Positions 1 to 40,817 of a DNA stretch of 40,817 nucleotides are shown piece after piece; the stretch's first letter is position 1, and the number at the start of each line of letters is the position of its first letter. This DNA comes from Acidobacteriota bacterium (GTDB lineage Bacteria; Acidobacteriota; Thermoanaerobaculia; Multivoradales; JAGPDF01), in assembly GCA_011525905.1 (NCBI GenBank), contig WYBK01000032.1:1-40817 (forward strand), read 5' to 3'. Under the pieces are notes generated by a model. That model was not told where the DNA came from. It saw only the letters and a list, made by a program, of their open reading frames with translations, and made no database searches. The translations under genes were made by a program, and so were the position numbers.

Positions 1-1422
1 CCAGCGGGCGAAGCTGCCGGTCTCGAAGCCGTCCGAGAAGATCGCGTCGGGGGCGAGCGGGGCCAAGCAGGACGGGTAGGAGCTGGCGCGGCTGGCGACG
101 TGGGCGGCCATGCGCTGCGGCACGCGGCCGGCGAGCACGCCGTAAGGGTGGTCGAGGCCGAGGGTCAGCTCGATGTTGGGGTAGCCGCCCGTGAGCAGGT
201 GGCAGTAGCTCATGATCGTGCCGTTGCCGGCGCCGGGCGCACCGCCGGTGACGCTGCCCAAGCCGGGCAGCGTCTTCGCCCCGCTCGCGTAGCAGCCGGA
301 GGAGGTCGAGGTCCAGCACTGGTCGACGTGCGAGGAGCTGCCGCCGTAGTTGGCGTAGCAGTGGGTGTGCGGCGAGGCGAAGTTGTGGCCGATCTCGTGG
401 GTCACCGCGATCGTGTCCCAGATCGGCTGCGGGTCGCCCGGCTCGAAGTCGCCGTCGATCGTGCCGGTGTAGCCGTAGGCGCCGCCGTAGTTCGACACCG
501 CCGTCATGCCGCCGCAGCCGGCGCCCGAGATGTCGACGCTGAACGCGCCGCTGCACAGGACGCCGACCCAGGCGATACCGCCGCCGTTCGACTTGCCCGA
601 GAGGAAGTGGGCGATCGTGCGCTCGACGCCGCCGCGGTTGTCGTTCCAGTACTTGCCGAACTCGTAGAGGGCGCAGCCGGTCGAGGTCTGCGCCCAGGGA
701 TCGGCCGCGCTCGACCAGAGGCTCACGGTGACCACCGCGAGGCTGGTCTCGACCTCCTCGATGTAGATCGAGGAGGAGAAGGCGAGCAGGTCGACGGCGT
801 ACTCGGCCGCCGCGGTGGCGTCGCCGAAGAGCTGGAAGTACTCGTAGTCGGTCTCGACCGCGACGCGCGCGGTGTGCCCGACGACCTCGGGGGCGAGCGC
901 GGCCTCCGCGAGCGCCGCCGGCCCCTCCCAGTCGCTCGCGAGCGCCTCCGCCTCGGCGAGTTGGTCGTTGGCGCAGGCGAAGGGCGCGGCGTCGCCCCCG
1001 CTGGCGACCCGGTGCAGCTCGAGCCGCTCCTCGCCCGGCCGGGAACGCAGCGAGGCGTAACCCTCGCCGTCGGCCAGCAGGCCGCGCACCTCGCCGTCGG
1101 CGTGCACGGCGAGGACGACGCGCGACCCCGGGCGCCCCTCGACCTCGCCCCGGAAGTGGCGGCTCGCGGGAAGGGGGGCCACGGTCTGCCGGGCGCCGTC
1201 GTGGAGCACGAGCCGGGCGCCCGGGGCGACGGCGTCGAAGCGCTCGACTCGCAGCGTGATCTCGCCGGGGCGCCCCGCCTCGGTCACCCCGGAGATCCGC
1301 ACCGTCTCGCCGAGCGGCGTCCGCCCGGCCGCCGCCAGCGCCTCGCGGCCGAAGAGATCGAGGGCCCCAGCCGACCCGGCGAGGAAGAGATGGAGAGCGA
1401 GAGCCGGAGCAAGGGCGCGCAT
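1..1422 (-). CDS. Secreted reprolysin-like zinc metalloprotease (M12B type), 3' end cut by window edge
   Basis: The frame is open from an ATG at 1422 to the window edge (474 codons, no stop). A short signal peptide (about residues 1-20, MRALAPALALHLFLAGSAGA) indicates export. The middle carries the extended zinc motif HEIGHNFASPH (about 342-352), with three His ligands and the catalytic Glu, followed by a Met-turn GTIMSYC near 402-408; this is the metzincin signature of M12B/reprolysin. Residues 20-180 look like a propeptide-like region. The last visible residues, IFSDGFETGSFARW, are a C-terminal tag-like motif, so little is probably missing. It is the last gene of the leftward glycosyltransferase run, 70 bases after the preceding stop. 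Likely role: extracellular or cell-surface proteolysis; the substrate is unknown. Confidence 0.85.
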   Translation of the reverse strand, partial: MRALAPALALHLFLAGSAGALDLFGREALAAAGRTPLGETVRISGVTEAGRPGEITLRVERFDAVAPGARLVLHDGARQTVAPLPASRHFRGEVEGRPGSRVVLAVHADGEVRGLLADGEGYASLRSRPGEERLELHRVASGGDAAPFACANDQLAEAEALASDWEGPAALAEAALAPEVVGHTARVAVETDYEYFQLFGDATAAAEYAVDLLAFSSSIYIEEVETSLAVVTVSLWSSAADPWAQTSTGCALYEFGKYWNDNRGGVERTIAHFLSGKSNGGGIAWVGVLCSGAFSVDISGAGCGGMTAVSNYGGAYGYTGTIDGDFEPGDPQPIWDTIAVTHEIGHNFASPHTHCYANYGGSSSHVDQCWTSTSSGCYASGAKTLPGLGSVTGGAPGAGNGTIMSYCHLLTGGYPNIELTLGLDHPYGVLAGRVPQRMAAHVASRASSYPSCLAPLAPDAIFSDGFETGSFARW

Positions 1423-1481
1423 TCGGAACGGATCCTGGCTGCCGGCGCGCCCGAGCGCTGGCGGCCGCTGCACGCTCGCGG

Positions 1482-1497
1482 CGTGATGCCGTTCACA
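1482..1497. promoter_or_regulatory. CRP-like palindrome upstream of the metalloprotease
   Basis: CGTGA-TGCCGT-TCACA on the plus strand, or TGTGA-N6-TCACG on the minus strand, matches 9 of 10 positions of the E. coli CRP consensus. It overlaps the stop codon of the upstream glycosyltransferase gene and lies about 60 bases before the protease ATG. I see no clear TANNNT element after it. It could be chance, and no binding protein is shown. Confidence 0.25.
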
Positions 1498-2668
1498 ATC
1501 GCGCGAGCGAGCTCTCGAGCGACGCGCGCAGGCGCTGCCTCGAGTGCTCCGCGAGCAGGCGAGCCCGCCCGCCCGAGGCCAGGCGGCTCGCGAGCTCGGG
1601 ATCGGCCGCGAGCCGCTCGATCGCTCGAGCCCAGTCCGCCGGCCGCTCGGCGGCGAGGTGATCGACGCCGTCGACCCCTCCCGCTCCCGCCGCCGCCCAA
1701 GGAGTGGCGACCACCGGCACTCCCGCGGCCCAGGCCTCGAGCAGCTTGATCGGCACTCCCGAGCCGACGAAGAGTGGTACGAGCGCGAGCGTGGCCCGCG
1801 CGAGAGCCTCACCGAGGCTCGTCGGATCGGCGTGCAGGACCCCTCCCGCGCGGCGGACCGCCCGGGCCAGCGACCGCCCGGGCCGGCTCCCCGCGACCAG
1901 CAGGTCGGTGGGCACCCCACGCGAGGCGAGTTCCGGCCAGACCTCGGTGAGCAGCCAGCGCGCGCCGTCGCGGGTCGGAAAGTAGCCGAGATTGCCGGTC
2001 AGGCAGGCGAGCGGACGCTCTCGCCGGGCACGCGCCGGCGGCGGCTCGACCGGGTCGATGCCGACCGGAACCACCTCGAACCGCGCCCGCGACCCGGCCG
2101 ACCGCGCCTCGAGCCAGGCGCGATCCCGCTCGCAGACCAGCCAGGTCGCCGCCGCTGCGCCCGCCATCCGGCGCTCCGCCGCGAGCAGACGGCGCGCCTC
2201 GAGACGCAGGAGCGGGCGCGCCCAGGCGCGGTCGCGGTCGGCGCGCCGCTCCAAGTTGAGGGCGAGGCTGTCGACCAGATCGGCGATCCAGGGAGGGCCA
2301 CCGCGACGCTCGAGCCGTTCGGCGAGGCCGGCCAGCCGAGAGAGCTGGAGGATGACCAGGTCGGCCTCGCCGGCGAGCCGGTCGAAGGCGGCGAGGAAGG
2401 CCGGCCCGCCGACTAGGCCGGCCTGCGCGGGCCGTCCGCCGAGCAGCGCGGCCGCCGCGCCCAGGCCGCCGCGCAGCGCCGAGACCGGCGCGGCGACTTC
2501 CCGGATGCCTCGGGGCTCGCCGGCCGCCGGCGGCGCGCCACCGGCCGGCGCGAGCAGCGTGACCGCGTGACCGGCGCCGGCGAGCTCCTCCAGCGCCCGC
2601 AGCGCGCGCAGCTGGTGGCCGCGCCGGGCCGGCCGCAGCGGGCGGGGTGAGACGAACAGGATCCTCAC
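1493..2668 (-). CDS. Glycosyltransferase, GT-B fold (GT4-like)
   Basis: 391 residues. The N-terminus MRILFVSPRPLRPARRGHQ is a first Rossmann strand with a sugar-acceptor loop. The C-terminal half has the nucleotide-sugar binding signature of GT4-type enzymes: a TGNLGYFPTRDGARWL strand-helix around 218-233, then GSGVPIKLLEAWAAGVPVVAT near 305-325. The predicted reaction is transfer of a sugar from a nucleotide-activated donor to a glycan or lipid acceptor; donor and acceptor cannot be read from sequence. The ATG overlaps the upstream glycosyltransferase stop by 4 bases (ATGA), so the two are co-translated. Proteins of this type starting MRIL.V are common in exopolysaccharide and lipopolysaccharide clusters. 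Confidence 0.85.
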   Translation of the reverse strand: MRILFVSPRPLRPARRGHQLRALRALEELAGAGHAVTLLAPAGGAPPAAGEPRGIREVAAPVSALRGGLGAAAALLGGRPAQAGLVGGPAFLAAFDRLAGEADLVILQLSRLAGLAERLERRGGPPWIADLVDSLALNLERRADRDRAWARPLLRLEARRLLAAERRMAGAAAATWLVCERDRAWLEARSAGSRARFEVVPVGIDPVEPPPARARRERPLACLTGNLGYFPTRDGARWLLTEVWPELASRGVPTDLLVAGSRPGRSLARAVRRAGGVLHADPTSLGEALARATLALVPLFVGSGVPIKLLEAWAAGVPVVATPWAAAGAGGVDGVDHLAAERPADWARAIERLAADPELASRLASGGRARLLAEHSRQRLRASLESSLARL

Positions 2669-3831
2669 CGGCGCTCCGCGACGCGCGCCGCGATCCCGAG
2701 AAAGCGCTCGGCGAAGCGGGCCGGGGCGTGCTCGCGCTCGAGCCGCTGACGCCCCCCTTCGACCAGCCGGGAGCCGAGCGCGGGATCGGCCACCAGCAGC
2801 GCGACGGCGTCGGCGAAGCGCTCGGCGCCGGCGCCGAGCAGCGCCTCGCGGCCATCCTCGACGCCGAGGCCGGCGGCGGCCTCGGGCGTCGCCACGGCCG
2901 GGACGCCGCGCGCCCAGGCCTCGAGCAGACGGATGCGCACCCCGCTCGCCAGGCGCAGCGGCAGCAGCAGGATCGAGCCGGGCGCGAAGGCCAGGGCGCT
3001 GTCTGCCGGGGCGCCGTGGTCGATCACCCCCTCGGCCCCCGCCGCCCGGCCGCCGGCGAAGCGATGCACCCGCGCCGCGGGGAGCCGCCGGCGCAGCTCC
3101 GGCCAGACCTCGTCGAGGAAGAACCGCTCGCCCTCCCGATTCGGCTCCCAGCGGCTGCCGAACAGGACGAGCGCCGGCGAGCCTTCGAGCGGCGCCGGAC
3201 CGAGCGGCAGGCGGGGCGGGAACGGCGGCGGGACGACCTCGACGCGCGCGCCGCCACGCGCCAGCGTCGCGAGCGCGGCGGCGTCCTCGCGCGACAGCGC
3301 CACGACGCCGTCGGCGCCGGCGAGCGCGCGCCCTTCACGCTCCGCCAGCCGGCGCGCCTCGCGCGCCAGGGCGAGGGCCGCCGGGCCGCGTGCGAGCCGC
3401 GCCGCGCCAGTCCAGAGCGCGCTCTCGACGTTCTGGGCGCGCAGCAGCAGCGGTCGTCCGGCGGCGCGCGCCGGCGCGGCGGCGGCCGCCGCTTGCAGCT
3501 GCTCGGCCACCACGAGGTCGAAGGGCTCGCTCGCGGCCAGCCGGCCGGCCTCGGCTGCCAGCGCCGGCCAGCGGTGGCGCGCCAACGACCAGGGCTCGCC
3601 GGTCGCCGCGGCGCGCAGGCCGGCGGCGAGCCGGCCGGCGATCCGGGTGGCGACCAGGCGGGGCGTGCAGAGCCGGGCGAGCTCGCCGAAGTCGACGCCG
3701 CTCGCGGCCGGCGCGACCAGCGTCACCCGGGCGCCCGCCGGCGCGAGCGCCGCGAGGCTCTCGGCGAGCAGCCGCCGGCCGCCGTCGATCGGCGGCAGGG
3801 GGCACTTGGTCGCGACCCAGAGGATCCTCAA
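2665..3831 (-). CDS. Glycosyltransferase, GT-B fold (GT4-like)
   Basis: 388 residues. The N-terminus MRILWVATKCPLPPIDGGRR resembles the acceptor-side Rossmann start of GT4 enzymes. Around 100-150 is a donor/acceptor hinge including LLLRAQNVESALW. The C-terminal domain has LFGSRWEPNREGERFFLDEV followed by LASGVRIRLLEAWARGVPAVAT, the usual phosphate- and ribose-binding segment. It lies 16 bases downstream of ribBA and overlaps the next glycosyltransferase by 4 bases. It is a paralogue of that neighbour and probably adds a neighbouring residue to the same glycan. The substrate is unknown. Confidence 0.85.
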   Translation of the reverse strand: MRILWVATKCPLPPIDGGRRLLAESLAALAPAGARVTLVAPAASGVDFGELARLCTPRLVATRIAGRLAAGLRAAATGEPWSLARHRWPALAAEAGRLAASEPFDLVVAEQLQAAAAAAPARAAGRPLLLRAQNVESALWTGAARLARGPAALALAREARRLAEREGRALAGADGVVALSREDAAALATLARGGARVEVVPPPFPPRLPLGPAPLEGSPALVLFGSRWEPNREGERFFLDEVWPELRRRLPAARVHRFAGGRAAGAEGVIDHGAPADSALAFAPGSILLLPLRLASGVRIRLLEAWARGVPAVATPEAAAGLGVEDGREALLGAGAERFADAVALLVADPALGSRLVEGGRQRLEREHAPARFAERFLGIAARVAERR

Positions 3832-3847
3832 GCGCCCGCCGGCGGCG

Positions 3848-5083
3848 TCAGACGAAGGTGAGCAGGTGACCGAGCTTCTCGCGCTTGGCGCGCAGGTAGT
3901 CGCGATTCGTCTCGAGCGGCGGGATCTCGAGCGGCACCCGCTCGACGATCTCGAGGCCGTAGCCGCCGAGGGCGACGTACTTGCGCGGGTTGTTGGTCAT
4001 CAACCGCATGCGCGTGACCCCCAGATCGCGCAGGATCTGCGCCCCGACGCCGTACTCGCGCGGATCGGCGTGGAAGCCGAGCCGCTCGTTGGCCTCGACC
4101 GTGTCGTGCCCCTGGTCCTGCAGCTCGTAGGCGCGCAGCTTGTTGAGCAAGCCGATGCCGCGCCCCTCCTGCAGCAGGTAGAGCAGCACGCCGCGCCCCT
4201 CGGCGGCGATCAGTTCGAGCGCCAGCTGGAGCTGCCGGCCGCAGTCGCAGCGATCGGAGCCGAAGATGTCGCCGGTCAGGCACTGGCTGTGGACGCGCAC
4301 CAGGACTGGATCTCCGGGCTCGCCACCCGCCAGGTCGCCGAAGGTCAGGGCCACGTGCTCCTCGCCGGTGGCGGGCACGCGATAGGCGTGGACGCGGAAC
4401 TCGCCCCAGCGGGTCGGCAGGCGGGGCGAGGCGACGCGCTCGACGATCGACTCGGTGGCGAGGCGGTGCCGGATGAGCTCGGCGACGGTGAGGATCTTCA
4501 GGCCGTGGCGCGAGGCGAAGGCGACCAGGTCGGGCACGCGGGCCATCGTGCCGTCGTCTTTCATGATCTCGCAGATCGCCGCCGCCGGCGCGAGCCCGGC
4601 GAGCCGGGCCAGATCGACCGAGCCCTCGGTCTGGCCGGCGCGCTTGAGCACGCCGCCCGGCCGGGCGCGCAGGGGGAAGACGTGGCCCGGGCGCAGCAGG
4701 TCCTCCGGGCGCGTTGCGGGATCGACCGCGGTGCGGATCGTCGCCGCCCGGTCGAAGGCCGAGATGCCGGTCGAGATCTTGCCGCGCGCCTCGATCGAGA
4801 CGGTGAAGGCGGTGCCGAACGGGGAGGTGTTGTCGGCGACCATCGGCGGCAGCTCGAGCCGGTCGCACTGCTCGGCGGTGAGCGCCAGGCAGATCAGACC
4901 GCGCCCTTCGCGCGCCATGAAGTTGATCGCCTCGGGCGTCACCTTCTCGGCCGCGATCGCCAGATCCCCCTCGTTCTCCCGGTCTTCGTCGTCCACCAGG
5001 ATGACGAAGCGGCCGGCGCGGAAGTCGGCGAGCGCTTCCTCGACGGACGCGAAGGGGGGGGATGCGGGTCGGGTCTCGGGCAT
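3848..5083 (-). CDS. ribBA: Bifunctional 3,4-dihydroxy-2-butanone-4-phosphate synthase / GTP cyclohydrolase II
   Basis: 411 residues, the usual length for the fused riboflavin enzyme. The N-terminal half (about 10-205) is RibB, with the acidic metal-binding loop [12 protein letters not shown] and the [15 protein letters not shown] strand; it converts ribulose 5-phosphate to dihydroxybutanone phosphate. The C-terminal half (about 210-400) is RibA: the zinc site [15 protein letters not shown] with three Cys and the catalytic [16 protein letters not shown] segment, which opens GTP. Together they supply both branches of riboflavin synthesis, in the cytoplasm. It has its own candidate promoter (-35 TTGCCC, -10 TAGACT) and leads into two glycosyltransferase genes. 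I see no FMN riboswitch in the 110-base upstream gap. Confidence 0.96.
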
Positions 5084-5140
5084 GTCGGAGCGGCCGGGGC
5101 CGCGGCGCTGCGGGAGGCGGCGGCCGCCGCCCGTTCGAGC

Positions 5141-5170
5141 AGTCTACCGGCGCGCGCCGCGTCAGGGCAA
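5141..5170 (-). promoter_or_regulatory. Promoter of ribBA
   Basis: On the minus strand, TTGCCC (5170-5165) and TAGACT (5146-5141) are separated by 18 bases. This is the only -35/-10 pair in the gap between tamA and ribBA. Transcription would start near 5134 and leave a GC-rich leader of about 50 bases. Confidence 0.5.
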
Positions 5171-5193
5171 ACCGACGACGCGCCGCGCCGAGC

Positions 5194-8049
5194 TCAGAAG
5201 GGGTTGCCGAGGCTGACGAACCAGACGTAGCCCGGTTCCCAGGGCTCGCGCTCGAGCTTCCAGCCGACCTCGAGACGCAGCGGGCCGATCGGCGAGAGGT
5301 AGCGCACCCCGACCCCGGCCCCCCAGCGCACCTCGCCGGGATCGACGTCGGCGAAATCACGCCAGACGTTGCCGCCATCGGCGAACAGGGTGCCGCCCAA
5401 GCCGCCGAAGATCGGGAAGCGGTACTCGAGATTGACCAGGACGAGCGCGCCGCCGCCGATCGGCACGTAGTCGTCGCCGCCGCTCGCGATCAAAGTCTCC
5501 CCCGGCACGCCGAGTCGATCGCGCTCGAAGGCGCGATGGCTGGTGCGGCCGCCGGCGTAGAAGCGCTCGGCGGCGGGCACGTAGTCGATCCCTTCGAACG
5601 CCGGATCGGTCTCCTCGCGCAGGTTCTCGATGGCGCCGAGCCGAAGGCTCGTGGCCAGCACGCCGGCGTCGCCCAGATCGACGTAGCCGGTGCCCTGCCC
5701 GAACAGCTTGCGGAACTCCGAGTTGGCCGCGAACGCCGGGAAGGCGCGCTCGAGCGAAGTCGACAGGCTCCACCCTCGCCGCGGATCGATCGGGTCGTCG
5801 CGCCGATCGTAGAAGGCGATCGGCGTCAGGCTCGCCACCCGGGCGTCACGGCTCTCGAGCGGAATCTCCGCCTCGGCCACCTCGCTTTCGAGCTCGACGA
5901 TCCGGTAGTCGTAGACCAGGCTGCCGAGCAGCCGGCCGAAGTCGCGCTGGACGCCGAGCTGGAGGCCGCGGCGCAGCACGTCGAAGTCCGGGTGGTTCTC
6001 CGACTCGCGGTAGACCGAGCCCCGGAACTCGACCGGCACCGGCCCGAGATAGGGCTGGCGGTAGAGCAGCCGGTAGACCTCCTCGCGCTCGCTCACCAGG
6101 GCGTCGGCCGACAGCGACGCGGCCCGGCCGAAGAGGTTGGCGTGCGCCAGCCGGAGCAGGCCGCGAGCGCCGCTCTCCGAGTCGTAGCCGAAGCCGTAGC
6201 CGACCGAGCGGACGCGCCCCTCCTCGACCTCGACGAGCACGGTGCTGCCCGCGCGCAGCCCGCGGCCGGCGACCGTGACTTCGACGCGCGAGAAGATGCC
6301 GAGCCGGTAGAGGGCGCGCTGCACCTCGAGCAGCCGGGCTCCCGAGATCGGGTCGCCCGGCGCGAGCGGCACGAAGCGGCGCAGCACGGCCGTCGGCGTG
6401 CGCACCTGGCCCCGCAGCACCACCGCGTCGACCGTCGAGCGCTCCCCCTCGAGGAGGTCGAAGCGCACCGAGGCGAGCGCGCGATCGGGGTCCCACCCCA
6501 CGCGCGCGGAGGCGAGCGCGGCGCGATACCCCTCCCGCTCGTAGGCGAGGCGGAGCAGCTCGAGCGCCTCGTCGATCAGCACGCGGTGGAAGGGGCCGCC
6601 CGGCGCGATGCGCAACGCCGCGGCCAGCTGCTCGTCAGTCAGCGCCTGGTTGCCCTCGAAGAGGATCTCGCCGATCCGCTGCCGCTCCCCCTCGACGATC
6701 GGCACGACCAGGCGCAGGCGATCCGGCGCGATCGTCTCGACTCGCGCGGGTCCGATCTTCGCCTGCCCGAACCCCTGCACGGCGTAGAAGGAGCGCAGGT
6801 TCGAGAGATCCGCGGCCAGCTGCTCGTCGACCAATCGGCCGCTGCCGGGCACCAACGGCCGCCGCGGCGAGAGCGCCATGCGCTGGACGAGCACGTCGCC
6901 GGCGAAGCTCGCGTTGCCCTCGAAGGCGATCTCCGCGAGCTCGAAGCGGGGCCCGGGCTCGATCTCGAGATGGACGACCAGCACCTCGCCGGCCGGCTCG
7001 TCACGGCGCTCCTCGCGCGTCTCGACGCGCACCTGCCAGTGCCCGCGCTGCTGATAGGAGCTGCGGATCTGGGCCGCCGCCTGGAGCAGCAGCGCCTCGT
7101 CGTAGCCCGCCTCGCCCAGGAAGGGGAGCAGGTCGCGCTTCTCGAGGTCGTCGCGCTCCGCCCCGACCAGGCGCAACTCGAGGCGCGGGCCCCGCTCGAT
7201 CCGGTAGGCGAGGTCGACCCGGGCCGCCTCGGCATCCCGATGCTCGGGCAGCGCTTCGACCTGCGCCAGGCGATAGCCGGCCGCGACCAGCGCGCGCGTC
7301 AATCGTTCGGAGTCGTCGCGCAGCGCCGGGCTCCGGTAGGGGCGGCCGGGGCCGGCGCGCAGGACCGCGAGGAGCTCGCGCTCCTCGGCCGGCGAGGCGA
7401 CCCCCTCGAGCCGCACCTCGCCGACCTGCCAGCGCGCGCCCGGGTCCAGCCGGTAGGTCACCCGGGCGCGTCGGAGCCTCGCGTCGACGGCGACGTCCAA
7501 GCCCACCTCGGCGTCGAGGTAGCCCTCCGCTTCGAGCAGCTCCTCGAGCCCGTAGACGCCGCGCAGCACCCGGTCCTCGCGCAGCGGCCGGCCCGCCTTC
7601 TGGTCGACCGCCGCGGCCAGCCGGTCGGCCGGCAACGCCGCCTCGCCGGCGATCTCGACCGACTCGACCCGGACGTCGGCGCGCAGCACCACCACGGCCT
7701 CGACCCCACCCGCCGCCGGCCGGGTCAGCACCTCGACCTCGGAAGCGAGGCCGGCCAGCCGGAGACGGATCAGCGTGTCGCGGACCGCGCCTGCCTCGAG
7801 CGGCGCGCCGGGGACGAGCGCCACCAGAGCGCGCACCTCTTCGAGGTCGACCTGGCCTTCGCCGCGCACCTCGACGCGCGTGATCCGGGGCGCCTCGGGC
7901 GAGGCGCCTGCCGGAGTCTCCGGCAATACGCCGGTCGGAGCCTCCGAGAGCGCGCCAATCGGCGCGACGAGACCCGCGAGCCCTAGCAGCGTCCAGGCGG
8001 CACGCCGGGCGAATGCTCCTCGCGCCCGGCTCAGTAGCGGGTCTCCCAT
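5194..8049 (-). CDS. tamA: Omp85-family outer membrane assembly protein (TamA/BamA type)
   Basis: 951 residues from the ATG at 8049. That start places a signal peptide (about 11-35, [16 protein letters not shown]) at the N-terminus, and the ATG overlaps the tamB stop by 19 bases. After a short Pro/Ala linker come several POTRA-like units (about 45-520; for example [17 protein letters not shown] and [19 protein letters not shown]), then a 16-strand-type beta-barrel (about 610-951) ending in Phe (SLGNPF), as Omp85 barrels do. There are more POTRA units than the three of E. coli TamA, nearer BamA. The tamB gene immediately upstream favours the TamA role: inserting outer-membrane proteins or moving lipids. 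It could also be the only BamA-like gene of a branch. Confidence 0.88.
7860..7930 (-). repeat. Degenerate Pro/Ala repeat in the tamA linker
   Basis: Between the signal peptide and the first POTRA unit the protein reads EAPTGV, PETPAGA, PEAP: three imperfect copies of a (S/P)E(A/T)PxG unit encoded by GC-rich near-repeats. This is probably a flexible spacer and may vary in copy number between strains. Exact limits are approximate. Confidence 0.4.
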
Positions 8050-11000
8050 CGCGCGTCGACCGCGTAGGAATCGTTGCCGTTCTGGGTCAGCACGAGCGTC
8101 AGCTTCTCGTCGATCCGCCACTCGACCTGGAGGATCTGTTGCGCCGTGGTCGAGGGATCGTAGGAGTAGGTGACGAACAGATCGCGCGCTACCCGCTTGC
8201 CGACCGTGACCCGCGCCGTCGAGACGGCGTCGCCGACGGTCAGCGGATCGATCCGCACGGTGTCGAGCCCGAAGAGCCGGTGCACGCGGGCGGAGAGCAG
8301 CGACGCCGCCTGGCCGTAGAGCAGCGTCTCGGCCGCCTGCGCGGTGGCCGCGCCGCCCGGCTCGGCGCCGGTCCCGCGGCCGCCGCCGTAGCCGGAGAGC
8401 GCGTCGGGCTGCAGCGGCGCGCCGCCGGCGATCAGGCCGAGGACGTCGAGATCGGGCAGCGGCGGCTCGGCGGTGAAGGTCGTCTCGAGCCCGGCCAGCG
8501 GACCGTCGAGCCGCACGGTGACCAGGTAGGGATCGATGCGGGTGCGGGCGACCACGTCGAGCACCGGCTCGATCCGGGTCGGGTTGGCGAACAGGACGCG
8601 CGCCCGCTCGAGCTCGTAGCTGTTGCCGCCGTACTCGACCCGCCCGCGCGGGTCGACGGCGAGCTCGCCGAAGACGACCGGGCGCGCCAGCGTCCCGCGC
8701 ACGGTGAGCTCGCCGCCGCCGGAGAGCGAGGCGATGTTGTTGCGCACCCGCAACGCTCCCGACGCCTCGACCACGATGCCGAGCGAGGTCGTGGCGCTCA
8801 GGTCGTCGGTGGCCACCTCCTCGACGCGCCCCTTGGTCAGCAGCCGCTGGATGAGCTGGGCGGGCGAGAGCGCCACGTCCTGCAGGTAGAAGGCGCGATC
8901 GAGGCGCACCTCACCGCGCAGCTGACGCCCTTCGGGCGTCGAAGCGAGCGCCAGGTCGGCGTCGCCGCGCAGCAGCCAGCCCGCCGGGTAGCGCAGCGCG
9001 AGGCGGCGCGCCGCCAGGTCGAAACGGTAGCTGGGCTCGGCGGCCACCGGCAGGTCGACCCGGCCGGCCACCGTCAGCTCGCCTCCGGCGAAGGCGGCGT
9101 CCAGCCGGTCGAGCACGACCGCGCGCGGATAGAAGAGCGCCAGGCCGCGGACTCGCTCGAACGAATGGGGTACCCCCGCGAGGATCCAGCGCCCGTCGGC
9201 GAGCGAGGCCTGACCGTTGAGCTCCGGATGGTTCGGCGCGCCGCGCACGACGGCCAGCAGGTCGAGCCGGCCGGCGATGTCGTGGCCGCCGAGCAGCGGG
9301 CGCAGCACCGCCGCGCCGACGCTCGCCTGAACCCGGAGGTCGAGCCGAGGCGAATCGGCCAGCTCGACGGTCCCGCTCAGGAAGAGCTCGTCGCTCGCCC
9401 CGCTGGCGCCGAGGTAGAGGGACTCGAGCTCGAGCCGATCTCCCTGCCAGACGGCGCGCACCGGCTCGAGCGCCTCGAGGATTCGGCCGCCGGTACGGAC
9501 CTCGAGCCGGGGGAGCTCGAGCGCCGCGGTGAGCGGCTGACCGGGCGAGGCGGCGAGGGTCAGCGTGCCGGCGAGCTCCCCGGCGAGCCCTTCGATGCGC
9601 CCGGCTCCCGCCAGATCGAGCCAGCGATCGAGCCGCGCGCTCGCCACGTCGAGCTCGATTTCGGTCGCTCCCGAAGGGTCGAACGCTCCGGCGCCGGCAG
9701 CGGTCAGCAGGTCGCCGATCGTGGCCTCGAGGGCCAGCCGCCCGTCGGCCAGACGAACCGTGGCCCGGGCGCGCTCGCCCGCCGCGGCCGGGCCGCCCGG
9801 TAGCACCAGGTCGTCGCTCGTCGCCTCGACCGTCGCGACCGGCGCCTCGAGCGTCCCGCCGAGCGAGCCCGCGAGCCGGAGCCGGCCGGCGGCGCGGCCG
9901 GCGAGCGGGCCGGCGAAGGGCTCGGCGCCGAGGTCGAGCGCCGCCGCCGCGAAGCCGAAATCGAGGCTGCCGGAGGCGACGCCCAGGCGCCCGCTCGCCT
10001 CGAGCCGCCCCGCCGGCGTGCTCAGGGCGCCCCGCACGAGCTCGACCGTCTCGGGATCGAACCGCACGCGCCCTTCGATGCGGCCGAGCGCCACCCCCTC
10101 GACCGTCGCCGGGGCGAGCGTCGCCTCGAGGTCGCCGGCGATCGAGTCGAGCGCGCCGGTCAGGCGCAGCGTGCCGGTCGCCGCGCCGTCGACCGGCAGT
10201 TCGAACGGCAGCCAGGGGCGCGCCTGGTCGAGCGGCCAGTGCTCCGCCCGCACCAACAGGTCGAGCCCGTCGCCGGCCAGCGGGAGACGGCCGACCAGCG
10301 AGAGCTGCGCGCCATCGTCGCCGGCGGCGGCGAGGTCCATCGCCTCGATCGCCTCGCCCGTCGCCACCAGGCTGCCGCTGAGGCGCTCCGCGGCCATTCC
10401 CGGCGCTGCGACCGCCGCACAGGCGAGCTGGAGATCGGCGCGCAGGCCGCGGCGATCGACCGCCACCCGGCCGGAGACCACGCCGGTGCCGCTCACGGGA
10501 CGCCAGAGGTCCCCGGGCGCTCCCAGCTCGGCGAGCGTCGCGAGCTCCGCGAGGTCCTCGGCGTTCGCCTCGAAATCGAAGGTGCCGGCGCCCGCTTCGA
10601 GGTCCCAGGTGCCGCTCGCCGAGGCGCGCACGCCCGGTGTCGCCAGCTCGAGCGCCGGCAGCAGCAACCGGCGGTCCTCGAGCGCCAGCCGCGCCGCCCC
10701 GGTCGCCGGCAGGCCGTCCGCGCCCGCGCGAGCGATCGGCAGCACGTCGAAATCGCCGCTGCCCGAGCCGCGCCGGGCCCCCGCCAGCTCGAAGTCGTGG
10801 CGGAAGGTCCCGTTCACCTCGCCGGCCAGTCGTTCCCCGGGGAGGCCGAACCGGGCCAGCACCCGCGCCAGGTCGGCGCCCGCCAGTCCGACCTCGAGGC
10901 GCGCCGGATAGCGGCCCGGCTCGAGGTCGACCTCGAAGGCGCCCTGGACGGCCCCCCCCTCGAAGCGGCCGCGAGCGACGTCGACGTGCACCGCCCGCCG

Positions 11001-11948
11001 CTCGACGGCGACGCTGCCGGCGAGCTGCTCGAGGCGGAAGCCGAAGAGGTCGAGGGCAGGCGAGGCGAGAGAGCCGCGGAAGCCCCAGGCCTCGCGCCGC
11101 CACTCGAAGCGGCCCTCGACCTCGACCGGCCCGGCGATCTCGCCGTCCAGGTAGCCGAGCCGGTCGACCACCGACCCGGCGCCGTCGAGCGCGATTCCGA
11201 GATCCACCACCGTCGGAGCGAAGCCGATCTGGCCAGTCACCCGCGCCGCGAGGTCCGTGCCGTCGACCCGCGCCTCGAGGATCTCGAGCCCCGAGCGCGT
11301 CAGCCGCGCCTTGGCGGCGAGCGCGAGAGGGAGCGGCCGCGCGCTCGGCAGGAGCAGCTCCACCTCCCGGGCGCTCACCTCCCCCTGGAGGTCGAGGCCG
11401 CCGAGCCCGACCAGGCTCGCCACGACCGACCGGGCCGCGACGTCGACCGGGACGGTGCGTTCCGCCACCGTCACCTCGGAGTCGGCGACGCGCACGCCGT
11501 CGACCCGCAGGCGCAGCTCGCCGCCGCCCCCCGTCCGCCGCGGCCGGGGGATGTTGTCCGAGCCGCCGGCGCGGAACTCGAGGTAGAGGTCGAGCCCGTC
11601 GATCTCGACGGCGGAGAGGACGAGCTCCGAGCGCCCGAAGCCTTCGAGCTCCCCTTCCACCGCCAGCCGCCGCAGGCGGGCGAAGGGGCGCGCGCCGGGG
11701 GCGTCGCCGGCGACGGTGACGCCCTCGAGCTCGACGGCGAAGGGGAGCAGGCGGAAGTCGAGCCGCTCGATGGTCACTTCGCGCCGCAGCGCGTCCTCCA
11801 GCCGTGCGCGCACCAGCTGACGCGCCCGCTCGCGCGCGAAATCGGATTCCAGGAAGAGAACGAGGCCGGCGACCACGAGGGCCAGCGCGGCCAGGGCCCA
11901 AGAGACGGGCCGGAGGATCCACCTCCGGAAGCGTCCCGGGCCAGCCAC
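8031..11948 (-). CDS. tamB: Translocation/assembly module TamB family protein (AsmA-like, DUF490)
   Basis: About 1305 residues. One N-terminal membrane anchor (about 13-35, SWALAALALVVAGLVLFLE) is followed by a very long periplasmic beta-rich region of repeated short strands, then the conserved TamB C-terminal domain (last 350 residues, including RNNIASLSGGGELTVRGT and LDVVARTRIDPYLVTVRLDG). TamB spans the periplasm and works with TamA; related AsmA proteins form hydrophobic grooves that move phospholipids to the outer membrane. GTG 11948 is chosen because GGGGAG lies 5 bases before it; GTG 11954, overlapping the nadK stop, is the alternative. An ATG further upstream (12077) would overlap nadK by more than 120 bases and is unlikely. 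Confidence 0.93.
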   Translation of the reverse strand: MAGPGRFRRWILRPVSWALAALALVVAGLVLFLESDFARERARQLVRARLEDALRREVTIERLDFRLLPFAVELEGVTVAGDAPGARPFARLRRLAVEGELEGFGRSELVLSAVEIDGLDLYLEFRAGGSDNIPRPRRTGGGGELRLRVDGVRVADSEVTVAERTVPVDVAARSVVASLVGLGGLDLQGEVSAREVELLLPSARPLPLALAAKARLTRSGLEILEARVDGTDLAARVTGQIGFAPTVVDLGIALDGAGSVVDRLGYLDGEIAGPVEVEGRFEWRREAWGFRGSLASPALDLFGFRLEQLAGSVAVERRAVHVDVARGRFEGGAVQGAFEVDLEPGRYPARLEVGLAGADLARVLARFGLPGERLAGEVNGTFRHDFELAGARRGSGSGDFDVLPIARAGADGLPATGAARLALEDRRLLLPALELATPGVRASASGTWDLEAGAGTFDFEANAEDLAELATLAELGAPGDLWRPVSGTGVVSGRVAVDRRGLRADLQLACAAVAAPGMAAERLSGSLVATGEAIEAMDLAAAGDDGAQLSLVGRLPLAGDGLDLLVRAEHWPLDQARPWLPFELPVDGAATGTLRLTGALDSIAGDLEATLAPATVEGVALGRIEGRVRFDPETVELVRGALSTPAGRLEASGRLGVASGSLDFGFAAAALDLGAEPFAGPLAGRAAGRLRLAGSLGGTLEAPVATVEATSDDLVLPGGPAAAGERARATVRLADGRLALEATIGDLLTAAGAGAFDPSGATEIELDVASARLDRWLDLAGAGRIEGLAGELAGTLTLAASPGQPLTAALELPRLEVRTGGRILEALEPVRAVWQGDRLELESLYLGASGASDELFLSGTVELADSPRLDLRVQASVGAAVLRPLLGGHDIAGRLDLLAVVRGAPNHPELNGQASLADGRWILAGVPHSFERVRGLALFYPRAVVLDRLDAAFAGGELTVAGRVDLPVAAEPSYRFDLAARRLALRYPAGWLLRGDADLALASTPEGRQLRGEVRLDRAFYLQDVALSPAQLIQRLLTKGRVEEVATDDLSATTSLGIVVEASGALRVRNNIASLSGGGELTVRGTLARPVVFGELAVDPRGRVEYGGNSYELERARVLFANPTRIEPVLDVVARTRIDPYLVTVRLDGPLAGLETTFTAEPPLPDLDVLGLIAGGAPLQPDALSGYGGGRGTGAEPGGAATAQAAETLLYGQAASLLSARVHRLFGLDTVRIDPLTVGDAVSTARVTVGKRVARDLFVTYSYDPSTTAQQILQVEWRIDEKLTLVLTQNGNDSYAVDARWETRY

Positions 11949-11950
11949 CG

Positions 11951-12802
11951 TCACTCCCCCCAGTGGAGCTTGCTGCGCAGTCCCTCGAAGATCGAGCGCG
12001 GCTCGAGCGTCCGGGCGAGGTGCACGCTCTCGGCCGACCGGGTCACCCGCAGGCGGTCGCCGCGCGTCATCTCGCACCCTTCCTGGCCGTCGACGGTGAG
12101 GTTGACCTTTTCACCCGGTGTCTCGAGGATCACTTCGACCACGCTCGAGTCGGGCACGACCAGCGGGCGCAGCGTCAGGGTGTGCGGGCAGATCGGCGTC
12201 AGCACCGCCACCGGCAGGTGGGGGTGGAGGATCGGACCCCCGGCCGAGAGGTTGTAGGCGGTCGAGCCGGTCGGCGTCGAGACCACCAAGCCGTCGGCGC
12301 GGTAGCGCGACACCAGGCGGCCGTCGACCTCGAGCACCAGCTCGACGATGCGGGCGAGCGATGCCTTGGCGATGACCGCGTCGTTCAGGGCGCGGAAGCA
12401 GGCGCGCTCGCCGTTGGTGCGCTCGAGCAACACGTCGAACAGCGAGCGCGAATCGAGCTCGAAGCGCCCGGCGAGCACCTCGACCAGCGCCGGGTAGAGG
12501 TCGTCGCGCGGCACCTCGGTCAGGAAGCCGAGCCGGCCGAGGTTGACGCCCAGGATCGGCGGCCCGCCGGCGTAGCGGCGCGCCACCGAGAGCAGCGTGC
12601 CGTCGCCCCCCAGGACGACCACCAGGTCGGCCGGCGCGCCCGGCTCGAGCACGCCGTCGGAGCCGCCGATCGCCGCGCGCGACGCCGGGTCGAGCAGCAC
12701 CTCGTGGCCCCGCCGGGCGAGCCAGACCACCAGCTCCTCGGCGAGCCCGAGGGCGCCGTCGTCGCGTTTGGCGACCACGCCGACGCGCGGAAAGGCGGTC
12801 AC
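11951..12802 (-). CDS. nadK: NAD kinase
   Basis: 283 residues starting at GTG 12802, which overlaps the tlyA stop by 4 bases (GTGA). It has the GGDGTLLS motif near 62-69, the NDAVIAKA segment, and the glycine-rich YRADGLVVSTPTGSTAYNLS segment near 170, the hallmarks of ATP-dependent NAD kinases. It phosphorylates NAD to NADP in the cytoplasm. The ispA-dxs-tlyA-nadK order is common across bacteria, often with xseA/xseB and recN, which are not seen here. Confidence 0.96.
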   Translation of the reverse strand: MTAFPRVGVVAKRDDGALGLAEELVVWLARRGHEVLLDPASRAAIGGSDGVLEPGAPADLVVVLGGDGTLLSVARRYAGGPPILGVNLGRLGFLTEVPRDDLYPALVEVLAGRFELDSRSLFDVLLERTNGERACFRALNDAVIAKASLARIVELVLEVDGRLVSRYRADGLVVSTPTGSTAYNLSAGGPILHPHLPVAVLTPICPHTLTLRPLVVPDSSVVEVILETPGEKVNLTVDGQEGCEMTRGDRLRVTRSAESVHLARTLEPRSIFEGLRSKLHWGE

Positions 12803-13548
12803 GCGCCCCTCCGCTCGAGCAGCGCGAAGGTCTCGCGGTTCCCCTCGGCGCCGGCGACCGGCGAGTCGAAGGTGCCCACCAGGAGCAGTCCGAGCTCGGC
12901 GAGCTCGCGCGCCCGGGCTGCGACCGTTGCCCGGCGCAGCGCCTCGTCGCGCACGATCCCTCCCTTGCCCACCCGACCCTTGCCGACCTCGAACTGCGGC
13001 TTGAGCAGGACCAGCAGCCGGCCGCCGGGCGCCAGGTGCGGCAGCAACGCCGGCGCCACCAGCGTCACCGAGATGAACGACAGGTCGACCACCACGAGGT
13101 CGAAGGGCGCGGCGAATGCGTCGGGCGCCAGGTGGCGGGCGTTGACCCGCTCGACCACCTCGACCCGCGGATCGGCGCGCAGCCGGGCGTCGATCAGGCC
13201 GTAGCCGACGTCGAGCGCAACGACCGAGCGCGCTCCCCGCTCGAGCAGGCAGTCGGTGAAGCCGCCGGTCGAGGCGCCCACGTCGAGGCAGCGGGCCCCC
13301 GCCGGGTCGAGGGCGAAGTGGTCGAGCGCCGCCGCCAGCTTGCGGCCGGCGCGAGAGACGTAGGGTTCGGCACGCTCGGCGACGGCGAGCGCGGCGTCCG
13401 CGCGCACCGGCGTGCCCGGCTTGTCCAGGCGCCGCCCCTCGACCGAGACCACCCCGGCGAGCACCGCCCGGCGCGCCTTCTCGCGGGAGTCGAACAGGCC
13501 ACGCTCGACCAGCAGCTGATCGAGCCTCGCGCGCGCGGGAGCCGGCAT
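12799..13548 (-). CDS. tlyA: TlyA-family rRNA 2'-O-methyltransferase / hemolysin A homologue
   Basis: 249 residues. An N-terminal S4 RNA-binding domain (about 5-65, RLDQLLVERGLFDSREKARR) is joined to an FtsJ-like SAM methyltransferase (about 75-249) with the SAM motif LDVGASTGGFTDCLL and the following acidic strands. Family members methylate ribose 2'-OH groups in 16S and 23S rRNA; hemolysin is a historical name. It heads the tlyA-nadK-tamB-tamA unit. A TAGACT element ends 6 bases before the ATG and I see no Shine-Dalgarno site, which suggests a leaderless message. Confidence 0.93.
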   Translation of the reverse strand: MPAPARARLDQLLVERGLFDSREKARRAVLAGVVSVEGRRLDKPGTPVRADAALAVAERAEPYVSRAGRKLAAALDHFALDPAGARCLDVGASTGGFTDCLLERGARSVVALDVGYGLIDARLRADPRVEVVERVNARHLAPDAFAAPFDLVVVDLSFISVTLVAPALLPHLAPGGRLLVLLKPQFEVGKGRVGKGGIVRDEALRRATVAARARELAELGLLLVGTFDSPVAGAEGNRETFALLERRGA

Positions 13549-13560
13549 GTCCGAAGTCTA
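13549..13560 (-). promoter_or_regulatory. Leaderless-type promoter of tlyA
   Basis: On the minus strand TAGACT (13560-13555) is followed by 6 bases and then the tlyA ATG. Transcription would begin at or within a base or two of the ATG. No Shine-Dalgarno sequence fits in the space. Confidence 0.5.
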
Positions 13561-13598
13561 GCCTGCCGGCGGCTCGGCGGCCGCCCTGCCGGGCGCGC

Positions 13599-15536
13599 TC
13601 AGGCAAGCGAGCGGTTGCTCTGGCGGCCGCGGTCGCGCCGCTCCCGCTCGCCGGCGCGCTGGGCGAAGAAGCTGCGCAGGCGGAAGTAGAGGCTCTCGGC
13701 GTCGAGGCCGAGCGTCTTGCGCAGGACCTCCTGCGAGCCGTGGGGCACGAAGCGGTCGGGCACGCCGACGTGGAGCAGGGAGACGCCCGCGAGCTCGAGC
13801 TCGGCGAGCGCCTCGCCGACCGCCGAGCCGAAGCCCCCGGACACCACGTGCTCCTCGACCGTCGCCAGGCGGGCGCCGGCGCCGAGCGCCGCGACCTGGG
13901 AGCGCAGCAGCTCGCGGTCGAGCGGCTTGACGAAGCGGGCGTTGACCAGGGTCACCTCGATCCCCTCCTTGGCCAGCCGCTCGACCGCTTCGGCGGTCGG
14001 GTGGACGGACGAGCCGATCGCCCAGACCAGGCCGTGCCCCCCCCGCCGCAACACTTCGGCCTTGCCGATCGGAAGCTGCCGCATCTCGGCGTCCATGGGC
14101 ACGCCGATGCCGTTGCCGCGCGGGTAGCGCAGCGCCGCCGGATGATCCTGCGCGAGCGCGGTCGCCAGCATGTGCTGCAGCTCGTTCTCGTCCTTCGGCG
14201 CCATCACGATCGTGTTCGGGAAGATACGGAAGTAGGCGTAGTCGAACAGGCCGTGGTGCGTCCAGCCGTCGTTGCCGGCGATGCCGCCGCGGTCCATGGC
14301 GAAGACCACCGGCAGGTCCATCAGACAGACGTCGTGGAAGATCTGGTCGAAGCCGCGCTGCAGGAAAGTCGAGTAGATCGCCACCACCGGGCGCGACCCG
14401 CCCAGGGCGAGGCCGCCGGCGAGCGTCACCGAGTGCTGCTCGGCGATGCCGGTGTTCAAGAAGCGCTCGGGGAACTTCTCCGAGAAGGGAACGAGGCCGG
14501 TGCCGTCCGGCATCGAGGCCGTTATGGCCACGATGCGTGGGTCGTTCTCGGCCAGTCGGACCAGGGCGTTGCCGAAGATCGAGGTGTAGGTCGGGGCCGC
14601 GGCGGACTTCTTCTGGATGCCGGCCACCGGGTCGAAGGGCGAGGGGCCGTGGTACTCGACCGGCTCCTCCTCGGCGTACTTGTACCCCTTCCCCTTCTGG
14701 GTGATGGCGTGGATCAGGACCGGGCCGTCGATCGTCTTCGCCTCGCCGAAGATCTCGAGCAGCGCGGGCACCGAATGACCGTTGACCGGCCCCAGGTAGC
14801 GGAAGCCCATCTCCTCGAACAGCGACCCCGGGGTGAAGACCTGGCGGATCCCCTCCTCGAGCCCCTTGGCGACCTCGAGCATCGGGTCGCCGATTCCGGG
14901 AATGCGGTGGAGCACCTTCTTCACCTCGTCCTTGAGCTTCGAGTAGTGGCGCCCGGCCATCAGCTCGTTGAGGTACTTGGTGAGCGCGCCGACCGAGGGG
15001 GAGATCGACATCGAGTTGTCGTTGAGCACGACGATCATCTTGGTGCCCAGGTGCCCGGCCTGGTTCATCGCCTCGAAGGCCATGCCCGCGGTCATCGAGC
15101 CGTCGCCGATGATCGCCACGACCTGGTGGCTCTCCTTGCGCAGGTCGCGCGCCAGGGCGAGGCCGAGCGCCGCCGAGATCGAGGTCGACGCGTGCCCGGC
15201 CGCGAGCACGTCGTACTCCGACTCCGAGCGCAGGCAGAAGCCCGACAGGCCGCCGTACTGGCGCAGCGAGCCCATCCGGTCGCGCCGCCCGGTCAGGATC
15301 TTGTGCGGATAGGTCTGGTGTCCGACGTCCCAGACGAGCAGGTCGCTCGGCGTGTCGAACAGGTAGTGCAACGCGATCGTCAGCTCGACCGAGCCCAGGT
15401 TCGAGGAGAAGTGGCCCCCGGTCTGCGAGACGCAGCGGACGATCTCCTCGCGCAGCTCGTCGGCGAGCCGGGGGAGCTCCTCGGGCGCCAGCTTGCGGAG
15501 GTCGACGGGACTGTGGACGCGATCGAGCAGTTTCAT
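13599..15536 (-). CDS. dxs: 1-deoxy-D-xylulose-5-phosphate synthase
   Basis: 645 residues, the normal length. It condenses pyruvate and glyceraldehyde 3-phosphate in the first step of the MEP isoprenoid pathway. The N-terminal thiamine-diphosphate domain has WDVGHQTYPHKILTGRRD (about 70-87), with the conserved His, and GDGSMTAGMAFEAMNQ (about 145-160), the Mg/ThDP motif. The middle domain has MDRGGIAGNDGWTHHG and the C-terminal transketolase domain is complete. It starts 4 bases after the ispA stop, so ispA and dxs are co-transcribed. Confidence 0.97.
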   Translation of the reverse strand: MKLLDRVHSPVDLRKLAPEELPRLADELREEIVRCVSQTGGHFSSNLGSVELTIALHYLFDTPSDLLVWDVGHQTYPHKILTGRRDRMGSLRQYGGLSGFCLRSESEYDVLAAGHASTSISAALGLALARDLRKESHQVVAIIGDGSMTAGMAFEAMNQAGHLGTKMIVVLNDNSMSISPSVGALTKYLNELMAGRHYSKLKDEVKKVLHRIPGIGDPMLEVAKGLEEGIRQVFTPGSLFEEMGFRYLGPVNGHSVPALLEIFGEAKTIDGPVLIHAITQKGKGYKYAEEEPVEYHGPSPFDPVAGIQKKSAAAPTYTSIFGNALVRLAENDPRIVAITASMPDGTGLVPFSEKFPERFLNTGIAEQHSVTLAGGLALGGSRPVVAIYSTFLQRGFDQIFHDVCLMDLPVVFAMDRGGIAGNDGWTHHGLFDYAYFRIFPNTIVMAPKDENELQHMLATALAQDHPAALRYPRGNGIGVPMDAEMRQLPIGKAEVLRRGGHGLVWAIGSSVHPTAEAVERLAKEGIEVTLVNARFVKPLDRELLRSQVAALGAGARLATVEEHVVSGGFGSAVGEALAELELAGVSLLHVGVPDRFVPHGSQEVLRKTLGLDAESLYFRLRSFFAQRAGERERRDRGRQSNRSLA

Positions 15537-15540
15537 CGTG

Positions 15541-16443
15541 TCAGTGGTCTCGGGAGGAGAGGAAGTCGATCAGGGAACGAAAGAGCCCGCCCGCCTCCGG
15601 CAAGCTCGCCGCGAAGCTGCGCGCCTCGGCCGCGAGCTCCGCGAGCTTGGCGTGGCTCGCCGCCAGGCCGTGCAACCCCGGCCAGGTCAGCTTGCGCGCC
15701 TCGGCGTCTTTGCCGGGGGTCTTGCCGAGCTCCCCGGCGCTACCCTCGACGTCGAGAATATCATCCGCGACCTGGAACATCAGGCCGACGCGCTCGCCGA
15801 AACGGGTGAGCAGCGTCTCCTCGGCGACGCTCGCGCCGGCGTGGATCGCGCCCAGGCGCAGGCTCGCGACCAGCAGCGCGCCGGTCTTGCCCCGGTGAAT
15901 CCGCTCGAGCGCCCGCGCGGCGTCGGCGGGCCAGGCGCGCTCGGCTTCGAGGTCCTCTTCCTGGCCGCCGATCATGCCGCCGGTGCCGGCGGCCTCGCCG
16001 ACCAGCGCGACGGCGCGCGCCCGCCGCCCGGCCTCGGCCTCGGCCGGCTCGAGCGCCAGCAGCGTCAGGCCGAGCGTGAGCAGCGCGTCGCCGGCGAGGA
16101 TCGCGGTCGCCTCGTCGAAGCGCCGGTGGAGCGTCGGCCGCCCCCGCCGCAGGTCGTCGTCGTCGAGCGCCGGCAGGTCGTCGTGGACCAGGCTGTAGGT
16201 GTGGATCAACTCGACCGCCGCGGCGGGGGCGAGCAGGCGCTCCCGGCCGGCTCCGAAGGCCTCCCCGGCGGCCAGCACGAGCGCCGGCCGGAGACGCTTG
16301 CCGCCCGCGAAGACGCTGTAGCGCATGGCGGCGTGGAGACGGCCGGGACGCTCGCTCTCCGGCGGCAGCCGGCGGTCGAGCTCGCGCTCGATCGCCGCCC
16401 GCGCCGCCGTCACGAAGGCCTGCCAGGTGCCGGCGGCGCTCAT
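15541..16443 (-). CDS. ispA: Polyprenyl (farnesyl-type) diphosphate synthase
   Basis: 300 residues. The first Asp-rich motif, DDLPALDDDDLRRG (about 88-101), has the insertion typical of bacterial farnesyl diphosphate synthases, and the second is FQVADDILDVEG (about 236). The lysine/arginine substrate segment FAGGKRLRPAL is near 50. It chains isopentenyl diphosphate onto allylic diphosphates in the cytoplasm to make farnesyl or geranylgeranyl diphosphate for quinones and undecaprenyl carriers. The ATG overlaps the O-antigen ligase stop by 4 bases. Chain length cannot be set from sequence alone. Confidence 0.94.
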   Translation of the reverse strand: MSAAGTWQAFVTAARAAIERELDRRLPPESERPGRLHAAMRYSVFAGGKRLRPALVLAAGEAFGAGRERLLAPAAAVELIHTYSLVHDDLPALDDDDLRRGRPTLHRRFDEATAILAGDALLTLGLTLLALEPAEAEAGRRARAVALVGEAAGTGGMIGGQEEDLEAERAWPADAARALERIHRGKTGALLVASLRLGAIHAGASVAEETLLTRFGERVGLMFQVADDILDVEGSAGELGKTPGKDAEARKLTWPGLHGLAASHAKLAELAAEARSFAASLPEAGGLFRSLIDFLSSRDH

Positions 16444-17642
16444 TCGCCGTCCCCGCCGCGCTCGGCGATCACGAATGGGACCGCCAGGACGAAGAGCAGC
16501 ATGCGCTGCACCTCGGTGTCTCCCCAGTTGTTCTCGAAGAGCGCGGCCACGCCGAACGCCACGAGGGCGCCGAGCACGCCGAGGTGGAGGTCGCCGCCGC
16601 CCCCTCCTCCCTCCCGGGCGCGGCGCAGGCCGCGCAACGCGGCGAGCCCCGCCAGGCCGAGCAGCGCGAGGAAGGCGCCGAGCGAGAGCAGCCCGCGCTC
16701 GGCGGCGAGCTGCAGGTAGGCGTTGTGCAGGTGCGGGATGGTGCGCCGGGGCGCGGTCGGGTGGCGGTAGAGCGGATAGCGCCGCTCCACCCGGTCGGGC
16801 CCCAGCCCGAGCAGGGGGTGCTCGCCGACCATGCGCAGCCCCGCCTCGACCATGCAGAGGCGATCGTAGTTCGACTCGTCGGTCAGGTCGGCGATCGACA
16901 TCGCCCGCTCGACCACCGGCACCGGCGCGAGGATCAGGAAGAGCAGCGCTCCGGGCACCGCCCAGGCGAGCAGGCGCGGGCGCACCAGCGCCCCGACCAG
17001 GGCGAGCGAGACGGCGAGCGCCAGCCAGGCGCTGCGCGTCAGGCTGCCGATCAGCGCCAGGTTGATCGCGACGAGCGCCGGCCAGGCGATCGCCGGCCGG
17101 TCGAGCCAGGCGGTCGGCCCCTCGGCCACGGCCGCCGCGGGGGGGCGCCGCAGCAGCATCCGGGCGATCAGCATCAGGTCGAGCGGCAGCAGCCAGCCGG
17201 CGAAGGTCATGTAATGCGAGAAGGGGCCGCGGATCCGCCGATCGAGCGGCCCGTAGCCGAAGGCGAGCTGCGCCAGCCCCCAGAGAGCGACCAGTGCGGC
17301 GATCACGATCGCGGCGTCGACCAGCCAGCGCGCCGGCCGCTCCCCGCGCAGCCAGACGAGCGCCAGGGCGAACGTCGCGAAGGAGAAGATCTCCGAGAGG
17401 GCGCGGACGCTCGTCGCCGGCTCGGGCGAGGCGAGGATCGACGCGACCAGGGCGACCAGGTAGGCGGCCGCCGCGGCGAGCGGGGGGCGCGCGCGCTCCG
17501 GAATCGCCGGCCGTGGCGCCCCCAGCCAGCGCAGCGAGAGGACGCTCGAGCCGAGCAGCAGGTTCGAGATCGCCAGCGCCGGCGAGGCGAGCAGATGGGC
17601 CCCGTAGAGGGCGAGGCGGGTGCGCTCCGGCCCGGGGGGCAC
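16440..17642 (-). CDS. O-antigen ligase / polymerase family membrane protein
   Basis: About 400 residues from GTG 17642, the first start codon in frame after the Trm112 stop. Around ten hydrophobic helices alternate with short loops. The long periplasmic loop near the C-terminus has MVEAGLRMVGEHPLLGLGPD followed by TIPHLHNAYLQLAAERG, the Wzy_C/WaaL signature with its conserved His-Asn. Family members polymerise or ligate undecaprenyl-linked glycans in the inner membrane. It lies in front of ispA, with CDP-sugar genes diverging just beyond the Trm112-like gene, consistent with cell-surface polysaccharide assembly. Ligase or polymerase cannot be told apart here. No good Shine-Dalgarno site is visible, so the exact start is uncertain. 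Confidence 0.85.
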   Translation of the reverse strand: MPPGPERTRLALYGAHLLASPALAISNLLLGSSVLSLRWLGAPRPAIPERARPPLAAAAAYLVALVASILASPEPATSVRALSEIFSFATFALALVWLRGERPARWLVDAAIVIAALVALWGLAQLAFGYGPLDRRIRGPFSHYMTFAGWLLPLDLMLIARMLLRRPPAAAVAEGPTAWLDRPAIAWPALVAINLALIGSLTRSAWLALAVSLALVGALVRPRLLAWAVPGALLFLILAPVPVVERAMSIADLTDESNYDRLCMVEAGLRMVGEHPLLGLGPDRVERRYPLYRHPTAPRRTIPHLHNAYLQLAAERGLLSLGAFLALLGLAGLAALRGLRRAREGGGGGGDLHLGVLGALVAFGVAALFENNWGDTEVQRMLLFVLAVPFVIAERGGDGE

Positions 17643-17710
17643 CGGCGGCAGCAGCGTCGTCCGACTGGGCGGCGCGGAGCGCGTCCCGTCCGTGGCGCCC
17701 TCCCGACGGC

Positions 17711-17962
17711 TCAGTGGCCGAGGGCCGAGGCGGGCAGGGCCTCGTCGACGAGGAGGACGGGGATGTCGGAGACGATCGGGTAGACCAGGCCGGCCTGGGC
17801 GGAGAGCAGACCCTGCTCGACCACCGGGGTCTCGTCCCGGAAGTGCTCGCGATAGCGGTCGACCAGCTCCCGGCGCAGCGCCTCGGGCAGCTCGACGAGC
17901 TCGAGCGGACCCCGGGTCTTGGGGCAGACCAGGATCGCTAACAGATCGGGGTCGACGGCCAT
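17711..17962 (-). CDS. Trm112-like small protein
   Basis: 83 residues. The N-terminus LLAILVCPKTRGPLEL is the Trm112/YcaR-type strand-turn, and LVYPIVSDIPVLL is the conserved C-terminal strand. Classical members have zinc cysteine pairs, but only one Cys remains here, a known zinc-less variant. In eukaryotes and archaea Trm112 activates methyltransferases; the bacterial role is not settled. A strong GGAGGAG site lies about 10 bases before the ATG, with TAACGT further upstream. It is the first gene of the leftward unit. Confidence 0.85.
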   Translation of the reverse strand: MAVDPDLLAILVCPKTRGPLELVELPEALRRELVDRYREHFRDETPVVEQGLLSAQAGLVYPIVSDIPVLLVDEALPASALGH

Positions 17963-17986
17963 CGGCAGAGTCTCCTCCGGCGCGCG

Positions 17987-17992
17987 ACGTTA
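17987..17992 (-). promoter_or_regulatory. -10 element for the Trm112 - O-antigen ligase - ispA - dxs unit
   Basis: TAACGT on the minus strand lies 24 bases before the Trm112 ATG, leaving a leader of about 17 bases with a GGAGGAG ribosome site. The rightward rfbG promoter lies about 45 bases away on the other strand, so this gap is a compact divergent promoter region. Confidence 0.4.
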
Positions 17993-18033
17993 GCACAGCG
18001 GCGCCCGCCGGCCGGGGCGCCCGAGGGCTCTGT

Positions 18034-18067
18034 TACGATGGCCGGGACCCGCTGCCGCGCGGGTCCC
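18034..18067 (+). promoter_or_regulatory. Promoter and 5' hairpin of the CDP-sugar operon
   Basis: TACGAT (18034-18039) is a -10 candidate. About 5 bases later starts a perfect 9-bp inverted repeat, GGGACCCGC (18044-18052) and GCGGGTCCC (18059-18067), with a 6-base loop. Transcription would start near 18046, so the hairpin would sit at the mRNA 5' end, 18 bases before the GAGGAG ribosome site. It may protect the mRNA or be an operator. Confidence 0.45.
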
Positions 18068-18096
18068 TGGCTCCAACCGGCTCCGAGGAGATCGAC

Positions 18097-19209
18097 TTGA
18101 TTCGCGACTCGTTCTGGCGCGGCCGCCGCGTCCTGGTCACTGGCCACACCGGCTTCAAGGGCTCCTGGCTGACCCTCTGGCTGCTCGCCCTGGGCGCCCG
18201 CGTGACCGGCTACGCGCTGCCGCCGCCGACCCGGCCGAGCCTCTTCGAAGCGGCCGAGATCCGCCCCGAGATCGACCACGTCGAGGCCGACGTGCGCGAC
18301 GCCGAGCGGCTCGCGGCCGAGCTGCGGCGGGCGCAGCCCGAGGTGGTCTTCCACCTGGCGGCCCAGCCGCTCGTGCGCCGCAGCTACGACGACCCGCTCG
18401 AGACCTTCTCGGTGAACGTGTTCGGAACGGCGGCGCTCCTCGACGCCGTTCGCCGCTCCCCGTCGGCGCGCTCGGTGGTGCTCGTCACCAGCGACAAGTG
18501 CTACGAGAACCGGGAGTGGCACTGGTCCTACCGGGAGAAGTCGGCGCTCGGCGGGCACGACCCCTACTCGGCGAGCAAGGCCTGCGCCGAGCTGGTGGCG
18601 AGCTCCTTCCGCCGCTCCTACTTCGAGGCCGAGGGGAGCGACGCCCGGCCGGCGGTCGCCACCGTGCGGGCGGGCAACGTCGTCGGCGGCGGCGACTGGG
18701 CCGCCGACCGGATCGTCCCCGACGCGATCCGTTCGCTGAGCGGCGGCGCGCCGCTCGAGCTGCGCTACCCGCGAGCGATCCGCCCCTGGCAGCTCGTGCT
18801 CGAGCCGCTCGCGGGCTACCTGCTGCTCGCCGAGCGCCTGTTCGAGGAGGGGCGGGCGTTCGCCGAGCCCTGGAACTTCGCGCCGCGCGACGAAGACGCC
18901 AAGAGCGTCGGCTGGCTGGTCGACCGGATCCACGCCGCCTGGGGCGCCGAGACGCGCTGGTCGAAGGTCTCCCGCCCGCAGCCCCACGAGGCGATCTACC
19001 TGAAGCTCGACGCCAGCAAGGCGCAGGCGCGGCTCGGCTGGCGTCCGCGATTGGGCATCGAGGAGACGGTGGCCTGGCTGGTCGACTGGTACCGGCGGGT
19101 CGGCGGCGGCGAGAGCGCCCGCGCCCTGACCGAGGAGCAGATCGCGCGCTACCGCGAGCTCGAGCGCGATCCCGAGCTCGAGCCGGTCGGGGAGCTCGAG
19201 CGGGCGTGA
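18097..19209 (+). CDS. rfbG: CDP-glucose 4,6-dehydratase
   Basis: 370 residues from TTG 18097, chosen because GAGGAG (18085-18090) lies 6 bases before it and the NAD-binding fold then begins at once. It is a short-chain dehydrogenase: VLVTGHTGFKGSWLTLWLL (the CDP-glucose dehydratase form of the Gly-rich NAD loop, about residues 11-29), VTSDKCYENREW, and the catalytic YSASK near 160. The RAGNVVGGGDWAADRIVPD segment is also specific to this family. It makes CDP-4-keto-6-deoxyglucose from CDP-glucose, the branch point to dideoxy and branched sugars. It is first in a three-gene operon. The partner cytidylyltransferase (rfbF) is not in the window. Confidence 0.95.
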   Translation: MIRDSFWRGRRVLVTGHTGFKGSWLTLWLLALGARVTGYALPPPTRPSLFEAAEIRPEIDHVEADVRDAERLAAELRRAQPEVVFHLAAQPLVRRSYDDPLETFSVNVFGTAALLDAVRRSPSARSVVLVTSDKCYENREWHWSYREKSALGGHDPYSASKACAELVASSFRRSYFEAEGSDARPAVATVRAGNVVGGGDWAADRIVPDAIRSLSGGAPLELRYPRAIRPWQLVLEPLAGYLLLAERLFEEGRAFAEPWNFAPRDEDAKSVGWLVDRIHAAWGAETRWSKVSRPQPHEAIYLKLDASKAQARLGWRPRLGIEETVAWLVDWYRRVGGGESARALTEEQIARYRELERDPELEPVGELERA

Positions 19210-20438
19210 CGCTCCCCTGCCGCTTCTGCGGCGCGCCGCTCGAGCGGGTCTTCGTCGACCTCGGCTCCTCGCCGCTCGCCAACTCCTACCTCGAGCCCGA
19301 GGCCCTCGAGCGCCCGGAGCCCTGGTTTCCGCTCACCGTCCGGCTCTGCGAGCGCTGCTGGCTCTGCCAGCTGCCGGCGGTCGCGACCCCCGAGCAGATC
19401 TTCGGCGACTACGCCTATTTCTCCTCCTACTCGACCAGCTGGCTCGAGCACGCCCGGCGCTACGTCGAGGCGATGATCGAGCGCTTCGGCCTGGGCGCCG
19501 GCCACCGGGTGGTCGAGGTCGCCTCGAACGACGGCTACCTGCTGCGTCACTTCGTCGAGCGGGGCGTGCCGGTGCTGGGAATCGAGCCGGCGGCCAACGT
19601 CGCCGAAGCCGCGCGCGCCCTCGGCATCCCGACCGAGGTCCGCTTCTTCGGGCGCGCGACCGCCGCCGACCTCGCGGCGCGCGGCGCCGAGGCCGACCTG
19701 CTGCTCGGCAACAACGTGCTCGCCCACGTCCCCGACCTGAACGACTTCGTCGCCGGGCTGGCGACCCTGCTCGCCCCGACCGGCGTGATCACGCTCGAGT
19801 TCCCGCACCTGGTCCGCCTGGTCGAAGGCAACCAGTTCGACACCATCTACCACGAGCACTTCTCCTACCTCTCGCTGGTGACCGTCGAGCGCGTGCTCGC
19901 CGCGCACGGCCTCGAGCTCTTCGACGTCGAGGAGCTCGCGTCGCACGGCGGCAGCCTCCGGGTCTTCGCGCAGCACGCGGCGACCGGCGTTCAGCCGCTC
20001 TCGCCCCGCGTCGCCGAGCTCGCCGCCCGCGAGCGCGCAACGGGCGTCGAGACCCTCGACTGGTACGAGAGCTTCGCCGAGCGGGTGCGCGAGACCAAGC
20101 GCCGGCTGCTCGAGTTCCTGGTCTCCGAGAAGCGCGCGGGCAAGCGCATCGTGGGCTACGGCGCCCCGGCCAAGGGCAACACCCTGTTGGTCTACTGCGG
20201 CGTGCGCACCGACTTCCTCGACTACACCGTCGACCGCAGCCCGCACAAACAGGGGCGTTACCTGCCCGGCAGCCGCATCCCGATCCACGCCCCCGAGAGG
20301 ATCTTCGAGACGCGCCCCGACTACCTGCTCGTCCTCCCCTGGAACCTGCGCGAGGAGATCGCCGCGCAGATGGCGGGGATCGGCGCCTGGGGCGGCCGCT
20401 TCGTCGTGGCGATCCCCGAGCTCGAGGTCTTCGGGTGA
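19206..20438 (+). CDS. Nucleotide-sugar C-methyltransferase
   Basis: 410 residues; the GTG overlaps the rfbG stop by 4 bases. An N-terminal zinc ribbon (CRFCG near 5 and CERCWLC near 50) leads into a class I SAM domain (EVASNDGYLLRHFVERGVPV; IEPAANVAEAAR) and a C-terminal Rossmann-like domain (IVGYGAPAKGNTLL, LVLPWNLREEI). This three-domain layout is that of sugar 3-C-methyltransferases such as TylC3 and NovU. It probably methylates C3 of the 4-keto-6-deoxyhexose made by RfbG. N-methylation is excluded by family, but the exact carbon is inferred. Confidence 0.85.
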   Translation: MTLPCRFCGAPLERVFVDLGSSPLANSYLEPEALERPEPWFPLTVRLCERCWLCQLPAVATPEQIFGDYAYFSSYSTSWLEHARRYVEAMIERFGLGAGHRVVEVASNDGYLLRHFVERGVPVLGIEPAANVAEAARALGIPTEVRFFGRATAADLAARGAEADLLLGNNVLAHVPDLNDFVAGLATLLAPTGVITLEFPHLVRLVEGNQFDTIYHEHFSYLSLVTVERVLAAHGLELFDVEELASHGGSLRVFAQHAATGVQPLSPRVAELAARERATGVETLDWYESFAERVRETKRRLLEFLVSEKRAGKRIVGYGAPAKGNTLLVYCGVRTDFLDYTVDRSPHKQGRYLPGSRIPIHAPERIFETRPDYLLVLPWNLREEIAAQMAGIGAWGGRFVVAIPELEVFG

Positions 20439-20448
20439 GGGCGGTCCG

Positions 20449-20982
20449 ATGAGGTTCGTGCCGCTCGGCCTGCCCGGCGCTTACCTCGTCGGGCTCGAGC
20501 CGCGCTTCGACGAGCGGGGCTTCTTCGCGCGCACCTTCTGCGCCGAGGAGTTCGCGCGCGCCGGGCTCGACGGCCGGGTGGCGCAGACCAGCCTCTCCTG
20601 GAACCCGCGGCGCGGCACGCTGCGCGGCCTGCACTGGCAGGCGGCGCCGCACGAGGAGGCGAAGCTGGTGCGTTGCGTGCGCGGCCGGATCCACGACGTG
20701 CTGGTCGACCTGCGCCCCGGGCCGACCCACCTCGCCCACCTGGCGGTCGGCCTCTCCGCCGACGAGGGCGACTCGGTCTTCATCCCGCCCGGCGTCGCCC
20801 ACGGCTTCCTGACGCTGGTCGACGGCTGCGAGGTGCACTACCAGATGTCGACGCCCTACGCTCCCGGTTCGGCCCGCGGCGCCCGCTACGACGACCCCGC
20901 CTTCGGCATCGCCTGGCCGGCACCGGTCGAGGTGATCTCGGAGCGGGACCTCGTCTGGCCCCCCTACCGCGGCGACGACTGA
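20449..20982 (+). CDS. rfbC: dTDP-4-dehydrorhamnose 3,5-epimerase-like (RmlC family)
   Basis: 177 residues, the normal length of the cupin epimerase. It has the RGTLRGLHWQ strand with the catalytic His (about 62), HEEAKLVRCVRGRIHDVLVD (about 68-87), the FIPPGVAHGFLTL strand and CEVHYQMSTPY with the conserved Tyr. RmlC epimerises C3 and/or C5 of 4-keto-6-deoxyhexoses. Ten bases after a C-methyltransferase and an rfbG gene, it probably acts on a CDP-linked, C-methylated keto-sugar, giving an L- or altro-type product. dTDP-rhamnose synthesis is less likely because rmlA, rmlB and rmlD are not here. Confidence 0.88.
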   Translation: MRFVPLGLPGAYLVGLEPRFDERGFFARTFCAEEFARAGLDGRVAQTSLSWNPRRGTLRGLHWQAAPHEEAKLVRCVRGRIHDVLVDLRPGPTHLAHLAVGLSADEGDSVFIPPGVAHGFLTLVDGCEVHYQMSTPYAPGSARGARYDDPAFGIAWPAPVEVISERDLVWPPYRGDD

Positions 20983-21011
20983 ACGCCACGGAGCGGCGGC
21001 CGCGAGGCTGC

Positions 21012-21017
21012 TAGACT
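21012..21017 (+). promoter_or_regulatory. -10 element of the autotransporter gene
   Basis: TAGACT after GCTGC. The 5' leader would be about 75 bases long, with a G-rich Shine-Dalgarno stretch (GAGGGGGA) just before the ATG at 21099. No convincing -35 is visible. Confidence 0.4.
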
Positions 21018-21098
21018 CCGCCTCCGATCCGAACGACGACCGAACGGCGCGCCCGCCCCGTCCCCGGGACCGGGCTCGCCGTCGCCGAGGGGGACTCC

Positions 21099-23210
21099 AT
21101 GCGCGCCGTCGCCGAACGCTTCTCGCTCCGCCCGACCGCACTTCGCCGGTTCCTGCCGCTCGCGGCCTTCGCCGCGTCGGTGCTCCTCGCCGCGCCCCAG
21201 GCGGCCCGCGGCCAGACCACGGCGCCGCCCGACCTGCGCCCGGTGGGAACGAATCGGCCGAGCGTCGACGTCGGCGGCTCGCTGACGCTCCAGGTCCGCT
21301 TCACCATCGGCGAGCAGCCGATCGCCCAGTACCCGATCGACTTCACGGTGGTCAGCTCGCCCGGCGGCGTCTCCGGGCCCGCGAATCCGCGCTTCACCAA
21401 CGTCGACGGCGTGGCTTCGGCGACCTTCTCCTTCGACGAGGCGGGGTCGGTCCGCATCGACGCGAACGCCCTCGACTCGAGCGCCGGCAGCGTCTCGTTC
21501 AACATCACCGTGCGCGAGGCCGGCGGCGGCGGGGGCGGCACGCCGGCGGCGCCGCGGGTCGGCGCCCTCGAGCGGATCGGACCGGGCGAGATCGCTCTCG
21601 TCCTGGGCGATCGCAACCTCTTCGAGGTGCGCGTGCTCGACACACAGGGCAATCCCCTCCCGGGGATCGCGCTCACCTGGACGGTCGAGGAGTCTCCCGG
21701 GTCGCCCCGTTCGGTCGGCGCCACCACGCCGAGCGACGCCGCGGGCATCGCCACCGGCGACTTCGGCTTCAGCGTCACCGGGCACACCGAGATCTCCGCC
21801 TCCTACCCCGGCGTCTCGCCGGTGCGCTGGCAGATCGACACGGCGAGCCTCGGCACGCTGACGCCGGACAATCGCAGCTACGGCTCGACCGGCGCGGCCC
21901 TCGACGCGATCTGCGCCGAGGTCTTCGCGTCCGAGACGCCCGAACCGACCCCGCTGTGCGTCTACATGACCGGCGCGCTGACCACCCGCGACTCGCGCGC
22001 CGAGGCGGTCGCCGAGCTGACCGCCACGGGCATCGGCAGCCAGACGACGGCGGCCGCGGCCGGCCTCGCCGACCAGATGAAGACGGTCGAGGCGCGCCTC
22101 TCGGCGCTGCGCGGCGGCGCGCTGCGCCAGGCGCTCACCCAGATCTCGCTCAACGTCGGCGGCGGCGTGGTGACCGACGGCCTGCTCGCCTCGGCGCGCT
22201 CCGCCCACGAGCGGCAGGAGGCCTTCGAGACCCGGATCGACCAGAGCCTGCGCTCGTTCGGCGCCGGCAAGGGGCGCCAGTCGGGGACGACCCCGGCCGC
22301 CGGTTCCGCGCCGAGCCCGAAGCGCGACCGCCCTTGGGGCTTCTTCGTCAACGCCCGCCTCACCGAAGGCGACCGCCCGGCGGGACAGGACGAGACCGGC
22401 TTCGACTTCGACACCTTCGGCGCCACGGTCGGCATCGACCGGGCGGTCGGCGCCAACCGCTTCTTCGGCGCCGCGCTCTCGCTGCTCGAGACCGAGACCG
22501 ACCTCGCCGACAACGCCGGCACGCTCGACGTCTCGGGCACGACGCTGACGCTCTACGGCATCTGGGAGGGACGCAAGAGCGGTTACTTCCAGGCGACCGC
22601 GGCCTACGGCGTCAACGAGTACGAGCAGGCGCGCGTGCTCGAGCTGCCAGCGATCGGCACGCTGACCGCGCGCGGCGACTTCGACGGCACGCAGCTCGCC
22701 GGCACGCTCGAGGCGGGCTGGTCGTGGGACGGTTGGGCCGGCACCACGACGCTCTTCGGCCGGGGCAGCTTCGCCCGCGCCGAGGTCGACGGCTTCCGCG
22801 AGAGCGGCGCCACCGCGGTCATTCCGGGCTTCGAGTTCCTGGGCGAGAGCGATTTCGGCATCGAGGTCGACGACCAGGAGATCGATTCGCTGGTCGGCGA
22901 GATCGGCATCGACTTCGCCCGCGTCTACCAGTTCTCCGGCGGCCTCTTCGTGCCGCAGCTCAACCTCTCGGCGCTCCACGAGTTCGACGACGACGGCCAG
23001 CGGATCCGCGGCCGCTTCCTGGGCGACGTCGCGGCGGGCTCGGCCTTCGAGCTCTACACCGACGACCCCGACCGCGACTACTTCAACGTCGGCGCCTCGA
23101 TCCGCTTCCAGTTCCTCTGGGGCTCGTTCTTCGTCGCATACGACCAGGAGCTCGAGCGCGACGACCTCGATCTGGCGACCTGGAACGGCGGCCTGCGCTT
23201 CGAGTTCTGA
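21099..23210 (+). CDS. Autotransporter-type outer membrane protein with Ig-like passenger
   Basis: 703 residues. A signal peptide (about 1-38, ending AARGQ) is followed by two Ig-like (Big-type) domains (about 45-140 and 155-250) joined by a Gly hinge (GGGGGG, about 144-149), a helical linker (about 290-410), and a C-terminal beta-barrel (about 425-703) beginning PWGFFVNARLTEGDR and ending in Phe (GLRFEF). The barrel has the alternating aromatic pattern of autotransporter domains. The passenger is Ig-like rather than beta-helical, so adhesion or surface display is more likely than secretion of an enzyme. It is a single-gene unit between the CDP-sugar operon and the kinase. Confidence 0.82.
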   Translation: MRAVAERFSLRPTALRRFLPLAAFAASVLLAAPQAARGQTTAPPDLRPVGTNRPSVDVGGSLTLQVRFTIGEQPIAQYPIDFTVVSSPGGVSGPANPRFTNVDGVASATFSFDEAGSVRIDANALDSSAGSVSFNITVREAGGGGGGTPAAPRVGALERIGPGEIALVLGDRNLFEVRVLDTQGNPLPGIALTWTVEESPGSPRSVGATTPSDAAGIATGDFGFSVTGHTEISASYPGVSPVRWQIDTASLGTLTPDNRSYGSTGAALDAICAEVFASETPEPTPLCVYMTGALTTRDSRAEAVAELTATGIGSQTTAAAAGLADQMKTVEARLSALRGGALRQALTQISLNVGGGVVTDGLLASARSAHERQEAFETRIDQSLRSFGAGKGRQSGTTPAAGSAPSPKRDRPWGFFVNARLTEGDRPAGQDETGFDFDTFGATVGIDRAVGANRFFGAALSLLETETDLADNAGTLDVSGTTLTLYGIWEGRKSGYFQATAAYGVNEYEQARVLELPAIGTLTARGDFDGTQLAGTLEAGWSWDGWAGTTTLFGRGSFARAEVDGFRESGATAVIPGFEFLGESDFGIEVDDQEIDSLVGEIGIDFARVYQFSGGLFVPQLNLSALHEFDDDGQRIRGRFLGDVAAGSAFELYTDDPDRDYFNVGASIRFQFLWGSFFVAYDQELERDDLDLATWNGGLRFEF

Positions 23211-23231
23211 ACCGCCGAGGTGAGCGGCTGG

Positions 23232-23254
23232 TATCGTCCCCGGCATGTCCGGGG
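23232..23254 (+). promoter_or_regulatory. Promoter with inverted repeat at the start point, kinase leader
   Basis: TATCGT (23232-23237) is followed after 7 bases by an ATG. The same bases form CCCCGG-CATGT-CCGGGG (23238-23254), a perfect 6-bp inverted repeat centred on the predicted start. This suits an operator at the transcription start, because a leaderless RNA would contain only its right half. Confidence 0.4.
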
Positions 23255-23277
23255 AATCTAGGGGCGCGGCTCGGTGA
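23245..23277 (+). CDS. Leader peptide frame (MSGESRGAAR) coupled to the kinase start
   Basis: ATG 23245 opens a 10-codon frame ending in TGA at 23275-23277. That stop overlaps the kinase GTG (23274) as GTGA, the same junction type used at several operon joints here. The frame is not in phase with the kinase. It would be read from a leaderless mRNA. It could couple ribosome arrival at the weak kinase start or sense translation state. It may also be a chance frame: it is too short for composition tests. Confidence 0.3.
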   Translation: MSGESRGAAR

Positions 23278-25430
23278 TCCACGCCAACATCGACCCGAAG
23301 TACGAGGTCGTCAAGAAGCTGCGCGAGGGCGGCATGGGGGCGATCTACCTCGTCCGCCACCGTCTGCTCGACGAGCTGCGCGTCATCAAGGTGCTGCGCT
23401 CGCAGCTGGTCGCCGACGAGGATCTCAAGCAGCGCTTCCTGCGCGAGGCCAAGATCGCCATCCAGCTGCGCCACCCGAACATCGCGCAGCTCTACGACTT
23501 CTCGATCGACGAGGAGGGCACGGCCTGGATCGTCCTCGAGTACATCGACGGCATCACGCTCGAAGAGTACGCGCGCCAGCCCGAGGCCCGCCACCTGCCG
23601 CTCACCCTGGCGATCGCCCAGCAGGGGCTGCGCGCGCTCGGCTACCTGCACCGCAAGGGGTTCGTCCACCGCGACATCGCGCCCGACAACCTGATGCTGA
23701 CGCGCGACGTCGACGGCGAGCCGCTGGTCAAGCTGATCGACCTCGGGATCGTCAAGATCCTCAAAGGCGAGGGCAAGGGCACGGCGACCTCGCTCTATCT
23801 CGGCAAGCCGAAGTACTCGAGCCCCGAGCAGCTGATCAGCCAGGACATCGACGCGAGAAGCGACCTCTACTCCTTCGGCGTCATGCTCTACGAGCTGGTC
23901 ACCGGCGTCTACCCGATCCACGGCCACGACCTGCCTTCGCTGATCACCGGCCACCTGCACCGCGACCCGGTCGGCTTCGACGTCTCGGACCCCGGCGGCA
24001 TCGTGCCCGAGAACCTGCGGCGCCTGATCCTCGACGCCCTGGCCAAGTCGCGCGAGCAGCGGGTTCCCTCGGCCGAGGAGTTCTCGCGCCGGGTGGCCGA
24101 GGTCGCCGAGGCGCTCGCCTCCGAGCAGGACGGCGACTCCCGGCGGCTGCTCGACCAGGCGCGCGCCGGCGCGCAGCGCGAGCGCGAGCGCGCGCTGGCC
24201 GAGGCGGAGCAGGCGATCCGCGGCCGGCTCGACCAGGAGGATTTCGCCGACGCGCGCGCCCAGCTCGCGCAAGCGGTCGAGCGGTTGGGCAACGACACCC
24301 GGCTCGCCTCGCTGCTCGGCGAGATCCAATCGCTCGAGCAGCGGCGACGCGTCGCCGTGGCGGAATCGGGGCGGCTCGACCACCTGGTCGAGAGCGCCGA
24401 GGCGGCGCTCGCCCGCGGCGACCTGCCCGAGGCGATGTCCAAGGTCTTCGAGGTTCTCTCCCGCGACCCGCAGCACACCCGCGGGCGGGCGCTCCAGGAA
24501 CGGATCGACGAGCGTCGCCGGCGCGACGAGCAAACCGCCGCGGGCGCCACGCGTGCGACCGTCGTCGGCGCCGCCGCGCCGACGCTCAGGAGCGGCGAGC
24601 CGGAGGCCGGGAAGCCGCAGGCCGCGCTCGAGCCCGAAGCCCCACCCGAGTCCGCGGTCGCCCTCGAGCCGGAGACGCCGATCGAATCTCCGCGCCGCGG
24701 CCTGCTGCGCGCCGCGGTGCTCGCCACGGCGGTCGTCGCTCTGGCCGCCGCCGCCTGGTTTCTCTACGGCGCGCTCGCGGCTGCCCCGCCCGAGGGCCCG
24801 GGCGCGGACCACCAGACCCCCACGGCCTACGAGGCCGGCGTGGCGGCGCTCGCCCGCGGGGAGGCCGCCGAGGCCGCCCGGAGGCTGCGCGAGGCGCTCG
24901 CCGCCGATCCGCTCGAGCGCTCGGGCTACCTGCCGCAGGCACGCTACGGCCTGGCGCTCGCCGCGCTGGGCGACTGTGCGCAGGCGCTCGCCGCCTTCGC
25001 CGCCTCGGAGCAGGCCGGCGAGGCGCCGCGCGACGCGATCTGGAGCGAGGTGACGGCGGCGCGCGCCCGCTGCGCCGGCGGCGGGCCGGACGCCGACGCC
25101 TTCGCCCGCGAGCTCGAGCGCGCCGAGGGAGATCTCGCCCGCGTCCTCTCCCAGCTCGGCGAGCTGCGCCGGATGCGCACCACGACCCCCTCGGTCGCCG
25201 ACCTCTGGCGGCGCAACCCGGAGCTCGAGCGTCAGGAGGTGGAGGTCGCCGACCTCGCGACCGAGGCCGAGCGCGCGCTCGCCGCGGCGCGCGCGCGCGC
25301 CGACCTGTCGCAGGTCTACGAGGCCGACGAGCGCAACGGCGACGCGCTCTCGAAGCTCAAGCGCCTGCTCGCCGAGGCCGCGCGCGCCGCCGGCGCCGAC
25401 CTCGAGCGCCTCGACGGCGGCGCCCGCTAG
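23274..25430 (+). CDS. Transmembrane Ser/Thr protein kinase with periplasmic TPR-like repeats
   Basis: 718 residues. The N-terminal kinase domain (about 10-275) has the Gly loop REGGMG (17-22, first Gly replaced by Arg), ATP lysine in RVIKVL (K39), the catalytic loop HRDIAPDN (132-139, Ala in place of the usual Lys), metal-binding DLG (156-158), and SPE in place of APE. A charged coiled-coil/helical juxtamembrane region (280-420) precedes one membrane helix (about 476-501). The remaining 200 residues are TPR-like helices outside the membrane. The kinase would phosphorylate cytoplasmic targets in response to a periplasmic signal. It converges on the caspase gene, sharing the CTAG stop. The HRD-Ala variant is known in bacterial kinases, so activity is likely but unproven. 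Confidence 0.88.
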   Translation: MIHANIDPKYEVVKKLREGGMGAIYLVRHRLLDELRVIKVLRSQLVADEDLKQRFLREAKIAIQLRHPNIAQLYDFSIDEEGTAWIVLEYIDGITLEEYARQPEARHLPLTLAIAQQGLRALGYLHRKGFVHRDIAPDNLMLTRDVDGEPLVKLIDLGIVKILKGEGKGTATSLYLGKPKYSSPEQLISQDIDARSDLYSFGVMLYELVTGVYPIHGHDLPSLITGHLHRDPVGFDVSDPGGIVPENLRRLILDALAKSREQRVPSAEEFSRRVAEVAEALASEQDGDSRRLLDQARAGAQRERERALAEAEQAIRGRLDQEDFADARAQLAQAVERLGNDTRLASLLGEIQSLEQRRRVAVAESGRLDHLVESAEAALARGDLPEAMSKVFEVLSRDPQHTRGRALQERIDERRRRDEQTAAGATRATVVGAAAPTLRSGEPEAGKPQAALEPEAPPESAVALEPETPIESPRRGLLRAAVLATAVVALAAAAWFLYGALAAAPPEGPGADHQTPTAYEAGVAALARGEAAEAARRLREALAADPLERSGYLPQARYGLALAALGDCAQALAAFAASEQAGEAPRDAIWSEVTAARARCAGGGPDADAFARELERAEGDLARVLSQLGELRRMRTTTPSVADLWRRNPELERQEVEVADLATEAERALAAARARADLSQVYEADERNGDALSKLKRLLAEAARAAGADLERLDGGAR

Positions 25431-27355
25431 CCCTTCGGCACGAAGAGGAAGTCGCCCGCCTCGTGGCCGGCGTGGCGGATCGGCGCGTAGATCGGGCTCT
25501 GCGCGATGCCGAGCTGCGCCGCCTTCCAGCCGACCCGCGCCGCCACCGACGAGGCGACCGAGGCGGCCGAGGTGGCTTCCCGCGCCAGCTTGAGCACCGT
25601 GAGCAGCGCCCGGGCGAAGATCGAATGCTCGCCGCCGCCCCCCTCGTCGAGCACCGGCTGCAGCCCGCCCGAGGCGAGCACGGTGCGCGAGCGGCCGCCG
25701 GCGGTGCCGGCGCTGCGCGCCTCGAGCCCGGCGGCGGCGAGCGTGCCGGCGTAGCAGGAGTCGGAGACCACCAGCACGTGTCCGGCGGCGAGCGTGCCGA
25801 GCTGCTTGGCGAGCGCGTCGTTGGGCAGCCAGGTCGAGCGATCGTCCGGGTCGGCGTCGGTCGGCAGCCAGAAGCCGCGGCCGCTCGCCTCGTCGATCCG
25901 GCCGTGGCCGGCGTAGTAGACCAGCAGGTCGTCCTGGGCGCCGAGCGAGCGGCCGACCTCGGAGAGCGCGACCATGGTCTCGAGGAAGGAGGCGTCCTCG
26001 AGCAGGCGCACCGTGAAGCCGTACTCTTGTTCGAGCACGCGCGCCAGCTCGCGGCCGTCGGCGCGCGCCGTGCGCAGCTCGGGCAGCGCGCGGTAGCTGC
26101 CGTTGGCGATCACCAGCGCGTGCTGCCGGCGGCCGCGGACCGCCGGCGGCGGGGCCGCGGCCGGCACCGGCGCCGGCGTCGCCGCGGCGCCCGGCGCGAC
26201 GAAGCGCAGCTCGGCCTCGGCGCGCCGCGCGGCGCTGTCGATCGCGACGAAGCGGACGGTCGACTCGCGCGCGACCGGCAGGCGGACGCGGAAGAAGCCC
26301 TTCTCGTCGACCGACTCCGGCCGGCCGTCGACCGTGAAGGAGGCGAGGCCGAGCTCCGCGGTGACCCGCCCGACGACCTCGGCTTCGCTCGCGCCGGCCT
26401 CGACCGGGGCGAGCGCCGGGCCGCGCGTGGCGAGGACGTCCGGCCGGACGAACTCGATCGCCGGCGCGCGCTTGGCGAGCAGGGTCGCGCCGCCCACCGG
26501 CCGCGCCTTGGCCGCCGCCTGCTCGGCGGCGTCGAGCTCGGCGAGCATGGTGCGGAAGCGGTCCTGCGCCGCCTCGAGCTCGACGATGCGCTCCTGCCGG
26601 CGCGCGATCTCCCGCTCCTTGGCCTCGACTGCCGCCGCATCGGCGCTCGCCGTCCGGCGGCGCGCCGCCTCGAGCTCGCGCTGGCTCGCCGCGAGCTCGG
26701 TGCGCGCCCCCTCGAGCTCGGCGCGGACCGCTTCGAGGCTCGCCGCGGTCGCCGTCGCCTCCTCGCGCACCCGGGCGAGCTCGGCGCGCAGCGCCTCGGC
26801 CTCCCGCTCGGCCGACAGCTCCGCCTCGCCGGTCAGGCCGGCCGCCTTGCGGTACCAGGAGACCGCCTCGGTCAGGCTCGCCTCGACTCCCAGCCCCTGC
26901 TCGTAGAGCGCGGCGAGGTTGCGCTGCGCGCGGCGGCTGCCCGCCTCGGCCGCCTTGCGGTACCAGGCGGCGGCCAGGGCGTGGTCGGGCGCGCCCCGCA
27001 CTCCCTGCTCGTAGATCTCGCCGACATTGTTCATCGCCTCGGGGTCGCCGGCTTCCGCCTGGCCCATCCAGGCCTGCAGGGCGAAGTCGTTGTCGAGCGG
27101 ATCGCGCGCGTGCTCGCCGCCGCGCAGCTCGCACTCGTGCGCTGCGACGCGGACGACCTTGCGGGGGGCCGCGACCTTGGTGTAGCGGCCGAGCGAGCGA
27201 ACCTTGCCGGGCAGCAGGCAGTCGACGATGAAGAGATCCTCGGGGTGCCGGACCTCGCGCTCCTTGGCCGCCGCCGCCGGGACAGCGAGGGCGGCGAGCC
27301 CGAGGGCGAGAGCGAGGACGCCCGGGAAGCGGCTCGGGAAGCGATGGCTGCGCAT
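25427..27355 (-). CDS. Secreted Sel1-repeat caspase-family protease (peptidase C14)
   Basis: 642 residues from ATG 27355, chosen because AGGAGG ends 7 bases before it. A signal peptide (about 1-30, LALALGLAALAVPAAAA) is followed by two Sel1 repeats (about 97-170; EAMNNVGEIYEQGV and RRAQRNLAALYEQG), a coiled coil (177-280), an Ig-like strand region (300-385) and the caspase domain (411-642). The caspase domain has YYAGHG (His 484) and VVSDSCYAG (Cys 534), the catalytic His-Cys pair, so it should be active. Family members cleave after Arg/Lys or Asp and often act in stress or death pathways, but the signal peptide places this one outside the cytoplasm. It converges on the kinase gene. Confidence 0.9.
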   Translation of the reverse strand: MRSHRFPSRFPGVLALALGLAALAVPAAAAKEREVRHPEDLFIVDCLLPGKVRSLGRYTKVAAPRKVVRVAAHECELRGGEHARDPLDNDFALQAWMGQAEAGDPEAMNNVGEIYEQGVRGAPDHALAAAWYRKAAEAGSRRAQRNLAALYEQGLGVEASLTEAVSWYRKAAGLTGEAELSAEREAEALRAELARVREEATATAASLEAVRAELEGARTELAASQRELEAARRRTASADAAAVEAKEREIARRQERIVELEAAQDRFRTMLAELDAAEQAAAKARPVGGATLLAKRAPAIEFVRPDVLATRGPALAPVEAGASEAEVVGRVTAELGLASFTVDGRPESVDEKGFFRVRLPVARESTVRFVAIDSAARRAEAELRFVAPGAAATPAPVPAAAPPPAVRGRRQHALVIANGSYRALPELRTARADGRELARVLEQEYGFTVRLLEDASFLETMVALSEVGRSLGAQDDLLVYYAGHGRIDEASGRGFWLPTDADPDDRSTWLPNDALAKQLGTLAAGHVLVVSDSCYAGTLAAAGLEARSAGTAGGRSRTVLASGGLQPVLDEGGGGEHSIFARALLTVLKLAREATSAASVASSVAARVGWKAAQLGIAQSPIYAPIRHAGHEAGDFLFVPKG

Positions 27356-27399
27356 GTCGAAACCTCCTGGCACGTCGGGTCGGGCGCGAGCGGTTTCCT

Positions 27400-27405
27400 A
27401 TCCTA
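27400..27405 (-). promoter_or_regulatory. -10 element of the caspase gene
   Basis: TAGGAT on the minus strand, about 45 bases before the caspase ATG, within TTAGGATAGGAAA. The leader carries AGGAGG. The divergent promoter for the DUF4910 gene is 36 bases away on the other strand. Confidence 0.45.
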
Positions 27406-27440
27406 ACCCCCGGCCGCGCGAGGCGCCGTGACGCGCGCGA

Positions 27441-27473
27441 TAGAGTCTCCGGCGCCCCCGGGGCCGGGGGCGC
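27441..27473 (+). promoter_or_regulatory. Promoter and 5' hairpin of the DUF4910 gene
   Basis: TAGAGT (27441-27446) is followed by a perfect 10-bp inverted repeat GCGCCCCCGG (27452-27461) / CCGGGGGCGC (27464-27473) three bases before the ATG. The repeat begins at the predicted start of transcription, the same layout as the rfbG promoter. It could hide the start codon or protect the 5' end. Confidence 0.45.
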
Positions 27474-27476
27474 GCC

Positions 27477-28802
27477 ATGACCACGATCCAGCCCATCGGC
27501 GCCGAGCTCCACGCGCTCGCCCGCCGGCTCTACCCGATCCCGCGCTCGATCACCGGCGACGGCGTGCGCGCGACGCTGGCGATGCTCGCCGAGTGGGTTC
27601 CGCTGCGAGTCGTCGAAGTTCCCTCCGGCACGCCGGTGCTCGACTGGACGGTGCCGCGCGAGTGGCGGCTGCGTGCCGCGCGACTGATCGCGCCCGACGG
27701 GCGCGTGGTCGCCGACGCCGCGGTCCACAACCTCCACCTGCTCAACTACTCGGCGCCCTTCCACGGCCGCCTCTCGCTCGCCGAGCTCGAACCCCATCTC
27801 CACTCGCTCCCCGACCGCCCCGACTGGATCCCCTACCGCACCAGCTACTACCGGGAGACCTGGGGCTTCTGCCTGCCGCACCGGGTGCGCGAGTCGCTGC
27901 CGGAGGGGGAGTACGAGGTGCTCGTCGACAGCGAGCTGTTCGACGGCGCGCTCACTTACGGCGAGCTCGCCCTGCCGGGCGAGCGGGAGGAGGAGATCCT
28001 CTTCTCGACCCACGTCTGCCACCCTTCGCTCGCCAACGACAACCTCTCGGGCATCGTCGTCCTGGCGGCGCTCGCGCGCGAGCTCGCGGGGCGGGAGCGA
28101 CGGCGCCTCTCCTACCGATTCCTCTTCGTGCCGGGGACGATCGGCGCCATCGCCTGGCTGGCGGCCAACGAGGCGGCGACCGCGCGCATCCGCGGCGGTC
28201 TGGTCGCCGCCGGCCTCGGCGACGCCGGCCGCTTCCACTACAAGCGCAGCCGCCGGGGGGACGCCCCGATCGACCGCGCGGTGCCGGCGGCGCTCGCCGC
28301 GCTCGGCGAGGAGCCGGTGGTCGAGGAGTTCGTCCCCTTCGGCTACGACGAGCGCCAGTACAACTCCCCCGGCTTCGCGCTCGACGTCGGCTCGCTCACC
28401 CGCACCCCCTGGGGGCGCTACCCCGAGTACCACACCTCGGCCGACGACCTCGACTTCATTCGGCCCGAGGCGCTCGAGCGCTCGCTCGCCGCCTACCGCG
28501 CCGTGGTCGACCTTCTCGAGGGCAACGAGACCTACCGCAACCTCTGCCCCAAGGGGGAGCCGATGCTCGGCCGCCGCGGCCTCTACCGCTCGACGGGCGG
28601 CGACGAGGCCGGGCGCGAGCGCGAGCTCGCCCTCCTCTGGGTGCTCAACCTCTCCGATGGCGGCCACGACCTGCTCGCCATCGCCGAGCGGGCCAAGCTC
28701 CCCTTCGCCCGCGTCCGCGAGGCCGCCGACCGCCTGCTCGAAGCCGGTCTGCTAGCGCCTGCAGGCGATCCGGATCTCGACCGGCCGCCCACGGGCCGGT
28801 AG
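27477..28802 (+). CDS. DUF4910 family aminopeptidase-like protein with C-terminal winged helix
   Basis: 441 residues. The N-terminal half has PIPRSITGDGVRATL and the DUF4910 peptidase core: STHVCHPS (about 181-188), NDNLSG (about 190-195) and YPEYHTSADDLDF (about 315-327), which carry the presumed M28-type zinc ligands His, Asp and His. The last 70 residues (LALLWVLNLSDGGHDLLAIA) form a winged-helix-like domain. Homologues sit in capsular and exopolysaccharide clusters; their substrate is not established, and a peptidase or amidohydrolase role is a guess. It has its own promoter and is followed by the IPTL-CTERM gene. Confidence 0.85.
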   Translation: MTTIQPIGAELHALARRLYPIPRSITGDGVRATLAMLAEWVPLRVVEVPSGTPVLDWTVPREWRLRAARLIAPDGRVVADAAVHNLHLLNYSAPFHGRLSLAELEPHLHSLPDRPDWIPYRTSYYRETWGFCLPHRVRESLPEGEYEVLVDSELFDGALTYGELALPGEREEEILFSTHVCHPSLANDNLSGIVVLAALARELAGRERRRLSYRFLFVPGTIGAIAWLAANEAATARIRGGLVAAGLGDAGRFHYKRSRRGDAPIDRAVPAALAALGEEPVVEEFVPFGYDERQYNSPGFALDVGSLTRTPWGRYPEYHTSADDLDFIRPEALERSLAAYRAVVDLLEGNETYRNLCPKGEPMLGRRGLYRSTGGDEAGRERELALLWVLNLSDGGHDLLAIAERAKLPFARVREAADRLLEAGLLAPAGDPDLDRPPTGR

Positions 28803-28811
28803 AATCCGGCC
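28777..28811 (+). promoter_or_regulatory. Promoter of the IPTL-CTERM gene with operator-like repeats
   Basis: TCGACC (28777-28782), a 17-base spacer and TAGAAT (28800-28805) form a -35/-10 pair. TAGAAT is bracketed exactly by GGCCGG (28794-28799) and CCGGCC (28806-28811), and CCGGCC also occurs at 28781-28786. A repressor could bind here. The site overlaps the end of the DUF4910 coding region. Confidence 0.45.
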
Positions 28812-28838
28812 AGTTTCGAGGCAGCTGCAGGTTGGTGA

Positions 28839-28918
28839 GCACGCAGAAGACCCGGTGGGTCACGGGGCCTGGCGGGGCGGATTGCGTGCGTCGGCGAGAC
28901 AGCCTCTCGGGGGGAGAG
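28839..28918 (+). ncRNA. Structured 5' leader of the IPTL-CTERM gene (possible cis-regulator)
   Basis: A 7-bp stem GCACGCA (28839-28845) / TGCGTGC (28883-28889) encloses a smaller hairpin GACCC-GGT-GGGTC (28849-28861). Just before the ATG, CTCTC (28904-28908) and GAGAG (28914-28918) fold around the G-rich ribosome-binding stretch. The two structures could exchange to hide or free the ribosome site. I do not recognise a riboswitch family: the resemblance to c-di-GMP-I is only superficial. Confidence 0.3.
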
Positions 28919-30352
28919 ATGCGACGAAACGGGCTCGGTTGGGTCGCGCTGAAGCGCAGGTCGAGTTGGTCCATCGCTCTCGCGGTCGCGGCCCTGGCCG
29001 CGGCGCCCGCGGCGCGGGCGATCGATTCGATGGGCACCGAGTTCCTCTTGGCGTTTCCGGAGACGGTGCCCCCGGATCCGGTGCAGACCCTGCTGATCAC
29101 CTCGCAGGTCGCGACCTCGGGCACCGTCTCGAACCCGTCCCTCGGCATCAACGTGCCCTTCGTCGCGGCACCGGGTAGCGCGACCCTGGTCTCCCTGCCG
29201 AACACGGTCGAGCTGGCGCTCTCGGATACCGTCGAGGCCAAGGGTCTCCTGGTCACGGCCCTCGATCCGATCGCGGTCTTCGGAGTCAACCGGCGCTCGG
29301 GCACCACCGGCGCGTTCCTGGCCTTGCCGACCGCCGCTCTCGGCAGCGACTACCGCGTCGCCACGTGGGGGCCCGGCCTCGGCATCGGATCGCAGCTCGC
29401 GGTCGTCGCGACCGTCGACGGGACGAGCGTGACGATCACGCCCTCCGTCTCCGTGGTCGGCCATCCGGCCGGCGTGCCCTTCGCGGTCGCGCTCGACCGC
29501 GGCGACACCTACTACCTGCGGGCCGACTTGGGGACCGACGACGACCTGACCGGCACCTCGGTCGCATCGAACCAGCCGGTCGCCCTGTTCGGAGCCCACA
29601 CCTGCGCGAGCGTCCCCGACACCGACACCGACTCCTGCGACGGGACGATCGAGCAACTGTTGCCGGGGGCGAGCTGGGGCGTCGAGTTCCTGACCGTTCC
29701 CTTCGCGACGCGCACGGCCGGCGACCTCGTCCGCGTGCTCGCCGCGCAGGACGGCACCGAGGTCCGCCTCGACGGTGCGCTCGTCGCGACTCTGGCCGCG
29801 GGCGAGAGCTACGATGCCTCGCGCACGACGGCGACCTGGATTACCGCCTCGGCGCCCGTCCTGGTCACTCAGCTCGCCAAGGGGGGTACCGCGGACGGGC
29901 CGGGCGAGGTCTTCGGCGACCCGCTGCAGACGCTCGTCGTCCCGACCTCCCTCTATCGCGACAGCTACGTCGTCGCGGTCCCCGAGCTCGTCGACCTCGA
30001 CCCCTGGTTCTCCTGGGTCAACTTGGTGGTCCCGAACGACGCGATCGGCAGCGTCACCCTCGACGGCGCTCCGGTGGCGCCGGTGAGCTTCACTCCGATC
30101 GGTACCTCCGGCTTCTCCGCGGCGCAGATCGAGACGACGTTCGGAGCCCACGCCCTCGCCGCCGAGAGGCCGTTCGGCGTCACCGTCTACGGCCAGCGCG
30201 ACGCCGACGCGTACGGCTACCCGGGGGGCACCGACTTCTTTCGGGCGCCGGCCGTCCAAGCGATTCCCGCGCTCTCGACGTGGGGGCTGGGCGCCCTCGC
30301 GGCGCTGCTCGCTGCGGGCGCGCTCCTGCTGCTCCAGCGCGGCCGCGCCTAG
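28919..30352 (+). CDS. Surface protein with IgGFc-binding-like domain and IPTL-CTERM sorting tail
   Basis: 477 residues from ATG 28919, just after GGGGGGAG. A signal peptide (about 15-40, ending AAPAARA) precedes an IgGFc-binding-protein-like N-terminal domain: repeated beta units with VTALDPIAVFGVNRR, GAFLALPTAALGSDYRVATW and VASNQPVALFGAHTC. The tail (last 29 residues) is IPALSTWGLGALAALLA, a hydrophobic helix, then QRGRA, which fits the IPTL-CTERM pattern recognised by exosortase-like systems. It is exported, then probably cleaved and anchored or released at the surface. No partner exosortase is in this window. Upstream are an operator-like promoter and a structured leader. Confidence 0.85.
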   Translation: MRRNGLGWVALKRRSSWSIALAVAALAAAPAARAIDSMGTEFLLAFPETVPPDPVQTLLITSQVATSGTVSNPSLGINVPFVAAPGSATLVSLPNTVELALSDTVEAKGLLVTALDPIAVFGVNRRSGTTGAFLALPTAALGSDYRVATWGPGLGIGSQLAVVATVDGTSVTITPSVSVVGHPAGVPFAVALDRGDTYYLRADLGTDDDLTGTSVASNQPVALFGAHTCASVPDTDTDSCDGTIEQLLPGASWGVEFLTVPFATRTAGDLVRVLAAQDGTEVRLDGALVATLAAGESYDASRTTATWITASAPVLVTQLAKGGTADGPGEVFGDPLQTLVVPTSLYRDSYVVAVPELVDLDPWFSWVNLVVPNDAIGSVTLDGAPVAPVSFTPIGTSGFSAAQIETTFGAHALAAERPFGVTVYGQRDADAYGYPGGTDFFRAPAVQAIPALSTWGLGALAALLAAGALLLLQRGRA

Positions 30353-30381
30353 CGGGCAGCCGCGGGTCCGCGCCGGGCGGA

Positions 30382-30387
30382 TAGGCT
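30382..30387 (+). promoter_or_regulatory. -10 element of the NADH dehydrogenase gene
   Basis: TAGGCT followed by a leader of about 12 bases that carries GGGGAGGGG, a G-rich ribosome site, before ATG 30406. Confidence 0.4.
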
Positions 30388-30405
30388 CGGGCCGGGGAGG
30401 GGCGG

Positions 30406-31665
30406 ATGGCGGGACGACCGCGGGTGGTGATCGTCGGGGGTGGGTTCGGCGGGCTGGCGGCCGCGAAGGCGCTCGCCCACGCGCCCGTCGACGTCCTGCT
30501 GGTCGACCGGACGAACCACCATCTCTTCCAGCCGCTGCTCTACCAGGTCGCGACCGCCGGGCTCGCCCCGGGCGACATCGCCGCCCCGATCCGCCAGATC
30601 CTGCGCGCGCAGAAGAACGCCACGGTGATGATGGCCGAGGCGACCGGCGTCGACGCCGGGGCCCGCGAGCTGCTCGTCCAGGTGCCGGAGCGCGGCGAGG
30701 TGCGGCTCGCCTACGACTTCCTCGTGCTCGCCACCGGCGTCGCTCAGAGCTACTTCGGACGGGACGACTTCGCCCGCTTCGCGCCCGGCCTGAAGACCCT
30801 CGAGCACGCCACCTCCGTGCGCGCCCGCATCCTCGGCGCCTTCGAGCGCGCCGAGACCCTCGAGCGCCCCGCGGCGCGCCGCGACCTGCTGACCGTCGTG
30901 CTGGTCGGCGCCGGGCCGACCGGCGTCGAGATGGCCGGCGCGATCGCCGAGCTGGCGCGGGCGACGCTCGCCGAGGACTTCCGGCGCGTCGATCCGAAGA
31001 GCGCCCGCGTCGTGCTGGTGGAGGCCGGACCCCGCGTCCTGCCCACCTTCCACGAGTCGCTCGCCGCGAAGGTCCACGCCCGCCTCGAGCGGATGGGCGT
31101 CGAGATCCGCGTCGGCCGACCGGTCGAGCAGATCGACGAGCGCGGCGTCGTCGTCGACGGTGAGCGGATCGAGGCCGGGGTGGTGCTCTGGACGGCCGGG
31201 GTGAAGCCTTCGCCGGCGGCGGCCTGGCTCGGCGCCGCGACCGACCGGGCCGGACGCGTCTCGGTCGAGCCCGATCTATCGGTGCCGGGGCGGCCGGAGA
31301 TCTTCGTCGTCGGCGACGTCGCGGCGAAGCTGCAAGAGGGCGCGCCGCTGCCGGGCGTCGCGCAGGTGGCGATCCAAGGAGGGCGCTACGTCGGCCGCAC
31401 GATCGCGCGTCGCGTCGCGGGGCGGCCCGCGCCGCCCCCCTTCCGCTACCGCGACAAGGGCAATCTCGCGGTCGTCGGCCGCAACTACGCGGTGCTCGAA
31501 CGGGGGCGCCTGCGGCTCTCGGGCTGGCTCGCCTGGTTGCTCTGGGCGACGATCCACATCGGCTACCTCGCCGAGTTCAACAACAAGCTGCTGGTCTTCA
31601 CCCAGTGGGTCTGGTCCTACTTCACCTGGCAGCGCGGCTCGCGGCTCATCCTCGGCCGCCACTGA
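30406..31665 (+). CDS. ndh: Type II NADH:quinone oxidoreductase
   Basis: 419 residues. Two Rossmann dinucleotide sites are visible: FAD at VVIVGGGFGGLAAAKAL (about 7-23) and NADH at VVLVGAGPTGVEMAGAI (about 164-180). HHLFQPLLYQVATAGL (about 44-59) is the FAD-contact signature of NDH-2. The second FAD contact, EIFVVGDVA, is near 300. The C-terminal segment, LSGWLAWLLWATIHIGYLAEF, is the amphipathic membrane-attachment part. It passes electrons from NADH to quinone without pumping protons, at the cytoplasmic face of the inner membrane. Its own promoter suggests a single-gene unit. Confidence 0.93.
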   Translation: MAGRPRVVIVGGGFGGLAAAKALAHAPVDVLLVDRTNHHLFQPLLYQVATAGLAPGDIAAPIRQILRAQKNATVMMAEATGVDAGARELLVQVPERGEVRLAYDFLVLATGVAQSYFGRDDFARFAPGLKTLEHATSVRARILGAFERAETLERPAARRDLLTVVLVGAGPTGVEMAGAIAELARATLAEDFRRVDPKSARVVLVEAGPRVLPTFHESLAAKVHARLERMGVEIRVGRPVEQIDERGVVVDGERIEAGVVLWTAGVKPSPAAAWLGAATDRAGRVSVEPDLSVPGRPEIFVVGDVAAKLQEGAPLPGVAQVAIQGGRYVGRTIARRVAGRPAPPPFRYRDKGNLAVVGRNYAVLERGRLRLSGWLAWLLWATIHIGYLAEFNNKLLVFTQWVWSYFTWQRGSRLILGRH

Positions 31666-31693
31666 GAGCGGGCGGCGCCACCCCGCGATCGCT

Positions 31694-32314
31694 TCACCTC
31701 GGCCGCGCCCGCTCCGCGCGCGCCGGCCGGGCGACCTCGGAGCGGATGGCGCGTTCGATCTCGATCGCTCCCTCGGACTCGAAGACCGGGGCCGCCGCCG
31801 CCGCTTCGCGCACGCGGGGCGCGCGCCGGATGTCGCCGAAGAGCGCGAGCTCGAGCGCGTGCCGCAGCTCGTGCCCGAGCACCGCCGCGGCCCCGGGGCC
31901 CGCGACCACGAAGCAGTGGACGGTTCCCTCGAAGTGCGTAGCCCCTTCGGGCCGGTGGACCTGAAAGCGCACCGTACCCCACCGAGTCTCGCCCCGCCGC
32001 GCGGAGCTGCGCAGCACCGCCGAGGAGCGCGGCACGAAGCGTACGTGGACCTCCAGCCCGGGGAGCGCGGCGAGCTCGGCGATTAGCTCACGAAACGAGG
32101 CCGAGCGCGCGCAAGCGCGCGCCAGCACCGAGCGCGCGAGAAAGCCCTCGGCCCGGATCCGCGCGAGGTTGTCGCCGCAAGCCGCCTCGGCGCCCGCCTC
32201 GCTGGCGACGGACGGCTCCTCCCGACTCGCCTCGATGAGGCCCGGGGCGGGCGCGGCGAGAGCGAGGGTCGGCGCCAGGCCCAGCGTCCAGCGAAGGCAT
32301 CGACGGGTGAGCAT
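31694..32314 (-). CDS. Small exported protein with HExxH motif
   Basis: 206 residues from ATG 32314. The N-terminus (LRWTLGLAPTLALAAPAPG) is a signal peptide. The late part has LGHELRHALE (about 146-155), an HExxH zinc-binding motif with catalytic-type Glu, and VRFVPRSSAVLRSSARRGE. A third zinc ligand is not obvious; REAAAAAPVFESEGAIEIER offers a possible Glu. It may be a small metallopeptidase or only a zinc-binding protein. Two Cys (46 and 134) could form a disulfide. It faces away from the DUF2207 gene, 165 bases apart, and runs into ndh tail-to-tail. Function unknown. Confidence 0.7.
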   Translation of the reverse strand: MLTRRCLRWTLGLAPTLALAAPAPGLIEASREEPSVASEAGAEAACGDNLARIRAEGFLARSVLARACARSASFRELIAELAALPGLEVHVRFVPRSSAVLRSSARRGETRWGTVRFQVHRPEGATHFEGTVHCFVVAGPGAAAVLGHELRHALELALFGDIRRAPRVREAAAAAPVFESEGAIEIERAIRSEVARPARAERARPR

Positions 32315-32361
32315 CGGCTCGATCGCCTCGGCGCCGGCGGGAAGGCAGCTTCGAGGCGCCA

Positions 32362-32377
32362 CCTGCTCGATAGCAGG
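32362..32377. promoter_or_regulatory. Palindrome in the HExxH / DUF2207 divergent gap
   Basis: CCTGCT-CGAT-AGCAGG, perfect 6-bp arms, lies 48 bases before the HExxH-protein ATG and 102 bases before the DUF2207 ATG. It could be an operator shared by both genes. The right arm overlaps TATCGA, a weak -10 candidate for the minus-strand gene. Confidence 0.3.
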
Positions 32378-32440
32378 CTTCGGGAGTGATCGGAGCCACC
32401 CGGGCGCGGGGGCGGCGAGCGCCGGCGGGTGGGGCACCGC

Positions 32441-32446
32441 TAGAAT
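32441..32446 (+). promoter_or_regulatory. -10 element of the DUF2207 gene
   Basis: TAGAAT after CACCGC. The leader to ATG 32480 would be about 27-30 bases. Confidence 0.4.
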
Positions 32447-32479
32447 CGGCACCGCCACCCCTCGATCGGAGCGCATCGC

Positions 32480-34408
32480 ATGCCGACGAACGCCCCCTGC
32501 CCGAGCCCGCCGCGACGACGGACGTCCCCGACGGCCGTAGCCCTCGCCACGCTCGCGGCGTTCGCCCTCGCGGTGACGCCGGCTCGGGCGCGCGAGCTCC
32601 ACTGGGCGGCGCTCGAGGTCGACGCCCTGCTCGAGAGCGACGGCACGCTGGCGATCTCCGAGACCCAGCGCATGGTCTTCACCGGCGACTGGAACGGCGG
32701 CGAGCGCTCCTTCCGGATCTTCGGCGGGCAGGAGCTGAGCCTGCGGCGCATCGTCCGGCTCGATCCGGCGACCGGCGAGGAGATCGAGCTGCGGCGCGGA
32801 GACCTCGACGAGGTCGATCGCTGGGACTGGACGAGCGGCCAGGTCGTCCGTTGGCGCAGCCGCCGTCCGGAGGATCCCCCGTTTCACCGCACCCAGCTCG
32901 ACTACCGGCTCGACTACCGCCTGACCGGTGCGCTCCAGCCGGCGGGCGAGCGGCGCTTCCGGCTCGACCACGACTTCGCCTTCGCCGATCGCGCCGGACC
33001 GATCGAGCGCGTCGTCGTCCGGCTGCGCCTGCGGCCCGGGTGGGAGCTGCCGCCCGGACAGGCGACCACCTTCGAGGCGACGAACCTGCCGCCGGGCGAG
33101 GGGTTCGTCGTGCGGCTCGAGCTCGCTTACACCGGCGAGGTGCTCCCCGCCCGCGCCACGCCGCCGCGCCTGCCCCCCTGGGCGCCCGGATCGGCGGTGG
33201 CGCTGCTGCTCGCCGGCGTGGCCACCTTCGCGGCCCGGCTCGTGCGGCGGGAGCGCGCGCTCGGACGCTTCGGCGGCGGGCGGACCACTCCGATCGACCG
33301 CGCCTGGCTCGAGGCGAACGTCCTGACGCTGCGCCCCGAGGTCGTCGGCGCCGCCTGGGACCGCCAGGTCGGCAGCGCCGAGGTCGCCGCGCTGCTCGCC
33401 CGGCTGACCGGAGAGGGCAAGCTCGCCTCCCGGGTCGAGACGCGCGGCGCCTGGATCTTCAAGCGAGAGAACCTGCATCTCGAGCTGCGCGCGGCGCGCG
33501 AGAGCTTCACCGACTACGAGCGCCCCCTGATCGACGGCCTCTTCGGAGCCGAAGACCACACGGACACGGAGAGCCTGCGCCGCCGCTATCGCGGCACCGG
33601 CTTCGACCCCGCCGCGAAGATCCGCGGCGGGCTCGAGTCGCGCCTGAAGCGAATCCGGGGCTTCGAGGCCGACAGCCCGCGGCCCGACTGGAAGCCGACC
33701 GCGGCGCTGATCGCCGGCGGTCTGCTCCTGCTCGGGGTTGCCTTCCTCCTCCACGCCCCGTCGCGCGGGGCGATCGGCGCGACGGTGCCGACGCTGCTCT
33801 TTCCCTGGCTCCTGCTCGGGCTGGTTCCCGCCCTGGTCGGCCAAGGGAGGATCGGCGGCTTGGCCGGTCCGCTGATCGTGATCGGCTTCATGATGGCCCT
33901 GCTGGCGGCGGTGGTCGGCTTCATCGGCTGGATGCCGGGGGCGAGCTGGCTCCATCTGGCCGGCACGCTGCTCTTCGCGCTCGGCCTGGCCCGCGCCACC
34001 TTCAACCTGATCGCGACCCGCGAGAGCGCCGCGAGCCTCGCGCGCCGGCGCGAGCTGGCGCGCGCTCGCGACCACTTCGCGCGCCAGCTCGCCCGGCCGG
34101 CGCCCGACCTCGAGGATCGCTGGTTCCCTTACCTGCTCGCCTTCGGCCTGGCGCCGCAGGTCGACCGTTGGTTCCGCCGCTTCGGCGACGCCGCGAGCGG
34201 CGGCGCCGGCGTCGGCTCGCGCGGCTCGAGCGGCGGCGGCGGGGGCGGCGGCTGGAGCGGGGGCGGCGGCGCCTTCGGCGGCGCCGGCGCCTCGGCGAGC
34301 TTCGCCGCGGCGGCGACCACGATGTCCGCCGGCGTGGCGAAGCCCGGCTCGAGCGGCGGCGGGGGGGGCGGCGGCAGCTCGGGCGGCGGCGGGGGGGGCG
34401 GCTGGTGA
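32480..34408 (+). CDS. DUF2207 family membrane protein with Gly-rich tail
   Basis: 642 residues. A signal peptide (about 15-37) leads to the exported DUF2207 domain (about 38-230; ISETQRMVFTGDWNGGERSF, LDYRLTGALQ, LELAYTGEV). A membrane helix at 236-254 is followed by a cytoplasmic region and about four more helices (408-505). The final 70 residues are Ser-Gly-rich with several runs of six to seven Gly, ending in Trp, as usual for the family. Members are common and uncharacterised; a surface or membrane role is inferred only from topology. The Gly-rich DNA makes misassembly or slippage possible. A VOC gene follows 13 bases later. Confidence 0.88.
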   Translation: MPTNAPCPSPPRRRTSPTAVALATLAAFALAVTPARARELHWAALEVDALLESDGTLAISETQRMVFTGDWNGGERSFRIFGGQELSLRRIVRLDPATGEEIELRRGDLDEVDRWDWTSGQVVRWRSRRPEDPPFHRTQLDYRLDYRLTGALQPAGERRFRLDHDFAFADRAGPIERVVVRLRLRPGWELPPGQATTFEATNLPPGEGFVVRLELAYTGEVLPARATPPRLPPWAPGSAVALLLAGVATFAARLVRRERALGRFGGGRTTPIDRAWLEANVLTLRPEVVGAAWDRQVGSAEVAALLARLTGEGKLASRVETRGAWIFKRENLHLELRAARESFTDYERPLIDGLFGAEDHTDTESLRRRYRGTGFDPAAKIRGGLESRLKRIRGFEADSPRPDWKPTAALIAGGLLLLGVAFLLHAPSRGAIGATVPTLLFPWLLLGLVPALVGQGRIGGLAGPLIVIGFMMALLAAVVGFIGWMPGASWLHLAGTLLFALGLARATFNLIATRESAASLARRRELARARDHFARQLARPAPDLEDRWFPYLLAFGLAPQVDRWFRRFGDAASGGAGVGSRGSSGGGGGGGWSGGGGAFGGAGASASFAAAATTMSAGVAKPGSSGGGGGGGSSGGGGGGGW

Positions 34409-34421
34409 CCCGAGGGACGCC

Positions 34422-34925
34422 ATGAGCGGCGACGGCGAGCAGCGACCGATCGACCCGGGGGTGCGCATCGGGCATGTGCACCTGAAGGTCGCCGACCTCG
34501 AGCGCTCGCTCGCCTTCTACCGCGACGTCCTGGGCTTCGAGCTCACGCAACGCTACGGCGCCGGCGCCGCCTTCCTCGCCGCGGGCGGCTATCACCACCA
34601 TGTCGGCCTCAACGTCTGGGAGAGCCGGGGGGGAGCGCCGCCGCCGCGGGGCGCGACCGGCCTCTACCACTTCGCGATCCTCTACCCGACGCGAGCAGCG
34701 CTGGCCGACGCGCTGCGCCGGCTCGTCGAGGCCGACGTCCCGCTCGACGGCGCCGCCGACCATGGGGTCTCGGAGGCGATCTACCTGCGCGATCCCGACG
34801 GCAACGGCGTCGAGCTCTACTGGGACCGCCCCGCGGCCGACTGGCCGCGCGACGCCGAAGGGCGGCTGGCGATGGTCACCGAGCCGCTCGACCTCGAGGA
34901 TCTGCTCACTCTGGCGCCGCGCTGA
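34422..34925 (+). CDS. VOC (glyoxalase/dioxygenase) superfamily protein
   Basis: 167 residues. IGHVHLKVADLERSLAFYRDVLGFEL (first part, about 17-35) and IYLRDPDGNGVELYWD (about 123-138) are the two beta-alpha-beta halves of a VOC fold. Candidate metal ligands are His in the first strand, the HHH near 57-59, His in GLYHFAIL and Glu in GVELYWD. This is close to catechol-2,3-dioxygenase-like (CatE) or YfiE-type proteins. The reaction is not predictable from sequence. It starts 13 bases after DUF2207 and probably shares its mRNA. Confidence 0.9.
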   Translation: MSGDGEQRPIDPGVRIGHVHLKVADLERSLAFYRDVLGFELTQRYGAGAAFLAAGGYHHHVGLNVWESRGGAPPPRGATGLYHFAILYPTRAALADALRRLVEADVPLDGAADHGVSEAIYLRDPDGNGVELYWDRPAADWPRDAEGRLAMVTEPLDLEDLLTLAPR

Positions 34926-34953
34926 GCGACGTCCGGGGACTCGCGCTCAGCGC
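34919..34953. terminator. Bidirectional terminator-like hairpin across two convergent stops
   Basis: GCGCTGAGCG (34919-34928) and CGCTCAGCGC (34944-34953) are perfect 10-bp arms around an inner GTCC-GG-GGAC hairpin. The VOC stop TGA (34923-34925) sits in the left arm and the DUF937 stop (34949-34947 on the minus strand) in the right arm, so the same symmetric DNA serves both genes. No U-tract is present, so termination may need Rho or the hairpin may only protect 3' ends. Confidence 0.45.
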
Positions 34954-35633
34954 TTGCCGCCGAGCAACCCGCCGAGCAGGCCACCCAGGCCGCCGCCGGC
35001 GCCGCCGCCGCCCAGCCCCTTCTCGAGCAGGTCGTCGACCACCGAGCCGTCGCCGTCGGCGTCGAGCAGCCCGCCGAGCAGTCCACCCAGGCCCGGGTTG
35101 GAGCCCTGCATCTGGCCGAGCGCGCCGCCGAGCAGGTCGCCAAGGCCACCGCCGCCGCGCCCCGCAGCGCCGCTCACGAGGTCGCCGAGGCCGCCGCCAC
35201 GAGGAGCCCGTGCCGCGCCGCCACCGGTCAACTTGCCGAGCGCGCCGAGCACGAGGGGCGCGAGCTGGGCGAGCAGCTGCATCACCTGCGCGCCGGAGAG
35301 GCCGCTCGCGCGCGAGACGGCGTTCTCGACCGGCGCGCGCTTCCCGCCGAAGATGTGGTCGAGGCTGCGCACGTCGGAGCCGGTCGCCTGCTTGCCGAAG
35401 AAGCCGGCGACGTCGTCGAGCACCGAGCCGTCGTGGTCGCGCGAGAGCGCGCCGAGCAGCGCCGAGGCGCCCTGGGGCGAGGCGGCGTTGCGCTGGAGCG
35501 CACCGAGCAGCAGCGGCAGCGCCGCCTCGACGGCGCGGCCGGTCTGCTGTGGCGAGGCGCCGATCTGGGCGCCCAGGTTGCCGAGGGCCTTCTGGTCGAG
35601 GCCGCCGGCGAGGAGTCCGAGCAGGTCGTTCAT
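34947..35633 (-). CDS. DUF937 domain-containing protein
   Basis: 228 residues from ATG 35633, with GGGAGG 5 bases upstream. The N-terminal 120 residues are DUF937: SPQQTGRAVEAALPLLLGAL, LLGALSRDHDGSVLDDVAGF and a second similar helical unit. The C-terminal half is Gly-rich (GGLLGGLLDADGDGSVVDDL, then GGG-L repeats). The family occurs widely, sometimes next to OmpA-like proteins, but its function is unknown. It is transcribed away from the Crp/Fnr gene. Confidence 0.88.
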   Translation of the reverse strand: MNDLLGLLAGGLDQKALGNLGAQIGASPQQTGRAVEAALPLLLGALQRNAASPQGASALLGALSRDHDGSVLDDVAGFFGKQATGSDVRSLDHIFGGKRAPVENAVSRASGLSGAQVMQLLAQLAPLVLGALGKLTGGGAARAPRGGGLGDLVSGAAGRGGGGLGDLLGGALGQMQGSNPGLGGLLGGLLDADGDGSVVDDLLEKGLGGGGAGGGLGGLLGGLLGGKR

Positions 35634-35656
35634 CGTGCCTCCCGGGTAGCCCGAGC

Positions 35657-35662
35657 ACGCTA
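35657..35662 (-). promoter_or_regulatory. -10 element of the DUF937 gene
   Basis: TAGCGT on the minus strand, 23 bases before the DUF937 ATG; the leader contains GGGAGG. Confidence 0.4.
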
Positions 35663-35699
35663 ACAGATCCACGCCGACGCGGCGCGGCCCGGTGCGAGA

Positions 35700-36422
35700 A
35701 TGCCCGGCGTGAGCTCCGGCCTGCCCGAACGCTGGCGCGAGCGGCTGCTCGACGCCGAGGTGGTGCGCGACCTGACGCCCGAGGCGCGCGCAGCGCTGCT
35801 CGAAGCCGGCCTCCCCCGCCGCCTGCCGCGCCGCGCCGCGCTGTTCGCCGCCGGCGATCCGGCCGAGGCGCTCTACCTGGTGATCTCCGGCCGGGTCAAG
35901 CTGGTCCGCGGCAACGCCGAGGGGCAGGAGGTGATCCTCCGCTTCGTTGGCCCGGGCGAGCTGCTCGGCGCCGTCGCGGCGCTGCCCGACTCCCGCTACC
36001 CGGCGAGCGCCGAGGCCGTCGAGGCCGCCGAGCTCGCCGCCTGGAGCCGCGAGCGGCTCCACCCGGTGCTCGAGCGCCACCCGGGGCTCGCGCTGGCGCT
36101 GCTCGGCCTGGTGACGCGCCGCATGGGCGAGGTGCAGGGGCAGCTCCAGGAGCTCGCCACCGAGCGCGTGGCGCGGCGCGTCGCGCGCGCGCTGCTCCGG
36201 CTGGCCGCGCAGCTCGGCGAGAAGACCGACCGGGGCGTGCGGATCGACCTGCCGCTGTCGCGCCAGAGCCTGGCGGAGCTGACCGGAACGACCCTCTTCA
36301 CCGTGAGCCGCCTCCTCTCCGCCTGGGAGGCGGCCGGGCTGCTCGAGGTGGGACGCGAGCGGGTGACCATCCGCTCGCCGCACGGCCTGGTCCGGATCGC
36401 CGAGGACCTGCCGCCTCCTTGA
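35700..36422 (+). CDS. Crp/Fnr family transcriptional regulator
   Basis: 240 residues. The cyclic-nucleotide-binding-type beta-roll (about 25-125; LYLVISGRVKLVRGNAEGQE) is followed by a dimer helix and a C-terminal helix-turn-helix (about 180-205; LSRQSLAELTGTTLFTVSRLL). There are no Cys residues, so it is not an iron-sulfur Fnr. Dnr/NnrR-type nitric-oxide sensors bind haem and fit the Ric neighbour, but ligand residues cannot be assigned. A near-consensus Fnr-type box begins one base before its stop codon. An alternative start, GTG 35709, has GAGAAT ending 7 bases before it, as expected for a leaderless message; the ATG overlaps that element. Confidence 0.9.
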   Translation: MPGVSSGLPERWRERLLDAEVVRDLTPEARAALLEAGLPRRLPRRAALFAAGDPAEALYLVISGRVKLVRGNAEGQEVILRFVGPGELLGAVAALPDSRYPASAEAVEAAELAAWSRERLHPVLERHPGLALALLGLVTRRMGEVQGQLQELATERVARRVARALLRLAAQLGEKTDRGVRIDLPLSRQSLAELTGTTLFTVSRLLSAWEAAGLLEVGRERVTIRSPHGLVRIAEDLPPP

Positions 36423-36432
36423 TCCAGGACAA
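36419..36432. promoter_or_regulatory. Fnr/Dnr-type operator before the DUF1858-ric operon
   Basis: TTGAT-CCAG-GACAA matches 8 of 10 specified positions of the Fnr/Dnr consensus TTGAT-N4-ATCAA. Its centre is 42.5 bases from GTG 36468, where transcription should start after TAGGGT; this is the class II activator position. It overlaps the TGA of the upstream Crp/Fnr gene. Confidence 0.55.
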
Positions 36433-36454
36433 GGACGGGCGCCGCCCGGCCCGC

Positions 36455-36467
36455 TAGGGTCTCGGGC
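36455..36467 (+). promoter_or_regulatory. Leaderless-type promoter of the DUF1858 gene
   Basis: TAGGGT (36455-36460) followed by 7 bases and GTG 36468. No Shine-Dalgarno sequence can fit. No -35 is apparent, as expected if an activator bound at 36419-36432 recruits RNA polymerase. Confidence 0.5.
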
Positions 36468-36728
36468 GTGGCCGAGACCGCCGAGCCTGCGCGCTCGTTC
36501 CCCGCCCCCGAGACCCGCGTCGCGAGCTTCCTGCGCGAGACGCCGGCCGGGGCGCGGGTCTTCCTGGCGCACCGGATGGCCTGCGTCGGCTGCTCGCTCG
36601 CCGAGTTCGACACGCTGGCCGACGCGGCGCGCGAGTACCGCCTGCCGCTCGCTCCGTTCCTGCGCGAGCTCGGCCGTGCCGCCCGCTCGGCGCCGCCCCG
36701 TCGCGGCCGCCCGGCAGGCTCCAAGTGA
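36468..36728 (+). CDS. DUF1858 domain protein (hybrid-cluster-associated disulfide type)
   Basis: 86 residues from GTG 36468. MACVGCSLAEFDTLADAARE (about 38-57) has the Cys-x2-Cys of the DUF1858/redox-disulfide family; members occur next to hybrid cluster protein (Hcp) and Ric genes. A redox or iron-sulfur-repair role under nitrosative stress is inferred from context. The C-terminus is basic. It lies 25 bases before ric and is presumably co-transcribed. Confidence 0.8.
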   Translation: MAETAEPARSFPAPETRVASFLRETPAGARVFLAHRMACVGCSLAEFDTLADAAREYRLPLAPFLRELGRAARSAPPRRGRPAGSK

Positions 36729-36753
36729 ACCCCTTCTCGCCGGAGATTCGACG

Positions 36754-37527
36754 ATGAACCGAACGCACGCAGCCCCTCACCCCAGCGAACCCCTCGACCT
36801 CGACGGCGGCCTCGAATCGATCCGCGTCGCCGATCTCGCGCGCGAGCACCCGGCGACCATCCGGGTCTTCCAGAGCCATGGCGTCGATTTCTGCTGTGGC
36901 GGCAAGCGTTCGGTCGCCGAGGCCGCGGCGCGCGCCGGCGTCGAGCCGGCACGCCTGGTCGGCGAACTCGAGGCGGCGATCGCCTCGCCCGCTGCGGCCG
37001 ACGCCCGGTTCGCGGCGCTGCCGGAGACGCTGGCCGACCTCGGCAAGTTTATCGTCGGTCGCTACCACGTGACGCTGCGCGCCGAGCTGCCGCGGCTGAT
37101 CCGGATGGCCGACCGGGTCGAGAAGGTGCACGGCGCCGAGATGCCCGCGGTGCTGCCGCCGCTGGCCGCGACGGTCCGCTCGCTCGCCGCGGAGCTCGAC
37201 GAGCACCTGCGCGAGGAGGAAGACGAGCTCTTTCCCGCGATCGAGCGGCTCGAGCGGAGCGCCGCGGCGGGCCGGCCGGGCGCGCCCGGCGATCTCGACC
37301 GGCTCGTCGCCGCCCGCGAGGACGAGCACGCAGCTGCGGGCGAGCATCTGCACACCTTGCGCCGGCTCTCGGAGGGGTTCACGCCGCCGGACTGGGCCTG
37401 CAACACCTTCCGCGGCCTCTACCACGGGCTCGCCGAGCTCGAGCGCGAGCTGCACGAGCACATCCACCTCGAGAACAACGTCCTCTTTCCGAGGGCGCTC
37501 GAGCTGGCGCGCCCGGCGGGCGACTGA
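36754..37527 (+). CDS. ric: Iron-sulfur cluster repair di-iron protein (Ric/YtfE/ScdA)
   Basis: 257 residues from ATG 36754, with GGAG 8 bases before it; a longer frame from 36676 would overlap the DUF1858 gene. An N-terminal DUF542 segment has GVDFCCGGKRS (Cys-Cys, about 46-56). The rest is a hemerythrin-like four-helix bundle with repeated His/Glu ligands: VGRYHVTL, VEKVHG, HLREEEDELFP, EDEHAAAGEHL and HEHIHLENNVLFP. Family members repair iron-sulfur clusters damaged by nitric oxide or oxidants, in the cytoplasm. Regulation by the adjacent Crp/Fnr protein is likely. Confidence 0.95.
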   Translation: MNRTHAAPHPSEPLDLDGGLESIRVADLAREHPATIRVFQSHGVDFCCGGKRSVAEAAARAGVEPARLVGELEAAIASPAAADARFAALPETLADLGKFIVGRYHVTLRAELPRLIRMADRVEKVHGAEMPAVLPPLAATVRSLAAELDEHLREEEDELFPAIERLERSAAAGRPGAPGDLDRLVAAREDEHAAAGEHLHTLRRLSEGFTPPDWACNTFRGLYHGLAELERELHEHIHLENNVLFPRALELARPAGD

Positions 37528-37538
37528 GCGGCGCCGGG

Positions 37539-37766
37539 CTAGGGGGCCGGCTCGATCCGGATCGCGATCGCTTCGGTCTCCTCCGCCGCCGAGTCGTCGG
37601 CAGCGTCGACCGCGCCGGCCTCGCCGCCCTCGCCGGGGACGGACTCGGCCGCGTCCAGCCCGCCCGCGGCCTTGCGCTCCTGGCGACGCTGGAGCTTCTC
37701 CTCCCGCTTCTGCTTCTTCGCCAACTCGCGCTGGCGCTTGCTGAATCCGTAGTTCTGCCGGGCCAT
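37539..37766 (-). CDS. Small Lys/Arg-rich protein
   Basis: 75 residues from ATG 37766. The N-terminus MARQNYGFSKRQRELAKKQK and the next 15 residues are strongly basic and helical; the C-terminal half is acidic (EAGAVDAADDSAAEETEA). Short proteins with this N-terminus are widespread and uncharacterised; binding to RNA or ribosomes is a guess. It is tail-to-tail with ric, 11 bases apart. A GGGGGTGA stretch precedes the ATG. Confidence 0.75.
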   Translation of the reverse strand: MARQNYGFSKRQRELAKKQKREEKLQRRQERKAAGGLDAAESVPGEGGEAGAVDAADDSAAEETEAIAIRIEPAP

Positions 37767-37864
37767 GCTCACCCCCGTCCTCGGTCGACTTCGAAGTGGA
37801 TCGGGGAGCGTCCGGCGTTTCGCAGTGGGTTGGCCTCGCTCGTCCTCGATCGCGCGAAAGCCGG

Positions 37865-37870
37865 AGATTA
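37865..37870 (-). promoter_or_regulatory. -10 element of the small basic protein gene
   Basis: TAATCT on the minus strand. A TTGACG is 22 bases upstream, too far for a standard spacer. The leader to the ATG at 37766 is about 95 bases and shows no clear motif. Confidence 0.35.
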
Positions 37871-37894
37871 CCACTCCAGCCGCCGCGCCGTCCG

Positions 37895-38434
37895 TCAAGC
37901 CCCCGGTCGGGGGCCTCGCGGACGGATCTCGAGCTCCACCCGGGCGACCACCTTCGAGCCCGCCGGCACGCTCTCGGTGACCAGCGCGTGGGCGCCGACG
38001 AAGCTGTCGTCGCCGATCTCGACCGGGCCGATGACGCTCGCGCCCGCGCCGACCGTCACCCGGTCGCCGAGCTTCGGCATGTCGCCCAGGCGCGCCAGCG
38101 TCGGCGCGCCCAGCGTGACGTTGTGCATCAACAGACAGTCGCGGCCGATCTCGACGCCGTTGCCGATCACCAGGCCGGTGCCGTGCGAGATGCGCAGTCC
38201 GGGGCCGATGCGCGCCGCCGGCGCGATGTCGACGCCGGTCGAGAACTGGTTCCAGCGCGCGACGAGCGGCCCGAGCACGGGGACGCCGCGCCGCTTGAAC
38301 CAGTGCGCGATCCGGTGCAGCACCACCGCCTGGTAGCCGGTCTCGAAGAGCAACGATTCCAGGACGTACCAGGGGAAGGGCTTGGTCTTCACCTCGCGCA
38401 GCCGGCGGGTGTCCTCGCGCAGGTTGTCGAACAT
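37895..38434 (-). CDS. Serine O-acetyltransferase-like protein (left-handed beta-helix)
   Basis: 179 residues from ATG 38434. The N-terminus MFDNLREDTRRLREVKTKPF resembles short CysE/EpsC-type proteins that lack the N-terminal SATase helical domain. The C-terminal hexapeptide repeats include ISHGTGLVIGNGVEIG (the conserved active-site His) and GAGASVIGPVEIGDDSFVGA. Acetyl-CoA-dependent O-acetylation is expected. Serine is the usual substrate, but sugar acetyltransferases of similar size exist, and no cysK is nearby. The last codons contain a GC-rich hairpin. Confidence 0.8.
   Translation of the reverse strand: MFDNLREDTRRLREVKTKPFPWYVLESLLFETGYQAVVLHRIAHWFKRRGVPVLGPLVARWNQFSTGVDIAPAARIGPGLRISHGTGLVIGNGVEIGRDCLLMHNVTLGAPTLARLGDMPKLGDRVTVGAGASVIGPVEIGDDSFVGAHALVTESVPAGSKVVARVELEIRPRGPRPGA
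37899..37914 (-). terminator. GC hairpin at the end of the acetyltransferase gene
   Basis: GCCCCC-GGTC-GGGGGC on the plus strand, inside the last codons just before the stop. On the minus strand it is followed by TTGACGG, with only two T. It resembles a terminator stem without a U-tract. Confidence 0.25.
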
Positions 38435-38446
38435 GGCATCGGGCCG

Positions 38447-38466
38447 TAGAGTCGCGCGCGAGGCTA
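38447..38466. promoter_or_regulatory. Overlapping divergent promoters, acetyltransferase and nucleotidyltransferase
   Basis: TAGAGT (38447-38452, plus) and TAGCCT (38466-38461, minus) face each other across 8 bases (CGCGCGCG). Each polymerase would cover the other's start, so the two genes are probably not transcribed at the same moment. Confidence 0.45.
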
Positions 38467-38493
38467 GCAGGGGGCTTCGTGCGAGGTCCAGCG

Positions 38494-39264
38494 ATGCGCG
38501 AAATCTGGGGGTTGATTCCGGCCGCGGGCGCGGCGACGCGCCTCGGCCGGCGGCGCGGACCGAGCAAGGAGATCCTGCCGGTCCCCTCCGGGCCCGGACC
38601 GGAGGCGCCGACCCGTCCCGCCTGCCAGGACCTGCTCGACAACTTCCGCCTGGCCGGCGTGCAGCGCGCGCTGGTGCTGCTGCGCGCGAGCAAGTGGGAC
38701 GTCGCCCGGCGGCTGGGCGACGGCGCCGAGTTCGGCGTCGCGCTCGCCTACCGCGTGCTCCAGCCGACACGCGGAGTCCCCTTCACGCTCGCCGCCGCCG
38801 CCCCTTTCGTCGCCGATCGGCTGGTGGCGCTCGGCTTCCCCGACATCCTGGTCCAGCCGCGCGACCTGCTCGCGCGCCTGGTGGCGCAGCGCGAGCGGAG
38901 CGGCGCCGACGTCGCCCTGGCGCTCGCCCCCTGCGACCGGCCGCACGCCTCGGACCTGGTGGCGACAGACGCCCGCGGCCGGGTGCGCCGCTTCGAGATC
39001 AAGCCGGCCGCGACCGCGCTCAAGCAGACTTGGGTCTTCGCCCTCTGGACCCCGCGCTTCACCCGCTTCCTCGAGAAGTGGACGGCGGAGTTCCGGCCCC
39101 GGGCAGCGCGGCTCGGCCGGGAGCCCTTCGTCTCCGACGTCTTCGCCGCCGCGCTCGGCGACGGCTTCGAGATCGAGACCCTGGCGGCGCCCGAGGCGCG
39201 CGTGCTCGACATCGGCACGCCCGAGAGCCTGGCTCGCGCGCTCGGCGCCGATCAGCGCAGGTAG
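38494..39264 (+). CDS. Nucleotidyltransferase family protein
   Basis: 256 residues from ATG 38494 (GAGGT 6 bases before it). The N-terminus GLIPAAGAATRLGRRRGPSKEILPV is a variant of the RmlA/GalU nucleotidyltransferase motif: Ala in place of the second Gly and Ser-Lys in place of Pro-Lys. The rest includes ALAPCDRPHASDLVATD, RFEIKPAATALKQTWVFALW and VLDIGTPESLARAL. It is shorter than RmlA. It probably moves NMP onto a sugar phosphate or polyol, but the nucleotide and sugar are unknown. It ends 13 bases inside the convergent sulfatase gene. Confidence 0.8.
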   Translation: MREIWGLIPAAGAATRLGRRRGPSKEILPVPSGPGPEAPTRPACQDLLDNFRLAGVQRALVLLRASKWDVARRLGDGAEFGVALAYRVLQPTRGVPFTLAAAAPFVADRLVALGFPDILVQPRDLLARLVAQRERSGADVALALAPCDRPHASDLVATDARGRVRRFEIKPAATALKQTWVFALWTPRFTRFLEKWTAEFRPRAARLGREPFVSDVFAAALGDGFEIETLAAPEARVLDIGTPESLARALGADQRR

Positions 39265-40817
39265 CCGAGGGCGCGCAGCCGCGCGCGCATCTCCGGCCCC
39301 ACCTTGACCGTTTCGACCGGCAGGGGCGGCGAGCGGCGCAGCCGCTCGCCGCGCAGGAGGCCGGCCAGCCACTCGCGCCGCACCTCGAGGTCGAGCGCGA
39401 GGTTCTCCCGCTCCAGCGGGTCCCGGTCCAACCGAAACGTCTCGGTGTAGGGCGCGCGCGCCAGCGGGCCGGCCGGGTGCACGATGAGCTTCCAGACGCC
39501 CAGGGCCAGCGAGCGCGCCCGATGCCCCTCCCGTGACAGCCAGGCGAAGGAGCCGCGCGCCGCCGGCGGCGCGGCGCCGCGGATCCCGGGCAGGAGGCTC
39601 TCCCCCGGCCACTCCGCGGGGACAGTCAGCCCGGCGAGGTCGAGCAGCGTCGGCGCCACGTCGATCTGCTCGGCGATTCCCTCGGAGCGCAAGCCCGCCG
39701 CTTCCCCGCCGGGCAGCCGGAGCAGCAGCGGGATGCGCAGCTGCTCCTCGTAGAGGGTCTTGCCGTGCGTCCAGCCGCCATGCTCGAGGAACTCCTCACC
39801 ATGGTCGGAGAGCAGCATCACGGCCGTCGTCGCGGCCAGCCCGGCGGCCTCGAGGCGCCCGAGCAGCGCGCCGAACGCGGCGTCGTTCTGGGCGATCTCG
39901 GCGTCGTAGAGCGCGACGATCGGCTCGATCGCCCCGGCCGCCAGGGCTCCGCCCGCCGCCTCGAGCTCGCGCAGCCGGGCCGCCGAGCCGGCCGCGAGCG
40001 GCACGCCCGGCGCGAGGCGGCTGCGGAAGGGCTCGCGCGGCGCGTACGGATCGTGCGGGTCGGTGGTGTGCAGCAGCAGGAAGAAGGGGCGGGCAGGGTC
40101 GCGCCGCGCGAGGAAGCTCTCGGCGTGCCGGTCGACGACATCGGAAAGCACGTGCAGCTCGGGCGAGGCCTCGTCCTCCGGCAGGTAGTCGAATCGCTCG
40201 AAACCCTGGCGGAACCCGAAGCGCCCGGCGACGTTGCCGTTGGTCGTGATCATCGCCGTCAGGTAGCCGGCTGCGCGCAGCCGCTCGGCGACGGTCTCGA
40301 TCGCTGCCGGCAGCCGTTCGTTCGAGTTCTGCGTCTGGTGGGTGATCGGCTGCAGCCCGGTCAGGATCGTGGCGACGGCGGGACGGGTCCAGGAGCTCTG
40401 GGCGCGCGCCTTCTCGAAGAGCACGCCCTCGCGGGCGAAGGCGTCGATGGCGGGCGAGGTCGGCCGGGCATAGCCGTAGCAGCCGAGGTGGTCGGCGCGC
40501 AGCGTGTCGATCAAATAGACGACCAGGTTCGGCCGGCCCGGCGGAACCGCCGCGGTGGAGGAGGTCGTGGTCCCGGGCGCCTGCGCCGGCTCCTCGGGCA
40601 GGCGCAGCGACGGCGCGACGAGGCGCAGGAGCCCGCCCTGCGCGCCGCGTGCGCGCAGGGACAGGTGGTGCAATCCGCCCTCTCGGCTCGTGAGCGCCAG
40701 CCGGCCCTCGCCCTCCCCCGCTTCGAAACGCCGCGAGCGCGAGTCGCGTCCCGACTCCTCGCGCACCCGGATTTCGAGCTCGCCGCCCGCGCCCTCGCGC
40801 TCGATCTCGCGCCAGGC
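39252..40817 (-). CDS. Sulfatase-fold (alkaline phosphatase superfamily) hydrolase, 5' end cut by window edge
   Basis: At least 521 residues visible; the frame stays open to the window edge, so the N-terminus is missing. About 95 residues of beta-rich, charged sequence precede the catalytic domain. The domain begins NLVVYLIDTLRADHLGCYGY (metal-binding Asp) and has HTTDPHDPY and MLLSDHGEEF with the other metal ligands. The nucleophile region is SSWTRPAVATILTG: by alignment to the sulfatase CxPxR motif it has Thr (40388-40386) in place of formylglycine Cys and Val in place of Arg. So it is probably not a formylglycine sulfatase. A phosphoester or phosphonate hydrolase, or a phosphoethanolamine-type transferase, is possible. 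Confidence 0.85.
   Translation of the reverse strand, partial: AWREIEREGAGGELEIRVREESGRDSRSRRFEAGEGEGRLALTSREGGLHHLSLRARGAQGGLLRLVAPSLRLPEEPAQAPGTTTSSTAAVPPGRPNLVVYLIDTLRADHLGCYGYARPTSPAIDAFAREGVLFEKARAQSSWTRPAVATILTGLQPITHQTQNSNERLPAAIETVAERLRAAGYLTAMITTNGNVAGRFGFRQGFERFDYLPEDEASPELHVLSDVVDRHAESFLARRDPARPFFLLLHTTDPHDPYAPREPFRSRLAPGVPLAAGSAARLRELEAAGGALAAGAIEPIVALYDAEIAQNDAAFGALLGRLEAAGLAATTAVMLLSDHGEEFLEHGGWTHGKTLYEEQLRIPLLLRLPGGEAAGLRSEGIAEQIDVAPTLLDLAGLTVPAEWPGESLLPGIRGAAPPAARGSFAWLSREGHRARSLALGVWKLIVHPAGPLARAPYTETFRLDRDPLERENLALDLEVRREWLAGLLRGERLRRSPPLPVETVKVGPEMRARLRALGYLR

Follow-up and report, generated by a model that had tools for sequence, protein, structure and literature searches.

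Three neighbouring genes in the window, the 40,817-nucleotide stretch of DNA analysed here, encode an autotransporter-type outer-membrane protein, a transmembrane Hanks-type Ser/Thr kinase and a secreted Sel1-caspase (Table 1). Genes of these kinds are linked in other genomes, kinase and caspase are fused in some lineages, autotransporter and caspase co-occur across the class, and the Sel1 partner has lost its catalytic Cys beside an active caspase borne by the kinase. Comparison of the sequences strongly supports the view that the three genes work together. We read them, with a probability of about 0.6, as one trans-envelope module in which the caspase would link the barrel and the kinase ectodomain in the periplasm.

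Table 1. Coordinates of the three genes, their predicted domains and associated sites (window numbering)
Feature	Position	Strand	Basis or remark
Autotransporter-type outer-membrane protein	21099..23210	+	PF03797 1.1e-37, PF02369 2.7e-12
C-terminal autotransporter beta-barrel	about 22344-23114	+	
Transmembrane Hanks-type Ser/Thr kinase	23274..25430	+	PF00069 3.3e-39, catalytic motifs, TM scan
Kinase, cytoplasmic kinase domain	about 23301-24065	+	Pfam Pkinase aa 10-264
Kinase, cytoplasmic helical region	about 24132-24563 (about aa 287-430)	+	
Kinase, single TM helix	about 24711-24767 (about aa 480-498)	+	TM scan
Kinase, periplasmic helical domain	about 24825-25424 (aa 518-717)	+	
CTAG with both TAG stop codons	25427..25430	.	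4-nt tail-to-tail overlap
Secreted Sel1-caspase	27355..25427	-	PF00656 2.6e-16, PF08238 1.8e-15, alignment, predicted structure
Caspase, Peptidase_C14 domain	about 25493-26128 (aa 410-621)	-	PF00656
Caspase, catalytic Cys534 in DSCYAG	25754..25756	-	alignment
Caspase, catalytic His484 in YAGHG	25904..25906	-	alignment
Caspase, beta-sandwich	about 26198-26461	-	
Caspase, coiled coil	about 26507-26812	-	
Caspase, two Sel1 repeats	about 26840-27043	-	PF08238
Caspase, Sec signal peptide (AVPAAA-AKE)	about 27257-27355	-	by eye
AGGAGG Shine-Dalgarno	27363..27368	-	7 nt upstream of caspase ATG 27355

The three proteins encoded in the window

The kinase frame runs from a GTG start at 23274 to a TAG stop at 25428-25430, and both the Hanks-type profile and the full set of catalytic residues are present (K39, D134 and N139 of the HRD motif, and D156-L-G). 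The closest solved kinase is PknB. A cytoplasmic kinase domain, a single TM helix and an extracytoplasmic domain are also found in the PknB/StkP kinases, whereas the module kinases lack PASTA domains and have an ectodomain that is helical or a caspase. The window kinase scores below the cut-off of the PASTA kinase equivalog NF033483 (224 bits against 450) and has no Pfam PASTA match. The predicted structure was of low confidence (pTM 0.30) and was used for secondary structure alone. An earlier note on this DNA had described periplasmic TPR-like repeats in the kinase; helices do occur, on both sides of the membrane, but their resemblance to TPR was judged by eye only and Pfam calls no TPR in the protein. 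Kinase-domain matches number about 37 in the genome, which has one Sel1-caspase of the present kind.

The caspase exceeds the curated cut-off of the Peptidase_C14 profile (60.4 against 21.4 bits), and its catalytic His is conserved in 34 of 34 aligned caspase domains. A Shine-Dalgarno sequence 7 nt before the ATG at 27355 favours this short start over the GTG at 27373. Both reading frames, and the intact His-Cys pair of the caspase, are as first described. Among solved structures the fold nearest to the caspase model is the MALT1 paracaspase (Foldseek 5e-10), and MALT1 was also the best match of the caspase domain in a profile search (5e-13). MALT1 cleaves after Arg and becomes active on dimerisation; it is a eukaryotic signalling protein of the cytosol and carries death and Ig domains, whereas the window caspase is secreted and has Sel1 repeats. 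C14B proteases are described as cleaving after Arg or Lys (PMC6426788), and an Asp two residues ahead of Cys534 would fit a basic P1 residue. Protease activity and Arg specificity are both predicted from such features. The N-terminus of the Sel1-caspases carries a motif with two cysteines, DCLLPGxxRxLG...C.IRGGE (window about 27100-27230, minus strand), which hardly varies between Acidobacteriota and Pseudomonadota and is retained in pseudocaspases too; it may form a disulfide and serve for binding in the periplasm.

The third partner lies directly upstream of the kinase on the same strand, across a gap of 63 bp in which we looked for a terminator-like site and found none. Its autotransporter beta-domain scores 130.6 bits against a cut-off of 26 and is the single PF03797 match in the genome. 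The protein also begins with a signal-like segment and has two Ig-like stretches of the Big_1 type and conserved pre-barrel helices that contain RLSALRGG. Related autotransporters are made of Calx-beta or Big_1 domains plus the barrel, and in most modules the autotransporter adjoins the kinase, the fusion or the Sel1-caspase. That the autotransporter belongs to the same unit as the kinase and the caspase is strongly supported by these comparisons; the pairing proposed earlier stands, while its restriction to two genes, which missed the upstream autotransporter, does not.

Conservation of the gene neighbourhood

The best kinase and caspase matches in relatives fall side by side, tail to tail, and convergent pairs were seen in six further genomes of the window's order. 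The distance between stops is 12 bp in G007 and 5 bp in G004 and G006; in G001, where the C-terminus of the kinase is on the caspase contig, 6 bp separate the ends, and in G011 the two ends overlap by about 150 bp. Genome G003 has two pairs, the first still convergent at a distance of 10 kb and the second with about 1 kb between the genes, while in G002 the pair is broken by contig ends in a manner that fits convergence. Beyond the class-wide search, G315, from another family of the phylum, has a convergent kinase and Sel1-caspase 19 bp apart. The 10 kb of the first G003 pair (L079 5064-15230) hold several genes between caspase and kinase stops that are adjacent in sister genomes, and are an insertion that preserved the convergent order.

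The two stops do coincide in CTAG, as reported before, but the idea that this locks the gene ends together has to be given up: the overlap is unique to the window among the pairs compared, and with such variable spacing in the relatives it is a local accident, so that CTAG was ruled out as a functional lock. Tail-to-tail gene pairs are common in dense genomes, and the unconserved overlap would suit convergent neighbours kept by chance through compact genome organisation. We consider this most improbable in view of the conservation over families and phyla, the same partners in changed order, the fusions and the matched presence and absence. The suggested kinase-caspase link is supported, as the same pair was found beyond very close relatives, with adjacency kept in other families, in G315 and in one Desulfosarcinaceae genome, besides the fusions.

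Of about 147 genomes of the class, 18 have a strong PF03797 match (E below 1e-20), and these are precisely the 18 that have the Sel1-caspase. The chance of two identical sets is 2e-23 if genomes are treated as independent and shared ancestry is ignored. Two genomes of the same genus illustrate the pattern: G007 has all three genes, and G005 lacks the caspase, the autotransporter and a close kinase. Physical linkage of the kinase-caspase to the autotransporter is not universal: it is missing in G024, and in G021, G028, G037 and G045 it is missing for the fusion genes. Other caspases of the phylum, without Sel1 and without partners in the fetched stretches (G408, G172, G157 and G357), were left out of the comparison, and in the plasmid records that we examined the module did not turn up again in complete form.

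Seven loci outside the phylum were found through the caspase alone, and in six of them an autotransporter adjoins the Sel1-caspase (Desulfosarcinaceae, Chromatiales, Tectomicrobia, Eisenbacteria, Burkholderiales and Contendobacter). A rough estimate that assumes independent placement gives a chance of 1e-19 for such linkage, and in four of the six genomes the adjoining autotransporter is the only one present. The seventh genome, Oleiphilus (L153), has an autotransporter unlinked to its Sel1-caspase. In the Desulfosarcinaceae locus (L071) autotransporter, caspase and kinase are consecutive on the same strand, the kinase having 477 aa and a DUF4384 ectodomain; it is the only one of the six with an adjacent kinase, and in the other five the kinase may be no more than an optional extra. 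Taken further, these five loci would suggest that the functional pair is the autotransporter with the Sel1-caspase alone, and that in the window's lineage the kinase is just a convenient local neighbour. We regard this as improbable, given the kinase-TM-caspase fusions and the different kinases repeatedly recruited beside or into the module.

Several further features of these loci deserve mention. In L071 the gene of the DUF4384 kinase (10232-11665) overlaps the stop of the Sel1-caspase, and a second, convergent kinase gene, whose product has a PEGA domain, comes next (11717-12961). DUF4384 proteins, one of them with a peptidoglycan-binding domain, are also encoded near kinase-less Sel1-caspases (L072 2520-4034 and L073 6027-7283), where they may take the place of a kinase ectodomain. 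DUF4384 has been reported in caspases and in kinases (PMC6426788); here it forms the ectodomain of a kinase beside a Sel1-caspase, and is absent from the window kinase. On a plasmid of Azospirillum sp. B510 (L145 2639-7870), a related caspase domain is the C-terminal part of WP_247894518.1, a protein annotated as filamentous-hemagglutinin N-terminal domain-containing, which makes another link between a caspase and an adhesin. This domain and those of related Azospirillum plasmids are about 34-38% identical to the Contendobacter query.

Kinase-caspase fusions and inactive Sel1 partners

An active caspase and a kinase share one frame in G008, G016, G021, G023, G024, G028, G037, G045 and G076; the count of ten fusion genomes includes G040, whose fusion-clade caspase has its N-terminal part cut off by a contig end. 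A TM helix separates kinase and caspase in all eight fusions scanned for one, leaving no room for a periplasmic helical domain between helix and caspase, and the His and Cys of the fusion caspase domains are intact throughout. The suggestion in the earlier note that the two proteins meet through helical repeats thus gains no support. The same genomes also encode a separate Sel1-caspase, and wherever its catalytic region is present (nine of nine) the catalytic Cys has been replaced, by A in G008, G016 and G040, by V in G021, G024, G028, G037 and G045, and by S in G076. The beta-sandwich of the active Sel1-caspases is missing from these partners. The Cys is retained in lineages without the fusion, among them all seven loci from outside the phylum. 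Our reading is that each module probably keeps one active caspase, with the dead Sel1 protein kept as a partner. G024 additionally carries a caspase without Sel1 (L100).

Fusion caspases and Sel1-pseudocaspases form two separate, well supported clades in the caspase tree (99/96 and 100/99), so that Cys loss and fusion seem to go back to a single ancestral event or to a few and to have been conserved from then on, and the ten genomes do not amount to ten independent confirmations. In the kinase tree one clade holds the module kinases of the window's family, those of G011, G315 and L071 fall elsewhere and the fusions make up two groups; the presence of module kinases in several clades indicates that the recruitment of kinases was repeated.

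Proposed wiring and relation to known systems

The barrel would sit in the outer membrane, the Sel1-paracaspase-like protease in the periplasm and the kinase in the inner membrane, with its kinase domain in the cytoplasm. These compartments are predicted from topology, that is, from the signal-peptide-like N-termini of the separate Sel1-caspases or the position of the caspase after the TM helix in the fusions, and they agree with the periplasmic meeting place suggested in the earlier note. For the substrate and the direction of the signal we can only infer. A relay starting outside would begin with a change in the surface or barrel protein; the Sel1/caspase protein would pass the signal to the kinase ectodomain by binding, most likely together with an Arg-specific cut, and this input would alter phosphorylation in the cytoplasm. 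In the sister lineages the kinase protein carries the active caspase domain, and the Sel1 protein would persist as a catalytically dead adaptor. We lean tentatively to this outside-in direction, at somewhat less than even odds, because a TM kinase normally receives its input through the ectodomain, which in the fusions is the caspase. The fuller proposal, that a periplasmic paracaspase couples an autotransporter barrel to a Ser/Thr kinase by proteolysis and that the active caspase moved between partners, leaving an adaptor pseudocaspase, seems to us evenly balanced.

A signal running from inside to outside is nearly as good an account, if on its own rather doubtful. LapD-LapG-LapA is a c-di-GMP controlled system of a periplasmic cysteine protease and an adhesin. 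By analogy with it, the kinase would sense the cytoplasmic state and activate the periplasmic caspase through its TM helix and ectodomain. A cut by the caspase in the stalk of the autotransporter, for instance behind the RLxALRGG Arg, would then shed the surface protein or remodel it. The autotransporter and the Sel1-caspase, the pair conserved most widely, would fit such a scheme, as would the fusion of the related Azospirillum caspase domain to a filamentous-hemagglutinin-like adhesin. The pre-barrel RLxALRGG or a close variant is found in the module autotransporters, and the Arg at ALR is present in all that could be aligned reliably (those of L073 and L074 could not), whereas the unlinked, plasmid-borne control autotransporters mostly have His at this position. 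However, two Azospirillum autotransporters unlinked to any caspase share the Arg, the pre-barrel segment may be structural, and the Arg was downgraded from a cleavage site to a lead only. Some module autotransporters (L074, L136 and L153) have no long passenger to shed, and it is usually the ectodomain that bacterial TM kinases read.

The module has the same general parts as the Lap system: an inner-membrane regulator, a periplasmic cysteine protease and an outer-membrane-anchored surface protein with Ig or Calx-beta domains. The parts themselves differ, the module having a protein kinase, a caspase fold and an autotransporter barrel where Lap has a c-di-GMP receptor, LapG and an RTX adhesin, and the Pfam scans, that of the three window proteins included, found no LapG-type transglutaminase-like protease or LapD-type GGDEF/EAL receptor.

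A programmed death or conflict module, in which the kinase would release the caspase as a killing effector, seems unlikely to us, and the death function raised in the earlier note has no independent support. Conflict systems of bacteria repeatedly use caspases and Ser/Thr kinases as effector domains that can replace one another (PMC8195603), and the PADLOC models of the anti-phage kinase PD-T4-6 match the kinase. These models, which have no cut-off here, cover mainly the kinase domain and matched a kinase-caspase fusion as well; the caspase and the autotransporter match no PADLOC model, and beyond such generic kinase matches nothing in PADLOC speaks for a defence system. Moreover, a periplasmic location is likely for the caspase, which is tied to an outer-membrane barrel, and a STAND ATPase or death-like domain is absent from the proteins scanned. 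The EACC1/EACC2-associated caspase systems combine a constant caspase with variable partner domains, and proteolytic activation has been proposed for them (PMC8195603). The window caspase differs in being secreted and linked to the outer membrane, and it scores 77.3 with the EACC1-associated caspase model NF047832, below the cut-off of 140.

Sel1-metacaspases, pseudo-orthocaspases, TM kinases and autotransporters are each already known. In a survey of metacaspases from 2012, Sel1 is among the four commonest extra domains (40 of 671 proteins), and its main text mentions kinases only with cell death and does not include autotransporters among the partners described (PMC3501461). The p20 caspase fold, the His-Cys dyad and pseudo-variants are likewise reported for bacterial metacaspases and orthocaspases (PMC3501461, PMC6426788). 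The caspases of the window type differ by their ties to an outer-membrane barrel and a TM kinase and by the relocation of the active site onto the kinase in some lineages. A keyword search of the open-access literature found no description of the autotransporter-caspase-kinase trio in PMC3501461, PMC6426788, PMC8283722 or PMC8195603, and there is a fair chance that the module deserves a class of its own.

Bacterial caspases are widespread, but a partner, a location or a trigger has been assigned to only a few of them. Through its conserved partners, compartment and natural fusions, the module offers a testable wiring of surface barrel, periplasmic caspase and transmembrane kinase, and it is a concrete candidate for a caspase function outside cell death. 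Lineages with an active Sel1-caspase and a separate kinase, set against those with a dead Sel1-caspase and a fusion, form a natural experiment on pseudocaspases becoming adaptors, a route that has been proposed for animal caspase regulators.

Two other features of the window were also noted. An Omp85/POTRA protein (5194-8121, minus strand) beside a TamB homologue (8031-12077, minus strand) makes up a TamA-TamB-like pair 9 kb from the only autotransporter of the genome; the TAM complex helps to assemble autotransporters. Divergent from the caspase, the gene at 27477-28802 (plus strand) encodes a DUF4910/DUF2172 aminopeptidase-like protein with HTH_47.
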